64,000 nucleotides of DNA from contig NZ_PDKF01000008.1 in NCBI RefSeq assembly GCF_004118855.1, positions 186,001-250,000 on the forward strand, in the 5' to 3' direction. A program made the translations under genes and the position numbers. Each line of letters opens with the position of its first letter. The stretch's first letter is position 1. Below are positions 1 through 64,000 of this stretch, in pieces. This DNA is from Arcobacter sp. CECT 8983. GTDB taxonomy: Bacteria; Campylobacterota; Campylobacteria; Campylobacterales; Arcobacteraceae. The notes under the pieces are model-generated. The model was not told the DNA's origin. It was given only the letters and a program-made list of their open reading frames with translations, and made no database searches.

Positions 1-2
1 CT

Positions 3-1346
3 GTAGAAGAAGCACAAAAATGGGCTAAACTTTCAGGTCAAAGAGCTTGGAATGCAAGTGAAGATAATTATGCAGCAGTTCAAGAAAGAGTTACGAAGTA
101 TGTAAAACAAGGAAGACTTGGAATTTTTGGAAATGCATATTGGGGAAGTAAAGCATATAAGTTAACTCCTGAGCAAAATCTAATTGGTCTTTCTCACTAT
201 TTAGATGCTTTAGACTTACAAAGAGAAGTAGCAAAAGCACAGGCTATTTTTGGTGGTAAAAACCCTCATCCACAATCAATTGTTGTTGGTGGAGTAACTT
301 GTGTTCAAGATATTAAAAATCCAGTAAGAGTTGCTGAGTTCAAAGATATTATTCAAAAAGCACTTAAGTTTACAAAAGAAGCATATTTACCAGATGTATA
401 TATGGCAGGAACAATGTATGCTGATGAAGCACTTGAAGGTGTTGGTGCTGGTATTGGTAACTTTATGTCATATGGTGATTTTAATTTAGATGATTTACCA
501 TTTTATAAGTCATCAAAGCTATTCCCATCAGGTATAGTAATGAATAAAGACTTATCAAAAGTTTATGAATTAGACCAAACAAAAATTACAGAAGATGTAA
601 CTCATGCTTGGTATGAAGGTACAACAAATAAACACCCATATGATGGTGTTACTAATCCTAAATATACTGGATTTAGAGAGAAAAAAGATGGTATTGCTTA
701 TTTAGATACTGACAATAAATACTCTTGGATTAAATCTCCATTATATGATGATGAAAGAATGGAAGTTGGTCCATTAGCAAGAATGGTTGTTGGTGTTGCA
801 AAAGGTGATAAAAAAATCACTGATCACGTAACTAAGTTCTTAAAAAATGGAAACCTTCCTACAAAAGTTCTTTTCTCTACTGTAGGAAGAACAGCTGCAA
901 GGGCTATTGAAACTGAGTTAATGTGTGAAGAAGTTATCAACTGGTGTGATGAGTTAGCTGTTAATGTTGCAAATGGTGATTTATCTACTTGGACTGAATT
1001 TGATTTTGATAAAGTAGCAAAAGACGCTCAAGGATTTGGGATGGCTGAAGCACCAAGAGGTAGTTTAGGTCACTGGGTTAAAATAAAAGATGGAAAAGTA
1101 GTAAACTATCAAGCAGTTGTTCCTTCAACTTGGAATGCTGCACCAAAAGATTACAAAGGAAGACTAGGAGCATATGAAGCTTCTTTAGTTGGAACCAAAG
1201 TTGTTAATCCTGATGAACCTTTAGAAATTATTAGAACAGTGCATAGTTTTGATCCTTGTATTGCTTGTGCAGTTCATATTGTAGATACGAATGGAAAAGA
1301 ACTGGCAGTTTATAAAGTAGATCCTGTAGGAGGATGCCGTGCCTAA
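3..1346 (+). CDS. hydB: [NiFe]-hydrogenase large subunit, first operon (5' part outside window)
   Basis: This is the catalytic large subunit of a membrane-bound, periplasm-facing uptake hydrogenase that oxidises H2 at the Ni-Fe site. The open frame runs in from the window edge without a stop, so the ATG at 402 is internal. Residues before it (for example GIFGNAYWGSKAYKLTPEQN) match the complete copy at 5623-7353. The N-terminal RxCGxC motif lies outside the window. The C-terminal DPCIACAVH motif carries two of the four Ni-binding cysteines. The 22 residues after its histidine are the tail that the HydD protease removes. The last codons overlap hydC by 8 bases, so the two are probably translationally coupled. 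Confidence 0.95.
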   Translation, partial: VEEAQKWAKLSGQRAWNASEDNYAAVQERVTKYVKQGRLGIFGNAYWGSKAYKLTPEQNLIGLSHYLDALDLQREVAKAQAIFGGKNPHPQSIVVGGVTCVQDIKNPVRVAEFKDIIQKALKFTKEAYLPDVYMAGTMYADEALEGVGAGIGNFMSYGDFNLDDLPFYKSSKLFPSGIVMNKDLSKVYELDQTKITEDVTHAWYEGTTNKHPYDGVTNPKYTGFREKKDGIAYLDTDNKYSWIKSPLYDDERMEVGPLARMVVGVAKGDKKITDHVTKFLKNGNLPTKVLFSTVGRTAARAIETELMCEEVINWCDELAVNVANGDLSTWTEFDFDKVAKDAQGFGMAEAPRGSLGHWVKIKDGKVVNYQAVVPSTWNAAPKDYKGRLGAYEASLVGTKVVNPDEPLEIIRTVHSFDPCIACAVHIVDTNGKELAVYKVDPVGGCRA

Positions 1347-2070
1347 AATGAAGCGGGTTGAAAGAATGACCCCAATCATGCGAATCATTCACTGGACGAA
1401 TGCTATTTGTATGATTGTTGCGGTTGCAACCGGGCTATATATTGGATATCCATACTATCAAACATTAATTGCTGATCCAGCAGTAGATAAATATGTTATG
1501 GCATGGAATAGATGGGGACATTTCATCGCTGCAATTATTTTTGATGTTACAGCAATCTTAATTGGGTATTTATATCTTTTTTCAAGGTTTGAAAAGCCTT
1601 ATAGAAAGATTTTACCTACAAAGAAAAACTTTATTGAGTTTTGTGAAGTGTTCTTTAACTTAATGACATTCAATAGAAGAAAGAAGTTTGATACGGAGTA
1701 TAGTGATTCATATAATATTATGTTCTTTACTCTATTTCATATTCTATTAGTTTTTATGTTATTAACTGGTCTTCAGATGTATGTTCATGGGTTAGCATCT
1801 GGACATAGTTCTATTGGAGCTTGGTGGCCTTGGATATTACATCTTACAACTGATTGGACTTTAACTGTATTTGGTGGAAATATGGGAGTTAGAATAGCTC
1901 ACCACACAGCCATGTATTTAATTCTTATGTGGGTTATGTGTCATATTTATTATCAAATATGGAGAACAATTTTTTGGAGAGAAGGTGACATCAATATTGT
2001 ATTTGGTGGAACAAAGTTTGTTAATAAAAATATTGTTAACTCTAAAGGTGAAGTAGAAAAAAAAGACTAA
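1339..2070 (+). CDS. hydC: Hydrogenase cytochrome b subunit, first operon
   Basis: This is the di-haem cytochrome b membrane anchor of the hydrogenase. It takes electrons from the small subunit and passes them to (mena)quinone. The 243 residues contain about four hydrophobic helices, near residues 17-38, 60-84, 127-150 and 188-210. Histidines expected as haem ligands are visible in IIHWTN near the N-terminus, in RWGHF, and in the later AHH and CHIY segments. The GTG start at 1339 is chosen because a strong AGGAGG ribosome site at 1328-1333 lies 5 bases upstream; an ATG at 1348 is the alternative. It overlaps the 3' end of hydB by 8 bases. A strong terminator hairpin follows it. Confidence 0.93.
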   Translation: MPKMKRVERMTPIMRIIHWTNAICMIVAVATGLYIGYPYYQTLIADPAVDKYVMAWNRWGHFIAAIIFDVTAILIGYLYLFSRFEKPYRKILPTKKNFIEFCEVFFNLMTFNRRKKFDTEYSDSYNIMFFTLFHILLVFMLLTGLQMYVHGLASGHSSIGAWWPWILHLTTDWTLTVFGGNMGVRIAHHTAMYLILMWVMCHIYYQIWRTIFWREGDINIVFGGTKFVNKNIVNSKGEVEKKD

Positions 2071-2094
2071 GATAGTTTTATTTTTACTTTAAGG

Positions 2095-2125
2095 GGCTAT
2101 GGCTACAATGTCATAGCCTTTTTTT
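2095..2125 (+). terminator. Rho-independent terminator between hydC and hydD
   Basis: The arms GGCTATG (2095-2101) and CATAGCC (2112-2118) pair perfectly, with one further G-T pair. They are followed at once by seven T residues (2119-2125). The hairpin sits inside what is otherwise an operon, so it would reduce or separate expression of hydD/hydE from the structural genes. Confidence 0.85.
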
Positions 2126-2189
2126 ATGAAAATTTATTACAGTTAATAGTTTTGATTGGTATAAGTTTTTAAATTTAATAGGGATTTTT

Positions 2190-2765
2190 ATGAAGAATAT
2201 TGTAATTGGGGTTGGAAATGTGTTATTTAAAGATGAAGGAGTGGGAATTTATGCTTCTAAGTTTTTACAGCAAAATTATAAATTTGATGATAGTTTAGAG
2301 ATTATTGATGGAGGAACTTTAGGATTTAAATTAATGACATACTTTCAAGAATACGATAATGTTATTATTTTAGATACTGTTTCAGTTGAAGATGAGTCAG
2401 GGTCTATTTATAGACTTCCTTCAGAGGTTTTACTTGGAATGGGACAATATAGAAAAACAGCCCATGAAGTAGAAATTGTAGAGATGCTTGAAATATGTTC
2501 TGTTTTAGATAAACATGCAACAGTTACTATTTTAGGTATTATTCCTGAAGATATAGAGTCTGTAGAAATAGGCTTAACTTCAACATTAGAGCAGAAGTTT
2601 GATGGTCTTATTTCTCAAGCTTTAGAAGAGATTGAGAATATTGGTGTAAAAATAGAAAAAGTTGATAATAAAAATTTAAAAACTATCGCACAAGAGTTAA
2701 TTGGAAGCTATAATGGCGAACATCTAACACGAATTCCTAATGAGGAAGATACGACATGGAATTAA
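2190..2765 (+). CDS. hydD: Hydrogenase maturation endopeptidase, first operon
   Basis: This is a nickel-dependent protease of the HyaD/HupD/HybD family. It removes the C-terminal tail of the large subunit after Ni insertion. The start shows the family pattern GVGNVLFKDEGVG, whose glutamate is an expected nickel ligand. Other conserved features are the aspartates in DGGTLGF and DTV and the histidine in TAHEVE. The protein has 191 residues, slightly longer than enteric homologues because of a C-terminal extension. A ribosome site (AGGGA, about 2180) precedes the ATG. It overlaps hydE by 10 bases. A second, divergent copy is at 8028-8588, presumably one protease per large subunit. Confidence 0.92.
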   Translation: MKNIVIGVGNVLFKDEGVGIYASKFLQQNYKFDDSLEIIDGGTLGFKLMTYFQEYDNVIILDTVSVEDESGSIYRLPSEVLLGMGQYRKTAHEVEIVEMLEICSVLDKHATVTILGIIPEDIESVEIGLTSTLEQKFDGLISQALEEIENIGVKIEKVDNKNLKTIAQELIGSYNGEHLTRIPNEEDTTWN

Positions 2766-4291
2766 TTTATAAAATAGATTTTAATACTACAAACTTTTAT
2801 TTTAAACATATTATTGATGATTTAATAAATAAAACAAAAATAGAAGCTACATGTAAAATGTATAGAGGCTTTATTCTTCTAGTTTGTGAAGATAAGCCAG
2901 AAAAAATTGAAGAATTTTTTAAAGTTCTTGAAGAAAATTTACCTTTATCAATATTTATATCAAATGCACAAGTTGTAGAAAACTTTGATTTTGATGCCTT
3001 TACTGAGTTAGAAGAACAAGATGTAAAACTAAATCTTTCATTACTTACAAATGATGAAATTACTAAAACTATAAATGAAAATAATATTGATTTTTCAAAT
3101 GATATTGATAAAATAAAGTCTGGTGGAGTATCAAGATTTGAAACGCACAATGGACTAAAAGATCTGTTTTTACCCTCTACAAAGTTAAGGGAAGAGTTTG
3201 AATCAAAGGGTTATGAGGTAAAACTTCTAATCACAAATATAAACAATATTTCAAAGCTAGTAGATATTTCGCAAAAAGATTTACAACTTTTATGTTCTAT
3301 TGAAAGGCCACTTGTAAAGTTGAAATTTAAACTTCTACAAAATGCAAAGGGTGAATTTTCAAATACAAGATTTATCTATGCAAAAATTGCAGATGACAAA
3401 GAGACCTTACTCTTTTCACAAGCTTTAAAAGAAAAAGGAATTGATTATTTACTTTATGTAAATGATGATGTTTACCAAGATGGTTTAAAAGTTACATATA
3501 ATGAAGAACAAAACATAATAATTCATGGTGAAAAAGGGCTTTTCCCTAAATATGATTATGACTTAAAAAGAAGAGTTAACTCAAGTGAAGACTATTTTGA
3601 TGAGTATGGTTCTGTTTATAAAGCTTGCATTGCACAATTTAATAAAAGGCTAGTCCCTACAATTGGAGCATATTTTTCATATACAAGTTGTGAATCAGCT
3701 ATTAAAATAAATAGTGTAGAACATGGAGAAAAAACTATTGTGGAAATTCCAAATGTAGTTAATAATATTGAAAAATGTTTTGAAGATATTAGAAGTATTG
3801 ATGAAAATACTAATAGATTAATTGATAATTACGAAAAGAAATTTCCAAAATATTTTGAAAAAGAGTTCATAGATAAAGATGCTGATGGATTTGAAGCTAT
3901 TTTAAATATGCTTGCATATTGTTTAGGAATGAAAGATTATAAACAATTTGAAGATACTGCTTTGATGTTTGCAGGGAAAAGTGGACTTCAAATAGATATG
4001 AAAGTTATGCAAATAGATGGTAAAAACTATTTAGATTATCGAAGAATCATCCAAAGTACTTTAAGTTACAAGATGGCAGATGTTGAAAACACTTTATTAG
4101 CATACTCTTTTTATGAATCATTATGTGATTTTATTTCTGATAATGTTACTGAGATTCAAAGTGATTTTAATGCCAAAGATATAATTCTATGTGGAGATAT
4201 TTTTGCTAATTCAATTCTACTTTCTAAATTAAAGAAAAAATTAAATACAGTTAACACACTTATTCCAAAAGAATACCCGCTAGATTACTAA
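2756..4291 (+). CDS. hydE: HydE-like hydrogenase accessory protein, first operon
   Basis: The position, as last gene of hydABCDE, and the length (511 residues) fit the HydE proteins of Helicobacter, Wolinella and Campylobacter. HydE is known to be needed for hydrogenase activity, but its biochemical role is unclear. No cleavable signal or membrane helix is seen, so it is probably cytoplasmic. The C-terminal stretch around DIILCGDIFANSILLSKLKKKL resembles the end of the Kae1-like domain of HypF (the SGGVFQNKSLLELL region of the hypF product at 12127-14352). This suggests a degenerate HypF paralogue, which is my inference. Unlike its partner at 8572-10200, it lacks a CxxC...CxxC zinc-binding segment. 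It overlaps the end of hydD, and a terminator hairpin follows. Confidence 0.75.
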   Translation: MELIYKIDFNTTNFYFKHIIDDLINKTKIEATCKMYRGFILLVCEDKPEKIEEFFKVLEENLPLSIFISNAQVVENFDFDAFTELEEQDVKLNLSLLTNDEITKTINENNIDFSNDIDKIKSGGVSRFETHNGLKDLFLPSTKLREEFESKGYEVKLLITNINNISKLVDISQKDLQLLCSIERPLVKLKFKLLQNAKGEFSNTRFIYAKIADDKETLLFSQALKEKGIDYLLYVNDDVYQDGLKVTYNEEQNIIIHGEKGLFPKYDYDLKRRVNSSEDYFDEYGSVYKACIAQFNKRLVPTIGAYFSYTSCESAIKINSVEHGEKTIVEIPNVVNNIEKCFEDIRSIDENTNRLIDNYEKKFPKYFEKEFIDKDADGFEAILNMLAYCLGMKDYKQFEDTALMFAGKSGLQIDMKVMQIDGKNYLDYRRIIQSTLSYKMADVENTLLAYSFYESLCDFISDNVTEIQSDFNAKDIILCGDIFANSILLSKLKKKLNTVNTLIPKEYPLDY

Positions 4292-4303
4292 AAAATTTAC
4301 AAA

Positions 4304-4338
4304 AAATTGGCTCATAGTTACAAAATGAGTCAATTTCT
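4304..4338 (+). terminator. Terminator-like hairpin after the first hydrogenase operon
   Basis: AATTGGCTCAT (4305-4315) pairs with ATGAGTCAATT (4325-4335) with one G-T pair, and outer A-T pairs extend the stem. The T tract after it is short. It lies between hydE and the operator region of the second operon. Confidence 0.55.
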
Positions 4339-4344
4339 TAAAAA

Positions 4345-4358
4345 AATGAATATTCATT
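4345..4358. promoter_or_regulatory. 14-bp palindromic operator, upstream copy
   Basis: AATGAATATTCATT is a perfect palindrome, preceded by an A tract. The same 14 bases recur exactly 80 bases downstream, and a two-base variant lies directly before hypB. The size and symmetry resemble operators of TetR-type dimeric repressors; the family assignment is inference. Confidence 0.7.
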
Positions 4359-4424
4359 CAATTATTTTGATTTCGGTCAAGAAACTTTAACCTTTTCTAG
4401 TATAGAATTTCATAAATATAAAAA

Positions 4425-4438
4425 AATGAATATTCATT
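4425..4438. promoter_or_regulatory. 14-bp palindromic operator, copy next to hydA
   Basis: This is a second perfect AATGAATATTCATT. It lies 20 bases upstream of the TTG start of hydA and just upstream of its ribosome site (GAAGGA, about 4448). A possible -10 element (TATAGAAT, 4401-4408) lies between the two palindromes. A dimer bound here would therefore lie over the start of the transcript, consistent with repression. Confidence 0.7.
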
Positions 4439-4458
4439 CATTAAGCGAAGGATGAATT

Positions 4459-5619
4459 TTGCAAGAGCAAAGATTATACGAAAAACTTACTAAAAGGTTA
4501 AGTGATTTAGAAAAGCTTCCTAGACTTAAAGAAGAAAAGTCTATTGAGCGTCACTTAGAGGAAAAAGGTGTTTCAAGAAGAGATTTTATGAAATGGGCTA
4601 CAGCTATTACTGCTATGTTAGCTCTTCCTGGTTCTTTTACACCACTTGTTGCAAAAGCTGCTAAATTAAGTGATAGGCTTCCTATTATCTGGTTACACAT
4701 GGCTGAGTGTACAGGATGTAGTGAATCACTTTTAAGAACAGATGCTCCTACAATTGACTCATTGATTTTTGATTATATTTCATTAGAGTATCACGAGACA
4801 TTAATGGCAGCAGCAGGTTGGCAAGCTGAAGGAAACTTGGAAAATGCAATTGAAACTTATAAAGGTCAATATATTTTAATGGTAGAAGGTGGGATTCCTT
4901 CTGGAAATAGTGCACACTATTTAACTATTGGAGGTCATGGACATACTGGTGAGTATTCTGCAAAAAAAGCATCTAAAAATGCAGCAGCAATTTTTGCTAT
5001 TGGTACATGTTCTTCATATGGTGGAGTTCAAGCTGCTATTCCAAATCCTACAGGAGCAGTATCTCTTTCTAAAGTTACTGATAAACCAGTTATTAATGTT
5101 CCAGGTTGTCCACCAAGTGAGAAAAATATTGTTGGAACTTTATTGCATTATATTCTTTATGGAACACTTCCTGCCCTTGATGCATACAATAGACCAAAAT
5201 GGGCTTATGCAAATAGAGTTCATGATTTATGTGAAAGAAGAGGTCACTTTGATGCTGGAGAATTTGTAGAAGAGTTTGGGGATGAAGGTGCTAAAAAAGG
5301 ATATTGTTTATATAAAGTAGGGTGTAAAGGACCTTATACTTTTAATAACTGTTCAAAAAATAAATTTAACTCACATATGTCTTGGCCTATTCAAGCAGGT
5401 CATGGGTGTATTGGTTGTAGTGAACCTGATTTTTGGGATACTATGGGACCATTTGAAGAACCAGTTGCAAATAGGTTATACAATACTGTATTTGAAGGTT
5501 TAGGTGCAGATTCAACAGCAGATAAAATTGGTGTTGGATTATTAACAGTAACTGGTATTGGTATTGCAGCGCATGCAGCTATTTCTAAATTTAAAAATCC
5601 AAAAGATGGTGAGGAGTAA
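4459..5619 (+). CDS. hydA: [NiFe]-hydrogenase small subunit, Tat-exported, second operon
   Basis: This is the iron-sulfur small subunit that carries electrons from the Ni-Fe site to the cytochrome b. A twin-arginine signal (SRRDFMKWAT, arginines at 40-41) sends the folded dimer to the periplasm. A C-terminal helix (about 352-372) anchors it in the membrane. Cluster ligands are visible in CTGCSE (Cys84, Cys87), in CPPSEKN, and in the CKGP...NNCS and CIGCSEPDFW regions. The proximal motif is CTGC, the ordinary four-cysteine form, not the CTCC form of six-cysteine O2-tolerant enzymes. The start is TTG with GAAGGA upstream; the nearby ATG at 4452 is out of frame. It lies 3 bases before hydB. Confidence 0.95.
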   Translation: MQEQRLYEKLTKRLSDLEKLPRLKEEKSIERHLEEKGVSRRDFMKWATAITAMLALPGSFTPLVAKAAKLSDRLPIIWLHMAECTGCSESLLRTDAPTIDSLIFDYISLEYHETLMAAAGWQAEGNLENAIETYKGQYILMVEGGIPSGNSAHYLTIGGHGHTGEYSAKKASKNAAAIFAIGTCSSYGGVQAAIPNPTGAVSLSKVTDKPVINVPGCPPSEKNIVGTLLHYILYGTLPALDAYNRPKWAYANRVHDLCERRGHFDAGEFVEEFGDEGAKKGYCLYKVGCKGPYTFNNCSKNKFNSHMSWPIQAGHGCIGCSEPDFWDTMGPFEEPVANRLYNTVFEGLGADSTADKIGVGLLTVTGIGIAAHAAISKFKNPKDGEE

Positions 5620-5622
5620 AAT

Positions 5623-7353
5623 ATGGCAAATAAAAGAGTAGTAGTAGACCCAATTACTAGGATTGAAGGACACTTAAGAATTGAGGTTGAAGTTGATGAA
5701 AATAATGTTATTCAAAATGCTTACTCTACATCAACACTTTGGAGAGGTTTAGAAACTATTGTTAAAAATAGAGATCCTAGAGATGCAGGTTTCTTAATGC
5801 AAAGAATTTGTGGTGTTTGTACTTTCTCTCATTATAGAGCAGGAATTGAAGCAGTTGAAGATGCACTTGGTATTGTTCCTCCTTTAAATGCAAAGTTAAC
5901 TAGGTCTTTAATGAATATGGCTTTATTTATGCATGACCATGTTGTACACTTTTACCATTTACATGGACTTGATTGGGTTGATGTTGTTTCAGCACTTGAT
6001 GCAGACCCTGCAAAAGCTTCTAAAGAGGCATTTAAATATGCAGAACTACCAATTGCAACAGGTGAAAATGACCTTAAAAAAGTTAAAAAAAGAGTGAAAG
6101 AATTTGTAGATAAAGGACAACTAGGACCTTTTGCAAATGCTTATTGGGGACATAAAACTTATAGATTAACTCCTGAGCAAAACTTAATCCTTTTATCTCA
6201 CTATTTAAAAGCTTTAGAGGTACAAAGAGATTTAGCAAAACTTATGGCTATGTTTGGTGGTAAACAACCACATCCACAAAGTTTAACTGTTGGTGGTGTA
6301 ACTTGTGTAATGGATTTATTAGACCCAAGTAGAATGGGTGAATATTTAACATTGTTTAAAGTTGGTGTAGAGTTTATCGAAAATGCATATCAAGCTGATG
6401 TTGTTATGGCTGCTAAAATGTATAAAGATGAGCCATCAGTAACTGAACAAGCTGGAGTTATGAACTTTATGGCTCATAAAGAGATGCAATTAAATAGAAC
6501 GGAGTTCTTATTTGACACAGGTATTATTGAAAATGGAGATTTATCAAAAGTATTTGATATCAATGAGGATTTAATTACAGAAGAAGCAACTCACTCTTGG
6601 TATGCTGATAATGAAGCATTACATCCATACAATGGTAAAACAAATCCTAATTATACTGGATTTAAAGATATGGATACAGTTGGACCAGATGGAAAAATGA
6701 TTCATTCTAAAGTAATTGATGAAAAAGGTAAATACTCTTGGATAAAATCTCCTAGATATGATGGTAAACCAATGGAAGTTGGACCATTAGCAGCTATTTT
6801 AATCTCTTATGCAAAAGGAAATGAAAAGATTGTTCCACTTGTAGATGATTTCTTAACAAGAACAGGTCTTCCAAAAGCTGCACTATTTACAACTTTAGGA
6901 AGAACAGCAGCAAGAATGATTCAAGCAAGAGCAATTGCAAAACATGGATTAGAAGCATTTCATACCTTAATTGAGAATTTAAAAGTTGACCAAGATACTT
7001 ATGCTTCATATAAAATTGACAAAGATAAAGAGTATAGAGGAAGATTTATTGGTGATGTTCCAAGGGGTATGCTTTCTCACTGGATTAGAATTAAAAATGG
7101 AGTTGTAGAAAATTACCAAGCAGTTGTTCCTTCAACTTGGAATGCAGGACCAATTGATTCATTAGGACAAATTGGACCTTATGAAGCGAATTTAGTTGGA
7201 CTAAAAGTTCAAGACTTATCTCAACCTTTAGAAATTATAAGAGTTATTCACTCTTTTGATCCTTGTATTGCTTGTGCAGTTCATGTGATGGATAAAAAAG
7301 GTAATGATTTAGGAACATACAAAGTAGATCCAATTTATGGACTATCTTGTTAA
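5623..7353 (+). CDS. hydB: [NiFe]-hydrogenase large subunit, second operon
   Basis: This is the complete catalytic subunit (576 residues) holding the Ni-Fe(CN)2CO centre. The N-terminal motif RICGVC (Cys63, Cys66) and the C-terminal DPCIACAVH (Cys548, Cys551, His554) supply the Ni ligands. The 22 residues after His554 are the maturation tail. It is co-exported with HydA through the twin-arginine signal of that partner. It is clearly homologous to the partial large subunit at 3-1346, but with many substitutions and its own maturation protease, so the operons are diverged paralogues and not a recent duplication. Confidence 0.97.
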   Translation: MANKRVVVDPITRIEGHLRIEVEVDENNVIQNAYSTSTLWRGLETIVKNRDPRDAGFLMQRICGVCTFSHYRAGIEAVEDALGIVPPLNAKLTRSLMNMALFMHDHVVHFYHLHGLDWVDVVSALDADPAKASKEAFKYAELPIATGENDLKKVKKRVKEFVDKGQLGPFANAYWGHKTYRLTPEQNLILLSHYLKALEVQRDLAKLMAMFGGKQPHPQSLTVGGVTCVMDLLDPSRMGEYLTLFKVGVEFIENAYQADVVMAAKMYKDEPSVTEQAGVMNFMAHKEMQLNRTEFLFDTGIIENGDLSKVFDINEDLITEEATHSWYADNEALHPYNGKTNPNYTGFKDMDTVGPDGKMIHSKVIDEKGKYSWIKSPRYDGKPMEVGPLAAILISYAKGNEKIVPLVDDFLTRTGLPKAALFTTLGRTAARMIQARAIAKHGLEAFHTLIENLKVDQDTYASYKIDKDKEYRGRFIGDVPRGMLSHWIRIKNGVVENYQAVVPSTWNAGPIDSLGQIGPYEANLVGLKVQDLSQPLEIIRVIHSFDPCIACAVHVMDKKGNDLGTYKVDPIYGLSC

Positions 7354-7362
7354 GGGGTAATC

Positions 7363-8028
7363 ATGATTAAAAAACATTATGAGTTCTCATTTTGGGTTAG
7401 AGTTACTCACTGGGTAAGAGCTATAACTATAGTAGTTCTTACTTTCACTGGGTTTTATATTGCAATTCCTTTTATTGCACCAGCACTTAATCAAGGAGAA
7501 CCAAATAATTATTTATATGCTTTAATGAGATCTTGGCATATTATTTTTGGTTTCCTTTTAATTGCAGTTACAATTGGAAAGTTTTATCTATTTATTTTTG
7601 ATAAGCAAAGTCAAATTGAAAGAGTATCTTTTTTAGATTTTATAAATCCAAAGGTTTGGGTAAAACAAATTAAATATTATATGTTAATAGGAAAACATGC
7701 AAGATTAAAAGGGGTTTATAATCCTTTACAATTTGTTGCTTATTTAGGTGTATATATTACTTTAATTGTAATTTGTGTTACAGGTTTAATTTTACATATG
7801 CATGTTTATCATGAAGGTTTAGGTGGATTTTTATTTGAGTTTTTAAGACCATTAGAAGTTATGATAGGTTCCCTTGCAATGGTTAGGGAAATTCATCATA
7901 TAGCTATGTGGTTTTTTATTGTATTTTTACCAATACATATTTATCTTGCTATATTTAACTCTATTTATGGAAAAAGTGGAGCAATGGATTCTATTGTTTC
8001 TGGATATAAATGGGAAGAAGAACATTAA
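7363..8028 (+). CDS. hydC: Hydrogenase cytochrome b subunit, second operon
   Basis: This is a membrane di-haem cytochrome b of 221 residues that connects the second hydrogenase to the quinone pool. About four transmembrane helices are visible, near 15-37, 52-75, 118-143 and 175-198. Probable haem histidines lie in RVTHWVR, RSWHIIFG and EIHHIAMW. A ribosome site (AAGGGG) lies in the 9-base gap after hydB. Its stop overlaps the start of hydD by one base (TAATG at 8026-8030). Confidence 0.93.
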   Translation: MIKKHYEFSFWVRVTHWVRAITIVVLTFTGFYIAIPFIAPALNQGEPNNYLYALMRSWHIIFGFLLIAVTIGKFYLFIFDKQSQIERVSFLDFINPKVWVKQIKYYMLIGKHARLKGVYNPLQFVAYLGVYITLIVICVTGLILHMHVYHEGLGGFLFEFLRPLEVMIGSLAMVREIHHIAMWFFIVFLPIHIYLAIFNSIYGKSGAMDSIVSGYKWEEEH

Positions 8029-8588
8029 TGAATGTTTTAATATTAGGAATAGGAAATATCCTATTCCAAGATGAAGGAATAGGGGCTCATTTTATTCACT
8101 ATTTAGATGAAAAGTATGAGTTTGAATCAAAAGATTCTACTGTTAGTATTGTAGATGGTGGAACTTTAGCACAAAGACTTATTCCAGAAATTGTAAAGTA
8201 TGATGAGGTTATTGTAGTTGACTGTATTGATGCATATGACTCAATACCTGGAGATGTTTATTTTTTTGATTATCACAAGGCTCCTTCACATATCAATTGG
8301 CAAGGAAGTGCCCATGAAGTAGAAATGCTTCAAACACTAAATATGATTGATATGAATAAAGATTTACCAAAAACAAATGTATTAGGAGTTATTCCAAAAA
8401 GAGTAGCTGATGATACTACCTTTGAATTGAGTAAAGAAATAATTAGTGCTGTCAAGCTAATGGAAGAAGTGGTAATCAAACATCTTAATTCTTTAGATAT
8501 AAAAACAAAAATAAAAAATGAAATAACAATAGAGCATATAGCTCAAATATCTTTTAAAAGGGACATAATAAATGGTCCTAAAATTTAA
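8028..8588 (+). CDS. hydD: Hydrogenase maturation endopeptidase, second operon
   Basis: This is a protease of the HyaD/HupD family that removes the C-terminal tail of HydB. GIGNILFQDEGIG at the N-terminus holds the expected nickel-binding glutamate. DGGTL, the aspartates in VVDCID and the histidine in SAHEVE complete the pattern. I place the start at the ATG at 8028, overlapping the stop of hydC, so that the protein begins MNVLILGIGN as in homologues. An in-frame ATG at 8010 would add six residues. The length is 186 residues. It overlaps hydE by 17 bases. Confidence 0.92.
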   Translation: MNVLILGIGNILFQDEGIGAHFIHYLDEKYEFESKDSTVSIVDGGTLAQRLIPEIVKYDEVIVVDCIDAYDSIPGDVYFFDYHKAPSHINWQGSAHEVEMLQTLNMIDMNKDLPKTNVLGVIPKRVADDTTFELSKEIISAVKLMEEVVIKHLNSLDIKTKIKNEITIEHIAQISFKRDIINGPKI

Positions 8589-10200
8589 GTTTAAATATGA
8601 AGCCACAAATAAAACTTATGTAAATATTTTACACTCTTTTATAAAAAATCATGAATGTGAATATAAAATCTTGCAGGATTTGGAGCATGTTTATTTATTA
8701 GTTGAAGCAAAAGAGGAAGTTTTAGAAGAAGTATCCAATAACTTATCTAAATACTTACCAATGTCAATTTACTATGAAGGACTTGAGGTTGACGTTGTAA
8801 AAACTATGCCAAAGCTTGAAAGTGTAAAAGCTGAAGAGCAAGCATTAAACTCTTTTTGTCCTACTTGTTTAGAAGAAGTTGAAAATGAAAAGGGTGTAAA
8901 TTATTATAATGCTTTTAAATTTTGCAAGGCCTGTAAAACATTTGAAAATGCAACATTTTTATTAGATGAAAAAGAAGAAAAATCTTCAAAAAAGCTTTTT
9001 AAAAAAGTAGCCTCTTTAATAAATGATAATAAAAAAATCAAAATAAAAACAATTAGCGGAACTTTTGTTTTTCAAAAACTTGAATTTTTAGATAAGAGTA
9101 AAACAATTTTATGTACAAATTTAAAAAATATCTCATCTTTAGTTGTTGAGCAAAAACAATCAATAGTAGCGCTAGCAAGTATTGAAAAGCCTCTTATTAC
9201 TTTTAGGATAAATGAAATTTATAAGATGAAAGAAAAAGTTTCTAAAGAGTATATAGATATAAGAGTTGCAAATGATTTAACTCTTTATTTACTTTCAAAA
9301 GAGCTTGAAAAATATAAAATAGATTTTTTACAAATTGAAGATGAAAACTCTTCTTATAATTCTTTTTTAGATGTAAAAACTGAGGATAAAGTAAATATAG
9401 ATATTCCTAAAATAATGTATTGCGAAAATAGAAAGTTTATTCTTTCTTCAAATACTTATTCAAAAAACCTTGATCTTGTTTATAATAGATTTGAAGAAAA
9501 AAATAAAGCTCAATTTATGACTATTTTGTCAGAAAATATGCTTTTTGATAAAGCTATCTTAAACTTTTATATCTCAAATAAAAATGATGATAGGTTTACT
9601 TTTTATTCTGAAGAATTAAATGGTTTTGTTGATATTTCAACAAACTTTTCTTTACCTAAAGATATGAATGAATTATATAAACAAATAAGTGAATCTAAAA
9701 GTGGAGATAGGCTTTTAGAAAATTATAAAGAGAAGTTTCCATTAGAGTATGAAAACTCTCTATCTTTAGATTTAGAATCAATAAAGACAAACTCTTTTTT
9801 ATCATATTTTAAAGTAGCAAAAGAGATTTTAGGTTTTGAAAATGATATTTTAACAAATGCAAAAAATTGTCATTTAGAAAAAGGACCTAGAGTTGATTTT
9901 AAAATGATAGAGAATGAAAAACTTTCTTTAAGAGAGTTTGATTATGTTTCTATGTTTAAATCAGCAATGAGTTTTAAACTTGCAGGAGTTGATGAAGTTA
10001 CTTTATCATTAGGTTTTATTGATAGTTTAGCTAGTTTTATTGCAAATGAAGTTGATACGGTAAATGATCTTTATAGGGTTGAGGGTGTAAGTTTATGTGG
10101 TGATATGTTTACATATGATATATTTACTAAATTAGTTTTGAAAAATATTACAAAGAACTACAAAATCTATTTTAATAGGGAGTTTGTAATAGATAAATAA
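8572..10200 (+). CDS. hydE: HydE-like hydrogenase accessory protein with zinc ribbon, second operon
   Basis: This 542-residue protein occupies the HydE position of the second operon. Its layout resembles a degraded HypF: a small N-terminal domain of about 85 residues, then CPTC (about 98-101) and CKAC (about 119-122) with the spacing of a zinc ribbon, a long middle part, and a C-terminus (VSLCGDMFTYDIFTKLV) like the end of the Kae1-like domain. The catalytic motifs of HypF (VQGVGFRPF, HHYAH) are not present. The first-operon HydE lacks the cysteine pairs. The function is unknown beyond the reported need for HydE in Helicobacter hydrogenase activity; the HypF kinship is inferred by eye. Confidence 0.72.
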   Translation: MVLKFKFKYEATNKTYVNILHSFIKNHECEYKILQDLEHVYLLVEAKEEVLEEVSNNLSKYLPMSIYYEGLEVDVVKTMPKLESVKAEEQALNSFCPTCLEEVENEKGVNYYNAFKFCKACKTFENATFLLDEKEEKSSKKLFKKVASLINDNKKIKIKTISGTFVFQKLEFLDKSKTILCTNLKNISSLVVEQKQSIVALASIEKPLITFRINEIYKMKEKVSKEYIDIRVANDLTLYLLSKELEKYKIDFLQIEDENSSYNSFLDVKTEDKVNIDIPKIMYCENRKFILSSNTYSKNLDLVYNRFEEKNKAQFMTILSENMLFDKAILNFYISNKNDDRFTFYSEELNGFVDISTNFSLPKDMNELYKQISESKSGDRLLENYKEKFPLEYENSLSLDLESIKTNSFLSYFKVAKEILGFENDILTNAKNCHLEKGPRVDFKMIENEKLSLREFDYVSMFKSAMSFKLAGVDEVTLSLGFIDSLASFIANEVDTVNDLYRVEGVSLCGDMFTYDIFTKLVLKNITKNYKIYFNREFVIDK

Positions 10201-10227
10201 ACTTTAAATACAAACTTTGGATTATTC

Positions 10228-12117
10228 ATGTATAAAAAAATATATTTACTTTTTAGTGAAAATAGTAAAAATGCTCAAGATGAAATAAATAAATATCTCA
10301 AAGAAAAATATAAACTCAATATAACTGCTAGAAGCTATGAAAAGAAGATAAAAGAAAAAGATGCTCTTTATCTTCTTGATTTAAATGATAAAGAAATAAA
10401 AACTTTTTTTGAAGAACATATTGAAAATGATATTAATGTAGCTATTTTACCTAATGATGATGCACCTAATTGTATGTCAAACTATGGTATATCAAAAAAT
10501 CTAGAAGAAGCATTAGATGATGCCTTAAACGAAGAATTATTAGCGAAAATAGATTTACTTAAGTGTAATGATGAAATTATTTTAAATAAAATAGAAATAG
10601 GCGATATGCATGGCATAAATAATTCAAATTTAAATACAAAATTTGATAAGTTAAAAACTTTTTTTAAAAATCTATTTAATATAAACTTTAAATCATATAA
10701 GTTTACAACTTCAGAAGATTATAGTTTTGAGACAGTTGCTTCGGGAATAATAATCTTAGAGCACTCTTTAAATAGTACCAATACTGCATTAAAAGATAAG
10801 TTATCTATTCAAGATGGGAAACTAAATGCTTTAATATTATCTCCTGGATCTGTTGTATCTTATTTCTTCTATTTAATTTTGATATTTTTTTATGAAAAAA
10901 TTACTTTAGTATCTCGTCCTAAGAGTTTAGGCTTTATAAAAAGTAAGTCTTTAAAAATACAATCAAAAGCTTCTATGGATTATATTGCCGATGATATAGT
11001 GGTAAAAGATGTTAAAACTATAGAGGTTTTAGTTTTAAAAGATACTTTTAATCTACACTTAGGAAATAAGCTAAAAGAGTATATAAAAGATGAAGAAAAT
11101 GAGGAAAAGGAAGTTATAGATGTAGATAACTTACCTAAAGAAGAGCTTAGTGAAGTTTTATTAAAAAAGAAATTACCTTTTCTTAAAAGAGCTTCTGAAG
11201 ATGATTTCAAGGATTTATTTGTAACTCTTAAAAAAAGTTCAGAAATTACATTTATTTTCTCTACACTAATGATTTTAAGTAGTTTATTATCTACTACAGG
11301 ATTATTTGCTAACTCTTCACCTGTTATTATTGGTGCTATGATTTTAGCTCCTTTAATGGCTCCTTTAATTTCCTTATCAATGGGTGTAATAAGAGCTAAT
11401 AGTTTATTAATTATTCAAAGTGCAAAAACTTTAAGTTATGGAGTTTTTTTAGCTTTATTTGTCTCTTCGATTTTCACTTGTTTTATGCCTTTAGATGAAA
11501 TAACTTATGAAATGGAAAGTAGATTACATCCTAATTTATTAGATTTATTTGTGGCAATCTTTTCTGGAATTGCAGGAGCTTATGCTAATTCAAAAGAAGA
11601 TGTAATCAAGTCTTTAGCTGGCGTAGCAATAGCTGTTGCCTTAGTACCTCCTTTAAGTGTAACAGGTATTGGTATCGGATTAATGGACTTAGATATTATT
11701 TATGGAGCATTTTTACTTTTCCTTACTAACTTAGTTGGAATGACACTTAGTGCTTCTTTAACTTTTATTGTTTTAGGTTATGCTCCAATTAAAAAAGCGA
11801 AAAAAGGTTTAATTTACACATTTTTGTTATTAGTTCTTATTAGTGTACCATTATCAAATACTTTTGGGAAAATGGTAGAAAAAAATGAATTATCAAATAA
11901 AATAAAAGAGATAAAAAAAGTAAATATAAATGACAAAAGCATTGTTTTAAAACTTTTAGATGTAGAAAATAAAAAAGCTTATGTTTATGTAAGATTGGAG
12001 CTTATAAGCAATAGTTATACTAGCACTTTAGAGTATAAAGAGATAAAAAAAAGAATAGAAAAAAAATTAGATAGGAATATACTCCTAGAAGTGTCTTCAA
12101 AATTAATAGTTAATTAA
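10228..12117 (+). CDS. DUF389 membrane protein with lipid-kinase-like N-terminal domain
   Basis: The C-terminal half (about residues 335-560) has six or so membrane helices and the signature NSSPVIIGAMILAPLMAPLI of the DUF389 (TIGR00341) family, whose function is unsettled. The N-terminal 290 residues resemble diacylglycerol/lipid kinases. Two stretches show this: AILPNDDAPNCMSNYGIS followed by LEEALDDAL, where kinases have a GGTGN glycine loop, and a later DGKLNALILSP segment. The glycines of the loop are replaced, so catalysis is doubtful. The gene lies 27 bases after hydE and 9 bases before hypF, so it is probably co-transcribed with hydrogenase genes. A link to hydrogenase is contextual only. 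Confidence 0.75.
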   Translation: MYKKIYLLFSENSKNAQDEINKYLKEKYKLNITARSYEKKIKEKDALYLLDLNDKEIKTFFEEHIENDINVAILPNDDAPNCMSNYGISKNLEEALDDALNEELLAKIDLLKCNDEIILNKIEIGDMHGINNSNLNTKFDKLKTFFKNLFNINFKSYKFTTSEDYSFETVASGIIILEHSLNSTNTALKDKLSIQDGKLNALILSPGSVVSYFFYLILIFFYEKITLVSRPKSLGFIKSKSLKIQSKASMDYIADDIVVKDVKTIEVLVLKDTFNLHLGNKLKEYIKDEENEEKEVIDVDNLPKEELSEVLLKKKLPFLKRASEDDFKDLFVTLKKSSEITFIFSTLMILSSLLSTTGLFANSSPVIIGAMILAPLMAPLISLSMGVIRANSLLIIQSAKTLSYGVFLALFVSSIFTCFMPLDEITYEMESRLHPNLLDLFVAIFSGIAGAYANSKEDVIKSLAGVAIAVALVPPLSVTGIGIGLMDLDIIYGAFLLFLTNLVGMTLSASLTFIVLGYAPIKKAKKGLIYTFLLLVLISVPLSNTFGKMVEKNELSNKIKEIKKVNINDKSIVLKLLDVENKKAYVYVRLELISNSYTSTLEYKEIKKRIEKKLDRNILLEVSSKLIVN

Positions 12118-12126
12118 AGTATTTAT

Positions 12127-14352
12127 ATGATAAGTAAAAAAATAAAAGTAAAAGGTATAGTTCAAGGGGTTGGATTTAGACCTTTTATATACAACTTAGC
12201 TCTTAAATATAATATAAAAGGTTGGGTTAATAATGATGAAAAAGGAGTAAATATTCTTACTTTTTCATCTAAAGAAAATATTGAAAATTTTATTAAACAG
12301 TTAAAACAAAATCCACCACCTTTGTCAAAAATAGACTCTATAGAAATTGAAGAATTAAATTCTACAAATAAATATACAAATTTTGAAATAAAAAAAAGTG
12401 AAACAAATAACAATAAATCAACAATTATAAGTCCTGATATGGCAGTTTGTCAAGATTGTATTGATGACATAAACAATGAATCAAATTTTAGAGCAAACTA
12501 TGCTTTAACGAACTGTACTAATTGTGGACCAAGATACTCTATAATCAAAACAGTTCCTTATGATAGAGAAAATACTTCAATGGCAGAGTTTATACTTTGC
12601 GATTTTTGTAAAAAAGAGTATGAAGACCCTACAAACAGAAGATATCATGCTCAACCTGTTGCTTGTGAAAAATGTGGTCCACAAGTTAATCTCTATAATA
12701 AAAACAATAAAAAACTCTCTTCTTCTTTAGAAGCTATAAAAGAAGTTGCAACCCTAATAAATCAAGGTGAAATAGTTGCTATTAAAGGTTTAGGAGGGTT
12801 TCACTTAGTTTGTGATGCAACAAATGATAATGTAGTAAAAAAATTAAGAGAAAGAAAAAATAGACCTTCTAAACCTTTTGCAGTTATGTTTGAAGATATA
12901 GCTCAAACAAAAGAGTTTACAGACTTAACAAAAAAAGAAGAAGAGATAATTAACTCAAAAGAGAAGCCAATTACTTTAGTTAAAACTATTAGTTCAAAAT
13001 TAAGTTCTCATGTTGCACCAAATATTGATAGGTTAGGATGTTTTCTTGCATATACACCTTTACATCATATACTTTTTAGGTATTTAGATAATCCAATAGT
13101 TGCAACAAGTGCAAATTTAAAAGATGAACCAATTATAAGGTTTAAAGATGAAGTTTTAGAAAAGCTAGGATATGTAGTTGATTTTGTTTTAGATTTTAAT
13201 AGAGATATTATTAATGCCTGCGATGATTCCGTGGTACAAGTTGCAAATAATGATATTTCTATTTTAAGAAATGCAAGAGGTTACGCTCCTACTGCAATAA
13301 AACTAGAACAAAAGGTTTCTAAAAAAATATTAGCCTTAGGAGCTAATCAAAAATCAACTATTGCTTTAGCTTTTGAAGACAATCTTATATTATCACCTCA
13401 TATTGGAGATTTAAATTCAATTGAGTCAATGGAATATTTTAAAAGAACTATTGATACTTTTAAAAGGTTTTATGATTTTGAAGCAGATGTAATTGTTTGT
13501 GATAAACATCCTAATTATGAAAGTTCTAAATGGGCGATGAGTTTAAATAAAGAGCTTGTTTTCGTGCAACATCATTATGCACATATTTTATCAACAATGG
13601 CAGAGTACAAACTAAAAGAAAAAGTTTTAGGTTTCGCTTTTGATGGTACTGGATATGGAGATGATGGAAATATTTGGGGAGGAGAAGTTTTTATTTGCGA
13701 TAATAAGACTTATGAACGAACTTATCATCTAAAATATTTTAAACTTATAGGTGGAGAAAAAGCAGTAAAAGAACCTAAAAGAGTTGCTTTATCACTACTT
13801 TTTGATATTTTTTCTTTAGAAGAAGTTTTATGCTTAGATAATAGTGTTGTAAAGCAGTTTAATGAAAATGAAATAAAAATGCTTCATACTATTTGGCAAA
13901 AAGGTTTAAATAGCCCTTCTACAAGTTCTATTGGAAGATTGTTTGATGCAATTGCGTCTTTAACAAACCTTCTTCATAATCAAAGTTATGAAGGTGAAAC
14001 TGGACTTGCAATTGAACAAAATTATGATAAAACTATTGTTGATAGTTTTGATTTTGAAATTATTGATAAAGAGATAGATTTATCTCTTATGATAAAACAG
14101 ATATTAGAAGAAAAAGATATAAAAATTATTTGTTCAAAGTTTTTAAATACTTTAGTAAAAATAATTTTAGAAATTTCAAAAAAACATGAAAATTTACCAT
14201 TGGTATTTAGTGGTGGAGTTTTTCAAAATAAAAGTTTATTGGAATTGTTATGTAAAGCTTTAGATGAAAAACAAATTAAATACTATTATTCTAAAGAAAT
14301 TCCTTTAAATGATGGTGGCATTTCAATTGGTCAGGTTTATTACTTACTATAA
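12127..14352 (+). CDS. hypF: Carbamoyltransferase HypF, [NiFe]-hydrogenase cyanide-ligand synthesis
   Basis: HypF carbamoylates the C-terminal cysteine of HypE, from carbamoyl phosphate and ATP, as the source of the CN ligands. The 741 residues show all domains in order. An acylphosphatase domain (VQGVGFRPF near 14-22) comes first. Paired zinc fingers follow (CQDC...CTNCG and CDFC...CEKCG, about 108-182). Next are a YrdC-like domain (KGLGGFHL, KRPSKPFAV-like region) and a Kae1-like domain with HHYAH and SGGVFQN. The length is normal for the family. It closes the second hydrogenase operon, whereas the other hyp genes form a separate operon starting at 19224. Confidence 0.96.
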   Translation: MISKKIKVKGIVQGVGFRPFIYNLALKYNIKGWVNNDEKGVNILTFSSKENIENFIKQLKQNPPPLSKIDSIEIEELNSTNKYTNFEIKKSETNNNKSTIISPDMAVCQDCIDDINNESNFRANYALTNCTNCGPRYSIIKTVPYDRENTSMAEFILCDFCKKEYEDPTNRRYHAQPVACEKCGPQVNLYNKNNKKLSSSLEAIKEVATLINQGEIVAIKGLGGFHLVCDATNDNVVKKLRERKNRPSKPFAVMFEDIAQTKEFTDLTKKEEEIINSKEKPITLVKTISSKLSSHVAPNIDRLGCFLAYTPLHHILFRYLDNPIVATSANLKDEPIIRFKDEVLEKLGYVVDFVLDFNRDIINACDDSVVQVANNDISILRNARGYAPTAIKLEQKVSKKILALGANQKSTIALAFEDNLILSPHIGDLNSIESMEYFKRTIDTFKRFYDFEADVIVCDKHPNYESSKWAMSLNKELVFVQHHYAHILSTMAEYKLKEKVLGFAFDGTGYGDDGNIWGGEVFICDNKTYERTYHLKYFKLIGGEKAVKEPKRVALSLLFDIFSLEEVLCLDNSVVKQFNENEIKMLHTIWQKGLNSPSTSSIGRLFDAIASLTNLLHNQSYEGETGLAIEQNYDKTIVDSFDFEIIDKEIDLSLMIKQILEEKDIKIICSKFLNTLVKIILEISKKHENLPLVFSGGVFQNKSLLELLCKALDEKQIKYYYSKEIPLNDGGISIGQVYYLL

Positions 14353-14421
14353 TCTCACATATTATAATAATATATAAAGAAAAATTATTTTAAAATAGAT
14401 GACTTAAAAAAAAGGAACAAA

Positions 14422-16038
14422 ATGAAAAGTTTGTCTATTGTATTGGGGATAGTTATTTCACTTTTTATTTTTACAGGTTGTGCTGTAAATATGAATAATA
14501 TAAATAATGTTTCAAAAAAAGAAGCTTATTCTAAGTTAAATGAAATAACAATGATTGGTTATAAAAAAGGAACTCAGATTAAGTATCGTAGAAGTACACT
14601 TGCTCAATGTAAAGTTGATTACAAACTAGTTACTGACAAAGTATTAAGGTTTGCTTTTTTACAAGAAAAGTTTATGATGAGAGATATTGATATTAAATTT
14701 ATAACTAATAATAGTGAACCAATATCAAGAGTTTTAATAGTAAGACCAGCTTTGTATAATTGTGTAGATAAATTAGTTGATGTTGAAGTTACTCTTTATG
14801 ATATAGAAGAAGTTTCTCAAAAATGGAAAAATCAAGAAAAGAAAGATAGTATAAAAGATTTAACAGAACTAAATGATAGCAATATTATTTATAGAAAAGT
14901 TTTTACTCTTAAACAAGCTGATATTATGAAAAAAGATAGTGAGTTTCTTGCAGAAACTATAATAAAAGCTTTATCAAAGGTAATTGACCTTCCTAAAGTA
15001 ACAAAAGATCTTGAAACTGTGCAAAAAGAACAAGCACTTAAATATACTAATTGTGATAATGCCCCTTCAGAGTTTGGTTTATGGCAAAAAAACAATGGCA
15101 CTTTATGTATTGGAAATATTGGATTACAAAAAGCTAAACGAAAAACTTCTAAATCAAATTCGTCTATATTAAATGTAAATACGGGGCAACAATATTTTAA
15201 GATAAATAATACTACTTGTAAAGATATGGTTTTAACATATGCAAAAGGTAAAAAAGAAGATAAAGAAGTAAGTCTTAAAAGCTCATATAAAAATCAAATA
15301 TTAAAATATTATGATAATAAATGTAAAGTTGAAAAAATAGATGAGCTTAATTTTATTTCTTGCAAAACAGATAAAACAAAAGATTATTATCTTGAAAATA
15401 GTAAAACATATGAAAATAGAATTTATGATAAAAGTTTAGTTCAAATGGATGAAATGTGTTTTGATAAACTTAAAGAAACATATGCTTTAAAAAAAGATAC
15501 TCAAGTTTGGCAAACTATTTATGGTTCTAATAGTTTAGGTTGGGATACTTTTGGATTTAATAGTTTTACTAAAACTAAATATGATATGAATGGATATGAT
15601 ATAAATGGTTGGAGTAAAGAAGGAATAAACAAGTTAACTAATACAAGATATGATAAAAATGGTTTTACAAAAGATGGTGATAATAAATATGGAGTTGACA
15701 AAGATGGCTGGAGTCCTATACTTAAAAAATTTGTATCTGTAAAATCAGTAAAAGGTAATAATAATCCTAGTTTTAAAGTTAAAGATTTTATATCAACTTC
15801 TAAAAATGAGATTTACAATAGATCTAACTATGATAATGTTTATCTAAGAAAAGAAACTAATGGTATGAGACTTATAGGGGAAAAAGTAATTAAAAATAAT
15901 GGAAAAAAAGTAAAAGTTAAAAAATATATATTTGATAGCAATGAAAAGGATTATCCTATTTTTAATTTAAAAAACCCTAAAGGACCTATATATAAATCTA
16001 TAAAATTAGAAAAAATTGTAGAGGAAAAAATCAACTAA
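14422..16038 (+). CDS. Putative lipoprotein with C-terminal Asn-Gly repeats
   Basis: The N-terminus (MKSLSIVLGIVISLFIFTGC) is a lipoprotein signal with lipobox FTGC, so the mature protein is probably lipid-anchored. The body has no domain I recognise. Residues of about 370-435 form short imperfect repeats with the pattern aromatic-Asp-x-Asn-Gly-aromatic (YDMNGY, YDINGW, YDKNGF, GVDKDGW). Such repeats occur in other bacterial surface or toxin-related lipoproteins, but their role is unknown to me. A ribosome site (AAAGGA, about 14412) precedes the ATG. It stands 70 bases after hypF and is probably a separate unit. Confidence 0.7.
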   Translation: MKSLSIVLGIVISLFIFTGCAVNMNNINNVSKKEAYSKLNEITMIGYKKGTQIKYRRSTLAQCKVDYKLVTDKVLRFAFLQEKFMMRDIDIKFITNNSEPISRVLIVRPALYNCVDKLVDVEVTLYDIEEVSQKWKNQEKKDSIKDLTELNDSNIIYRKVFTLKQADIMKKDSEFLAETIIKALSKVIDLPKVTKDLETVQKEQALKYTNCDNAPSEFGLWQKNNGTLCIGNIGLQKAKRKTSKSNSSILNVNTGQQYFKINNTTCKDMVLTYAKGKKEDKEVSLKSSYKNQILKYYDNKCKVEKIDELNFISCKTDKTKDYYLENSKTYENRIYDKSLVQMDEMCFDKLKETYALKKDTQVWQTIYGSNSLGWDTFGFNSFTKTKYDMNGYDINGWSKEGINKLTNTRYDKNGFTKDGDNKYGVDKDGWSPILKKFVSVKSVKGNNNPSFKVKDFISTSKNEIYNRSNYDNVYLRKETNGMRLIGEKVIKNNGKKVKVKKYIFDSNEKDYPIFNLKNPKGPIYKSIKLEKIVEEKIN

Positions 16039-16044
16039 AAGAGT

Positions 16045-16079
16045 TTAAACCTAATTATATGTATATATATTAGGTTTAA
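16045..16079 (+). terminator. Hairpin after the lipoprotein gene
   Basis: TTAAACCTAAT (16045-16055) pairs perfectly with ATTAGGTTTAA (16069-16079). There is no strong T tract after it, so termination is only suggested. Confidence 0.45.
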
Positions 16080-16177
16080 TTCAAAGATTATCAAGTTTTT
16101 TAACTAACAGCTTATAAATTTCAAAAAGTTTCAATAAATTGCACAAAAGTCACAAGTTTATTTAAATTAGTTTTTGA

Positions 16178-16183
16178 TAGAAT
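16178..16183 (+). promoter_or_regulatory. Likely -10 box for the SNF transporter
   Basis: TAGAAT lies 26 bases upstream of the TTG start at 16209, preceded by a T-rich stretch as in many Campylobacterota sigma-70 promoters. No clear -35 box is seen. Confidence 0.4.
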
Positions 16184-16208
16184 CTTTGCTTTGATTAAGG
16201 AGAGGCTA

Positions 16209-17555
16209 TTGATTAGTTCAAGATTTAGTAAATTAGGATTTATTTTAGCTGCTGTTGGTTCTGCAGTTGGTTTAGGGAATATCTGGAAATTCCCATATGT
16301 AACAGGTGAGTATGGTGGTGGTGCCTTTGTACTTGTATATTTAATTACAGCACTTTTTATTGGTGTATTTGTTCTTATTTCTGAGTTAGTTATTGGTAAA
16401 CTTGGAAGAAGTGATGCTGTAACTATGTTTGAAACTTTAGCAACAAAACATAAAAAGCTTTGGAAGTATGCAGGTTTTATAGTAATTGTTCCGTTAATTA
16501 TTCTTTCATACTATTCTGTTGTAATTGGTTGGATTTTCCATTATATTGCAATCTCTGTACAAGGTTTACCTCACACGGTTGAGCAATCTACTGAAATTTT
16601 TATGTCTTTATTAACAACTGATATTCAAACTCAACTTTTATATCATACAGTTGTATTTGTATTAGTAACTGCAATTATTTTAAGAGGTATAAAAGATGGT
16701 ATTGAAAAAATAAATAAGATATTAATGCCTTTATTAGGTATTATTTTAGCAATCTTACTTGTATATTCAATTAATGTAGATAGTTTCTCACAAGCTTTTA
16801 CTTTTATGTTTAACCCTGATTTTTCAAAGCTATCTTCTGAAGCCATTGTTGTTGCAATTGGACAAGCATTTTATACTCTATCGTTAGGTATGGGTATTAT
16901 TATTACTTATGCAGCTTCATTGCCAAAAGATAGTAATGTTGTTAAATCATCTATTTTAATCTCAATTATTGATACTTTAGTTGCAATTGTTGCAGGACTT
17001 ATTATCTTCACTTTATTATTTGATAAAGGTGCAGAGTCAACAAAAGGTGCAGGATTAGTATTTATTTCATTACCATCAGTATTTTATGAGTTTGGTTCAA
17101 TTGGTTCATTTTTAGCTTTATTATTCTTTGTTGCAATTGCATTTGCTGGTATTACTTCTGCAATTTCAATGCTTGAGCCAATGGTTGAGTACTTTGAAAA
17201 TAGATTTAATTATTCAAGAATCAAAGCAGCAGTTATTTGTAGTATCTTCTTTTATGTATTAGGAATTGCTGCATTATTCTCAAATATCGAAGGATATTCA
17301 GAAGTTCTAAAAATTGGAGAAAAAGGTTTATTTGATTGGTTAGACTTTGTTTGTTCTACAATTTTAGTTCCAATTGGTGGGATTTTAGTAGTTGTTTTCA
17401 TTGGACACTTTATGGATAAAAAAGATGTTGAAAATGAGCTTGTTCCTTTAATGGGAGAGTTTTTAACAAAAGTTTGGTTCTTTATGGTTAGATATGTTAT
17501 TCCAATTGCTTTAATAATTGTTATCTTAAATGAAACAGGAATTTTTAAATTCTAA
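16209..17555 (+). CDS. Sodium-dependent SNF-family (NSS) amino acid transporter
   Basis: This is a secondary transporter of the neurotransmitter:sodium symporter family, which imports amino acids with Na+. The first helix carries the family signature (FILAAVGSAVGLGNIWKFPY), whose unwound Gly-rich part binds Na+ and substrate. There are about 11-12 helices, as in bacterial LeuT/TnaT/MhsT-type members. I choose the TTG at 16209 because AAGGAGAGG (16197-16205) lies directly upstream. An earlier in-frame TTG at 16191 would put that ribosome site inside the gene. The substrate cannot be read from the sequence. It stands alone, and a strong terminator follows. Confidence 0.9.
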   Translation: MISSRFSKLGFILAAVGSAVGLGNIWKFPYVTGEYGGGAFVLVYLITALFIGVFVLISELVIGKLGRSDAVTMFETLATKHKKLWKYAGFIVIVPLIILSYYSVVIGWIFHYIAISVQGLPHTVEQSTEIFMSLLTTDIQTQLLYHTVVFVLVTAIILRGIKDGIEKINKILMPLLGIILAILLVYSINVDSFSQAFTFMFNPDFSKLSSEAIVVAIGQAFYTLSLGMGIIITYAASLPKDSNVVKSSILISIIDTLVAIVAGLIIFTLLFDKGAESTKGAGLVFISLPSVFYEFGSIGSFLALLFFVAIAFAGITSAISMLEPMVEYFENRFNYSRIKAAVICSIFFYVLGIAALFSNIEGYSEVLKIGEKGLFDWLDFVCSTILVPIGGILVVVFIGHFMDKKDVENELVPLMGEFLTKVWFFMVRYVIPIALIIVILNETGIFKF

Positions 17556-17584
17556 TCTAAAAGAATGTACAATAACAAAAATAA

Positions 17585-17614
17585 AAAGCAGAGGCTTAGG
17601 TCTCTGCTTTTTTT
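17585..17614 (+). terminator. Rho-independent terminator after the SNF transporter
   Basis: AAAGCAGAG (17585-17593) and CTCTGCTTT (17602-17610) pair perfectly and are followed by further T residues to 17614. Confidence 0.88.
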
Positions 17615-17636
17615 ATAAGTAAAATTAGGAAGTAAA

Positions 17637-18053
17637 ATGATAAAAACTACAAATGAAATTTCAAAAGAAGACGGATATTCAAGATATAACTTTTTCGAGA
17701 TTCATCCAGATTTAGAAGCTATTATCCATAAAGATTACCAAAAATATGGAACAGATGATTTTGATAGAGCAGAATATTGTGAAAATATGTATAAACAAAA
17801 CTTCTATGATAAGTATGATGAAACAGTTTATAAAGAAGTTTATGAAAAATATATAAATAATGAAAAATTTAAAGAAAAAGCAATATTTATATATGCAATT
17901 ATTGATTTTGATAAGTATAAAAAGTTTGTTGAGTTAAACGAGACAATAGAAAATCCTTCTGAATTAATTATTTCATATAGTATTTTAGATAATGCAGGAG
18001 TAAAAGTAAATATCTATAATATCTCAATTACAGATATTGCTTTTGTATTTTAA
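17637..18053 (+). CDS. Hypothetical protein, 138 residues
   Basis: I do not recognise a family. The protein is soluble, rich in Lys, Glu and Tyr, with no signal peptide or membrane helix. The ATG has an AGGAAG ribosome site about 8 bases upstream (17627-17632). It runs toward the minus-strand DUF3817 gene, with a shared hairpin between the two ends. Codon use looks like its neighbours, so I take it as a real gene of unknown role. Confidence 0.6.
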   Translation: MIKTTNEISKEDGYSRYNFFEIHPDLEAIIHKDYQKYGTDDFDRAEYCENMYKQNFYDKYDETVYKEVYEKYINNEKFKEKAIFIYAIIDFDKYKKFVELNETIENPSELIISYSILDNAGVKVNIYNISITDIAFVF

Positions 18054-18056
18054 TAT

Positions 18057-18081
18057 AAATAGTTAGAAGTTCTAACTATTT
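18057..18081. terminator. Bidirectional terminator between convergent genes
   Basis: AAATAGTTAG (18057-18066) pairs with CTAACTATTT (18072-18081). It lies between the stop at 18053 and the minus-strand stop at 18072-18074, which is inside the right arm. Confidence 0.65.
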
Positions 18082-18371
18082 ATTTCAAGGGGTTTAACTC
18101 TTTTTTCAATTAAAATAGCACCAAAAGGTATTAGTGATAAAACAAATAGTTGAAATACAAATCCTGTATCCCATTCTTGTTTTATTTTTGCTTCAAAAAG
18201 AGAAATCATAAAAATAATAAATAATACTCCATGAGTCATACCTACAATTTTTACAGGAATTGGGTCACCACCAATATATTTTATAGGCATTGCTATAAAA
18301 ATTAAAATTAAATAAGAGATACCTTCAATAGCTGAAATTACTCTAAATCGCCCTAAAGCACTATTAAGCAT
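18072..18371 (-). CDS. DUF3817 small integral membrane protein
   Basis: This is a 99-residue protein with three hydrophobic segments (about 15-32, 43-60, 70-86) and the pattern FRVISAIEGISYLIL...MTHGVLFIIF. This fits DUF3817, a family of small inner-membrane proteins of unknown function. The invariant-looking Glu in the first helix (IEGIS) and the His in MTHG are present. The family match is from memory of its pattern. It is monocistronic and convergent with the upstream hypothetical gene. Confidence 0.75.
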   Translation of the reverse strand: MLNSALGRFRVISAIEGISYLILIFIAMPIKYIGGDPIPVKIVGMTHGVLFIIFMISLFEAKIKQEWDTGFVFQLFVLSLIPFGAILIEKRVKPLEINS

Positions 18372-18446
18372 TTATTTTCCTTTTTTATTTTGTCAAAATT
18401 ATATAGTTTTTTAATTATACTTTGTTTATAGTGGAAATTAAGTGTA

Positions 18447-19097
18447 TTAATTAAAATATAGACTTTTTAAAATCTTAATTTGTTCATTTTGTAGATAGTT
18501 AAATTTAAATTCACACTCTTTTAAATAGTAAAAAAAGTTCTTTTCATTTATTCCTTTATATTTTCTCAAGTTTTTTTCTAAATATTTCCAAAAAATATTT
18601 AATGGAGTAGAGTAGGAATCCTTTGAAAAGATTCTATGCCATCTTAAGTAATTTTCAAAGGTTTTATTGTCATCTTCATTATTGTAAATAGGCAGCTTAG
18701 GCATAAGTAGGGTATAAATTCTATCATTTGAATAAAAACCAATAATATTTATAGCATTGTATAAAGATTTTTGTTTATCTTTTTTTTGTTTATCAGTAAA
18801 GTAATAGAACTCTTCATAAGAACTATTGTCTTTGATAGAAGACTGATAAACATCTTCAAGATGTGTTGCAATAAGTTGTCTAAAAAGGTTGTATCTATTT
18901 TTGATTGTTCTATAATTTACATTTAAAAGTTTAGCACATCTATTTGCACTAACTTGGTTACAAAAAAACTCAATTACAGTTATATCTGTTTGAAGTTTTT
19001 TTAGGGAAAACTTTCTTTTACAAGAAGAGCATTTCTTGTAATTATCTTGTAAATCATATAAATGTTTGTTGTTGCAATATGGGCATCTTTTTATCAT
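18447..19097 (-). CDS. Transposase-derived (IS1016/IS1595-like) DNA-binding protein, catalytic residues apparently lost
   Basis: The N-terminus holds a zinc ribbon (CPYC at 5-8, CSSC at 23-26) and then a helix-turn-helix-like segment (ANRCAKLLNVNYRTIKNRYN). The C-terminus (NIFWKYLEKNLRKYKGI, YYLKECEFKFN) closely follows the end of IS1016-type transposases of the IS1595 family. The acidic triad of those enzymes appears lost. The ADESYFGG region reads NSSYEEF, the second Asp region is missing, and the Glu before the FW of the third motif is Asn; this alignment is from memory. No terminal inverted repeats flank it. It is divergent from hypB, 126 bases away, so a role as regulator of the hyp operon is plausible but unproven. 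Confidence 0.65.
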   Translation of the reverse strand: MIKRCPYCNNKHLYDLQDNYKKCSSCKRKFSLKKLQTDITVIEFFCNQVSANRCAKLLNVNYRTIKNRYNLFRQLIATHLEDVYQSSIKDNSSYEEFYYFTDKQKKDKQKSLYNAINIIGFYSNDRIYTLLMPKLPIYNNEDDNKTFENYLRWHRIFSKDSYSTPLNIFWKYLEKNLRKYKGINEKNFFYYLKECEFKFNYLQNEQIKILKSLYFN

Positions 19098-19195
19098 GGT
19101 AACAATTCTACTATTTTTGTCCTAAAAGTACATAAGTGATCATACTCATTAGCTAAATTTCAGTTTGCTATAAATAAACTGCTAAAAGAATAATA

Positions 19196-19209
19196 AATGA
19201 ACGTTCATT
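19196..19209. promoter_or_regulatory. 14-bp palindromic operator before hypB
   Basis: AATGAACGTTCATT is a perfect palindrome. It differs only in the two central bases from the palindromes at 4345 and 4425 before hydA. It lies directly upstream of the hypB ribosome site (AAGGA, about 19213) and 14 bases from the start codon, so binding would block transcription of hypBCDEXA. The same factor probably acts on both operons (inference). Confidence 0.7.
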
Positions 19210-19223
19210 AAAAAGGAATAAAA

Positions 19224-20009
19224 ATGTGTACAGATTGCGGATGTAGCATAACAGACCACCATCATCATGATCATGATCACTCACACGATCATCACCATTC
19301 AGATTCAGCTTCTCACCAAGCTGCCCATGATACTTTACATCATAATCCACAGTTAAATGATAGTAAAACAGTAGCAGTTATTAAAAAGATTTTAGACAAA
19401 AATGACCATGAAGCAGCTCATAATAGAGCACACTTTGATAAGCAAAATGTTTTAGGTATCAACCTTATGTCAAGTCCAGGAAGTGGAAAGACAACCTTAC
19501 TAGAACACTTAGCCCCTCTTACAGATTTTAAATTTGCCGTTGTTGAAGGTGATTTAGAGACAAATAAAGATGCCGAAAGATTACATGCAAAGGGAATTAA
19601 AGCAGTACAAATACAAACAGGAAGTGCATGTCACTTAGATGCATTCATGGTTCACAAAGGTTTACATGATATGCCTTTAGATGATTTAGATGTATGTTTT
19701 GTAGAAAATGTAGGAAATTTAGTTTGTCCAGCATCTTATGATGTGGGAACACACTTAAATATAGTATTAGTAAGTGTACCTGAGGGTGAAGATAAAATTG
19801 CTAAATATCCAGTGATGTTTAGAGCTGCTGATTTAATCCTTTTCACAAAAGTAGATTTACTTCCTTATTTTGAGTACGACTTAGAAAAAGAGAAAGAAGT
19901 TGCTAGAAAATTAAAACCAAATGTTGATATTTTAGAAGTTTCTACGAAAGATGAAGATAGCTTAAAAGCTGTAGTTGAGTGGATTAATTTTAAAAGAAAA
20001 ATGAGGTAG
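19224..20009 (+). CDS. hypB: Nickel-binding GTPase HypB
   Basis: HypB works with HypA to insert nickel into the hydrogenase large subunit at the expense of GTP. The N-terminal CTDCGC motif is a high-affinity Ni site. It is followed by a histidine/aspartate-rich tract (about 12-40) expected to store nickel. The P-loop GSGKTT lies at about 86-91. The metal-switch region with Cys and His (SACHLDA), the ENVGNLVCPA motif and TKVDLL (guanine specificity) are all present. The 261-residue length fits HypB with a His-rich leader. It is first in the order hypB-C-D-E-X-A, but separated from hypC by 144 bases containing a large stem-loop. Confidence 0.97.
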   Translation: MCTDCGCSITDHHHHDHDHSHDHHHSDSASHQAAHDTLHHNPQLNDSKTVAVIKKILDKNDHEAAHNRAHFDKQNVLGINLMSSPGSGKTTLLEHLAPLTDFKFAVVEGDLETNKDAERLHAKGIKAVQIQTGSACHLDAFMVHKGLHDMPLDDLDVCFVENVGNLVCPASYDVGTHLNIVLVSVPEGEDKIAKYPVMFRAADLILFTKVDLLPYFEYDLEKEKEVARKLKPNVDILEVSTKDEDSLKAVVEWINFKRKMR

Positions 20010-20012
20010 AAC

Positions 20013-20112
20013 GATTAAAATCTATTTTACTCATTAAGGCTTCACCATGGGTTCCCCAAAACTATAGTTTTGACCCTATGGTTGCAGAATCATTCGTAAA
20101 TTAGTTTTAATC
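20013..20112 (+). other. 100-nt long stem-loop element between hypB and hypC
   Basis: The outer arms pair over about 16 bp: GATTAAAA (20013-20020) with TTTTAATC (20105-20112), continuing to 20030/20096 with one bulge and one mismatch. A middle stem pairs ACCATGGGT (20044-20052) with ACCCTATGGT (20073-20082, one bulged T). The apex is CAAAAC-TATA-GTTTTG (20057-20072). It is non-coding. It could be an RNA element, a small palindromic (MITE-like) insertion, or an attenuator for the downstream genes. No T tract follows directly. Confidence 0.65.
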
Positions 20113-20153
20113 TTATTAAAAAAAGTTAAAAATGGAATATTTTAAGGAAAAAT

Positions 20154-20438
20154 ATGTGTTTATCAATACCATCAAAAATCACAAAGATAGATAAAGAGAA
20201 TAATGTAGCAACTGTAGATACTATGGGTGTTGAAAGACAAGCCTCTTTAGAGTTAGTTGACCAGCCAGTTGAAGTTGGAGATTATGTTTTAATACACATC
20301 GGTTTTGCAATGAATAAAATCGATGAAGAAGATGCTTTAGCTTCATTGGAAGTTTATAAAGAGATAATTGAAAAAATGGAAGAAGAAGAGCGTAGGCAAG
20401 CAATTTTAGAAGATGATGCCTGTCCAAATAGAGGCTAA
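20154..20438 (+). CDS. hypC: Hydrogenase maturation chaperone HypC
   Basis: This is a small (94-residue) HypC/HupF-family chaperone. It binds HypD while the Fe(CN)2CO group is assembled and delivers it to the apo large subunit. It begins MCLSIPSKI, in which the Cys after the initiator Met is the essential iron-binding residue. The rest has the usual beta-barrel pattern (VDTMG, VGDYVLIHIGFA). The C-terminus is slightly longer and acidic. A ribosome site (AAGGA, 20143-20147) precedes it. It ends one base before hypD. Confidence 0.96.
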   Translation: MCLSIPSKITKIDKENNVATVDTMGVERQASLELVDQPVEVGDYVLIHIGFAMNKIDEEDALASLEVYKEIIEKMEEEERRQAILEDDACPNRG

Positions 20439-20439
20439 A

Positions 20440-21585
20440 ATGAGTGAATTAAAGCTAAAAGATTTATACGATGGGTTTAGAGACCCTGATACAATAAAAG
20501 CTTATAAAAAAATCATTGAAGAAGATGCTAAAAAGCTAGAAAAACCAATAAATATTATGGAAGTATGTGGTGGACATACTCATACAATAATGAAGTATGG
20601 AATACCTCAATTGCTTCCAGAAAATATTAACTTTATTCATGGTCCAGGTTGTCCTGTTTGTATTATGCCAAAGGAAAGAATAGACCATGCATATATTTTA
20701 AGTATGCAAGAAGATGTTATTTTAGTAACTTTAGGTGATATGATAAAAGTTCCAGGAAGTAATGGAAGCTTACAAGATGCAAGAAGTAAAGGTGCGGATG
20801 TAAGGTTTGTTTATTCACCAATGGAGTGTATAAAAATAGCACAAGAAAATCCTAGTAAAAAGGTGATATTTTTTGCAATAGGTTTTGAAACAACTACGCC
20901 TATGACTGCTGCTTTAATTGATACAGTAGTAAAACAAAATATTCAGAATATATTTTTTCATATAAATCATGTAACAGTTCCAGAAGTAATGAAAGAGTTA
21001 ATTGATAGTAGAGATGAGCATGTAGATTCATACAATCATCAAATCGATGCTTTTTTAGGACCTTCTCATGTGTCTGTTATAAGTGGTAGTAAAATCTATG
21101 AAGAGTTTCCAAAAGATTATAACAAACCAGTAGTAGTTGCAGGTTTTGAGCCCGTAGATGTTATGCAGTCTATTTCTATGATTGTTAAGCAGTTTATTGA
21201 AAAAAGATGTGAGCTTGAAATTGAGTATAAAAGATTGGTTTCTTATGATGGAAATATCAAAGCTCAAGAGTTAATCAATAAATACTTTGAAAAGATAAGT
21301 CTTTTTAAGTGGAGAGGCTTAGGAAATATCAAAGATTCTGGACTTAAATTAAGAGATGAATACTCTAAATATGATGCAGAAGTTATTTATAATGATATTT
21401 TACCTATAGGGGAAATAGAAGACCATAAACTTTGTATTTGTGGAGATATTTTAAGGGGTATGGCTAGTCCTCCTGAGTGTACTATTTTTGGTACTGCCTG
21501 TAAACCAAGTACTCCAATTGGTTCTTGTATGGTGAGCTCAGAAGGTGCATGTGCGGCATACTACAAATATGGTAATCTCTTATAA
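20440..21585 (+). CDS. hypD: Hydrogenase Fe-S maturation protein HypD
   Basis: HypD is the scaffold on which Fe(CN)2CO is assembled; it holds a [4Fe-4S] cluster and redox-active cysteines. Family motifs are all visible: CGGHTH near residue 42, GPGCPVC near 69-75, GFETTTP near 152, and the C-terminal CICGDILRG, with further cysteines (PPECTIFGTACKP, GACAAYY) that bind the cluster. I set the start at the ATG at 20440, one base after the hypC stop. An in-frame upstream ATG at 20413 lies inside hypC and adds nine unusual residues. The length is 381 residues. Confidence 0.96.
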   Translation: MSELKLKDLYDGFRDPDTIKAYKKIIEEDAKKLEKPINIMEVCGGHTHTIMKYGIPQLLPENINFIHGPGCPVCIMPKERIDHAYILSMQEDVILVTLGDMIKVPGSNGSLQDARSKGADVRFVYSPMECIKIAQENPSKKVIFFAIGFETTTPMTAALIDTVVKQNIQNIFFHINHVTVPEVMKELIDSRDEHVDSYNHQIDAFLGPSHVSVISGSKIYEEFPKDYNKPVVVAGFEPVDVMQSISMIVKQFIEKRCELEIEYKRLVSYDGNIKAQELINKYFEKISLFKWRGLGNIKDSGLKLRDEYSKYDAEVIYNDILPIGEIEDHKLCICGDILRGMASPPECTIFGTACKPSTPIGSCMVSSEGACAAYYKYGNLL

Positions 21586-21649
21586 AAGGATATTAGACTT
21601 CATCTTTATATAAGAAGAATAATTAAGAATAAATAGTTAAAGAGAAAAA

Positions 21650-22639
21650 ATGAAAACAATAACTTTAGCCCATGGAAACGGTGGACAAGAAAACAATGAA
21701 CTTATTTCAAAAGTTTTTTATAAAGCTTTTAAAAATGATATTTTAGACAAAAGTGAAGATGCAGCGGTTATTGAAAATGGTAACTTAGCTTTTTCAACTG
21801 ACTCTTTTACAGTTAGTCCACTTTTTTTTAATGGAGCAGATATCGGAAAACTTGCTATTTGTGGAACATGCAATGACCTAGCTATGATGGGTGCAAAACC
21901 TAAATACTTAACTTGCTCTGTTATTATTGAAGAGGGTTTGGATAAAAGAACTCTAGATAAGATAGTAAAAAGTATGAAAGAAGAGCTTGAAGTAAATGGT
22001 GCTGTTGTTGTAAGTGGTGATACAAAGGTAGTTCCAAAAGGAAGTGTAGATAAAATCTTTATAAACACAACAGGTATTGGCCAGATACAATATAAAGGTA
22101 TTAGCTCAAACAATATCACAAGTGAAGATACTATTTTAGTTAGTCGTGATATAGGAGCTCATGGCGCAACTATTTTTGCAAGCAGAGAGGGGATTGATAT
22201 GAATACAAACCTAAAATCTGATTGTGCTTCACTTTATCCACAAGTAAAAGCTTTAATTGATGCAGGTATTAAAATTACTGCTTTAAGAGATGCTACAAGA
22301 GGTGGAGTTAGTGCTGTTTTAAATGAGTGGGCAAAACAATCAAATATCTGTATTGAAGTAGAAGAAGCTTCTATTCCTGTTTCTGATGAGGTAAATGGTA
22401 TTTGTGAATTACTTGGTTTTGAAGCAATGGCTTTAGCAAATGAAGGAACATTTGTACTTGCTATTAAAAATGAAGATGCACAAAAAGCTTTAGCAGTTTT
22501 AAAACAGACTAATGAAACTGCTTCAATCATAGGTTCTGTATCAGATGAACATATTGGAAAAGTTGTATTAAATTCTGCTTGGGGAACAAAAAGATTTTTA
22601 GAGTTACCTACTGGTGAATTACTTCCTAGAATCTGCTAA
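21650..22639 (+). CDS. hypE: Hydrogenase maturation protein HypE (thiocyanate-forming dehydratase)
   Basis: HypE dehydrates the carbamoyl group placed by HypF on its C-terminal cysteine, making the thiocyanate that donates CN to iron. The protein is PurM-like, with ATP-binding features (HGNGG near 8-12, STDSF, GDTKV). It ends in PRIC, the conserved tail with the modified cysteine as last residue. The length of 329 residues is normal. A purine-rich ribosome site precedes the ATG after a 64-base gap from hypD. Confidence 0.97.
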   Translation: MKTITLAHGNGGQENNELISKVFYKAFKNDILDKSEDAAVIENGNLAFSTDSFTVSPLFFNGADIGKLAICGTCNDLAMMGAKPKYLTCSVIIEEGLDKRTLDKIVKSMKEELEVNGAVVVSGDTKVVPKGSVDKIFINTTGIGQIQYKGISSNNITSEDTILVSRDIGAHGATIFASREGIDMNTNLKSDCASLYPQVKALIDAGIKITALRDATRGGVSAVLNEWAKQSNICIEVEEASIPVSDEVNGICELLGFEAMALANEGTFVLAIKNEDAQKALAVLKQTNETASIIGSVSDEHIGKVVLNSAWGTKRFLELPTGELLPRIC

Positions 22640-22647
22640 GAGAATAA

Positions 22648-24291
22648 ATGAAAATCCTACTTCTTATTAGCTCTTTTAATTCATTGTCTCAAAGAGTATA
22701 TACAAAATTAAAAGAGTTAAACTATGAAGTAGCTATTTGCCTATCTTCTCAAAAAAATTTACTAGAAGAGATAAAAGAGTTTAATCCTACACTTATCTTT
22801 TCTCCTTTTTTAAAAGAGTATCTTTCAAATGATATAACTTCAACCTATCCTACATTTATTTTACATCCTGGTGTTATTGGAGATAGAGGTCATCAATCTT
22901 TAGACCATGCAATAAATGATGAAAAAGAGCAATGGGGAGTAGTGATACTAAAAGCAAATGAAGAGTTAGATGCAGGAGATATCTATGCATCTGCTAACTT
23001 TTCTATGAGAAAGGCAAGTAAAGGGTCTATTTATAGAAATGAAGTTTGTGATGCTACTTCAAAAGCTTTAAAAGAGCTTCTTGAAAATTTTACTAATAAA
23101 AACTTTAAAGCAACTGCTCAAATAAAAAATGAAATTCATCCAAGGCTAACTCAAAACAATAGAAAAATAGATTGGCAAAAAGATAGTGTAGATGTGATAA
23201 TCAAAAAAATCAATATGAGTGACTCTTATCCTGGAGTGGAAGAAGAGTTTTTTGGTATTACTTGTTATATGTATGGAGTTTGTAAAGAAGATACTCTAAG
23301 AGGAAAACCTAAAGAGATAATTGCAAAAAGAGATGGAGCTATTTGTTTAGGTGCTATTGATGGAGCTATTTGGGTAAGTCATTTAAAGCAAAAGGATGGT
23401 TTTAAGCTTCCTGCTACTTATGTTTTAAAAGATAAAATCAAGGGTGTAAAAGAGCAAAGAATTCCACTTATTTTAGAAGTAAAAAGAGAAACTTTTCATG
23501 AAATCTTTGTAGAAAGAAAAGATGAAGTGGCATATTTACACTTTGATTTTCACAATGGAGCAATGAGTTCTGAGCAAGCAATAAGACTTAAGTATGCTGT
23601 TGACTATTTAAAAGAAGAGTGTAAAGTTTTAGTTTTAATGGGAGGGGAAGAGTTCTTTTCAAATGGAATACATCTAAATATACTTGAAGATAGTAAAAAG
23701 CAAGGAGAAGATGGCTGGAGCAATATCAATGCTATGAATGATGTTGTTAAGTCAGTTTTATTTGCAGAAGATATTATAACCGTTGCTTCATTTTCTAAAA
23801 ATGCAGGAGCAGGGGGAGTGTTTTTAGGTCTTGCTTGTGATTATGTTGTAGCAAAAGAAGGTGTAGTTTTCAATCCACACTATAAAACAATGGGCTTAAG
23901 TGGAAGTGAATATCACACCTATAGTTTTTATAAAAGAGTTGAGAAAGAAATAGCTTCTAATATTTTAGAAAAATGTATTCCTATAGGTAGTAGAAAAGCA
24001 AAAAGTATTGGAATACTTGATGAGGTCTTTGAAAGTGAAAACTATAATAAAAGTCTTGAAGCATTTTGTGAAAACTTATTAAGTAATGAAAATAGTTTTG
24101 AAGAGTTTATTGATGAAAAAAAAGACTTTTTATATGAGAATGAAACATCAATAGAAAAACTAAAAGAAGAGGAACTTAAAAGAATGTATCCAGAGTTTTG
24201 GGATGAGAAAAGCTCTTTTCATAGTTTAAGAAAAGAGTTTATATATAAAAAAGAACATAAAGATAGTTTAAAAAGATTAAAGGAATTATAA
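22648..24291 (+). CDS. hypX: HypX (HoxX) CO-ligand synthesis protein
   Basis: HypX makes the CO ligand of the Ni-Fe site under aerobic conditions, from N10-formyl-tetrahydrofolate through an acyl-CoA intermediate. The N-terminal half (about 1-260) is a formyltransferase-like domain with HPGVIGDRGHQSLDHAI and ANEELDAGDIY. The C-terminal half (about 275-547) is a crotonase-like domain (GGEEFFSNGIHL, FSKNAGAGGVFLGLACDYVV). Known HypX proteins are around 560-570 residues, so 547 is complete. Its stop and the hypA start overlap (TAATG). It suggests that the hydrogenases mature while O2 is present, as expected for a microaerobe. Confidence 0.92.
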   Translation: MKILLLISSFNSLSQRVYTKLKELNYEVAICLSSQKNLLEEIKEFNPTLIFSPFLKEYLSNDITSTYPTFILHPGVIGDRGHQSLDHAINDEKEQWGVVILKANEELDAGDIYASANFSMRKASKGSIYRNEVCDATSKALKELLENFTNKNFKATAQIKNEIHPRLTQNNRKIDWQKDSVDVIIKKINMSDSYPGVEEEFFGITCYMYGVCKEDTLRGKPKEIIAKRDGAICLGAIDGAIWVSHLKQKDGFKLPATYVLKDKIKGVKEQRIPLILEVKRETFHEIFVERKDEVAYLHFDFHNGAMSSEQAIRLKYAVDYLKEECKVLVLMGGEEFFSNGIHLNILEDSKKQGEDGWSNINAMNDVVKSVLFAEDIITVASFSKNAGAGGVFLGLACDYVVAKEGVVFNPHYKTMGLSGSEYHTYSFYKRVEKEIASNILEKCIPIGSRKAKSIGILDEVFESENYNKSLEAFCENLLSNENSFEEFIDEKKDFLYENETSIEKLKEEELKRMYPEFWDEKSSFHSLRKEFIYKKEHKDSLKRLKEL

Positions 24292-24632
24292 TGCATGAGT
24301 ATTCAATTGTTCAATCACTATTAGAGTCTTGTGAAGAACATGCAAGACAAAATGAATCTGAAAACGTAACAAAAGTTATAGTAAAAATTGGTGTTTTATC
24401 TGGGGTTGAACCTGATTTATTACAAACTGCTTTTGATACATTTAAAGAAAAAACCGTCTGCCATAATGCCCAATTTATAATAAATCGCCAAAAAGTCGTG
24501 ATTGCTTGTTTATCCTGCGATGAAGAATCAACTCTAGAAAAGAATGAATTCGCCTGTCCAAAATGCAACTCAACACAAGTAAAAGTGATAGATGGAGAGG
24601 ATATGTATTTAATGAGTCTAGAAATAGAATAA
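24291..24632 (+). CDS. hypA: Nickel-insertion chaperone HypA
   Basis: HypA binds nickel and partners HypB in loading hydrogenase (and, in some relatives, urease). It begins MHEYSIVQS, with the Ni-binding His2-Glu3 pair. It carries the zinc site CLSC (near 73-76) and CPKC (near 89-92). The 113-residue length is normal. It is last in the hyp operon. Its last ten codons lie in a 26-bp sequence (24600-24625) that is repeated exactly at 28624-28649, on the far side of the next gene. Confidence 0.96.
   Translation: MHEYSIVQSLLESCEEHARQNESENVTKVIVKIGVLSGVEPDLLQTAFDTFKEKTVCHNAQFIINRQKVVIACLSCDEESTLEKNEFACPKCNSTQVKVIDGEDMYLMSLEIE
24600..24625 (+). repeat. 26-bp direct repeat, left copy (inside hypA 3' end)
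   Basis: It runs from GATATGTATTTAATG to TCTAGAAAT and encodes the DMYLMSLE part of the HypA C-terminus. It is identical base for base to 28624-28649. The flanks do not match on either side, so identity starts and stops sharply. The distance between the copies is 4024 bases. The pattern resembles att sites of elements that integrate into the 3' end of a gene and restore it. Confidence 0.85.
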
Positions 24633-24660
24633 CTAATAAGTTATTAAAATAGGGGTTTAT

Positions 24661-24715
24661 TGAAAATAAAAATAACAAATCTCTCTAAAATGTAGGTGTT
24701 ATATTTTTATTTTCA
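24661..24715. terminator. Long AT-rich inverted repeat downstream of hypA
   Basis: TGAAAATAAAAATAACA (24661-24677) pairs with TGTTATATTTTTATTTTCA (24697-24715), apart from two unpaired bases; the loop is 19 nt. It could terminate the hyp operon, or it may mark the edge of the inserted segment. It is the main structure in the 210-base gap between hypA and the next gene. Confidence 0.55.
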
Positions 24716-24756
24716 AGCTTTAATTTAGTCCAAAGTAGTATCTTTTATTATTTAAG

Positions 24757-24762
24757 TATAAT
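24757..24762 (+). promoter_or_regulatory. Possible -10 box for the 1215-residue protein gene
   Basis: TATAAT stands 81 bases upstream of the TTG start, in AAGTATAATATAT. The surroundings are so AT-rich that chance matches are easy, hence the low score. Confidence 0.35.
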
Positions 24763-24842
24763 ATATCATATGAAATTATTTTATAAAAAGTTATATATGG
24801 TAAAATTAAATTATAAAATAATTCATTAGAAAGTTATAATAA

Positions 24843-27800
24843 TTGAATACAAATAACAACAATCTGCAAGAACATTTACATAAGTATAATCCTATTAAAA
24901 CTGCATCAGTTTTTTCATCATTATTATTAAATCCTAAATATCATTATCATCAATATACACTTGAAACTATTATTAAATATTGTTTATCTTTTTGTAAAGG
25001 TGATTTAACGCCAACTGCTAAATTTATTAAAAATATTTATAATGAAATCCATAATAGTATTTCTATGATGGAAGATCCTGTTGAAGATATATTTGTATCA
25101 AAGCTTTTATTCGATGATAAAAGTTATAAAGTGCAATCTGGTCTATGGGAAGGTGGCATACATAGTACACAAATTATATTGAAAATTTTAGAACATTTGC
25201 CTAATGAAGATTTTTTTTTAGAGATGAAAAAACAGATTAAATCTATATTAGAAGTGTCTAATAGTATTATTGAAAAAAATGGGATAGAGTGTAATGAATT
25301 ATTAAATATAAGTCCTGTTGAAACATTAGATGATATAGATTTAGTAAATATCGAAGAATTAATAAATAATGTGAAGATTACTTTTGAAAATTTTAATTTA
25401 CCTTTACTTCAAGAAAATAGTTTTAGTACACTTTTCAATGAAACATTGGGCAATTGTACTTTAGAAAGAAATCCTTTCTATATAGTTCAAAATAATGTAT
25501 ATCTTTTATTCCCTACTGCTATAACGGCCAGTATTAGAAGAATTGCAATTGAATTTTTTAATAGTCATAATAAAAAAGATTTATTTATACAACAATATGC
25601 TCAAACATTATCAGAAGAACTATATAAAACTAGGATATTTGGGAAATATGATGGAATGCCAATAAAATTTTATACTAAGGAAGGTATATCTTCTTTCAAA
25701 TTTTCAGAAAATATACTTCAATTTGATAAAAACCACTTTTTTCATTTTATCTTTGTATTAGATACTTTGGAGAATATTGAAGATAATTGGTTTGAAGGTT
25801 TTATTGAAGATGAAAATTATCAAGTTTCAGATTTCATAGATAGCAGAATAGAAAATACAAAAAAAAATATATTAAATAAAGGCATACATAATAAAGGTAG
25901 TAGTTTTATTGTGCCATGTGGTGTAGGTAGAGGTTTTGTATTAGCATCAAAATTTATAACTGATGATAGTTGGTTTTGTGAATCAATTAGTAATCATGAT
26001 TTAATCACAATTAGTAATGATTTAGATTGTTCTCCTAATCTAATTTGGAGAATAGTTGAGGCACAGTATAAATTAAAAAAAGATGGTACACAAATATTGA
26101 ATTTTAATGGCTTTTTAAATCTTTATGGATATGTTAAAGATAATAATTATTCAATTTTTGTAAATGAGTCTTTTGATGAAGAAGTAAGCACACAACCATT
26201 TACTATGATAACAATTGGAAGTGATTATAATGCTTATATAAGAGAAAAAGTTGCATTAGATACAGATTATAGAGAAGTTATTGATATTGATGGAAAAACT
26301 ATAATTGTGCGAAAAGGGTTTGCAAGTTCATTTTTTTCTACAAATATTAAATACAATCTTTATATACCAGAAAAGCTTGATCAAAAAACTTTTATTACTG
26401 TATATGTTAATTATGGTTATGAAATTTGGTTGAAGCAAACTATAAATACAAAATATGATTTTATATTACAATTTAAATTATTTGATGCTTTAATTACTTG
26501 GTTTTCCAAAATGATGTTTATTTTAAATAAATACAACATTCAAATTGATAAAAATTTAAAAATGTGGAATATTGAATATACTTTAATTCAAAATATATCT
26601 TCTTTAGAAAAAAATATAAATAATATGGATATATTTAACTCATTTGAAAATACATACAATTGTCCTATATTAGATACAAAGTTTAATATTAATATGTTGA
26701 AAGGTTTTATGTTTGAAGAAAATTATTCCGAACAATCAATGATAAATGCTTTTTTAAACTATTTAAAGCTGGATAAGCAAAGTATTGATATTTTATTAAA
26801 AGAAATATTTGTTAATGAAAATGCAAGATTATTCCATTTTTTTAAAGCACATAAATATAGAGAACACTTTGATATTTTAGAAAAAAAGCCAATCTCAATA
26901 CATCAAATTGATGAACAAATAATCAAACTAAATTTAGGCTGGAGTTGTAGAGACAGAGAAGAAGGGAATATAGTTGAAGGTATAGATAATTGTACTAAAT
27001 ATTTAAATAGTTTAATGGAAGTTGTTTGGAAAAATTTACAATCTAAATTAAAAATAATAGAAAGAGAAGATTTAATTAAAAGATTATTAGTTAATTACAT
27101 ATATAGTGATAAAGAAAAAGATATTTGGGGAGTTACTTTTAAGTCAAACTTAGCATTGCATGAAGATAAAGAGAATTTATATAAAGTAGCAATAAATAAA
27201 ATTAGTGAATATAATGCTACTTCTTTATCCTCAAGATTAGTTGTTGAAATGGCTATTTGTGAGTGTTCAGTTAATTGCGGTAAAAGTGTATCTAATTTAG
27301 ATATCCAAGAGTTACTAAGTCTAGCTTCCTTTATGCATTTAATTGGTGGTTTATCAGAAGCAATAAAGTATGAAGCAATCAATCCTAGGATAGTTATTTC
27401 TAGTTTTGGAGATATTTTATTTGAACAATCTTTTAATGAAATGATTATGCATAAATTTGGTTATATCACAAATCAGAAAATTTTAGATTATGAATCAACT
27501 AAATATAGTGAAAAGTTTAAAGAAAAAGAATATACAAAAGATACAAACCATTTATTTGAAGATGGATTTATGGAAGCTTATATAGATGAATTTGATTATA
27601 CAGTTGATGATGCTAGAGTATTTTTAGATTTTTTAGAAGACTATGGACTTAAAATAAATAAATTAGTTTATAGTATAACTTATAATGACCTAGTAGAACA
27701 ATTTGAAGAAGAAAGGAAAGAGGTCTTTATTAAAATATTAGATTCATTAATTATTCATACAAGAAGAGATTGGACTACAATCCCAAAACCTTTTAAAGCA

Positions 27801-28490
27801 GCTGATTGGCAACCTTGGAAATTTAGAAGAAGATATTCCATTATAATGAAGCCAATTATTGAGATTGATTCATTTGAAGGGATATTGATAATTTCACCAG
27901 AATTAGTAAGAACAGCATATTTTAATTTAATTAGGAATATTCATGAAGGACATTTAGAAGCAAATCAATTTCAATCAAAAAAAATGAAAAAATGGATTGG
28001 AAATTTAGTAAAGGAAAAAGGCTTAGCTTTTAATACAAAGGTAAAAGATAAGTTTATTGAATTAGGATTTGAAGCTAAAGAAGAAATTAAGTTATCTGAA
28101 ATATTTAATAAAAAAATGGAAGATTTTGGAGATATTGATGTTTTTGCATGGAACAAAGAAAAAAATATTGTTTATGCAATTGAATGTAAAGACTTAGAAA
28201 TGGCAAAAAATCAAAGTGAAATAGCTAGACAACTTTATGAATTTAAAGGTCAAATAAGACAAATTAATGGTAAGGATAAAAAAGATAGATTATATAAACA
28301 CCATTTACGATATGAAGAATTAAAAAAAGATTTGGATGCAATTGTAAAATTTACAAAGGTTGATAAAGATTTTAAATTAAAAGTATTAGTTATATTTTCA
28401 AATATTGTACCAATGAGTTTTGACACAAATAGGAATTTTATTGAAAATATAGCTTTTCACTCTATTGATGAATTAGATGAAATTATTTAA
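24843..28490 (+). CDS. Large protein with C-terminal PD-(D/E)XK nuclease-like domain, candidate defence gene
   Basis: This is a 1215-residue protein of no family I recognise. The first 1000 residues are mostly alpha-helical in pattern, with no signal, membrane helix, P-loop or helicase motif that I can see. The last 200 residues show a restriction-endonuclease-like fold: GDIDVFAW (Asp1097, Asp1099), a beta-hairpin, then YAIECK (Glu1114-Cys-Lys1116), and a helix with Gln/Arg (SEIARQLYEFKGQ). This D...ExK pattern is typical of Mrr/NERD-type nucleases. The start is TTG with no clear ribosome site, so the start is uncertain. The gene is alone, more AT-rich than its neighbours, and enclosed by 26-bp direct repeats, which suggests acquisition. 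A defence role is inference. Confidence 0.75.
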   Translation: MNTNNNNLQEHLHKYNPIKTASVFSSLLLNPKYHYHQYTLETIIKYCLSFCKGDLTPTAKFIKNIYNEIHNSISMMEDPVEDIFVSKLLFDDKSYKVQSGLWEGGIHSTQIILKILEHLPNEDFFLEMKKQIKSILEVSNSIIEKNGIECNELLNISPVETLDDIDLVNIEELINNVKITFENFNLPLLQENSFSTLFNETLGNCTLERNPFYIVQNNVYLLFPTAITASIRRIAIEFFNSHNKKDLFIQQYAQTLSEELYKTRIFGKYDGMPIKFYTKEGISSFKFSENILQFDKNHFFHFIFVLDTLENIEDNWFEGFIEDENYQVSDFIDSRIENTKKNILNKGIHNKGSSFIVPCGVGRGFVLASKFITDDSWFCESISNHDLITISNDLDCSPNLIWRIVEAQYKLKKDGTQILNFNGFLNLYGYVKDNNYSIFVNESFDEEVSTQPFTMITIGSDYNAYIREKVALDTDYREVIDIDGKTIIVRKGFASSFFSTNIKYNLYIPEKLDQKTFITVYVNYGYEIWLKQTINTKYDFILQFKLFDALITWFSKMMFILNKYNIQIDKNLKMWNIEYTLIQNISSLEKNINNMDIFNSFENTYNCPILDTKFNINMLKGFMFEENYSEQSMINAFLNYLKLDKQSIDILLKEIFVNENARLFHFFKAHKYREHFDILEKKPISIHQIDEQIIKLNLGWSCRDREEGNIVEGIDNCTKYLNSLMEVVWKNLQSKLKIIEREDLIKRLLVNYIYSDKEKDIWGVTFKSNLALHEDKENLYKVAINKISEYNATSLSSRLVVEMAICECSVNCGKSVSNLDIQELLSLASFMHLIGGLSEAIKYEAINPRIVISSFGDILFEQSFNEMIMHKFGYITNQKILDYESTKYSEKFKEKEYTKDTNHLFEDGFMEAYIDEFDYTVDDARVFLDFLEDYGLKINKLVYSITYNDLVEQFEEERKEVFIKILDSLIIHTRRDWTTIPKPFKAADWQPWKFRRRYSIIMKPIIEIDSFEGILIISPELVRTAYFNLIRNIHEGHLEANQFQSKKMKKWIGNLVKEKGLAFNTKVKDKFIELGFEAKEEIKLSEIFNKKMEDFGDIDVFAWNKEKNIVYAIECKDLEMAKNQSEIARQLYEFKGQIRQINGKDKKDRLYKHHLRYEELKKDLDAIVKFTKVDKDFKLKVLVIFSNIVPMSFDTNRNFIENIAFHSIDELDEII

Positions 28491-28580
28491 AAATAAATGA
28501 TAAAGTAGTATATTTCTTCAAATAAAATCGTATAAAACTATTCAAAAAGGTATCTTTGATAAATTACTAAAAATTATACT

Positions 28581-28589
28581 CCCCCCCCC
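28581..28589. repeat. Homopolymeric C9 tract
   Basis: Nine consecutive C residues stand in a surrounding sequence with almost no G or C. G/C homopolymers of 8-11 bases are the usual phase-variable elements of Campylobacterota. This one is intergenic, 91 bases after the nuclease gene stop and 20 bases before a tiny open frame. Confidence 0.8.
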
Positions 28590-28623
28590 TTAACAAGGAA
28601 TTAAAGATATGTTTACATCAGTT

Positions 28624-28649
28624 GATATGTATTTAATGAGTCTAGAAAT
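28624..28649 (+). repeat. 26-bp direct repeat, right copy (hypA 3'-end remnant)
   Basis: It is identical to 24600-24625. In the same frame it reads DMYLMSLE and then continues to a nearby stop (MS, stop at 28654-28656), like an alternative HypA C-terminus. The sequence before it (TTTACATCAGTT) is unrelated to hypA. The right flank therefore probably preserves the original end of hypA, displaced by the insertion. Confidence 0.85.
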
Positions 28650-28762
28650 GAGTTAAGTATTTTAACAATTTTCCTATAATTTATACACTTTATATACACT
28701 TTATCAAAAACTTTTTTGTTTTTTTATGCTAAGGTAATAGATAATTTTTTTAAGGAGAGTGT

Positions 28763-29878
28763 ATGAAAAAAGTAATTAGTTTAGCTCTTGCTACAGCTTT
28801 AACTGCTGGGGTTGCAATGGCAAAGGAGATTAAAGTTGGTGCAGTAATGCCTATGTCAGGTCCAATAGCTGCATATGGGCAAGTAGCAAATTTAGGTGTT
28901 GAATTAGCACATAAATTACAACCTAAATTAAAAAATGGAGATACTATAAAAATAGTATTAATTGATAACAAAGGTGATAAGGTAGAGACTGCAAATGCTA
29001 CTACTAGACTTATTTCTTCTGATAAAGTTGTTGCAATTTTAGGTGCATTAACTTCTACAAATACTGCTCAAACTATTGCAATTGCTGATAAAAAGAAAGT
29101 ACCAGTTATTGCACCTGTTGCTACAAGTGACAAATTAACTGCAAGAAGAGACTTTGCAAATAGAGTTTGTTTTACTGATTCTTTCCAGGGGGAAGTTGTT
29201 GCAAATTATGCAAAAGAGCAAGGTTATAAAACTGCTGTAGTTATTGTTGACCAAGCACAAGTTTACTCTTTAGGTTTATCAAAAGCATTCCAAAAAGCAT
29301 TTAAAGATAATGGTGGAGAATTATTAAAGAAAATCAGAGTTACTTCAGGTGACAAAGATTTTAAAGCAGTAGTATCACAAATCAAAAGTTTAAATCCTGA
29401 TTTTATGTTCTTACCTTTATATCACCCAGAAGCTTCTATGATTGCAAGACAAGCTAAACAATTAGGTTTAGATAAACCAATGTTCTCTGGTGACGGTGTT
29501 GCTAACCAAACATTCATTGATTTAGGTGGGGAGTCTATAGAAGGTTATATGTTTACTGACTTCTTTGATTATACAAACCCTCCATCGCAAACTTCAGCAG
29601 AGTTTATTAAATTCCATGAAAAAGAGACTGGTAAAAAAGAAGTTAATTCATTTACAGCTTTAGGTGCAGATACTTATAATATCTTAATTGATGCAATGAA
29701 TAGATGTGAAGATCCAACTGATTCAATTTGTATTAACAATGAAATTAAAAAAACAACTAATTTTGATGGTGTATCAGGTAAGATTACTATCAATTCTGAA
29801 GGTAACGCTACAAGATCAGCTGTTATTAAAGAAATTAAAAATGGAAAAGCACAGTTTAAAGCTACTGTAAATCCATAA
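28763..29878 (+). CDS. livK: Branched-chain amino acid ABC transporter, periplasmic binding protein
   Basis: This is the periplasmic solute-binding protein of the Liv (HAAT) uptake system. A Sec signal peptide (MKKVISLALATALTAGVAMA) is followed by IKVGAVMPMSGPIAAYGQ, typical of LivJ/LivK and related amide-binding proteins. The 371-residue length fits. Leu/Ile/Val or a related amino acid is the likely ligand, though some members bind urea or amides. GGAGAG (28754-28759) is the ribosome site. It is followed by a terminator before the permease genes, which would give an excess of binding protein over the membrane parts. Confidence 0.93.
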   Translation: MKKVISLALATALTAGVAMAKEIKVGAVMPMSGPIAAYGQVANLGVELAHKLQPKLKNGDTIKIVLIDNKGDKVETANATTRLISSDKVVAILGALTSTNTAQTIAIADKKKVPVIAPVATSDKLTARRDFANRVCFTDSFQGEVVANYAKEQGYKTAVVIVDQAQVYSLGLSKAFQKAFKDNGGELLKKIRVTSGDKDFKAVVSQIKSLNPDFMFLPLYHPEASMIARQAKQLGLDKPMFSGDGVANQTFIDLGGESIEGYMFTDFFDYTNPPSQTSAEFIKFHEKETGKKEVNSFTALGADTYNILIDAMNRCEDPTDSICINNEIKKTTNFDGVSGKITINSEGNATRSAVIKEIKNGKAQFKATVNP

Positions 29879-29891
29879 TCAAAACAATTAA

Positions 29892-29920
29892 AAAGTCTAG
29901 TAAATGCTAGGCTTTTTTTT
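29892..29920 (+). terminator. Terminator between livK and livH
   Basis: AAAGTCTAG (29892-29900) pairs with CTAGGCTTT (29907-29915), with one G-T pair, and a T run continues to 29920. Partial read-through would set the ratio of binding protein to transporter. Confidence 0.8.
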
Positions 29921-29997
29921 AGAATAAAAAAAGTAATTTAATAGTAATAAGAGATTGCTTTTTTTATTGTATTTTATGAAAATTAATCGGGGAAAGA

Positions 29998-30894
29998 ATG
30001 GATATTACAACGTTTATACAGCAGATGGTAAACGGTTTCAGTTTGGGGAGTATGTATGCCCTTATTGCAATCGGATATACAATGGTTTATGGTGTGCTAA
30101 GGCTTATCAACTTTGCACATGGTGATATTATGATGGTAGGTGCCTTTTTAGCTTATGCATGTATTGCAGTTTTCGGATTACCTTTTCCTGTTGCAGTGCT
30201 TCTTGCAGTTTGTTTATCTGCACTTGTAGGTATTTTAACAGATAAAATTGCATATAAGCCTTTAAGACATGCACCAAGAATTTCTTTGCTAATTACAGCA
30301 ATTGGTATTTCATTTTTCTTAGAAAATGCTTTTACTGTTTTTGTAGGTGGAGTAAGACGAGCCTTTCCTGTTCCTGAATATATGGAGCATGTATTTAAAA
30401 TATCTGAGATAACTTTCACTGTTTCTTCTATTATGGTTCCAGTTGTAACTTTAGGTTTATTAGTGGGGATTTTATTGGTACTTTATAAAACAAAGTATGG
30501 TATGGCAATTAGAGCATTATCTTTTGATTTTAAAACAGTTAATCTAATGGGAATTGATGCAAATATGATTATCTCTATTGTTTTTGCACTTGGTTCTGCA
30601 CTTGCAGCAGTTGGAGGGATTTTCTGGGTTGTAAATTATCCTTCAGTTGAGCCTATGATGGGTGTTTTAGTTGGTCTTAAAGCCTTTGCAGCAGCTGTTG
30701 TAGGTGGTATTGGGTCAGTAACAGGAGCAGTACTTGGTGGATTTATTATAGGATTTACAGAAGTCGTAGTAATCGCTTTTTGGCCTGAATTAGGTGGATA
30801 TAAAGATGCCTTTGCCTTTATCTTCTTAATTTTTGTACTTCTATTTAAACCAACTGGTATTATGGGTGAAGATTTAGAAAAGAGTAGGTTTTAA
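29998..30894 (+). CDS. livH: Branched-chain amino acid ABC permease LivH
   Basis: This is one of two inner-membrane permeases of the Liv transporter. The 298 residues hold about eight helices and the family patterns GSMYALIAIGYTMVYGVLRL, NFAHGD near the N-terminus and GLKAFAAAVVGGIGSVTGA near 225-245. A ribosome site (GGGGAAAG, about 29989) precedes the ATG. It is 2 bases from livM. Confidence 0.95.
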   Translation: MDITTFIQQMVNGFSLGSMYALIAIGYTMVYGVLRLINFAHGDIMMVGAFLAYACIAVFGLPFPVAVLLAVCLSALVGILTDKIAYKPLRHAPRISLLITAIGISFFLENAFTVFVGGVRRAFPVPEYMEHVFKISEITFTVSSIMVPVVTLGLLVGILLVLYKTKYGMAIRALSFDFKTVNLMGIDANMIISIVFALGSALAAVGGIFWVVNYPSVEPMMGVLVGLKAFAAAVVGGIGSVTGAVLGGFIIGFTEVVVIAFWPELGGYKDAFAFIFLIFVLLFKPTGIMGEDLEKSRF

Positions 30895-30896
30895 TT

Positions 30897-31943
30897 ATGA
30901 TGAACGATGCAATTTTTACAAAACAAAGATTGATAAATCTAGCAATTATATTAACTGCAATATGGTTTACATGGTTTGCCCAAGTAACCTTTGATGAATA
31001 TACAGTAAGAATTATAAATAATGTTGCAATTTTTGTTATTTTAGCAGTTTCATATAATCTTATTAATGGTGTAACTGGTCAGTTATCCTTAGAACCAAAT
31101 GGATTTGTTGCAGTTGGTGCTTATGTTACAGCTATTTTAACTCTTGATGCAGATGCAATGCTTTATCAATTTGATTTAGAAGATCCTGCCCAATGGGTTT
31201 TAGCACTGCAAGCGGATTTTGCTTGGGCTTTACTTTTTGCAGGTATTGTTTCTGCATTATTAGCTTTAGCCCTTTCTTTTCCTGTATTTAGAGTAAGAGG
31301 TGATTATCTTGCAATTGTTACATTAGGTTTTGGTTTTATTATTAAAATTTTAGCAATAAACAATCCTCATATTACAAATGGTTCTTTAGGGTTAAATGAT
31401 ATTCCTGAATTTTCAAACTTGTATTGGACAGGAGGTATTGCAATTTTTGCAGTTTTAGCAATATTAAATATTATCTACTCAAAATATGGTCGTGCAATGA
31501 AAGCTGTGCGAGATGATGAAGATGCAGCTACTGCAATGGGTGTAAATACTTTTAAAACAAAGACTTTAGCATTTTGTACGTCAGCATTCTTTGAAGGTGT
31601 TGGTGGTGGTTTATTAGCTGCCCTTTTAACATCAATCAGTCCAGATTTATTTACATTCTTACTAACATTCCAATTACTAATTATCATTATTTTAGGTGGG
31701 TTAGGTTCTACAACTGGAGCAATTCTAGGAACAGTTTTTGTTATGGCTGGTTTAGAGTGGATGAGATTCCTAGACGAACCTATGAATATCTTTGGTTTCC
31801 AAACAGAAGGAACACCTGGTATGAGAATGGTTGTCTTCTCTTTAATTTTAATTATAGTAATGCTATTTGCAAGAGAAGGAGTAATGGGTAAAAAAGAGTT
31901 ATTTGACTTAAAATGGTTTAAAAAGAAAAAGGCAGACAAATGA
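30897..31943 (+). CDS. livM: Branched-chain amino acid ABC permease LivM
   Basis: This is the second permease, 348 residues with 8-10 helices. It shows the LivM patterns VSYNLINGVTGQLSL, FRVRGDYLAIVTLGFG and GRAMKAVRDDEDAATAMG, the last being the cytoplasmic coupling loop that touches the ATPases. Its end overlaps livG (ATGA at 31940), so the two are translationally coupled. Confidence 0.95.
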   Translation: MMNDAIFTKQRLINLAIILTAIWFTWFAQVTFDEYTVRIINNVAIFVILAVSYNLINGVTGQLSLEPNGFVAVGAYVTAILTLDADAMLYQFDLEDPAQWVLALQADFAWALLFAGIVSALLALALSFPVFRVRGDYLAIVTLGFGFIIKILAINNPHITNGSLGLNDIPEFSNLYWTGGIAIFAVLAILNIIYSKYGRAMKAVRDDEDAATAMGVNTFKTKTLAFCTSAFFEGVGGGLLAALLTSISPDLFTFLLTFQLLIIIILGGLGSTTGAILGTVFVMAGLEWMRFLDEPMNIFGFQTEGTPGMRMVVFSLILIIVMLFAREGVMGKKELFDLKWFKKKKADK

Positions 31944-32707
31944 TTTTAGAAGTACAAAATGTAACTAAAAAATTTGGTGGAGTAACTGCCATAAAAGACA
32001 CAAGTTTTCATGTAAATGCAAAGGAAATTTATGGTCTTATTGGTCCAAATGGGGCTGGTAAAACTACTATGTTTAATGTTATTACAGGAAATTATGAACC
32101 AACAGAAGGTGCAGTAAAATTTCATGGACAAAGAATTGATGGAATAAAACCATATAAAATTGTGCATAGAGGAATAGCAAGAACATTTCAAAATATTAGA
32201 CTTTTTAATTCTATGAATGTATTAGACAATATTTTAATAGGTTTTGATTATCAAGCTGAATACAGTTATTTAGAAGCAATATTTAGATTACCAAGATTTT
32301 TTAAAGAAGAAAGAAGAGTAAGAAAAAGAGCTTTTGAAATTATGGAAGTTTTAGGTATTTCCCAATTTGCAGATGAAATGGCTACATCATTATCTTATGG
32401 AAGTCAAAGAAAAGTAGAAATAGCAAGAGCTTTAGCAGCTTCTCCTCAACTTTTACTTCTTGATGAACCAGCAGCAGGTATGAATCCTCAAGAAACAGAT
32501 GAGCTTGCTGAACTTTTCTTTAAGATTAGAGATGAATTTGATGTAACAATTTTACTAATTGAACATGATATGAAGTTTGTAAATAAGCTTTGTGATAGAG
32601 TTATGGTTTTAGACTATGGAAAAACAATCTTTGAAGGACATATAAAAGATGCAATTAAAGATGAAGAAGTAATTAAAGCTTACCTTGGAGATTTTAAACA
32701 TGCTTAA
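31940..32707 (+). CDS. livG: Branched-chain amino acid ABC ATPase LivG
   Basis: This is one of two ATPases that power Liv uptake. Walker A is GPNGAGKTT (about 35-43), the signature is in SLSYGSQRKVEIARAL, Walker B is LLLLDEPAAGMNP, and the switch histidine is in IEHDMKF. The 255 residues match LivG, including the long insert after the Q-loop (TFQNIRLFN...). It overlaps livF by 8 bases. Confidence 0.95.
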   Translation: MILEVQNVTKKFGGVTAIKDTSFHVNAKEIYGLIGPNGAGKTTMFNVITGNYEPTEGAVKFHGQRIDGIKPYKIVHRGIARTFQNIRLFNSMNVLDNILIGFDYQAEYSYLEAIFRLPRFFKEERRVRKRAFEIMEVLGISQFADEMATSLSYGSQRKVEIARALAASPQLLLLDEPAAGMNPQETDELAELFFKIRDEFDVTILLIEHDMKFVNKLCDRVMVLDYGKTIFEGHIKDAIKDEEVIKAYLGDFKHA

Positions 32708-33395
32708 AATAAAAGATTTAAAAGTTTATTATGGATTAATAAATGCAGTTAAAGGTATTGAGTTTGAAGTAAGTGAAGGACAGATTGTTTCATTAATTGG
32801 AAGTAATGGTGCTGGAAAAACTTCAACTTTACAATCAATAGTAAATGATGTTAAAAAAACAGGTGAAATAAGCTTTAAAGGTGATGATATCTCTAAACTT
32901 AAAACTCATAAAATTATTAAAAATAATATTGCATTAGTTCCAGAAGGAAGAAGATGTTTTCAGAATTTAACTATTGAAGAAAACCTTAGAATGGGTGCTT
33001 TTAACAACGATGAAAATTATGAAAGACTACAAGAGCATATGTTTGAGTTATTTCCTAGACTTGTGGCAAAAAAAGGTCAATTAGCTGGAACTATGAGTGG
33101 AGGGGAACAACAAATGCTTGCTATTGCAAGGGCATTAATGAGTTCTCCAAAACTTCTTATGCTTGATGAACCATCACTTGGTCTTGCTCCAAAGATTGTA
33201 GGAGAACTTTTTAAGACTATTGAAAGATTAAGAGATGAAGGAATTACTATTTTATTAGTCGAACAAAATGCTTTTGCTGCATTGGAAATCTCTGATTATG
33301 CCTATGTTCTAGAAAATGGTAAAATAGCTTTAGAAGGAACTGGAGCTGAACTTATCGATTCTGATGAAATTAGAGAAAAATATTTAGGTGGGTAA
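32700..33395 (+). CDS. livF: Branched-chain amino acid ABC ATPase LivF
   Basis: This is the second Liv ATPase. Walker A is GSNGAGKTS, the ABC signature is in TMSGGEQQMLAIARAL, Walker B is LLMLDEPSLGLAP, and the H-loop position reads VEQN, as is normal for LivF. I take the ATG at 32700, with GGAG (32686-32689) upstream, so the protein begins MLKIKDLKVYYG. An in-frame ATG at 32685 would add five residues. It overlaps livG by 8 bases and is the last gene of the operon. Confidence 0.95.
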   Translation: MLKIKDLKVYYGLINAVKGIEFEVSEGQIVSLIGSNGAGKTSTLQSIVNDVKKTGEISFKGDDISKLKTHKIIKNNIALVPEGRRCFQNLTIEENLRMGAFNNDENYERLQEHMFELFPRLVAKKGQLAGTMSGGEQQMLAIARALMSSPKLLMLDEPSLGLAPKIVGELFKTIERLRDEGITILLVEQNAFAALEISDYAYVLENGKIALEGTGAELIDSDEIREKYLGG

Positions 33396-33404
33396 AACCC
33401 ACTT
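33386..33404 (+). terminator. Hairpin at the end of the liv operon
   Basis: The arms AGGTGGGT (33386-33393) and ACCCACTT (33397-33404) enclose an AAA loop and include the livF stop codon. No T tract follows, so its strength is uncertain. Confidence 0.5.
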
Positions 33405-33492
33405 AAAGTATACTTTATTTAACTATTATTAACTTTTATTTACTACAATTGCTTTATAAATTATAAATACAAATATTTTTATTAGGATTACA

Positions 33493-33891
33493 ATGCTATT
33501 AATGAAATTAGAAACAAAAGAGAAATTCTCATTTTTACAACTTGCACACTATTTAGCGAGAATTGACAATGATTATGGTGAAAAAGAACAAGAAGTTATT
33601 TTAGAATATTGTGCAGAAATGGGAATTGAAAATGATGAAGATTTTGAGTTAGAAAGTTTTGATTTATATAATATTTTAAAAGACTTTAAAAGTTTAAAGA
33701 GTAAAAAAATAGTTATTTTGGAGTTAATGATTTTGATTCATGCTGATGATAAGTTTGATTTTGAAGAAAGAAACCTTATTTTCCAGATAAATGAAATCTT
33801 TAAATTATCTCAAAAAGAAATAGAGTTTTATTCTCAATGGGGAAAAGCAACAGCAGCATTATATACCCAAGGCAAGCTCTTTATAGAGTAG
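33493..33891 (+). CDS. TerB-like (DjlA-N type) helical protein
   Basis: This is a small all-helical protein (132 residues) with the TerB/DjlA-like pattern. It consists of a repeat-like pair of helices with FSFLQLAHYLARIDNDYGEKEQEVILEYC and a later ILIHADDKFDFEERNLI, where acidic residues could bind a metal ion. Family members are linked to tellurite response or membrane stress, but the precise role is unknown. An ATG at 33505 is an alternative start four codons in. It precedes the small coiled-coil gene by 62 bases. Confidence 0.6.
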   Translation: MLLMKLETKEKFSFLQLAHYLARIDNDYGEKEQEVILEYCAEMGIENDEDFELESFDLYNILKDFKSLKSKKIVILELMILIHADDKFDFEERNLIFQINEIFKLSQKEIEFYSQWGKATAALYTQGKLFIE

Positions 33892-33953
33892 TAAAAATGA
33901 AACTTTTTTCATTTTAAATAATTTAATTGGTTTATTTGGATAAAATAATCGCT

Positions 33954-34157
33954 ATGGATATCATCAGTACATTAAATAATAAAATAGAAAAACTTATACA
34001 TGAATATGAACTTCTTAAAAAAGAGAATGAATTATTAAAACGTGACTTAGATGATTTAAAAAATGAGAATGATGAATTAGAAAGAAATAACCAAGATATG
34101 CTTTTAAAAATCGATAGTACGTTAACTTTCGTTGAGGCAAAGAGTAGTGGAAAATAA
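33954..34157 (+). CDS. Small coiled-coil protein (ZapB-like in character)
   Basis: This is a 67-residue protein made almost wholly of one heptad-repeat coiled coil (KIEKLIHEYELLKKENELLKR, then DLDDLKNENDELE). I set the start at ATG 33954; upstream in-frame TTG codons lie in a promoter-like AT stretch. It overlaps the next gene, a ZapA-like protein. Such short coiled coils next to zapA suggest a ZapB-type or other cell-division partner; that is contextual inference. Confidence 0.6.
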   Translation: MDIISTLNNKIEKLIHEYELLKKENELLKRDLDDLKNENDELERNNQDMLLKIDSTLTFVEAKSSGK

Positions 34158-34356
34158 AGTGACATTTCATATAAATAATATGGCTTATACAATCACTGTA
34201 GATGATAAACTTAAAGATGAAATTACAAGATACTTATCTACAGATAAAAACTTAGATACAAAAGAGTTGCTAGCAGCTTATATAAGAGTTTCTCAGCAAT
34301 ACGTGCGACTAAAAGATGATGTTGAGGCTGTAACTGAAAAACTACCAAACTTATAA
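34147..34356 (+). CDS. zapA: ZapA-like cell-division protein
   Basis: This is a short protein (69 residues from the GTG at 34147). It begins MENKVTFHINNMAYTI with residues DDKLKDEITRYL and ends in a helix (YVRLKDDVEAVTEKL). This is the size and pattern of ZapA proteins, which bind and bundle FtsZ at the division site. TTG 34132 and GTG 34159 are alternative starts. It overlaps the upstream coiled-coil gene by 11 bases and ends 5 bases before the pseudopilin gene. Confidence 0.6.
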   Translation: MENKVTFHINNMAYTITVDDKLKDEITRYLSTDKNLDTKELLAAYIRVSQQYVRLKDDVEAVTEKLPNL

Positions 34357-34361
34357 AGCTT

Positions 34362-34793
34362 ATGAAAAAGGCATTTTCACTTATTGAAATTATTATTGTA
34401 ATTGTAGTTATCTCTATAATTGCGAGTTTTCTAATAAGTAAATATGCTACTACTATAAATAGTACAGTAAAAACTACTGTAAAAGCAGATATAGCATTAA
34501 TTAATAGTGCTATATCGAAAAAAAATACTAAAAATATATTGCTAAATAAAGCAGAAATTACTTATTTAGATAATGCAATAACAAATCAAAAAGGATTAGA
34601 GATTTTTGATAATATTTTACAAGTACCCTTGATTTCAACAAACTTATCTCAAAAAGAGCTTGGCAAATGGATCAAAATGTCTAAAGATAAATATAGAGTT
34701 TATATTTCAAAACAAGAGTTTTTAGAGTATAGATTTAAAAATGATATATTTTCTTGTGTAAGTGATTTAAAACTTTGTAAAGAGTTTGAATAA
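34362..34793 (+). CDS. Type II/IV pseudopilin-like protein
   Basis: The N-terminus MKKAFSLIEIIIVIVVISIIASF is a type III (prepilin) signal. It has a short basic leader, then FSLIE with the conserved glutamate at mature position 5, and a long hydrophobic helix. The residue before the cleavage site is Ala instead of the usual Gly, which prepilin peptidases tolerate in some species. Only about 115 residues follow, with two cysteines near the end (SCVSDLKLC). The role may be a minor pilin or secretion pseudopilin. It overlaps priA by one base. Confidence 0.75.
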   Translation: MKKAFSLIEIIIVIVVISIIASFLISKYATTINSTVKTTVKADIALINSAISKKNTKNILLNKAEITYLDNAITNQKGLEIFDNILQVPLISTNLSQKELGKWIKMSKDKYRVYISKQEFLEYRFKNDIFSCVSDLKLCKEFE

Positions 34794-36640
34794 TGAATTA
34801 TTATGAAGTATCTTTACTAAAATCACCACTTGAACCTTTAACCTTTCAATATGAAGAAGAACTAGAACTTGGAACTAAAGTTGAAGTTCCTTTACGAAAT
34901 AGAAAAAACTATAGTGATGCTGTTGTAGTTAAAAAAGTAGAAAAGCCAAGCTTTAAATGTAGTGATATAAAGGTTATTACAGAGTTCTTTTATGATGCAA
35001 AAACCTTAGAAATAGCAAAATTTATTTCCCAATATTATGTGTGTTCTTTAGGGGAAGCTCTTAGTATTTTTATTCCTTTTAACAAAAAGTATGAAAATAA
35101 AAATATAAAGCAAGAATTTGACTCACAAATAGAGTTATCACCTAAACAGAAAGAAGCTTATGATTTTTGTGAAGATAAAAAACAAGCTTTACTTTTTGCA
35201 AATACAGGAAGTGGTAAAACAGAAGTTTATATAAAAACTATTGAAGAAGTTTTAAATCAAAGTGGGCAAGCAGTACTTCTTATGCCTGAAATTTCTTTAA
35301 CACCTCAAATGCAAAAAAGACTGGAAAAGGTTTTTTCTACTTCTGTAGCTATTTGGCATTCAAAAATTACTAGAAAGAAAAAAGAAGAAATCCTACAAGG
35401 TTTACAAGAAGGAAGTATCAAACTTGTAGCAGGAGCTAGGTCTGCACTTTTTTTACCCTTTGATAATTTACAATTAATAGTTGTAGATGAAGAGCATGAT
35501 GAATCATATAAAAGTGATTCAAAGCCAAGATATCATGCAAAAGATTTAAGTATTTATATTGCAAAGAAGTATGATATTAAACTTATTTTAGGAAGTGCAA
35601 CAGCTTCTATCTCTTCTTTTTCAAAGCTACCTTTTTATAGGTTAAAGCAGACTTTTTATGATACAAGAAAGAAAATAGAGTTTGATGATTCATCTTTAGA
35701 TATCTCTTTAAAGGTATTAAATAAAATAAAACAGACTTTAGATAATCAAAATCAAGTAATTGTATTTTTACCTACTAGAGCAAATTATAAATATCAAATT
35801 TGTACTACTTGTGGAAAATCAGTTGAATGCCCTTATTGTTCTGTTTCGATGAGTTTACATAAAAATGATTTAGCCTTAAAGTGTCACTATTGTGGATATG
35901 CTCAAAAAATACCAGAAACTTGTCCTTCTTGTAATAATGGAGTAATTCATAATCTAAGAGTAGGAACAGCACAAATTGAAGAACAGCTAAATGAAATGTT
36001 CCCTGAAAAAGTAGTAAAAAGATTTGATAGAGATGAAATTAAAACAGATAATAAACTAAAAAAGATTTTAAATGATTTTAACAACAATAAAATTGATATT
36101 TTAGTGGGAACTCAAATGCTTTCTAAAGGTCATGACTATCATAATGTGAAACTTGCAGTTGTTCTTGGAATTGATTCAATTTTAAATATGAACTCTTATA
36201 AAGCAAGGGAAAAGGCTCTATCTTTACTTATTCAAATAGCAGGAAGAAGTGGAAGAAAAGGTGATGGTGAAGTAATTGTTCAAACCCAAAACCAAGATTT
36301 CTTTGCAGAATATTTGCAAGAGTATGATTATGCAGATTTTTTAAAAGAGGAGTTAGAGTTTAGAGAAGATTTATATCCTCCTTTTTTAAAAATGGCAAAA
36401 GTTGTATTTGCACATGCAAATGGACTTAAAGTAAAAGATGAATTAGACAAATATGTTAAACTTTTAAAACAAAAAGAGAATATTCAAGTAGTAGGTTTTG
36501 GACAATGTGCAATATTTAAAGTTGCCAATAAATATAGATATGAAATAATTTTACGTTCTTCAAATGTAAAAGCCTTATTACAAGCCTTACATAGCATTGA
36601 TTCTTCTATGGCATCCATTGATATGGATACAGTCTATTAA
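34793..36640 (+). CDS. priA: Primosomal replication helicase PriA
   Basis: PriA restarts stalled replication forks by remodelling DNA and loading the replicative helicase. Walker A (ANTGSGKTE), the DEEH box and helicase motifs (LGSATAS, VLVGTQMLSKGHD, QIAGRSGRKG) are present. The zinc-binding cysteines form four CxxC pairs (CTTC, CPYC, CHYC, CPSC). At 615 residues it is shorter than the E. coli enzyme (about 730), as is usual in Campylobacterota, mainly through a reduced N-terminal domain. Confidence 0.96.
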   Translation: MNYYEVSLLKSPLEPLTFQYEEELELGTKVEVPLRNRKNYSDAVVVKKVEKPSFKCSDIKVITEFFYDAKTLEIAKFISQYYVCSLGEALSIFIPFNKKYENKNIKQEFDSQIELSPKQKEAYDFCEDKKQALLFANTGSGKTEVYIKTIEEVLNQSGQAVLLMPEISLTPQMQKRLEKVFSTSVAIWHSKITRKKKEEILQGLQEGSIKLVAGARSALFLPFDNLQLIVVDEEHDESYKSDSKPRYHAKDLSIYIAKKYDIKLILGSATASISSFSKLPFYRLKQTFYDTRKKIEFDDSSLDISLKVLNKIKQTLDNQNQVIVFLPTRANYKYQICTTCGKSVECPYCSVSMSLHKNDLALKCHYCGYAQKIPETCPSCNNGVIHNLRVGTAQIEEQLNEMFPEKVVKRFDRDEIKTDNKLKKILNDFNNNKIDILVGTQMLSKGHDYHNVKLAVVLGIDSILNMNSYKAREKALSLLIQIAGRSGRKGDGEVIVQTQNQDFFAEYLQEYDYADFLKEELEFREDLYPPFLKMAKVVFAHANGLKVKDELDKYVKLLKQKENIQVVGFGQCAIFKVANKYRYEIILRSSNVKALLQALHSIDSSMASIDMDTVY

Positions 36641-36662
36641 TTAATCTTTAGTCTTCTTATTG

Positions 36663-36668
36663 TATAAT
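36663..36668 (+). promoter_or_regulatory. -10 box of dapD promoter
   Basis: TATAAT in the context TGTATAATCG lies 28 bases upstream of the dapD ATG. The same context is found before the NCS2 permease gene and similar ones before 48777 and rpe. Confidence 0.7.
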
Positions 36669-36695
36669 CGAGCCTAAAAATAATAAGGAAAAATA

Positions 36696-37883
36696 ATGGC
36701 TTTTACAAAAGATGATTTTAAAGAACTAGTATCAAATATCCAATCTCAAGACTGGTACAAAAATCCAATTGGTTTTGGTATCGCAAAAGTAGATAGAGGA
36801 CAATTAAACCCTGAAAAAATTTTACAAGCAACATATCCTGTAGTAAACTGGGAAGAAAACTATGGAAGTGCTGCGATTTTTTTAAATGCATTAAAAGAAG
36901 CAGGTGAAGAAATTGATACTTCTAAATCAGAATTAGTATTTAATATCAGTGACAAATTTTTAACAACTTGTATTGAGTCTTTTAGACCATATATTTCAGA
37001 AGCAAAAGGACAAGAGCATAGAAATGTTCAAGTTATTTCTACTTTAGCTTCGTTACCAATTGATTCAGGTCTTACTGCTGATGATTATAAAGTTGTATTT
37101 ATTTTTGAAGATACAAACCCAACAAGTGCAGAGTCTGTATATTTAAAACTTTATGCTTTATCAACTGGAAAAGCAGCACTTAGAGGTTTAAATCTTGATG
37201 GTGCCTTTGGTCAATTACATAATAGTGCTTGGGTTGGAAATCAACCAATTGAATTAGACTGGTTAAGAGAAAATGAAATTTCATTAAAACTATCTGGAAA
37301 ATATCCAAGTATTACAAAAGTTGATAAATTCCCTCAATTCTTAGACCATGTAATTCCTGCAGATAACACAAGAATTTTAGATACAAATAAAGTTAGATTT
37401 GGTGCTCAATTAGCAGCTGGAACTACTGTAATGCCTGGTGCTGCATATATTAACTTTAATGCTGGAACTGAAGGTGCAGTTATGGTTGAAGGTAGAATTT
37501 CTTCAAGTGCAAAAGTAGGTGCTGGTTCTGATGTTGGTGGAGGAGCTTCAATTCTTGGTGTTCTTTCTGGTACTGATGGTGTTCCTGTAACTATTGGTGA
37601 GAATACATTATTAGGTGCTAATTCTTGTACTGGTACTGCAATTGGTGATTCTTGTATCTTAGATGCAGGTGTAACAATTTTACCAGGTACTAAAATTACT
37701 CTTTCTGAAAAAGCAGTTGAGCAATTAAAAGAGATTAACCCAGATAAAGAAATTTCTACTGTTATGAAAGGTATGGATTTCTTAGGTGTTAATGGAGTAC
37801 ACTTTAGAGTTAACTCTCAAACTGGTCAAACAGTTGCAATGAGATCAACAAGAGAAGTTAAATTAAACTCAGACTTACACTAA
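36696..37883 (+). CDS. dapD: Tetrahydrodipicolinate N-succinyltransferase
   Basis: DapD transfers succinyl from succinyl-CoA to tetrahydrodipicolinate in lysine and peptidoglycan (diaminopimelate) synthesis. The C-terminal third shows the hexapeptide left-handed beta-helix (MPGAAYINFNAGTEGAVMVEG, ISSSAKVGAGSDVGGGAS). At 395 residues it is the long form found in Campylobacterota and relatives, not the 274-residue enteric type. AAGGAA precedes the ATG. The stop overlaps the end of copA on the other strand. Confidence 0.94.
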   Translation: MAFTKDDFKELVSNIQSQDWYKNPIGFGIAKVDRGQLNPEKILQATYPVVNWEENYGSAAIFLNALKEAGEEIDTSKSELVFNISDKFLTTCIESFRPYISEAKGQEHRNVQVISTLASLPIDSGLTADDYKVVFIFEDTNPTSAESVYLKLYALSTGKAALRGLNLDGAFGQLHNSAWVGNQPIELDWLRENEISLKLSGKYPSITKVDKFPQFLDHVIPADNTRILDTNKVRFGAQLAAGTTVMPGAAYINFNAGTEGAVMVEGRISSSAKVGAGSDVGGGASILGVLSGTDGVPVTIGENTLLGANSCTGTAIGDSCILDAGVTILPGTKITLSEKAVEQLKEINPDKEISTVMKGMDFLGVNGVHFRVNSQTGQTVAMRSTREVKLNSDLH

Positions 37884-37901
37884 AGCTTTTTAAGCTTTAG
37901 T
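37879..37901. terminator. Bidirectional terminator at dapD/copA convergence
   Basis: ACTAAAGCTT (37879-37888) and AAGCTTTAGT (37892-37901) are perfect arms around TTT. The hairpin contains the stop codons of both converging genes. Confidence 0.7.
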
Positions 37902-40054
37902 CTAAGTGAATTTAGAACAACTGTAACTGAACTAAAACTCATAGCTATTCCTGCATATACTGGTGATAACATAAGTCCAAAGAATGGATATAAAATGCCT
38001 GCTGCAAGTGGAATACCTATTGCATTATAAATAAACGCCCAGAAAAGATTTTGTTTTATAATCTTCATTGTTTCAATTGATAGTTTAATACTTTTAGAAA
38101 TAGAGTTAAGCTCATTGTTTACTAAAATTATATCTCCTGCATCTTTACTTATATCAGCTCCAGAGTTTAAAGTTACTCCAATATTAGCTTGTTTGATTGA
38201 TGGAGCATCATTTATTCCATCTCCTACAAACATAACTTTACCTTTTTCTTGAACTTTTTTAATTACATCGAATTTTTGTGTTGGAATAACTTCACTATAA
38301 ACTTCATCAATACCAATTTTAGAAGCAATTTTAGAAGCAGTAATTTTATTATCTCCTGTTAATAAAATAGCTTTGATATTTTGTTTTTTTAGATTTTCAA
38401 TTAACTCTTCTGCATTCTCTTTTAGTTCATCTTCAAGGGCAAATGAACCAATACTTTCATTTTCTAAAGAAGCTAAGATAACACCATTTGCTAACTCTAA
38501 TCTTTCATTATAAAACTCTAAGTGAGACTCTTTTATTGAAATATTATTCTCTTCTAAAAGTTGTCTGTTTCCAAGTAAAATTAACTGATTATCTATTTTA
38601 GCTTTTATTCCTCTTCCTGCAAGGATTTCTAAATCTTCTACCTCATAGTTTTGTTTTTCTATATCTTTTAAATAGTTTACAACAGCTTTAGAAATAGGGT
38701 GTTCACTTAAACTTTCAACAGCTAATATTTTAGAGAAGTATTTTTCATCTATATCTGTTTTAGTTACAGCTATTTCACCTTTTGTTAAAGTTCCTGTTTT
38801 ATCAAAAACTGCATATTGTATATCTTTAATAACTTCTAAGACTTCAGGGTTTTTGATTAAAATACCTTCTTTCGCTCCTTTACTTACAGAACTTACAATT
38901 GCAATTGGAGTAGCAAGTCCTAAAGCACAAGGACAAGAGATAATAAGTACCGAGATACTTGCTAAGATAGCATTTTGCATCTCTCCAACTACTGCCCATA
39001 TAATAAAAGTAGCCATAGCTATAATAATTACAGAAGGTACAAAGATATTTGCTATTTTATCTGCAAATCTACTAATAGGTATTTGTTTACTTTGAGCTGA
39101 TTTTAAAAGATTGATTATCTTTGATAAAGTTGTATCACTTGCTAGTTTTGTCACTTTTACTGTGATTACACCATTTGTGTTTAAAGTTCCTGATAATACT
39201 TCATCTCCTACTTCTTTAAAGACAGGCATTGATTCACCTGTAATCATTGAAGTATCTATATCTGCACGACCTTTTATAATCTCTCCATCAGCAGGTATCT
39301 TTTCTCCTGTTTTAACTAAAATCTTATCATCTATTTTAAGTTCGCTTGCAAGTATTTCTTTAGAATTTTCTTTTTCATCTAGTAGATTTGCTATGCTAGG
39401 AGCTAAAGTCATTAGTTTTTTTAAGAAATCACTTGCTTTTTGTTTTGAGCGTTCTTCTAAAAATCTTCCTAATAATACAAATGAAATAATAACAGCTGCT
39501 CCATCAAAATATAGGAACCTTAAATGTTCTGGGAATAGGTTAGGGAAGAACACAACAAAAGTAGAATAAAAGTATGCAGCACTTGTTCCTAGGGCAACTA
39601 AAACATTCATGTCATAGTTTCTGTTACTTAAAGCTTTATATGCTAATTTATAAAATCTAGCACCACAAAAAAACTGTACAACTGTTGCAAGTGCGAAGAT
39701 AGCATATTGTTTGGCTGATACATCAACTATACTTGAAAACATGATTATAAACATAAATGCAGTTATAGTCATTGAAATAGAGAAAAGGTTTTTAAGATTT
39801 TTAAACTCTTTTTCTTGGGCTTTTTCTAGGTGGGAAAAATCTTCTTCAACTTTATATCCAAGAAGTTCAATTTTTTTTACAAGGGTATCTTTTGTCATAG
39901 TTTCAGTATCAATAGTAAACTCTCCTTCACTAGAAGCAAAACTTACTTTTGTACTTTCAACACCCTTTTGTTTATTTAAAAACTTTTCAATTCCATTTGA
40001 GCAATTAACACAAGTCATACCTGAGATGTTTAAATTTATTTTCTCTTTTGACAT
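37880..40054 (-). CDS. copA: Copper-exporting P1B-type ATPase
   Basis: CopA pumps Cu+ out of the cytoplasm. The order is: one N-terminal heavy-metal-binding domain (GMTCVNC, Cys15/Cys18), eight membrane helices with the ion-binding CPC (ISCPCALGLATP), the actuator loop TGES, the phosphorylation site DKTGTLT, the HP motif (SEHPISKA) and GDGINDAPS. The length of 724 residues is normal for a single metal-binding domain. It is the last gene of a copZ-arsR-copA unit, 4 bases after arsR. Confidence 0.95.
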   Translation of the reverse strand: MSKEKINLNISGMTCVNCSNGIEKFLNKQKGVESTKVSFASSEGEFTIDTETMTKDTLVKKIELLGYKVEEDFSHLEKAQEKEFKNLKNLFSISMTITAFMFIIMFSSIVDVSAKQYAIFALATVVQFFCGARFYKLAYKALSNRNYDMNVLVALGTSAAYFYSTFVVFFPNLFPEHLRFLYFDGAAVIISFVLLGRFLEERSKQKASDFLKKLMTLAPSIANLLDEKENSKEILASELKIDDKILVKTGEKIPADGEIIKGRADIDTSMITGESMPVFKEVGDEVLSGTLNTNGVITVKVTKLASDTTLSKIINLLKSAQSKQIPISRFADKIANIFVPSVIIIAMATFIIWAVVGEMQNAILASISVLIISCPCALGLATPIAIVSSVSKGAKEGILIKNPEVLEVIKDIQYAVFDKTGTLTKGEIAVTKTDIDEKYFSKILAVESLSEHPISKAVVNYLKDIEKQNYEVEDLEILAGRGIKAKIDNQLILLGNRQLLEENNISIKESHLEFYNERLELANGVILASLENESIGSFALEDELKENAEELIENLKKQNIKAILLTGDNKITASKIASKIGIDEVYSEVIPTQKFDVIKKVQEKGKVMFVGDGINDAPSIKQANIGVTLNSGADISKDAGDIILVNNELNSISKSIKLSIETMKIIKQNLFWAFIYNAIGIPLAAGILYPFFGLMLSPVYAGIAMSFSSVTVVLNSLRLKLKKL

Positions 40055-40058
40055 AGGG

Positions 40059-40418
40059 TTACACCTTTTCTTTTAGGATTAGTTTTAGTAAATCTTTTAT
40101 GTATTTATCTTTTATGAAATAAAAAGACATTTTCTTATCTTTTTTGAAATCAACTATTCCATATTTTTTAAGAGTTCTTAACTGATGAGAAACATGAGAT
40201 TGAGGGATTTCAAGTAAATTTGTCATCTCTCCAACACATATCTCATAATCTATTAATGCATATAGCATTTTTGCTCTAGTTGGGTCAGCAAGTGCTTTAA
40301 ATACATTTGATATATCTATTAATTTATCTTGTGAAGGAAGAACTTTAGTTATATCAGAAATATAACTAATATCTTCACAACAAGATCTAATTAGTTTTTT
40401 TTCTTCACAAGCACACAT
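40059..40418 (-). CDS. ArsR/SmtB-family metal-sensing repressor
   Basis: This is a 119-residue winged-helix repressor with a typical core (LADPTRAKMLYALIDYEICVGEM, then a recognition helix QSHVSHQLRTLKKYGIV). The N-terminal extension is cysteine-rich (MCACEE, RSCCED). With CVGE in the helix region, this gives the thiol ligands expected of a soft-metal sensor. Being between a copper chaperone and copA, it probably senses Cu+. ArsR-type sensors for copper are less common than CueR or CsoR. The start lies 1 base after the copZ stop. Confidence 0.88.
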   Translation of the reverse strand: MCACEEKKLIRSCCEDISYISDITKVLPSQDKLIDISNVFKALADPTRAKMLYALIDYEICVGEMTNLLEIPQSHVSHQLRTLKKYGIVDFKKDKKMSFYFIKDKYIKDLLKLILKEKV

Positions 40419-40419
40419 T

Positions 40420-40626
40420 TTAGTTTTCTATAATTTCAAACCCAAGGTCTTTCATCTCTTCTTTAAATTTTGCTTCACTTGATTCATCAGCTATTTCAAC
40501 TGTTACTTCTTTTGGACTTTTTGTTAAATCTACATTTATTTCTCCAAACTCTTCTTCTAATGAACCTTTAATTAAATTTGAACAATTTTGACAATTGATA
40601 TTGTTTGCTTTAAACGTTTTTTGCAT
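40420..40626 (-). CDS. copZ: CopZ-like copper chaperone
   Basis: This is a 68-residue heavy-metal-associated domain. It binds Cu+ through the CxxC pair in NINCQNCSNLIKG (Cys14 and Cys17) and would hand it to CopA. The typical Met before the first Cys of GMTCxxC is replaced (NINCQNC). It is first in the copZ-arsR-copA unit, with AAGGAA just upstream of the ATG. Confidence 0.88.
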   Translation of the reverse strand: MQKTFKANNINCQNCSNLIKGSLEEEFGEINVDLTKSPKEVTVEIADESSEAKFKEEMKDLGFEIIEN

Positions 40627-40639
40627 AATAATTCCTTTT

Positions 40640-40670
40640 ATATGATAAATATTTCATATGATATTATCAT
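40640..40670 (-). promoter_or_regulatory. Candidate ArsR operator upstream of copZ
   Basis: ATATGA (40640-40645) and TCATAT (40654-40659) form an inverted repeat, and ATGATA-T-TATCAT (40658-40670) forms another. Both lie 14-44 bases upstream of the copZ start. ArsR-family sites are commonly ATATGA-type inverted repeats, so autoregulation is likely. Confidence 0.55.
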
Positions 40671-40719
40671 CATATAAGTAGAATGTCAATAGTAAGTTAA
40701 ATTAAATTTTGAAATATTA

Positions 40720-41214
40720 TTATTTGATTTTATCAATAATTATAAAAAGTTCATTTAGAACTTCACTTTCAATTATTATACAAAGTAAAAAGATTACTTC
40801 AAACTTGAATAGAAAGAAAATATTTCCTTTGTCATTTAAGAAGTTAAAATTTTTTTTGAATATATCATAAGTGTGCATAGATAAACTATGCTTAACATTT
40901 TGTTTGTACCAATGTATATAGGCTTCTCTTTTTACAATAGCTTTTTTTGAAATAATTTCATATAAGAAATAAACATGAAGAATCGCTATAAAAAATGAGC
41001 TAAATAAAAATATATTTGTTGCTAAAAAATAGATTAAAATAATTATAAATGGATACATTATAATAAAGCAACTAAGTTGTTTATGGTGATGGTAAATATA
41101 GTTTATCAAAAAATATTTAGAACCTAAATTTTTTGATATATTTTTATTAAAGATGATTATGTTAACTAAAGTTATAATAAAAGCAATAATATGTAAGTGA
41201 AGTAAAGAAAACAT
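40720..41214 (-). CDS. Hypothetical membrane protein, 164 residues
   Basis: I recognise no family. Four hydrophobic segments are visible (about 5-22, 48-67, 68-88, 140-158), with a basic loop near 90-125, so it is an integral membrane protein. The composition is rich in Ile, Phe and Lys. It stands alone between copZ and aat with spaces of about 90-120 bases on each side. Homologues could be narrow in distribution. Confidence 0.6.
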   Translation of the reverse strand: MFSLLHLHIIAFIITLVNIIIFNKNISKNLGSKYFLINYIYHHHKQLSCFIIMYPFIIILIYFLATNIFLFSSFFIAILHVYFLYEIISKKAIVKREAYIHWYKQNVKHSLSMHTYDIFKKNFNFLNDKGNIFFLFKFEVIFLLCIIIESEVLNELFIIIDKIK

Positions 41215-41334
41215 GCTAACTCCTTATATTGGTAAATAGCAATTTCACTTCTTAAATTTATCAAAGAGTTAGTTAAGCAAAATAAAAATTATTTAATAAA
41301 ATTTTAATTTTAATCTATTTGTAAAGTTATAGAT

Positions 41335-42000
41335 TTATTTTTTTAACATCTTAAAATATTCTTCTCTTGGAATTTCTTTGGCTCCAAGACTTTCTAAGTG
41401 TTCATTATGTACTTGACAATCAATTAGGTTTATGCCATTTTCTTTTGCTTGTTTGCATAGATGATAAAAAGCAACTTTTGAAGCATCACTAACTTTAGCA
41501 AACATACTCTCTCCACAAAAAACATCATCTATTAAAACTCCATAAAGACCACCAACTAATTCATCATTTAAGTATGTTTCTATAGAGTATGCATATCCTA
41601 GTTTATGAAGGTTTGTATATGCTTGAATAAAATAATCATTTATCCAAGTGTCATCTTCATGTTTTCTTTTAATACTTGCACAATTTTTCATAACCTCTTC
41701 AAAGTTTTCATTTGTTTTTACAACAAAACCTTTGTTTTTGATTGTCTTTTTAAGGCTTTTTGATACCTTCATTTCTTCTGGGTATAAGACCATTCTTTGT
41801 TGAGGAGAAAACCAGTGAATATGATTATATTCATCCATGAACCAAGGGAATAAACCATTTTTATAAGCATTTAGTAGTCTTTGTGGATGAAAGTCTCCTC
41901 CAACTGCAACTAAATCATTATTCATCATATCTAAAGTAGGAAAGTCAAAGTTATCTTCATCAAGTAAGTATATTTTTTCAATTGGTTCTAAAAGTGTCAT
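41335..42000 (-). CDS. aat: Leucyl/phenylalanyl-tRNA-protein transferase
   Basis: Aat adds Leu or Phe from aminoacyl-tRNA to N-terminal Arg/Lys of proteins, marking them for ClpAP (N-degron pathway). The family signatures are clear: GLFPWF, WFSPQQRMVL, TWINDYFIQAY, GGLYGV, GESMFA and LIDCQVHNEHLESLGA. The length is 221 residues. The start overlaps no other gene, and a hairpin separates it from the chemoreceptor gene upstream on the same strand. Confidence 0.95.
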   Translation of the reverse strand: MTLLEPIEKIYLLDEDNFDFPTLDMMNNDLVAVGGDFHPQRLLNAYKNGLFPWFMDEYNHIHWFSPQQRMVLYPEEMKVSKSLKKTIKNKGFVVKTNENFEEVMKNCASIKRKHEDDTWINDYFIQAYTNLHKLGYAYSIETYLNDELVGGLYGVLIDDVFCGESMFAKVSDASKVAFYHLCKQAKENGINLIDCQVHNEHLESLGAKEIPREEYFKMLKK

Positions 42001-42042
42001 GGATGAATATTATCTAAAAAAAATTAAAGAATCTTAAGTTTT

Positions 42043-42086
42043 AAAAATCAAACTAGAATGAAAGATTTCATCTAGTTTGATTTTTT
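42043..42086 (-). terminator. Terminator after the chemoreceptor gene
   Basis: The arms ATCAAACTAGA (42047-42057) and TCTAGTTTGAT (42071-42081) pair perfectly. Read on the minus strand they are followed by a short T run; on the plus strand by a T9 run. It therefore separates the chemoreceptor from aat. Confidence 0.78.
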
Positions 42087-42087
42087 T

Positions 42088-44442
42088 TTATTTTTGGTGA
42101 AATTTATTTTTATTTGTTGCTTCCACAATATCATTTGCAATTGAATTTGTTTCTTGCGAAATATAATTAGTTTTATCTGCAATAGAAGCATTTTCTTGAG
42201 TAAATCTATCTAGTTGATTTACTGCATCACTAATTTGGTTCATTCCTGAACTTTGTTCTCTGGCTGCATTTGTAACATCATTAATTAGATTACTAGTTTG
42301 TTTAATATTATCTTCTAATTCTTGGAAGCCATTGATCATTTCTGAACTAATATTTTTACCATCATTAGCTTTAATTGTTGCATCTTCTACTAAAATCTTA
42401 ATCTCTTTAGCTGCTTGAGCAGATCTTGCAGCTAAATTTCTCACTTCTTGTGCAACAACTGCAAAACCTTTTCCAGCTTCACCAGCAGTTGCTGCTTCTA
42501 CTGCTGCATTTAAAGATAGAATATTTGTTTGGAAAGCTATTTGATCAATAACAGTAATTGCTTCATTAATCATAGTTACTTTCTCATTAATCTCTTCCAT
42601 AGAAACAGAAGTTTTAGTTGCTAAATCTTTACCTTTATGAGCAGAAGTTTGAGTTTCTGAAGAGATCTTTAACATCTGTTGTGCTTTTTCATTAGTTTGT
42701 CTAATATTACCTGTTATCTCTTCAATAGAAGCAGCAGTTTCTTCTAAAGAAGCAGCTTGACTTGTTGCATTTTCACTTAGAGTTTTAACATTAGTTGATA
42801 ATTCTAAAGATTTCTCTTTTAAAGTCTCACCATCTTCTTTATTATCTTGTAGCATAATAGTTATCATTTTATTTAAATCTAAAATATCTCTTCCTATCTT
42901 ACCACTATTTGCTTCATCTAAAGATTTTGTAAAGTCTCTATTTGCATATTGTTCTAATGCATCACTTAAGTTGTTGATATTTTTACCAACAAGTTTTTCT
43001 AAATTGTCAAGCATATTGTTAAGTAAATTTTTTAACTCTTCAAGAGATTCATTATTTGTTGAAGTTAAAATTCTTTCATCTAATAATCCATCACTAACTT
43101 TATTTACAATAACTTTTACATCATTTATTACTTTATTGTCTTGTTCTATAATTGTTTTTGTTTTATCTATATTTTCATTAATAAGTGATGCCATTTTTCC
43201 AATTTCATCTTTTGCAGTAATCTTGATTGGATTAATATCTTTTTTCTCTTTATTTACATATTTAAAAAAATCAAGTAAACCATGTTGAAAATAATCTAAT
43301 GGATTAAATACAACTTTATTTAAAATAATAACAACAGCAATTGTTAAAATTATAATTAAAATTAAAACTGCAATAATTGAGCTAGTAATAGAAGAAGTGA
43401 TGTTTTCATCTGTTAATTGGTTTAATTTTGCAATCTCTTTTTCAGCATCAATTATATAAGCACCTGTACCTATAATCATATCCCACGGTTCAAATTTTTG
43501 TACATAAGAGAACTTTTCAAAGTCACCTTTTTTACCAGGAATTGTCCAAAAATACTTAACTAAACCACCATCTTTCGATGCATTTGCAGTTTTTACAATT
43601 TCTTGGTAAAGATATGTTCCTTTTTTATCTTGTAAATCAGTCATATCTTTTCCAACTAAAGATGCTTTTGCTCCATGGGCTAAAACAACATGATTTGAGT
43701 CATTTACCCAAAAATAACCAGTTTTTCCATATTTCATCTTTTCTATTGCTTTTAGTGCTTCTTCTTTCATCTTTTCATTGATATCATCAATATAAGCACC
43801 AGTACCTATAATCCAGTTATATGGCTTAAATACTTTTACAATAGAAGCTTTAAATACAGTTTTTTTGCTACTTGGGTTATAAAATGAATATTCTATAAAT
43901 GCTTTATCTTCTTTATTTTTATTTAGTGCCTCTACACCAAGTTCTACAAAGGGAACTTTAGGAGTGTTTTTAAAATATTGTCCACTTAACTCTTTTTTGA
44001 TTGGGTGCATTACCATTTTATAATCGAAATCATTTATCCAAAAATATCCTGAGGTTCCATATCTTGTATCTTCAACAATTGATTTTATTCTTTTCTTTAG
44101 TTCTTGTTCACTTAAAATATTTTTATTCTTTTCATACTCTGCTTCAATAATAGAAAACAAAAATCCTGATTGTTCTGTAATATAATCTTCAACTTCGCTT
44201 TTTACTTTATCTTTTGAGGTTCTTTCATAATATGACTCAACTGTTTTAAAAGCTAGTGAAACATAATGCTTTAACTCTTTTTCTTTATTTGCATAGGCAG
44301 TTTTTTCAGTTTGATTTACTACCAATGTTGAAGTATTTTTTAAAGATGAAACAACTTCAAATAGCATATAAAGAGCTACTATTAAAATAGCAATAATTAC
44401 GGTTGATAAAAGCTTAACTTTGATAGAAGCATTTTTTATCAT
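42088..44442 (-). CDS. Methyl-accepting chemotaxis protein with two Cache domains
   Basis: This is a transmembrane chemoreceptor of 784 residues. An N-terminal helix (about 8-28) is followed by a periplasmic region. That region contains two similar Cache-type ligand domains, each with the pattern [11 protein letters not shown] / [11 protein letters not shown], at about 130-215 and 240-335. A second helix lies near 350-372. A HAMP-like linker and a signalling domain with the hairpin tip ([21 protein letters not shown]) follow. There is no CheR-binding pentapeptide at the C-terminus. Small organic acids are frequent ligands of such domains, but the ligand here is unknown. The gene stands alone. 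Confidence 0.93.
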
Positions 44443-44585
44443 TATTTATCCTTTATTTTCTTCTTTGGTCGCAATTATTATACTCTATAATTAATATATT
44501 TAAAATAAAGCTATTTGATAAAAGTACGATGAGTTGGGTTCTGATAGTTATTATTAATTATTACAAATATGACGAATGTGACACT

Positions 44586-45446
44586 TTAGTATATTACTTT
44601 TATTGGAAGAAAAAAGTCTAATTCAAAAAATTCATCTTTTTCTAGAAAATGATTTTTTTTATATATAGAGTAAGATGGTATTGTTTTTGCTTCATACCCT
44701 GAATTTGGGAGCCATTCATTATAAATATATGCCATATATTTCAGTACATCTCCATATTTTCCTTTTAAGGTAAATACAGCACAAATACTACTTGGAATTT
44801 CTAAAATAGGAAGGTTAGAAAATTTATGTTCATCTATTTTTATGCATGCAATATATGAAGCTTCTTCTTTTAATGTAATAGTTGGATTATCATGTTGTAT
44901 TCCTATTTGAATAGGATCTTTTATTCCTAGTTCAAAGCTAAGAGATAGAAGTCTTTGCCAAGTATTTGTAATGTTTTTACCATAACCTTTATGTCTGATA
45001 TAAAGACATTTTACTGTTTCACAAAATTTAATGGTAGGCTCTACTTTTTCTTTTATTTCTAGACTTTCATAGCTTTTAATAATTTCTTGTGAAAACTTTT
45101 TATAACCATCTTTTTTCCACTCTTTTGGAGTATTATTAAATTTCTTTTTAAAAGCTTTTATAAAAGAGGAATGGGAATTAAAGCCACATGCATTTGCTAT
45201 CTCACTAATAGTTGAGTATTTATTTACAATTAAAAGATTTGCAGCTTTTTGAAGTCTTATTGAAGTAATCATTTCAAAAAGATTCATTCCAGTCTCTTCT
45301 TTAAAGATTCTATGGAAGTGATATTTACTTACTGAATTTTTTTTTGCTAACTCTTCTAAAGTTATATTTAGTTCAATATTTTTATTTATATAGTAAATTG
45401 TATCGTTAACAATTTTAGAACGAATTATCTTTGTATCTTTTTTCAT
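44586..45446 (-). CDS. AraC-family regulator with GyrI-like effector domain
   Basis: Residues 8-108 form the AraC DNA-binding domain with two helix-turn-helix units (LEELAKKNSVSKYHFHRIF and ISEIANACGFNSHSSFIKAF). The remaining part (about 125-286) matches the GyrI-like/effector-binding fold that binds small hydrophobic or cationic compounds (CLYIRHKGYGKN, ICAVFTLKGKYGDV). This layout is that of Rob/SoxS-like and BmrR-like regulators. It is divergent from the aminotransferase gene 111 bases away, which may be its target. Confidence 0.88.
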   Translation of the reverse strand: MKKDTKIIRSKIVNDTIYYINKNIELNITLEELAKKNSVSKYHFHRIFKEETGMNLFEMITSIRLQKAANLLIVNKYSTISEIANACGFNSHSSFIKAFKKKFNNTPKEWKKDGYKKFSQEIIKSYESLEIKEKVEPTIKFCETVKCLYIRHKGYGKNITNTWQRLLSLSFELGIKDPIQIGIQHDNPTITLKEEASYIACIKIDEHKFSNLPILEIPSSICAVFTLKGKYGDVLKYMAYIYNEWLPNSGYEAKTIPSYSIYKKNHFLEKDEFFELDFFLPIKVIY

Positions 45447-45557
45447 AAATTAATTATATCAAAAATAGCAATATAGAACAAAAAAAATGAAATTTAGGAT
45501 AAAGAATAAAATTAAAAAAAAGAGTAAAGTTTAGATAATTAAAAAAAAGGAAAAGTA

Positions 45558-46664
45558 ATGAACAATTTAAAAAGGTCATATATTAGGGAAATACTTGATG
45601 CAATTGATGAAAATACTATCTCTTTTGCTGGTGGCTTGCCAAATGAGGATCTATTTCCATCAAAACAGTTAAAAAAAGCATCAAAAAAAGTATTTAAAAA
45701 TAAAAACTCATTACAATATAGTAAATCTCAAGGTGTTGATTCTTTAAGAGAAAAAATAGCTAGTTTTTATACTAAATATTATGATTTTGAGACAAGCAAA
45801 GATGAAATATTAATTACAACAGGGAGTCAACAAGCATTTGATATTATTTTAAAAAGTTTAGATGCTAAAAATTTAGTGGTTGAAAGTCCTTCTTATATTG
45901 GAGCTTTATCAGCTTTTAAAATCTTGAAAACAAATATTCAAGAGTTTAAAACATTTGAGCAACTTCAAAACATATTAAAAAAAGATGATATCGTTTATAG
46001 TGTAAGTGATTATCAAAATCCATCTACAAATACATATACAAAAAAACAAAGAGAAGAGTTTGCTAATATTTTACATAAAAAAGATGTTTATTTTATTGAG
46101 GATGCTGCATATAGTCTATTAAGTTTTGATGGGAAAATTAGAAAACCTATTTCACGACTTTATAAAGATAAGTCTTATCATTTAGGAACATTTTCTAAAA
46201 TTGTTGCTCCAGGTCTTAGAGTAGGTTGGATTAGAGCAAATAAAGAGTTAATTGAGAAAATATTAGCTGTAAAAGAGTCTTTAGATTTACATACTTCTAC
46301 TTTTAATCAAATGTTAATTGATACATATTTAGATGAAAATGATGTATTTAAACATATTAAAAAGAATGCAAAAAACTATAAAAAAAGAATGAATTTTATG
46401 GCAGATTGTATGGAAAAATATCTACCAAATTTTGAGTTTAAAAGACCAAAAGGTGGAATGTTTATATATGGAAGATTTAATAATATTGATGACAGTATGA
46501 ATCTAGCAAAAGAAGCATTAAAAGAAAATGTTGCTTTTGTACCTGCAGAAGTTTTCTATTTTGATAATCAAAAAAGTAATGAAGCAAGATTTAATTTTAC
46601 AAATTGTGATTTTAAAAAGACAAAAAAAGGAATAAAATTATTGTCAGAATTAACTAAACGATAA
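45558..46664 (+). CDS. PLP-dependent class I/II aminotransferase (MocR/2-aminoadipate type)
   Basis: This is an aminotransferase of fold type I, 368 residues. It begins with SYIREIL...TISFAGGLPNEDLFPS, typical of the LysN/2-aminoadipate and kynurenine/alpha-aminoadipate group. ITTGSQQAFDII binds the cofactor phosphate, YQNP(S)TNTY and EDAAYS hold the pyridoxal ring, and the Schiff-base lysine is in LGTFSKIVAPGLRVGW. AAGGAAAAG precedes the ATG. It is divergent from the AraC gene. The substrate is uncertain. Confidence 0.88.
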   Translation: MNNLKRSYIREILDAIDENTISFAGGLPNEDLFPSKQLKKASKKVFKNKNSLQYSKSQGVDSLREKIASFYTKYYDFETSKDEILITTGSQQAFDIILKSLDAKNLVVESPSYIGALSAFKILKTNIQEFKTFEQLQNILKKDDIVYSVSDYQNPSTNTYTKKQREEFANILHKKDVYFIEDAAYSLLSFDGKIRKPISRLYKDKSYHLGTFSKIVAPGLRVGWIRANKELIEKILAVKESLDLHTSTFNQMLIDTYLDENDVFKHIKKNAKNYKKRMNFMADCMEKYLPNFEFKRPKGGMFIYGRFNNIDDSMNLAKEALKENVAFVPAEVFYFDNQKSNEARFNFTNCDFKKTKKGIKLLSELTKR

Positions 46665-46858
46665 GTTAGTTATATATTTTGATATAAATGAAGAGAAATA
46701 TACATTTAAAAGATTTGTTTTTATAATTAGTTTCAAAGTGTAGTTATAAGTAGCTATTAAGACAATAGTAAAAAAAATAAGTAAATAGTAAAATTATTTT
46801 ATATAAGAAAGTTGCATATTTTATACATTTTTTTAGTAAGAATAGAGCTAAAATTTTG

Positions 46859-46864
46859 TATAAT
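46859..46864 (+). promoter_or_regulatory. -10 box of NCS2 permease promoter
   Basis: TATAAT in TGTATAATCG lies 34 bases upstream of the ATG at 46898. The context is identical to that before dapD. Confidence 0.7.
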
Positions 46865-46897
46865 CGTCCCTTAATTTTAAAATTTAAGGACATATTT

Positions 46898-48184
46898 ATG
46901 TTTAAGCTAAACGAACATAAAACAAATGTTTTTACTGAATTTTCTGCTGGATTTACAACATTTTTAACAATGATGTATATTGTTCCTGTAAATGGTTTTA
47001 TTTTAGCCGATGCAGGACTTCCAATGGAAGCAGTAATCACAGCAACTGCGTTAATTACTATTTTAGCAACACTATTTAGTGGTTTATGGTCTAATACTCC
47101 AATTGCTATGTCAGTTGGAATGGGATTAAATGCATACTTCTCTTATGGATTAGTATTAGGAATGAAAATACCTTGGCAAACAGCACTTGGAATTGTTTTT
47201 CTTTCTGGTATTTTATTTGTGATTCTATCTTTTACGAACTTTAGAGTTTGGATTATGACTTCTATTCCTATGAATCTAAGACGTGCAATTTCTGCTGGTA
47301 TTGGTACTTTTATTGCCTTTATTGGTTTAAAACAAATGGGTATGATTGTTGATAATCAAGCTACATTAGTTTCACTTGGTGATTTTTCTAACTCTAATGT
47401 TTTACTTGGAGTTTTAGGATTAGTATTATCTTTTGCTTTTTACTCTTATAAAGTTAAAGGGGCATTTGTACTTTCTATAGCAATTACATCTATTGTTGCC
47501 TGGATATCAGGTTTAGGTAATTTACCAACAGAGTTTTTTAGTGCTCCTGCATCTATTGCACCAATTGCACTTGAACTTGATATTGCTAGTGCATTAACTC
47601 TATCTTTACTTCCTGTAATCATTACATTTTTAATTACTGATATGTTCGATACATTAGGAACTTTAACTGGTGTTGGTACAAGAGCAGAATTATTCCAAGA
47701 AAATAATAAAGATGACAAATCTTTACAAAAAACTTTAGAAGCAGATGCAATGGCAACTACTGCTGGTTCTTTACTTGGTGTATCAACTACAACTGCATTT
47801 ATTGAAAGTGCTTCTGGAGTTGAAGCAGGTGGAAGAACAGGTTTAACTGCTGTATTTACAGCTGCATTTTTTGTTTGTACTCTTTTTATGTTACCATTAT
47901 TTAAATCAATTCCAGGAAATGCAATTTATCCTGTTTTAGTTGTTGTTGGAGTATTAATGTTTACAGAGTTAGGAAAAATCAACTTTGAAGAAACTGATTT
48001 AGCAACAAGTGCAGGTGCATTTTTTATTGTAGTTTTAATGCCATTAACTTTTTCAATTACAAATGGTATTGCTGCAGGATTCATAGTATATACAATTATT
48101 AAACTAGCTAAGAATCAATACAAAGATTTAAACTTAGGAATTCTAGTAATTACATTCATAAGTTTATTAGCATTTATTTTATAA
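46898..48184 (+). CDS. NCS2 permease, AzgA-type (adenine/guanine/hypoxanthine)
   Basis: This is a purine-base:proton symporter of the AzgA branch of NCS2. It starts MFKLNEHKTNVFTEFSAGFTTFLTMMYIVPVN and shows MSVGMGLNAYFSY, ISAGIGTFIAFIGLK, TDMFDTLGTLTGVG and the glycine/serine-rich FIESASGVEAGGRTG, all characteristic. The length is 428 residues from ATG 46898, which has AAGGA (46886-46890) upstream. An earlier in-frame start at 46856 would overlap the -10 box. It is 9 bases before a phosphoribosyltransferase gene, forming a purine salvage pair. Confidence 0.92.
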   Translation: MFKLNEHKTNVFTEFSAGFTTFLTMMYIVPVNGFILADAGLPMEAVITATALITILATLFSGLWSNTPIAMSVGMGLNAYFSYGLVLGMKIPWQTALGIVFLSGILFVILSFTNFRVWIMTSIPMNLRRAISAGIGTFIAFIGLKQMGMIVDNQATLVSLGDFSNSNVLLGVLGLVLSFAFYSYKVKGAFVLSIAITSIVAWISGLGNLPTEFFSAPASIAPIALELDIASALTLSLLPVIITFLITDMFDTLGTLTGVGTRAELFQENNKDDKSLQKTLEADAMATTAGSLLGVSTTTAFIESASGVEAGGRTGLTAVFTAAFFVCTLFMLPLFKSIPGNAIYPVLVVVGVLMFTELGKINFEETDLATSAGAFFIVVLMPLTFSITNGIAAGFIVYTIIKLAKNQYKDLNLGILVITFISLLAFIL

Positions 48185-48193
48185 GGGTTTTTT

Positions 48194-48640
48194 TTGGAAA
48201 AATATTATTACGGTTACGAAGAGTTTAGAGATGACACACAAGCTTTAGTTGATAAGTGTAGAGGTTTTGAACCAGATGTTCTTTTAGCAGTTGCAAGAGG
48301 TGGTTTAACTTTAGCACATCTAATGGCACAAGCAATGGATATGAGAAATTTATATGCATTAAATTCTATTCACTATGAAGGTGAATTAAAACTTGATACA
48401 TTTAATATTTTCAATATTCCTGATGTATCTCATGCAAAAAGAGTACTAATTATTGATGATATTGTTGACTCTGGTGAAACAATGAGAGAAATTTTAAAAG
48501 TATTACATGAAAAATTTCCTAAAGTTGAGTTCAAATTAGCAACAATCTTTAGAAAAGAAACAGCGGTTTTACAACCTGACTATTCTGTAAAAGAAGCTGA
48601 TAAATGGATTGACTTCTTCTGGGAAGTTGACGTTAAGTAA
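48194..48640 (+). CDS. Purine phosphoribosyltransferase (Gpt/hypoxanthine type)
   Basis: This is a type I phosphoribosyltransferase, 148 residues, that converts an imported purine base and PRPP to the nucleotide. The PRPP-binding motif is VLIIDDIVDSGETM, and an N-terminal LAVARGGLTLAHLMA forms the pyrophosphate loop. The arrangement fits xanthine/guanine or hypoxanthine enzymes. The start is TTG, just after the T run that follows AAGGG (48183-48187). Context with the NCS2 permease supports purine salvage. Confidence 0.88.
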   Translation: MEKYYYGYEEFRDDTQALVDKCRGFEPDVLLAVARGGLTLAHLMAQAMDMRNLYALNSIHYEGELKLDTFNIFNIPDVSHAKRVLIIDDIVDSGETMREILKVLHEKFPKVEFKLATIFRKETAVLQPDYSVKEADKWIDFFWEVDVK

Positions 48641-48666
48641 CAGTTTAGATTTTAATCTAAACTGTT
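48639..48666 (+). terminator. Terminator-like hairpin after the purine salvage pair
   Basis: AACAGTTTAGATT (48639-48651) pairs perfectly with AATCTAAACTGTT (48654-48666). The stem includes the last base of the stop codon. Confidence 0.65.
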
Positions 48667-48736
48667 ATTCTCTATAAATTATATACTTTCTATATAAGTC
48701 TTTACTATTTTAGATAAATTTCAAGTGATTTTATTG

Positions 48737-48742
48737 TATAAT
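48737..48742 (+). promoter_or_regulatory. -10 box upstream of 48777
   Basis: TATAAT in TGTATAATG, 34 bases before the ATG of the next gene. Confidence 0.65.
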
Positions 48743-48776
48743 GTTTTCACAAATTTAAATTATGGAATAGGACGAG

Positions 48777-49058
48777 ATGACTTTTATTGAATTTAAAAAA
48801 CTTTTATTGGATGCAGAACTTACAATACCAAAATTCACAGCTTTAATTAAAGTTAGTGAAAAGAATATTCAATCTTACAAGAAAAAAGAGCAAGTACCAA
48901 ATGCAATTGCAGCAGTAGCAGCTTGTTTTGCAAAAATGAATCAAGAAGGTATGGATTATAAAACTTTAATTAATGACCTTGATTTAATAAAAAAAGAGAA
49001 AAAAGGTGCAGGTTTTTCTTCAAAAAAGAAAGAGAAAAAAAATAAAGAAAACGATTAA
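48777..49058 (+). CDS. Small HTH-like protein with lysine-rich tail
   Basis: This is a 93-residue protein. The first 60 residues (FIEFKKLLLDAELTIPKFT, LIKVSEKNIQSYKKKEQVPN) have the pattern of a Cro/phage-type helix-turn-helix domain, and the tail is almost all Lys, Ser and Gly. It could be a small DNA-binding or nucleoid-associated protein, but I cannot name the family. AGGACGAG lies just before the ATG. It is 41 bases upstream of the DUF423 gene and may be co-transcribed. Confidence 0.65.
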   Translation: MTFIEFKKLLLDAELTIPKFTALIKVSEKNIQSYKKKEQVPNAIAAVAACFAKMNQEGMDYKTLINDLDLIKKEKKGAGFSSKKKEKKNKEND

Positions 49059-49099
49059 TCTTTTTTAGCTATACTTCCCAAAAAATTTGGGAAAAGTAA

Positions 49100-49489
49100 A
49101 TGAATATAAATAAAAATGTTAGATTTTTTCTAACTATTTCTTCTATCATGATGGCACTTGCCATTGCAATTGGGGCTTTTGGAGCACATGGTTTAAAAGC
49201 AATTGTTTCAGCACAGTTATTAGTAACGTATAATACTGGTGTTGAATATCATTTTTATAACACCTTAGGACTTTTTGCAGCAACATTTATGATGTATTTA
49301 AAGCCAGATTCAAAGGGTGTAAAAATAGCAGCTTGGCTTATTTTAGTAGGAATGATAATTTTTTCATTTTCATTATATACTTTAGTTTTATTAAATATGC
49401 CAATATTAGGTGCAATCACTCCTATTGGAGGAACACTTCTAATTATTGCATGGATTATTTTAGCAATTTCATTTTATAAGGAAAAATAG
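49100..49489 (+). CDS. DUF423 (YgdD-type) membrane protein
   Basis: This is a 129-residue protein with four membrane helices. The DUF423 signature is visible as IAIGAFGAHGLKA near the N-terminus and GVEYHFYNTLGLF after it, with ITPIGGTLLIIAW in the last part. The family is widespread in inner membranes and has no settled function. It ends 3 bases before the ion channel gene, so the two are probably one transcript. Confidence 0.88.
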   Translation: MNINKNVRFFLTISSIMMALAIAIGAFGAHGLKAIVSAQLLVTYNTGVEYHFYNTLGLFAATFMMYLKPDSKGVKIAAWLILVGMIIFSFSLYTLVLLNMPILGAITPIGGTLLIIAWIILAISFYKEK

Positions 49490-49492
49490 TAG

Positions 49493-50293
49493 ATGAACGT
49501 AATTGATAGAATTGAGCATATAAGAGATGCAAGATGGTTTTCTAACCTTACAACTTTTATTATTTTAGCATATGCTTCAGTTTTAGGATTTAAAACAATA
49601 GATGAAGTAGAGACTAATTATGCGATATTTTTACAGTTTGCAGATATTTTTGTAACTATATATTTTATATTTGAAATAGCCATAAAAATGGTAGCAGAAA
49701 AGAAGTTAATAAACTTTTTCAAATCTGGATGGAATGTTTTTGATTTTACTATTGTTGTTATTACTCTTTTACCACTAGAACAATCAGGTTTTGCAGCAAT
49801 TGCAAGGATGTTGAGAGTATTTAGAGTATTAAGACTATTTACTGCACGTCCTGAGTTAAAAGCAATTATTGATATGCTAATTAAGGCTATTCCTTCAATT
49901 ATTGATATTGTGATTTTAATGTTTATTATTTTTTATATTTATGCAATTATTGGGAATTTTTACTTCCAAGATTTACCATCTGGATTATGGAAAGACTTCT
50001 TAGTGTCTATGCTTACACTATTTAGAGTTCTTACCTTTGAAGATTGGACAGATGTAATGTATGAAGCAATGGAAGTTTATCCAATGGCTTGGATTTATTT
50101 TGTATCTTTCGTTATTATTGCGGCATTTGTATTTTTTAACCTTTTTGTTGCTGTTATCATTGGTGAAATGCAAAAAATTCAAGAAGCAGATTTCCACGAG
50201 GAAGTACATGAAGATAGTAAAAAATTAGATGTTTTATTAGAAGAGATTAAAACTTTAAGACAAGAGGTTCAAGACCTAAAGAAGAAAGAGTAG
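49493..50293 (+). CDS. Single-domain voltage-gated cation channel (NavAb/NaChBac relative)
   Basis: This is a six-helix channel subunit (266 residues) expected to form tetramers. S4 has regularly spaced arginines (RMLRVFRVLRLF). The pore loop reads LTFEDWTDVM, where NavAb from Arcobacter butzleri has TLESWSM. The extra aspartates (EDW and TD) resemble calcium-selective engineered or natural variants (TLDDWSD, TLEGWVD), so Ca2+ permeation is possible; this is inference. The C-terminus (about 235-266) is a coiled coil (VLLEEIKTLRQEVQDLKK) like the bundle of NavAb. The start has a short gap after DUF423. The next gene begins 4 bases after its stop. Confidence 0.9.
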   Translation: MNVIDRIEHIRDARWFSNLTTFIILAYASVLGFKTIDEVETNYAIFLQFADIFVTIYFIFEIAIKMVAEKKLINFFKSGWNVFDFTIVVITLLPLEQSGFAAIARMLRVFRVLRLFTARPELKAIIDMLIKAIPSIIDIVILMFIIFYIYAIIGNFYFQDLPSGLWKDFLVSMLTLFRVLTFEDWTDVMYEAMEVYPMAWIYFVSFVIIAAFVFFNLFVAVIIGEMQKIQEADFHEEVHEDSKKLDVLLEEIKTLRQEVQDLKKKE

Positions 50294-50297
50294 AATT

Positions 50298-51068
50298 ATG
50301 AAAAAAACAGTTTCAATATTGGGAGCAGGGTGGCTAGGTCACCCTTTGGCATTAAGTTTAAAAGAAAATTACAAAGTAAAAGTTTCTGTTAGAATAAAAG
50401 AAAAAAAAGAAGCTTTTGAAAAAGAAGGTTTATTTCCTTTTGTATTAAATGAAACCTCATTAGAAAATTTAGATGAACTTTTAGATACAAACTATTTGTT
50501 TATAAATTTTCCTCCATCAAAGTTTCAAGATTTTAAAGGTTTTTTAGAAAAAATATATTCCCATAAAAAAATTGAAACTATAGAAAAAATTATTTTTATT
50601 AGTTCAACTTCTATTTATCCAGATGAAGAAAAAACTTTTACTGAAGATGAAGTATTTACAAATGCTAAATCACAAAAAATTTATGATATAGAAAAATTAA
50701 TCGAAGGCAAAACAGATCTTATTTTTAGATGTGCAGGACTTATGGGAGCAAATAGAGTTTCTGGACGATATTTTGCAGGAAAAGAGCTTGATAGTGAAGA
50801 TGTAAAAGTAAATTATGTTCATCTTGATGATGTAATAAGAGCAACTAAATTTGCTTTAGAAAAGGACTTAAAAGGTATTTATAATCTTTGTAGCTATGAA
50901 CATCCAACTAGAAAAGAGATATATTTTAAAAATGCCTCAAAATTTGGTTTTGCTAAACCTGTATTTAAAAATAAAAAAGAGTATAAACAAAGATTAATAG
51001 ATGGAAGTAAAATTGAAAAAGAAGGATTTAGATATAAATATCCAAACCCTTTAGAGTATGAGTACTAA
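50298..51068 (+). CDS. NAD(P)-dependent epimerase/dehydratase-like protein (SDR)
   Basis: This is a 256-residue Rossmann-fold protein of the extended SDR type (YeeZ/YlbE-like). The glycine motif is GAGWLGHPLA near the N-terminus, FISSTSIYPD forms the active-site strand, and RCAGLMG follows. The usual YxxxK catalytic pair is not obvious, although YDIEKL may hold it. The substrate is unknown. It ends overlapping the end of upp, which is on the opposite strand. Confidence 0.8.
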   Translation: MKKTVSILGAGWLGHPLALSLKENYKVKVSVRIKEKKEAFEKEGLFPFVLNETSLENLDELLDTNYLFINFPPSKFQDFKGFLEKIYSHKKIETIEKIIFISSTSIYPDEEKTFTEDEVFTNAKSQKIYDIEKLIEGKTDLIFRCAGLMGANRVSGRYFAGKELDSEDVKVNYVHLDDVIRATKFALEKDLKGIYNLCSYEHPTRKEIYFKNASKFGFAKPVFKNKKEYKQRLIDGSKIEKEGFRYKYPNPLEYEY

Positions 51069-51688
51069 CGATTAGTGTTAAATGCTCTATCTCCTGCATC
51101 CCCTAAACCTGGTCTAATATATTTATTTTCATCAAGTCTTTCATCAATTTGTGCAATATAAATATCTACATCTGGGTGAGCACTTTGTACTGCTTCAATT
51201 CCTTCAGGAGCCCCTAAAATATTTAAAGAGATAATTCTTTTTGCACCTTTGTTTTTTAAGTAATCAATTCCATCAATTAAAGAACCACCAGTAGCAATCA
51301 TTGGATCTAATAATAAAACAGTTCTTCCCTCTAAATTTGGAATATTTTCATAAAAAAGTTTAGACAGGGCAGTTTCTTCATCTCTTTTCATTGCTAAAAA
51401 ACCACTTTTTGCATAAGGTAAAGTTCTTAAAATACCTGTTAACATTGGTTCTCCAGCTCTTAGTATTGGAACTAAAACTAATTTTTGTACTTCTAACATC
51501 TGTACATCTAATGAACCTTGCCAAGTTTCTATATTAGTTGTGATAGTTTCAAAATCCTCTAAAGCTTCTGCAGCAATAATTCTTGAGATTTCTTCTATAG
51601 TAAGTCTAAATTCATTAGAAGCAGTTCTAACATCTCTTAGTCTATTTACTAAGTGTTTTACAACTACATTTGAGCTTTCTTTATACAT
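51065..51688 (-). CDS. upp: Uracil phosphoribosyltransferase
   Basis: Upp makes UMP from uracil and PRPP. The PRPP loop is VLLLDPMIATGGSL, and the uracil-binding C-terminus is GLGDAGDRAFNT. LVPILRAGEPM is also conserved. The length of 207 residues is normal. It is divergent from the uracil permease gene, with a 136-base shared promoter region. Confidence 0.96.
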   Translation of the reverse strand: MYKESSNVVVKHLVNRLRDVRTASNEFRLTIEEISRIIAAEALEDFETITTNIETWQGSLDVQMLEVQKLVLVPILRAGEPMLTGILRTLPYAKSGFLAMKRDEETALSKLFYENIPNLEGRTVLLLDPMIATGGSLIDGIDYLKNKGAKRIISLNILGAPEGIEAVQSAHPDVDIYIAQIDERLDENKYIRPGLGDAGDRAFNTNR

Positions 51689-51824
51689 AATAAAATTCCT
51701 GATTATTTTTGTTTTTAAGTATTAATGATATCTAAAAGTTACTTATAAGTTGCAGATAAGTTTACTGAAAATTAACCTATTCTTAGATATTATAATTAAC
51801 TTAATTTTCTACTAAAGAGGACTT

Positions 51825-53075
51825 ATGAAACCCACGGATTATAACTTTCGAATTAAAGACTCAGTCTTAGGTATTCAATTTCTGTTTGTTGCTTTTGGTG
51901 CACTTGTGTTAGTTCCTATTTTAACTGGACTTGACCCAAATGTTGCACTATTTACAGCAGGTATTGGTACTTTAGTTTTTCAATTTGTAAATAGAGGTGC
52001 AATTCCTCCTATTTTCTTAGCATCATCATTTGCATTTATTGCTCCAATCGCACATGGTGTAAAAACTTGGGGTATTGCAGCAACTATGTCAGGACTTGTA
52101 GCAGCAGGTTTATTATATATTGTTCTAAGTTTTTTAATTAGACTAAAAGGTGATGAGTTTTTACATAAACTTTTACCTCCTGTAGTTGTAGGACCTGTTA
52201 TTATGTCTATTGGTCTTATTCTTTCTCCTGTTGCAGTAAACATGGCAATGGGAAAAACAGGTGATGGAGCAATTGAATTAATTGCCTTTGATAAAGCAAT
52301 AGTTATTTCAATGATAGCGCTTTTTACAATGGTATTCATTTCTCTTTTAGGAAAAGGAATTTTTAAACTTATTCCTATTTTAGGTGGTATTATTGCAGGT
52401 TATATTGCAGCACTTTTTTATGGAGTAATTGATTTTTCTTCAGTGGAAAAAGCAGCTTGGTTTGCAGTTCCTAGTTTTACTGCACCAGAGTTTAATTGGC
52501 AAGCTATTTTATTTATTTTACCAATTGCAATTGCTCCTGCTATTGAGCACATTGGTGATATGTTAGCAATTTCAAATGTTACAAAACAAGATTATTTAAA
52601 AAAGCCAGGACTTAAAAATACACTTTTAGGTGATGGTTTAGCAACTTCAGTTGCTTCACTTTTTGGTGGACCACCAAATACTACTTATTCAGAAGTTACA
52701 GGTGCAGTTACTGTTACAAAAGCATATAATCCAGCAATTATGACTTGGGCAGCTATTACAGCTATTTTATTAGCTTTTATTGGTAAACTTGGTGGTTTAT
52801 TAGCAACTATTCCAGTTCCAGTTATGGGTGGAATTATGCTTTTATTATTTGGTATTATTGCAAGTATTGGTATTTCTACATTAACAAGAGCAAATATTGA
52901 TTTCAATTGTCCTAGAAATTTAATCATTGTATCAATGATTTTAGTATTTTCAATTGGTGGAATGACATTTAATTTTGGTGGAGTTCCTTTCTCAGGAATC
53001 GGTCTTGGTGCAATTACAGGTATTTTCTTAAATCTTGTTTTACCGCAACCACGAAAAGAAGATCACATTATATAG
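51825..53075 (+). CDS. uraA: Uracil permease (NCS2)
   Basis: This is a uracil:proton symporter of the NCS2 family. It has 416 residues and about 14 helices, with PPIFLASSFAFIAP, the LPPVVVGPVIMSIGL signature, and EHIGDML followed by GDGLATSVASLFGGPPNTTYSE. The Glu of EHIGD is the substrate-binding residue in UraA. A ribosome site (AGAGGA) precedes the ATG. It is paired divergently with upp, so transport and salvage are adjacent. A terminator follows. Confidence 0.94.
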   Translation: MKPTDYNFRIKDSVLGIQFLFVAFGALVLVPILTGLDPNVALFTAGIGTLVFQFVNRGAIPPIFLASSFAFIAPIAHGVKTWGIAATMSGLVAAGLLYIVLSFLIRLKGDEFLHKLLPPVVVGPVIMSIGLILSPVAVNMAMGKTGDGAIELIAFDKAIVISMIALFTMVFISLLGKGIFKLIPILGGIIAGYIAALFYGVIDFSSVEKAAWFAVPSFTAPEFNWQAILFILPIAIAPAIEHIGDMLAISNVTKQDYLKKPGLKNTLLGDGLATSVASLFGGPPNTTYSEVTGAVTVTKAYNPAIMTWAAITAILLAFIGKLGGLLATIPVPVMGGIMLLLFGIIASIGISTLTRANIDFNCPRNLIIVSMILVFSIGGMTFNFGGVPFSGIGLGAITGIFLNLVLPQPRKEDHII

Positions 53076-53108
53076 TTAGAGAAATCTAACTATATAACAT
53101 TTTTTAAT
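53068..53108 (+). terminator. Rho-independent terminator after uraA
   Basis: The stem TATAGTTAGA (53071-53080) / TCTAACTATA (53085-53094) with a GAAA tetraloop includes the stop codon and is followed by a T run at 53102-53107. Confidence 0.8.
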
Positions 53109-53171
53109 TATTTCTACATCAAAAATTTCTTATAATAAACCACAAATCTTAAAATAATAGGAGTTTTTACT

Positions 53172-53669
53172 ATGGCAAAAGAACATAGTTTTGATATCTC
53201 TGCTAAATTAGATATGCAAGAGATGAAAAATGCTGTAATTCAAGCACAAAAAGAGATAGATAATAGATATGACTTTAAAGGTATTGAAAAAGAAATCGAT
53301 TTTAATCAAGGTGCAAAAACTTTAACACTTGTTAGTTCAAGTGATAATAAGATTGATGCAATGTATGACATCTTAATCTCAAAAATGAATAAAAGGGGAT
53401 TATCTATTAACTCCTTAGAAGAACTAAAAAAAGAGGATAGCTCAGGTGCTAATAGAAGATATGTATATTCAATTGTAGATTCTATTAAAGCTGATGAAGC
53501 AAAACAAATTCAAGTTGAAATAAAAAAACTAAAGCTAAAAGTGAAAGCAGTAAATCAAGGTGACGAAATTAGAGTTACAGCAAAAAATATTGATGATTTA
53601 CAAACAATTATGAAACATTTAAAATCATTAGAGCTAAAGTCTCCTTTAGTTTTTGATAACTTCAAATAG
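53172..53669 (+). CDS. yajQ: YajQ family nucleotide-binding protein
   Basis: This is a 165-residue protein of the YajQ/UPF0234 family, which has been reported to bind c-di-GMP or nucleotides and RNA. The typical start (MAKEHSFDISAKLDMQEMKNA), NRYDFKG, and the second half with KRGLSI, QVEIKKLKLKVKA and VTAKNIDDLQTIM are all there. GGAG lies upstream of the ATG. It is monocistronic, with a terminator after it. Confidence 0.94.
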   Translation: MAKEHSFDISAKLDMQEMKNAVIQAQKEIDNRYDFKGIEKEIDFNQGAKTLTLVSSSDNKIDAMYDILISKMNKRGLSINSLEELKKEDSSGANRRYVYSIVDSIKADEAKQIQVEIKKLKLKVKAVNQGDEIRVTAKNIDDLQTIMKHLKSLELKSPLVFDNFK

Positions 53670-53687
53670 TACTCTTTTGAGTACTAT
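53666..53687 (+). terminator. Hairpin after yajQ
   Basis: ATAGTACTC (53666-53674), loop TTTT, GAGTACTAT (53679-53687); it includes the yajQ stop codon. No long T tract follows. Confidence 0.6.
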
Positions 53688-53826
53688 AATAAATAATTTC
53701 TATAAATGCTATTTTAAAGCTATTTTCAAAGAAAAAAACTTTTAAAATCTATATTTTTATTACTAAAATATATAAAAAATTCAAGAAAATCTGTTACAAT
53801 TGATAATAAAAAGTTTTGGGAAAAGA

Positions 53827-55632
53827 GTGAAGAATTTAAATTTAGAATCTTTGAAGCAAATTACAATACTTTATGCAGAAGATGATCTTGTAATTCAGCA
53901 ACAAACAGCAGGGATATTAAAAAATTTAGTAAAAAAAGTTTATGTTGCGAACTGTGGAAAAGAAGCAGTTGATATCTATAATGAAAAAAAAGTAGATATT
54001 ATTATTACAGATATTACTATGCCTAATATAACAGGAATAGAGTTTTCAAAGTATATCAGAAAAGATAATGATGAAATACCTATTATAGTAATGAGTGCAC
54101 ACAATGATAGCAATATCTTAATTGAAGCAATTGAGATAGGAATTAGCAGATTTTTATTAAAACCTTTAAACATAACTGACTTAATACAAGTAATTGCAGA
54201 GTTTGCAGAAAATATTTCTAATAAAAATGAAAAAGATAGCGTTACAAACTTATTAGAACAATATAAAAGTATAGTTGATATTGATTCAATTGTTTCAAAA
54301 ACCGATAAAGATGGAATAATTACTTATGTCAATGATAGATTTATTGATATTTCTGGTTATTCAAGGGATGAACTAATAGGGCAACCTCACAATATTATCA
54401 GACATCCTGATACTCCAGAAAAACTTTTTAAGAAGATGTGGTCAACAATTTCTGAGAAGAAAAAAGTATGGCAAGGAGTTGTTCAAAATCTTTCAAAACA
54501 AGGCAAATCTTATTATGTAAGGTCAACTATAAAACCAATATTAGATATAAATGGTGAAATTATAGAATATATTGCAATAAGACAAGATATTACACCCCAA
54601 GAAAGAACAAGAAAATTTCTACAAAAACAAAATGTTAAAAAGATTTCAAATTTAAATGATGCATTAAAAAGTCAAGAACAATATGAAAATGTCATAAATA
54701 AAATCAATATTGTTTCTAGGTTTGATTTGTCTGGAAGAATTACTTATGTTAATGATAGGTTTTGCAAATTAATTGAATATACAAAAGATGAACTTATTGG
54801 TCAAACTTTTAAAATGATTAGGCATGAAAAAACAAATATTGAAACTTCAAGACAGATGTGGAAGACTATAAAAAATGGTAAAACTTGGAGTGGAAAACTA
54901 ATGAATAAGTCAAAAACAGGAAAGACTTTTCATTTAGATGCTGTAATTTCTCCTATTTTCAATCAAAACAATGAAATTATAGAGTTTATTTCTGTATGTC
55001 ATAATATTACTTCAATAATGGAACTTCATAAAGAGTTAGAAGATACTCAAAGAGAGATTATATATAGAATGGGTGAAATTGGTGAAACTAGATCAAAAGA
55101 GACAGGAAACCATGTAAAAAGAGTTGCTGAATACTCAAAACTTCTAGGAAAACTATGTGGCTTAGCACAAGAGGATATTGATATTATTTTTATGGCTTCT
55201 CCTATGCATGATATAGGAAAAGTTGGTATTCCTGATAGTGTTTTAAATAAACCAGGAAAACTAAATGCAGAAGAATGGGAAATTATGAAAGAGCATAGTG
55301 AGCTTGGATATAATATTCTTAAAAATTCTAAAAGAGAAATTTTAAAAGCTGCTGCAATAATCTCTTATCACCACCATGAAAAATGGAATGGAGCTGGTTA
55401 TCCACAAGGATTAAAAGAAAATGAAATTCATATCTTTGGAAGAATAACAGCAATAGCAGATGTTTTTGATGCCTTAGGTAGTGATAGATGTTATAAAAAA
55501 GCTTGGGAACTTGACAGAATCCTTGAACTATTTAAAGAGGAGAAAGGAAAACATTTTGATCCTTTATTAGTTGACTTATTCTTTGATAATTTAGATGAGT
55601 TCCTAAAAATAAGAGATACTTATATAGATTAG
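53827..55632 (+). CDS. Response regulator with two PAS domains and HD-GYP phosphodiesterase
   Basis: The predicted order is receiver domain (about 5-120, with YAEDD, DIITDITMP and the Lys of LLKPLN), PAS (about 140-255), PAS (about 280-395), and an HD-GYP domain (about 405-600) with MHDIGKVGIPD and HHHEKWNGAGYP. HD-GYP domains hydrolyse c-di-GMP. Both PAS domains carry the IRHPDTP / IRHEKTN stretch typical of Aer-type sensors. I prefer the GTG at 53827 (GGGAAAAGA upstream). The longer frame starting TTG at 53800 overlaps a -10-like GATAAT. It lies directly before a two-component pair, so it may share its input. Confidence 0.9.
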   Translation: MKNLNLESLKQITILYAEDDLVIQQQTAGILKNLVKKVYVANCGKEAVDIYNEKKVDIIITDITMPNITGIEFSKYIRKDNDEIPIIVMSAHNDSNILIEAIEIGISRFLLKPLNITDLIQVIAEFAENISNKNEKDSVTNLLEQYKSIVDIDSIVSKTDKDGIITYVNDRFIDISGYSRDELIGQPHNIIRHPDTPEKLFKKMWSTISEKKKVWQGVVQNLSKQGKSYYVRSTIKPILDINGEIIEYIAIRQDITPQERTRKFLQKQNVKKISNLNDALKSQEQYENVINKINIVSRFDLSGRITYVNDRFCKLIEYTKDELIGQTFKMIRHEKTNIETSRQMWKTIKNGKTWSGKLMNKSKTGKTFHLDAVISPIFNQNNEIIEFISVCHNITSIMELHKELEDTQREIIYRMGEIGETRSKETGNHVKRVAEYSKLLGKLCGLAQEDIDIIFMASPMHDIGKVGIPDSVLNKPGKLNAEEWEIMKEHSELGYNILKNSKREILKAAAIISYHHHEKWNGAGYPQGLKENEIHIFGRITAIADVFDALGSDRCYKKAWELDRILELFKEEKGKHFDPLLVDLFFDNLDEFLKIRDTYID

Positions 55633-55692
55633 CCTTTACACTTAATAAACAAACTTACAGTATAATTTTTTAACTTTAAAAAAGGATATTGT

Positions 55693-56352
55693 TTGAAAGT
55701 TTTACTTCTAGAAGATGACCCAGCATTAAATTATTTACTAAATGAGCACCTTTGTGATAAAGGTTTTGATGTAACTTCATGTACAAATGGTCAAGATGCA
55801 TTAGAATATTTAATAGACGAAGTATTTGCTTTTGCATTACTTGATATAAATACTCCTATTATGACTGGGATTGATGTCTTAAAAACAATTAGAACTGATT
55901 ATAAAAATCAAACTCCTGTAATAATTTTAACAGCTTTTCAAGATATAAAACATTTAAAAGAGTCTTTTGAAAGTGGAGTTGATGATTATATTAAAAAACC
56001 TTTTGACTTAGAAGAATTAGACCAACGTATTAAGAAATTGTGTAAACAGTTTAATTTAGGAAATGACAGTGAAATTAAGATTAGTGAAGAGATACTATTT
56101 CTGCCAGAACTTTGTCAAATTATTTTAAATGGAAAAACAAAACATCTTGCACAAAAAGAGAGAGATATTTTAAGTTATTTTTGTAAACATAAAAATAGAG
56201 TTGTTTCAAGTGAAGAATTACTTCAAAATATTTGGGCATATGAAGACATGCCTACGGATGCAACAATTAGAGTTTATATTAAAAATCTAAGAGAATCTTT
56301 AGGTAAAGATAAAATCCAAACAATCAGAGGAATAGGGTATAAATTTGAATAA
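55693..56352 (+). CDS. OmpR-family response regulator
   Basis: This is a 219-residue regulator. A receiver domain (acidic LLEDDPA, phospho-acceptor Asp in LLDINTP, Lys of IKKPFD) is joined to a winged-helix DNA-binding domain (VSSEELLQNIW, TIRVYIKNLRESLG, IRGIGYKFE). The start is TTG at 55693 with AAAGGA (55680-55685) upstream. Its stop overlaps the kinase start by 8 bases, so the two form a co-expressed pair. Target genes are unknown. Confidence 0.93.
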   Translation: MKVLLLEDDPALNYLLNEHLCDKGFDVTSCTNGQDALEYLIDEVFAFALLDINTPIMTGIDVLKTIRTDYKNQTPVIILTAFQDIKHLKESFESGVDDYIKKPFDLEELDQRIKKLCKQFNLGNDSEIKISEEILFLPELCQIILNGKTKHLAQKERDILSYFCKHKNRVVSSEELLQNIWAYEDMPTDATIRVYIKNLRESLGKDKIQTIRGIGYKFE

Positions 56353-57514
56353 AAATGAGAGAAATGCATTAATTAGCTTTTTATCAATTTATGTTGGTTC
56401 TGCAATGCTTCTTTTAGCAGTATTGTTTTATTTTTATTATCAAGAACAATATAAGTCTTTACAAAAAAGTTGTAGTATGGAGTTGATAAATGCATCAATG
56501 GAAATAAAGACTGATATATTAAATGCGTATATGAATAATAAAGAGTATATTCCTAAATCTTTTAAAGAAAAAAAGATCAAGTTTGCTTTATATGATAAAA
56601 ATAGAAAACTTCTATTTTCTAATTTAGATGAAAAACAAGCAGTTGACTTTTCACAAAGGTTTTATCAAAAATCAAATCAACATTTTTATATTCAAAAACT
56701 TAAAGAAAGTAATATCCCTATTAAGTATATAGTAATGGAAACATGCCGTGGTGTTGAGAGTATAAATAAATTAAAAATATATCTAACTTTGACTTTTATA
56801 TTAAGTTCTATATTTATAGGTTTTATAGCATATTTTCTTGCTAAACTTTTATTAAAACCTGTTAGAGAAAAAGTTGTTGATATGGATAACTTCATAAAAG
56901 ACTCAGCCCATGAATTAAATACTCCTGTTTCAGTGTTAATGACTTCTGTTACGATGCTAAAAAATGGCAAAAGTCCAGAAAAAATGATGAAATATATATT
57001 AAGTAGTTCAAAACAAATTTCTCAAATATATAATGATATTCATTTCTCTGCTTTTAATGATATAAATGAAAGTATGGAAGAAAAGTTTTTTTTAAATAGT
57101 TTAATAGAAGATAGTGTTGAGTTTTTTAATGATATTTCTATTACTAAAAATATTAATATAGAAGCAAAGATTGAAGTTCATGAAGTTTATATGGATAGAA
57201 CTAAGGCTCAAAAAGTTGTGAATAATCTTTTATCAAATGCAATTAAATATAGTAAAAACAATTCTGTGATAAAAGTTTCATTAAAGAATAATATATTTGT
57301 AGTAGAAGACTTTGGTATAGGAATAAGTCAAAAAGAACAAAAAGAGATATTCAAACGCTTTAAAAGAGGTAAAAATATTGAAGGTGGTTTTGGAATAGGT
57401 TTAGATATTGTAAATAGAATTTGCAAATCTTATAAACTAAAGATAAACCTAGATTCAAAAAAGAATGAAGGTTCAACTTTTAGTATTGATTTTTCTTCAG
57501 TTATTTACCAATAG
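56345..57514 (+). CDS. Sensor histidine kinase
   Basis: This is a membrane kinase partner of the upstream regulator, 389 residues. Two helices (about 9-31 and 143-166) flank a small periplasmic domain of about 110 residues. The H-box is FIKDSAHELNTPVSVLM with the phosphorylated His. The ATP-binding part has NNLLSNAIKYS (N box), VEDFGIGIS (G1) and GGFGIGLDIV (G2). The start is TTG. Its 3' end overlaps, tail to tail, the 3' end of the next minus-strand gene by 14 bases. Confidence 0.92.
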   Translation: MNKNERNALISFLSIYVGSAMLLLAVLFYFYYQEQYKSLQKSCSMELINASMEIKTDILNAYMNNKEYIPKSFKEKKIKFALYDKNRKLLFSNLDEKQAVDFSQRFYQKSNQHFYIQKLKESNIPIKYIVMETCRGVESINKLKIYLTLTFILSSIFIGFIAYFLAKLLLKPVREKVVDMDNFIKDSAHELNTPVSVLMTSVTMLKNGKSPEKMMKYILSSSKQISQIYNDIHFSAFNDINESMEEKFFLNSLIEDSVEFFNDISITKNINIEAKIEVHEVYMDRTKAQKVVNNLLSNAIKYSKNNSVIKVSLKNNIFVVEDFGIGISQKEQKEIFKRFKRGKNIEGGFGIGLDIVNRICKSYKLKINLDSKKNEGSTFSIDFSSVIYQ

Positions 57515-58106
57515 AATTTATTTTAAGTGTAATTACTATAGGTTCTGTTTCTGTTGTATCAACTACTGAGCCAATAGATCTTTTTTCATGATTAGATAAT
57601 TCTCCTTGAATAGTTTGCATTACATGCCAAAACTTTTCATTAAAAGGAGCACTAATTTGTTTTAGTTTGTGTTCAAATATTTCATCAACTATAAGTTCTA
57701 TTATTTGTTGATATATTACTTTATTTGTTTCTCTTTGTAGTCTATAATCTTTCATTATTATTAAATTGTTTTTATAGGCCATTAATTCTTCTGGTACTAA
57801 CTCTGTATGTTCTTTAACTGTTTCTATTTCTTTGTCTAATTCTTTTTCAAGAATAGAAATTTTTTCTCTACAGTTTTCTTCAAAGTCTGGTTTTAATGAA
57901 CAAATCTTATCCAATATATGAGTGTCTTCTAAACGCTCTTTTTCTATAGTATGTGTGTAAATTCTGTCTTTTTCATAATCATGGTGAATAGCATAAAATA
58001 TTTGCATTGCAAAAGAGATGTATACATATTTGTCTTCTTTCCCATCTTTGAAATCAACTCCATGGGGAGAAATTATCTCTTTAGGACCAGTATACTTAAG
58101 TTTCAT
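57501..58106 (-). CDS. Hypothetical protein, 201 residues
   Basis: I recognise no family. The first 55 residues (KYTGPKEIISPHGVDF, KYVYISFAMQIFYAIHHDY) look like a small globular beta-rich domain. The middle (about 75-165) is long helices with coiled-coil character (REKISILEKELDKEIETVKE). There is no signal peptide or membrane segment. It could be a cytoplasmic protein specific to the group. It is convergent with the kinase gene, and the stop codons overlap. Confidence 0.65.
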   Translation of the reverse strand: MKLKYTGPKEIISPHGVDFKDGKEDKYVYISFAMQIFYAIHHDYEKDRIYTHTIEKERLEDTHILDKICSLKPDFEENCREKISILEKELDKEIETVKEHTELVPEELMAYKNNLIIMKDYRLQRETNKVIYQQIIELIVDEIFEHKLKQISAPFNEKFWHVMQTIQGELSNHEKRSIGSVVDTTETEPIVITLKINSIGK

Positions 58107-58198
58107 AATAAACCTTTAATAATTATATTATATATAATTAAACTAATTTACTGATATTTTATTTAAATCTATATAAAATTAGCTCACAAAGGCTTAAA

Positions 58199-58765
58199 AT
58201 GAATAATAAAATAGAAAACTTTAAAACAGAACCTTTACATGAACCAGAATATGTTCATCCTGTAAAAATAAAATATACACAAAATGGAAAAGATAAGACT
58301 TGGGAAGCAGTTAGGAATTTTGATTCTGTAGCAGTTTTGCTATATCATGAAGAAAAAGAATCCTTTGTTTTAGTTAAACAATTTAGACCAGCAGTTTATT
58401 TAAATGATGAAAGTAAGAAATTTACTTATGAACTTTGTGCAGGACTTGTTGATAAAGATACAACTTTAGTTCAAATCGCAAAGGAAGAGATAGATGAAGA
58501 GTGTGGTTTTGATGTTCCTGTAGAAAGTATTGAGAAAATTACATCTTTTTATACAAATGTAGGTGTAAGTGGTGGTTGTCAACATCTTTATTATGCAAAG
58601 ATAAATGATAGTATGAAAATTCATGAGGGTGGAGGAATACAAGATGAGCAAATTGAACTTATGTATTTACCTTTAAATGAGTATAAAGAGTTTATCTATG
58701 ATGAATCAAAAGCAAAAACACCTGGGTTAATGTTTGCTTTTATGTGGTTTATGGAAAATCAATAA
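58199..58765 (+). CDS. Nudix hydrolase (ADP-sugar/NDP-sugar pyrophosphatase-like)
   Basis: This is a 188-residue Nudix protein. The Nudix box is recognisable in GLVDKDTTLVQIAKEEIDEE followed by CGF, with the REUxEE core present as EEIDEE. The early Glu of the box is replaced by Thr and the Arg by Glu, so the box is partly degenerate. The strand before it (ESFVLVKQFRPAVY) and the end (KTPGLMFAFMWF) resemble ADP-ribose or UDP-sugar pyrophosphatases. The substrate is unproven. A bidirectional hairpin separates it from the next minus-strand gene. Confidence 0.85.
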   Translation: MNNKIENFKTEPLHEPEYVHPVKIKYTQNGKDKTWEAVRNFDSVAVLLYHEEKESFVLVKQFRPAVYLNDESKKFTYELCAGLVDKDTTLVQIAKEEIDEECGFDVPVESIEKITSFYTNVGVSGGCQHLYYAKINDSMKIHEGGGIQDEQIELMYLPLNEYKEFIYDESKAKTPGLMFAFMWFMENQ

Positions 58766-58773
58766 ATAAAATG

Positions 58774-58807
58774 TATATAAAAGTTTAGTTTTCTAAACTT
58801 TTATATA
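58774..58807. terminator. Bidirectional terminator between Nudix and VOC genes
   Basis: The 15-bp perfect stem TATATAAAAGTTTAG (58774-58788) / CTAAACTTTTATATA (58793-58807) has a TTTT loop. It serves the converging genes and contains the minus-strand stop codon. Confidence 0.8.
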
Positions 58808-59182
58808 ATTTGAAAGTTCAATAAGATTTTTATCTGGATCTCTTAGGTAAATTGATTCAATTTCTCCTAAAGCTCCAGTTCTTTTTATTATATCTTGTTC
58901 TAGTTCTATATTTAAGCTAGAAAGATGTTTTTTTGCTTCTTCTAAAGAAGTATCAATAATAAAACATAAATCAGCACTTCCTTCTTTTACATTAAAAGCT
59001 TTTGGTTCAAACTCTTTTCCTAACTCATGTAAATTTATCTTAGAGTTTCCAAATTTTAATGCAATTCTTGAGCCTTTGAAAACTTCTTTTTGCATACCTA
59101 AAGCTTTTGTATAAAATTCAACTGTTTTATTTAAGTCTTTTACTGTTAAAACAAAATGGTCTAGATTTTTAATATCTATCAT
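58793..59182 (-). CDS. VOC-family (glyoxalase/dioxygenase fold) protein
   Basis: This is a 129-residue vicinal-oxygen-chelate protein. The two beta-alpha-beta-beta-beta repeats are seen with metal-ligand candidates: His in LDHFVLTV near the start, a second His in INLHELG, and Glu in NLIELSNY at the end. It resembles the short VOC proteins sometimes annotated as virulence or glyoxalase-like proteins. The substrate is unknown. It is 8 bases downstream of pldA on the same strand and is probably co-transcribed. Confidence 0.87.
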   Translation of the reverse strand: MIDIKNLDHFVLTVKDLNKTVEFYTKALGMQKEVFKGSRIALKFGNSKINLHELGKEFEPKAFNVKEGSADLCFIIDTSLEEAKKHLSSLNIELEQDIIKRTGALGEIESIYLRDPDKNLIELSNYIKV

Positions 59183-59190
59183 TTTTTTTC

Positions 59191-60183
59191 CTATCTTGAT
59201 AAAGAGATACCAAAATTTATTCTTGTGATATCTTCATTATAATCGATTAAACTTTCCCCATATCCACTTGATATTTGAATGTGTCCAAAAGTGTTTTTTG
59301 AACCAAAGAAAGGAAATGTCCAATCAAGCTGTCCGTAACTTCTATTGTTGTTTGACTTTAGATTATTTCTAAGAAGAAGTTTGAAACTATGATCTTTATA
59401 TGGGTAAACAAAAGTTAAATCTCCATATCCTAAATAATCATCTATATCAGGGTTATCATCACTATTTTTATCTTCTTCTATTCTATACCATACTTTAGGA
59501 ATTATAAATAAGTTTTTATATTGAAGATAAGTTTCTAAATAGACTCTGTTCCATGACCTTGACTTCTCTTCACTTTGTCCATTTGATTCATGTATAAATC
59601 CTGTTTTAAAACCTTTTATAGCTGTTTCATCTTTCTTTCCATATGGAATAGTTACAAAGAACTCAGGTTTATAGTTTGTTTCTCTAAAAGGAGAAGAATC
59701 ATTATATACTTGCCACCAAGAAGTTTGAGTATAACCAAAATAGAAGGTTTCATCTAAACCAAAGAAGTTATGAATTATAGGTTTTTTAATACTTAGTTGG
59801 AATTTTGCTTCATTTCTTTTTCTATTTTCTTTTGATTTTGTATCATATGAAATAGGGAAGAAGTAGTTTTCTTGATATGGATATATATCAAAAGATGATT
59901 CCAACATCTGTTCTATTGTCGATTTTGTTTCTTTATCATCGAAACTATTTAATTTCTTTTTTAAAGGTTCAACATCTTTGTTTTCTACAACTTTTTCTTT
60001 TACTATAATTTTTTCTTCTTTTGGAAACTCTACTTTTTTACTATTTGCTAGCTTTTTATATATTAACATTGCATTTTTATAGTCATTTGCTTTTTCATAC
60101 TCTTGTGCTTGTTTTAAAAGTTCTTTTGTATCTTGGGCATTTAATAAAATGCACATAAATAATACTGGTAAAATTTTTTTCAT
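59191..60183 (-). CDS. pldA: Outer-membrane phospholipase A
   Basis: This is an OMPLA-type phospholipase A1 of the outer membrane, 330 residues from the ATG at 60183. The signal peptide is MKKILPVLFMCILLNAQ. An N-terminal helical extension of about 100 residues precedes the barrel. The catalytic His-Ser pair is in IHESNGQ, followed by SRSWNRVYLE, exactly as in OMPLA, and the acidic/Asn residue comes later. The C-terminus (NFGISLSR) ends near an aromatic-poor strand. An in-frame upstream start at 60228 would place 15 residues before the signal sequence. AGGACC lies just before 60183. Confidence 0.9.
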   Translation of the reverse strand: MKKILPVLFMCILLNAQDTKELLKQAQEYEKANDYKNAMLIYKKLANSKKVEFPKEEKIIVKEKVVENKDVEPLKKKLNSFDDKETKSTIEQMLESSFDIYPYQENYFFPISYDTKSKENRKRNEAKFQLSIKKPIIHNFFGLDETFYFGYTQTSWWQVYNDSSPFRETNYKPEFFVTIPYGKKDETAIKGFKTGFIHESNGQSEEKSRSWNRVYLETYLQYKNLFIIPKVWYRIEEDKNSDDNPDIDDYLGYGDLTFVYPYKDHSFKLLLRNNLKSNNNRSYGQLDWTFPFFGSKNTFGHIQISSGYGESLIDYNEDITRINFGISLSR

Positions 60184-60288
60184 ATTAAAAGGTCCTAATA
60201 AATGATTTGATTTTATATTATCTTTCAAGTCATAATTTAATTATTTTTAATATACTATAATATAGTTTTAATAAAAGAAGGAAATAAA

Positions 60289-60894
60289 TTGTCCAAAAAC
60301 TTCAAGAATTTAACTATTTGTAAAGATTGTGGTTTAGTTTTGAATAAGCCAGAATTAGATTATAGCCATGAATTTCATTGTCCAAGGTGCAATAGTTTGA
60401 TATATAAGTTTGGACAAGACTATTTAACAGTTTTATTATTTGCTTTTAGCTCTATTATTCTTTTTATTCCTGCTGTAACATTACCTTTAATGAGTCTTGA
60501 AATTTTGGACTTAACTCAAAGAACAACTTTAGTTGAAACATTATTAATCTTTTTTAAAAATGGATATACAGCTATTTCAATATTAATTACTTTTATTGGA
60601 ATAGTAGTTCCTTTATTTATGCTATTACTGATTCTTATTATTTTAATTCCTTTAAGAATAGGTAAAAAAGCAAAATATGTTTCAGCACCACTAAAATTGT
60701 ACGAAAATTTATTAGAGTGGCAAATGGGTGAAATATATATGATAAGTATTGTTGTTGCAATTATAAAATTACAAAAGATGGCTACTTTACATATAGGTTT
60801 AGGGTTTTACTTTTTCTTTGCTTTTTTAGTAATGATGTCTTTTACTATGGCATTATTTAATCCTTATGATGTTTGGAATGATGATGAGTTATAA
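60289..60894 (+). CDS. pqiA: PqiA/LetA-like membrane protein, first half
   Basis: This is a 201-residue protein equal to the N-terminal half of the enteric PqiA/YebS (LetA) proteins. It has a zinc ribbon (CKDC near 13-16, CPRC near 32-35) followed by four membrane helices in the PqiA pattern. The second half is encoded by the next gene, which overlaps it. Together with the MCE protein downstream it would move lipids between the inner and outer membrane. The start is TTG after AAGAAGG. Confidence 0.86.
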   Translation: MSKNFKNLTICKDCGLVLNKPELDYSHEFHCPRCNSLIYKFGQDYLTVLLFAFSSIILFIPAVTLPLMSLEILDLTQRTTLVETLLIFFKNGYTAISILITFIGIVVPLFMLLLILIILIPLRIGKKAKYVSAPLKLYENLLEWQMGEIYMISIVVAIIKLQKMATLHIGLGFYFFFAFLVMMSFTMALFNPYDVWNDDEL

Positions 60895-61483
60895 AAGTGA
60901 TAAAGATTTAGGTTTAGTTCTTTGTACTCACTGTAATAGTGTTTTTAAAGTAGAAGAAAAAGTATGTAATAAATGCAATAGTAAATTAAAACAAAGGGAT
61001 AAATACTCTTTAGTTAAAACTTTAAATTTTACTATAATAGCTATAATTTTTTTATTTCCTGCAAATATTTTAACAATGATGGAAGTTACAACTTTAGGTG
61101 TAATTGAAAAAAGTACTATTTTAGATGGAATAGTTTATTTTTTTGAAACGAAATCATATTTAATAGCAGTAGTCATTTTTTTTGCAAGTATTATTGTTCC
61201 TATTTTTAAGCTACTTGTTTTATTATATCTTTTATATACAACAAAGTACAATAAAATATATTTAGCAAGAAATGCAACAAGATATTATAGAATAATTAAG
61301 TTTATTGGTAAATGGTCAATGATTGATATATTTGTAGTTGCTTTGATGATTGTTATGGTTCAATTTGGCAATCTTTCAAATATAACAGCTGGACCCGCTG
61401 CGATTGCATTTACAGTTGTAGTAATATCAACTATGTTAGCTACTGAGAGTTTTGATACTAGATTATTATGGGATAAGGATTAA
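60884..61483 (+). CDS. pqiA: PqiA/LetA-like membrane protein, second half
   Basis: This corresponds to the C-terminal half of PqiA/LetA. It has its own zinc ribbon (CTHC, then CNKC) and four helices with FLFPANILTMMEVT and WSMIDIFVVALM, characteristic of PqiA. I choose the ATG at 60884 (TTTGGA about 60873-60877 as ribosome site). Upstream in-frame ATGs at 60866, 60869, 60878 and 60881 are possible. It overlaps the first half by 11 bases in another frame. Each half is a complete domain, so this looks like a natural split. Confidence 0.85.
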   Translation: MSYKSDKDLGLVLCTHCNSVFKVEEKVCNKCNSKLKQRDKYSLVKTLNFTIIAIIFLFPANILTMMEVTTLGVIEKSTILDGIVYFFETKSYLIAVVIFFASIIVPIFKLLVLLYLLYTTKYNKIYLARNATRYYRIIKFIGKWSMIDIFVVALMIVMVQFGNLSNITAGPAAIAFTVVVISTMLATESFDTRLLWDKD

Positions 61484-61486
61484 TAA

Positions 61487-63832
61487 ATGGATGAAAAGAT
61501 AGAACAAGTAAGTGTAAAAAAGAGTAAAAAAATAGTATTTTTAATCTGGCTTTTACCTTTTATTGCATTACTTATTTCTACATCAATGTTATATAATCAT
61601 TTTGAAAAACAAGGTGAAGAAATTGAAATCTATTTTAACAATGCAGAAGGTTTTGTTGTAGATAAAACACCTTTGAAATATAAGGGAATAAAAATAGGTA
61701 TAGTATCAAATATTGAAGTTGACGAAAAAAATATAAATAGGTTTTTAGTAAAAGTTGAGGTTGATAATAAAGCTTTATCATTAGTAGCAAAAAAAGGAAC
61801 TAAATTTTGGAAGGTAGAACCCAAAGCTACATTAACAGAAATATCTGGATTAAATACAATCTTTAGTGGTATATACATAGAAGCAATGCCTAGTGCACAA
61901 AATATAGAAGAGATTAAAAAATTAGAAGAACAATATACATTTAATGCAGTATCTGAAAAACCTATAAACTATTTGCAAGATGGTCTATTTATAGATTTAA
62001 AATCTTCAAATGGTACACTTGAAGTAGGGGCTCCTGTTTTATACAAAAGTTTTTTAGTGGGAAAAATTGTCAAAAAGAATTTAAAAGATAACAATGTTTT
62101 ATATACAATATTTATAGAAGAAGAGTATAAAAGTTTAGTCAAAGAAGATAGCTCTTTTTGGAATGTAAATGCAATAGATCTAAAAGCTTCTTTAAGTGGA
62201 ATAAAATTCAAAGTTAATACCCTAGCATCCCTTATAGCTGGTGGAATTGCCTTTGATTCAGATAGTTTAAAAGAACCATTAGTAAACACTTCTAAAGTTT
62301 TTAATCTTTATTCTAGTAAAGAAGATATAGATTATTTACCTGATTATGTAGTTTTAGAAACAGATGTAGAACATGGTTTAGAAAAAGATTTTAGTAAAGT
62401 TCTTTATAATGGAATTGAAATAGGGTATGTAGATGATTTAAGTTTTGTATTAGAAGATAAACAAAGCTTTATTTTTGTAAAAATTAAAAAAGAGTTTGCC
62501 TCTTTATTGAAAAGCAATCCCTATTTTGAACTTAAAAAACCTACAATATCTTTAGAAAAGCTAGAAGAATTACCAAATATTGTTAAAGGTACATATATAA
62601 GTCTTACTAAAAGAAGTAAAAATGAAGGTGAAATAAAAGATATTTATACTTTGCATAATAACCCAATGAAAAGAGAAATTTTAGAAATAGTTTTAAAAAG
62701 TGATGATACTTTAAAAATAGAAAAAGATTCACCTGTGTTTTTTAAAGATATAAAAGTAGGGCGAGTAAAGAGCAAAAAGCTTCATAGTAAATCAGATGAA
62801 TTAAGAGTTAACGTGGAAATATTTAAAGAATACTCTTATTTAGTAAATAGCACTTCAATTTTTTATATTCAATCACCAGTAGAAATAAATGCAAGTTTAG
62901 AAAATATTTCTTTTAAAACTGCTCCTTTGAGTGGATTTATAAACTCATCAATAGCTTTTGACACTAAAGATTTAAGTGCAAAAAGAACAATAAATAGGTT
63001 TTATTTATTTCCTAGTTATGAAAAGATGTTAGAGCAGAAGTACTTCTTACAAAAAGGGAAAAGATATACTCTATCACTTGATAATGCAAATAATGTATTA
63101 AAGTCTAACTCTATATATTATAAGGGAATAGAAGCTGGAAAAGTAGTAAGTAAAAAATATAATGAAAAAACAAAAAAAGTAGATGCACAAATTTTTGTAT
63201 TTGAAAAATACGCAAAATATATCAATGAAAGTACAAAGTTTTATTCTATAAGTGGTTTTGATATGGACTTTTCACTAGAAAAAGTAAATATAAAAACCCA
63301 ATCTTTAAATACCTTAGTAAAAGGTGGTATCTCTTTTATATCTTTAGATGAAAATGCTAAAAAAGTAAAAAGTTTTCATAAATTTGATTTCTATAAAAGT
63401 TTAGATGAGGTTTTAAAAGAACAAAGATTTAATGAAAATGGTTTAAGGGTTGTAGTTCTTGCAAAGAGTAAAAGCTCCTTAAAGGAAAATTCTCCTGTAT
63501 TTTATAGACAACTTCAAATAGGAGTAGTAGAAGATTATAGTTTAGCTAAAGATGGAACTTCTATAGAGTTACAACTTTATATAGATGAAAAATTTAAATA
63601 TCTTGTTAGAAAAAATTCTATTTTTTACAATGCTACAGCCTTTGGTATGGAGGTTAGTCTTTTAGGTGTAAAGGTTACAACAGAGACTTTAGAAACACTT
63701 ATTTCAGGTGGAATATCATTAGTTACTCCTACAGAATATAAAGAACAAGCAGATAGTATGATGAGTTTCCCTTTATATAATGATGTTGAAGAAGAGTGGC
63801 TAAATTGGAATCCTAAGTTTGAAAAGCTATAA
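61487..63832 (+). CDS. Multi-MCE-domain lipid transport protein (PqiB/LetB-like)
   Basis: This is a membrane-anchored periplasmic protein of 781 residues with one N-terminal helix (about 16-36). Six MCE repeats are recognisable from recurring cores such as PLKYKGIKIGIVSNI, PVLYKSFLVGKI, VLYNGIEIGYV, PVFFKDIKVGRV, IYYKGIEAGKV and PVFYRQLQIGVV. E. coli PqiB has three and LetB (YebT) seven, so this is a LetB-type tunnel with one repeat fewer. It starts 3 bases after the second pqiA half, forming a LetAB-like lipid transport system. Confidence 0.9.
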   Translation: MDEKIEQVSVKKSKKIVFLIWLLPFIALLISTSMLYNHFEKQGEEIEIYFNNAEGFVVDKTPLKYKGIKIGIVSNIEVDEKNINRFLVKVEVDNKALSLVAKKGTKFWKVEPKATLTEISGLNTIFSGIYIEAMPSAQNIEEIKKLEEQYTFNAVSEKPINYLQDGLFIDLKSSNGTLEVGAPVLYKSFLVGKIVKKNLKDNNVLYTIFIEEEYKSLVKEDSSFWNVNAIDLKASLSGIKFKVNTLASLIAGGIAFDSDSLKEPLVNTSKVFNLYSSKEDIDYLPDYVVLETDVEHGLEKDFSKVLYNGIEIGYVDDLSFVLEDKQSFIFVKIKKEFASLLKSNPYFELKKPTISLEKLEELPNIVKGTYISLTKRSKNEGEIKDIYTLHNNPMKREILEIVLKSDDTLKIEKDSPVFFKDIKVGRVKSKKLHSKSDELRVNVEIFKEYSYLVNSTSIFYIQSPVEINASLENISFKTAPLSGFINSSIAFDTKDLSAKRTINRFYLFPSYEKMLEQKYFLQKGKRYTLSLDNANNVLKSNSIYYKGIEAGKVVSKKYNEKTKKVDAQIFVFEKYAKYINESTKFYSISGFDMDFSLEKVNIKTQSLNTLVKGGISFISLDENAKKVKSFHKFDFYKSLDEVLKEQRFNENGLRVVVLAKSKSSLKENSPVFYRQLQIGVVEDYSLAKDGTSIELQLYIDEKFKYLVRKNSIFYNATAFGMEVSLLGVKVTTETLETLISGGISLVTPTEYKEQADSMMSFPLYNDVEEEWLNWNPKFEKL

Positions 63833-63866
63833 AAATTTTAAAATATTTTTGCAAGAAAAACAATGG

Positions 63867-63872
63867 TATAAT
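63867..63872 (+). promoter_or_regulatory. -10 box of rpe promoter
   Basis: TATAAT in GGTATAATCC lies 30 bases upstream of the rpe ATG. Confidence 0.65.
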
Positions 63873-63902
63873 CCCGCAATTATTTAAAAAAGGTTATTAT
63901 TT

Positions 63903-64000
63903 ATGCTTGTAGCACCTTCGATTTTATCGGCAGATTTTGGAAGACTAAATGAGGAAATTACAGCTATTTGTGATGGTGGTTGTGACTATATTCATGTTGA
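63903..64000 (+). CDS. rpe: Ribulose-phosphate 3-epimerase (3' part outside window)
   Basis: Only the first 32 codons are inside the window. The translation begins MLVAPSILSADFGRLNEE and continues GGCDYIHVD, matching the conserved N-terminus of ribulose-5-phosphate 3-epimerase (pentose phosphate pathway), including the active-site Ser and the later His-Val-Asp. AAGG (63890-63893) is the ribosome site. Confidence 0.93.
   Translation, partial: MLVAPSILSADFGRLNEEITAICDGGCDYIHV

What the first reader, a model, noticed from the sequence alone, without database searches (positions are those of the whole stretch)
24600..28649. 4-kb segment bounded by exact 26-bp direct repeats, one being the 3' end of hypA
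The sequence shows that 24600-24625 (inside hypA) and 28624-28649 are identical, with unrelated flanks. Between them lies only one gene, with no link to hydrogen metabolism. Both copies can end a HypA reading frame (DMYLMSLE then IE or MS). That is how elements that integrate into the 3' end of a gene look: the incoming copy restores the gene and the old end is displaced. No integrase or transposase is present in the segment, so the mode of entry would be unusual (in trans, homologous recombination, or a degraded element). The hypA 3' end may be an unrecognised insertion hot spot.
Basis: partly seen in the sequence, partly recalled or inferred. Interest (0 to 1): 0.85.

Follow-up and report, generated by a model that had tools for sequence, protein, structure and literature searches.

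The report
Integrase-less defence cassette inserted at hypA
A 4-kb DNA cassette carrying one probable anti-phage gene has inserted precisely at the end of a bacterial hydrogenase-assembly gene and rebuilt that gene's end; two related species carry other genes in the same slot, and none of the three cassettes has its own insertion enzyme, so the enzyme was probably borrowed from larger mobile islands with similar end signals.

Summary
The 26-bp repeats are exact (24600-24625, 28624-28649) and occur nowhere else in the genome. Three close relatives have empty sites with one copy. The right copy is the displaced native hypA tail.

The insertion-site reading is supported and extended. Two other species have different cargo between hypA and a displaced hypA tail: one with two unknown genes, one with TetR+EamA. 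None of the three inserts encodes a recombinase. All three share about 100 bp from the hypA tail on.

G013's insert carries a TGTAGTAT pair, 22 bp apart, at both ends; G091 has it on the left with one mismatch; the window's sites are degenerate. In 104 family genomes the exact pair occurs six times, all at ends of such elements. Four of the six belong to islands in two other species, inserted in the 3' end of an xth-like gene, with a 510-aa tyrosine integrase just inside one end.

Best reading: a non-autonomous (CIME-like) integrative element moved in trans by an integrase of that family. The cargo is a divergent Upx-family gene. Insertion is shown; the trans step is inferred. No hypA-specific integrase was found.

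The parts
24291..24632 (+). hypA (113 aa), target gene; last codons and stop (LEIE*) supplied by the element
   Evidence: Pfam HypA E 2e-33; ORF; empty-site relatives end LEMS* or LEMN*
24600..24625 (+). left 26-bp repeat (attL core)
   Evidence: exact repeat
24603..24608 (+). ATGTAT, inferred strand-exchange region: the only run of 6 bp or more that is identical, at one position, between left and right tails in all three occupied sites (ATGTAY); G013 alone also has a 9-bp run at the stop codon
   Evidence: inference from the tails; position-by-position comparison of G013 and G091
24626..24709 (+). conserved element left end
   Evidence: BLAST from the hypA tail on: 77% identity to G013 over 110 bp, 74% to G091 over 96 bp, 80% between those two (alignment A1); a model built from the three scores 59-93 bits at them and at most 22 bits elsewhere in 104 family genomes
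24670..24710 (+). degenerate left arm-site region (contains TGTAGGTGTTATATTTTT)
   Evidence: rank 1 of 127,920 positions with a left-arm matrix that includes the homologous G013/G091 left ends; rank 3 with a left matrix from integrase-bearing loci only; with the pooled matrix the best left-terminus position ranks only 33
24843..28490 (+). cargo gene, Upx-family protein, 1215 aa (TTG start)
   Evidence: relatives with 85% aa identity at other loci in G030 and G022
28501..28541 (+). degenerate right arm-site pair (AGTAGTAT, 22 bp later AATCGTAT)
   Evidence: rank 1, same rounded score as 3751; rank 5 (right matrix) and 3 (pooled matrix) of 127,920 with matrices from integrase-bearing loci only
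28624..28649 (+). right 26-bp repeat (attR core)
28624..28656 (+). displaced native hypA tail (DMYLMSLEMS*)
   Evidence: same last residues as hypA of empty-site relatives G009, G010
28763..29878 (+). livK-like gene (periplasmic binding protein), next resident gene downstream
   Evidence: Pfam Peripla_BP_6 E 7e-50; 92-93% DNA identity to G009/G010 from the right repeat on

Best explanation
The segment is a 4,024-bp non-autonomous integrative element. As a circle carrying one copy of a hypA-like 3' end, it recombined with the 3' end of hypA. The incoming copy rebuilt the last codons and stop of hypA; the old tail was displaced to the right end. The element carries one anti-phage-family gene (upx) and recombination sites but no recombinase. 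A tyrosine integrase of the 510-aa kind seen on larger islands (there integrated at an xth-like gene), or a hypA-specific relative of it, bound the TGTAGTAT arm sites and did the integration in trans. Shown: precise insertion, empty sites, three different cargos at one site, common left end, an end motif shared by the G013 and G091 inserts with integrase-bearing islands. Inferred: circle intermediate, exchange in ATGTAY, integrase acting in trans, current mobility, and that the window's degenerate motifs are the same sites.
For: Empty sites in G009, G010, G003. Other cargo between hypA and a displaced hypA tail in G013 and G091. In a scan of 398 order genomes 122 have the hypA-end motif; two copies on one contig occur only in G000 and G091 (G013 was not in that sample). 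Common left end. No tyrosine integrase attributable to a hypA insert downstream of 151 hypA loci (71 plus 80, some genomes in both sets, 17 with under 5 kb of downstream sequence). Exact TGTAGTAT-N14-TGTAGTAT in 104 family genomes: 6 places, all element ends: G013 both ends, G016 and G098 islands both ends. The pattern with one degenerate base in 398 order genomes: 3 matches, one at the start of an integrase with 35-39% identity in G313, two inside unrelated ORFs; reversed control 1. A matrix from integrase-bearing loci alone ranks G013's two ends 1 and 2 and G091's left end 1. Occupied species lie apart on a hypA/liv tree.
Against: No integrase with hypA specificity was found, and G000, G013, G091 have only partial, 31-36% matches to the 510-aa integrase. 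The window's arm sites are weak: ranks 3 and 5 with end-specific matrices, 33 and 3 with the pooled one, scores no better than background. No right-end pair was found in G091 (ranks 72-188). Distances between core and arms differ between hypA inserts and xth islands. The GTAGTAT motif was picked by eye from the termini in which it was then counted. One-mismatch pattern hits (17) are no more frequent than the reversed control (33 hits at up to one mismatch). The left-end model was built from the three sites it finds. The nodes placing G091 and G013 are partly weak.
Confidence: 0.6

Rival explanations
1. A decayed element: an ordinary integrase-bearing island once entered at hypA with its own integrase, then lost it by deletion, leaving attL, attR and cargo (a CIME in the strict sense).
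For: CIMEs are defined this way (PMC5704250 passages). The window's arm sites are degenerate. Integrase-bearing relatives exist at xth.
Against: Three of three hypA inserts lack an integrase, and no autonomous occupant of hypA was seen among 151 loci. G013 keeps exact arm pairs at both ends without an integrase. All three inserts are small: 4,024, 3,170 and 2,145 bp between tails.
Confidence: 0.21
2. Homologous recombination or natural transformation brought in a stretch from a donor whose hypA already carried the cassette; no site-specific event in this lineage.
For: 26 bp of identity and flanking homology would allow it. Upx DNA is 88% and 87% identical in two species of another genus.
Against: It only moves the origin of the structure to a donor. 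Junctions fall exactly at the repeat in comparison with three relatives, with ordinary 90-93% identity for G009/G010 on both sides. In G030 and G022 the similarity stops at the gene ends and the place is not hypA.
Confidence: 0.12
3. The insertion is real but the recombinase belongs to another family (for example the Xer-like recombinase or another of the four tyrosine recombinases of the genome), and the TGTAGTAT motif binds an accessory factor.
For: The genome has four PF00589 matches, one of a type found in all eight genomes compared. Core-to-arm distances differ from xth islands.
Against: The arm pair recurs next to 510-aa-type integrases, also at 35-39% identity.
Confidence: 0.07

Closest known systems
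CIME (cis-mobilizable element), as in the IME review PMC5704250 and the Dehalococcoides ssrA islands of PMC3146451 (passages of both seen)
   Same: direct repeats kept, no integration or transfer genes; 3' end of a single-copy gene rebuilt by the incoming copy; cargo varies
   Different: no helper element adjacent; target is a protein gene, hypA; 2-4 kb; no autonomous occupant of the same site found
xth-integrated islands with a 510-aa tyrosine integrase (G016, G098; found here, not looked up in print)
   Same: TGTAGTAT-N14-TGTAGTAT pairs at both ends (as in G013), insertion in the 3' end of a protein gene, displaced native tail at the right
   Different: pairs 20,050 bp apart in G016 (in G098 the two ends lie on two contigs), own integrase, other target; longer displaced tail (about 120 bp)
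Upx anti-phage gene (PADLOC PDLC02221, NCBIfam NF042954)
   Same: match over about 1190 of 1215 residues
   Different: scores well below NCBIfam's equivalog cut-off; sits alone in an integrase-less cassette

Membership tests
Integrative element inserted in a gene 3' end | direct repeats with single-copy empty site in relatives | tested here: met
Integrative element inserted in a gene 3' end | same site occupied by different cargo | tested here: met
   G013 and G091
Integrative element inserted in a gene 3' end | excised circle or attP detectable | not testable with these tools
   no reads held
CIME | no integration or transfer genes | tested here: met
   window: upx is the only long ORF and no PF00589 match lies in the window; G013, G091: no integrase ORF downstream of hypA
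CIME | attL and attR retained | tested here: met
   repeats exact; arm sites weak in the window, exact in G013
CIME | derived by decay of an ICE/IME | tested here: inconclusive
   no autonomous element at hypA found
CIME | mobilised in cis with an adjacent element | tested here: not met
   no tyrosine-integrase match within the 64-kb window; serine recombinases were not searched for in the flanks
Element served by a 510-aa xth-type integrase | arm-site pairs at both ends | tested here: inconclusive
   both ends in G013, left end only in G091, weak in the window
Element served by a 510-aa xth-type integrase | such an integrase present in the host | tested here: not met
   only partial, distant matches in G000, G013, G091
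Upx defence protein | family profile match | tested here: met
   PADLOC E 3e-191; below the NCBIfam cut-off
Upx defence protein | anti-phage activity | not testable with these tools
   needs a plaque assay

The most novel reading that the evidence does not exclude
A class of minimal 'integration cassettes': one or two cargo genes between integrase arm sites and a portable gene tail, without any mobility gene, which borrow tyrosine integrases of larger islands and use their own protein-gene target (hypA), shuttling defence and other genes among Arcobacteraceae.
Probability: 0.32. Interest if true: 0.78.

Novelty: new variant of a known kind. Interest (0 to 1): 0.6.

Why it matters
Defence genes are often seen alone outside islands with no visible route of entry (recalled, not searched). 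Here is a concrete route: a tiny element with att signals only, using a conserved gene's end as socket, and a candidate integrase family to supply the missing enzyme. It gives a sequence signature (gene tail plus TGTAGTAT pair) with which more such cassettes can be sought, and makes movement in trans directly testable.

Tried and rejected
Chance repeat: rejected, the 26-mer is at these two places only in the genome. An exact scan of genome contigs for the 26-mer found nothing (that collection may leave out this genome). Phage attachment site: the hypA-end pattern gave 4 viral contigs; in each it lies in a frame open for only 17 or 55 codons with no hypA, so taken as chance (in L175 it overlaps a long phage ORF in another frame). 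Upx: no phage record, 6 plasmid records with partial, 20-26% matches, no viral contig. The 510-aa integrase: no plasmid record, no viral contig, 8 phage records with partial C-terminal matches.

Left-end hairpin: no fold stood out against shuffles (best z -1.7, G013); not claimed. Long hypA-livK gaps in G080, G016 and G083 hold other genes or transposase-like ORFs and no second hypA tail was found there. The 2.1-kb gap in seven genus members is a GGDEF-type gene without a hypA-tail repeat. Tail-motif matches dismissed: G082, 14 kb away; G102, MMILMELQF. A first ungapped 36-mer scan missed the G091 tail because its codons differ; it was found by reading the interval and then by motif.

The integrase profile was built from 30 ORFs, three of them fragments of 30-33 aa because my script took a wrong frame or the gene is broken. 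It gave four ORFs, two of them the same locus: one in Aliarcobacter vitoriensis 3.4 kb downstream, one in a Helicobacteraceae MAG 2.8 kb downstream, one in a Nitratifractor MAG 206 bp after hypA behind what looks by eye like the end of a tRNA-Leu gene. The relative of the 510-aa integrase in G019 has two in-frame stops and no arm pair with up to 3 mismatches nearby; the relative in G262 has none better than 3 mismatches.

Literature: searches for hypA as integration site and for Arcobacter islands with hypA gave nothing on point (listings; PMC5495459 passages); searches on non-autonomous or cis-mobilizable elements (listings) led to the two papers read in passages. No search was made for xth islands in print. 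Terms such as Xer-like, integron integrase, arm sites are recalled, not from a call.

Full report
OBSERVATION. The window has two exact 26-bp direct repeats at 24600-24625 and 28624-28649. The genome held (24 contigs) has only these two copies, even with three mismatches allowed. The left copy is in the end of hypA; the right copy reads into DMYLMSLEMS* and lies in front of a livK-like gene. Between them is one 1215-aa ORF. GC is 22-25% in the five 1-kb windows from 24000 to 28999, and 27-34% in the nine others between 20000 and 33999.

EMPTY SITES. I took hypA in all 16 held genomes of the genus, the window's included. In the three most similar, G009, G010 and G003, local alignments to the window end at 24625 and resume at 28624, sharing a single copy of the repeat. 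Identity on the two sides is 90-93% for G009 and G010, 81 and 87% for G003. In G009 and G010 hypA ends LEMS*, the ending of the window's right copy. So the right copy is the displaced native tail, and the left copy's last codons (IE*) came with the insert.

OTHER OCCUPANTS. Among 104 family genomes 83 have a hypA match, the window's own included. I fetched the region downstream of hypA in 71 of the other 82 and looked for a second hypA tail. Two have one: G013 and G091. Two further motif matches, in G082 and G102, were dismissed as chance. G013 carries a 413-aa and a 376-aa ORF without Pfam or PADLOC match; G091 carries a TetR regulator and an EamA transporter. Tail-to-tail distances are 4,024 bp (window), 3,170 bp (G013) and 2,145 bp (G091). 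G090, G099 and G093, of G091's genus, have livK directly after hypA. A further 80 named loci, 79 of them with at least 500 bp downstream, showed only the G013 record again. A pattern scan of 398 order genomes found the hypA tail in 122; two copies on one contig occurred only in the window genome and G091. G013 was not in that sample. G224 and G424 have two copies on different contigs. On a tree of HypA and four Liv proteins (23 genomes) the three occupied species lie apart; several nodes are weak, among them the one joining G091 to G090/G099/G093 (67).

COMMON LEFT END. From the hypA tail on, the window, G013 and G091 share about 100 bp (74-80% identity). A sequence model of the part after the stop scores 59-93 bits at these three places and at most 22 bits elsewhere in 104 genomes; the three are the model's own members. 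G012 has a shorter resemblance, but its contig ends 569 bp after hypA. The cargos are unrelated.

END MOTIF AND THE ISLANDS. G013 has TGTAGTAT twice, 22 bp apart, at its left end and again at its right end. G091 has the pair at the same place on the left with one mismatch. GTAGTAT occurs in 5 of 6 element termini; a slightly longer form was seen 7 times on one strand and never on the other, against a mean of 0.07 in 5000 shuffles, but that motif was chosen from these termini. A better test was a scan of 104 family genomes for the pair. Six exact places were found: G013 twice, G016 twice, G098 twice. Matches with one mismatch (17) were no more frequent than the reversed control (33 at up to one mismatch).

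The G016 pairs lie 20,050 bp apart on one strand and bound an island inserted in the 3' end of an xth-like gene, with a displaced tail of that gene at the right end; a 510-aa tyrosine integrase starts about 50 bp inside the left pair. The gene was called xth by eye; the G098 copy matches Pfam Exo_endo_phos. G098 shows the same at both ends, on two contigs. In 398 order genomes a pattern with one degenerate base had 3 exact matches (reversed control 1). One is in G313, downstream of a sodium-symporter gene: the pair begins 28 bp before the first ATG of an integrase with 35-39% identity and runs into that ATG. The other two are inside unrelated ORFs.

A matrix made only from integrase-bearing loci (G016, G098, G313) ranks G013's two ends first and second of 35,922 positions with all three versions of the matrix. 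G091's left end ranks 1, 3 and 1 of 32,322; its right end ranks 72 to 188, that is, it is not found. In the window the left end ranks 3 (left matrix), 19 (right) and 33 (pooled) of 127,920, the right end 11, 5 and 3, with scores like the best background. So the window's sites are degenerate, and their identification rests on position as much as on score.

NO INTEGRASE OF ITS OWN. None of the three inserts encodes one. A profile search over the downstream regions of 151 hypA loci (some genomes in both sets; 17 regions under 5 kb) gave four ORFs, none attributable to a hypA insert. The window genome has four tyrosine-recombinase matches; its best match to the 510-aa type is partial, 32%, E 8e-5.

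MECHANISM. The simplest account is a circle with one hypA-like tail that recombines with hypA. The only run of six or more bases identical at one position between left and right tails in all three occupied sites is ATGTAY; I infer exchange there. The enzyme is inferred to be a relative of the 510-aa integrase, acting from another element. Strict decay from an autonomous element, and import by homologous recombination from an already occupied donor, remain possible.

CARGO. The gene is a divergent member of the Upx anti-phage family. It is rare in the family: 5 of 104 genomes, the window's included, one of them a fragment. In G030 and G022 a copy 85% identical in protein lies elsewhere, and DNA similarity stops at the gene ends. 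In G012 a more distant upx, apparently split between contigs, has an integrase gene about 4 kb away on one of them.

COMPARISON. It works like a CIME: no mobility genes, attL/attR kept (PMC5704250 passages; PMC3146451 passages, which reports 15 ssrA islands without integration module). It differs in having no adjacent helper, a protein gene as target, very small size, and end signals that (in G013 and G091) are shared with islands using another target. I therefore call it a new variant of a known kind.

Noticed in passing
L305+L306 (G016 C1 about 1028.1-1048.2 kb); L307, L308 (G098): Islands inserted in the 3' end of an xth-like gene with a 510-aa tyrosine integrase; the G016 island encodes a ResIII/RE_endonuc protein beside an N6_N4 methylase, that is, a likely type III restriction-modification pair.
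   Followed up: partly
L339, L344 (G313): An integrase of 35-39% identity directly downstream of a sodium:solute symporter gene (Pfam SSF) with the same arm pair; a third protein-gene target is likely, but a displaced symporter tail was not sought.
   Followed up: partly
L026:1276-3788: Two-gene cargo at hypA in G013: 413-aa and 376-aa proteins, convergent, no Pfam or PADLOC match; function unknown.
   Followed up: partly
window 28581-28589: Run of nine C in the intergenic right end of the element, striking in a 25% GC segment; its length may vary between cells.
   Followed up: no
L021, L022, L024, L027, L028, L029, L032: Seven of 15 genus relatives have a gene of about 635 aa between hypA and livK, without hypA-tail repeats; the L021 copy has a GGDEF domain.
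   Followed up: partly
window 18447-19097 (-): 216-aa ORF near hypB with cysteine pairs at its start that looks transposase-like by eye; no Pfam match.
   Followed up: partly
L140 (own genome C8:316176, outside the window): A tyrosine recombinase that looks like an integron integrase by eye; no gene-cassette array was sought.
   Followed up: no
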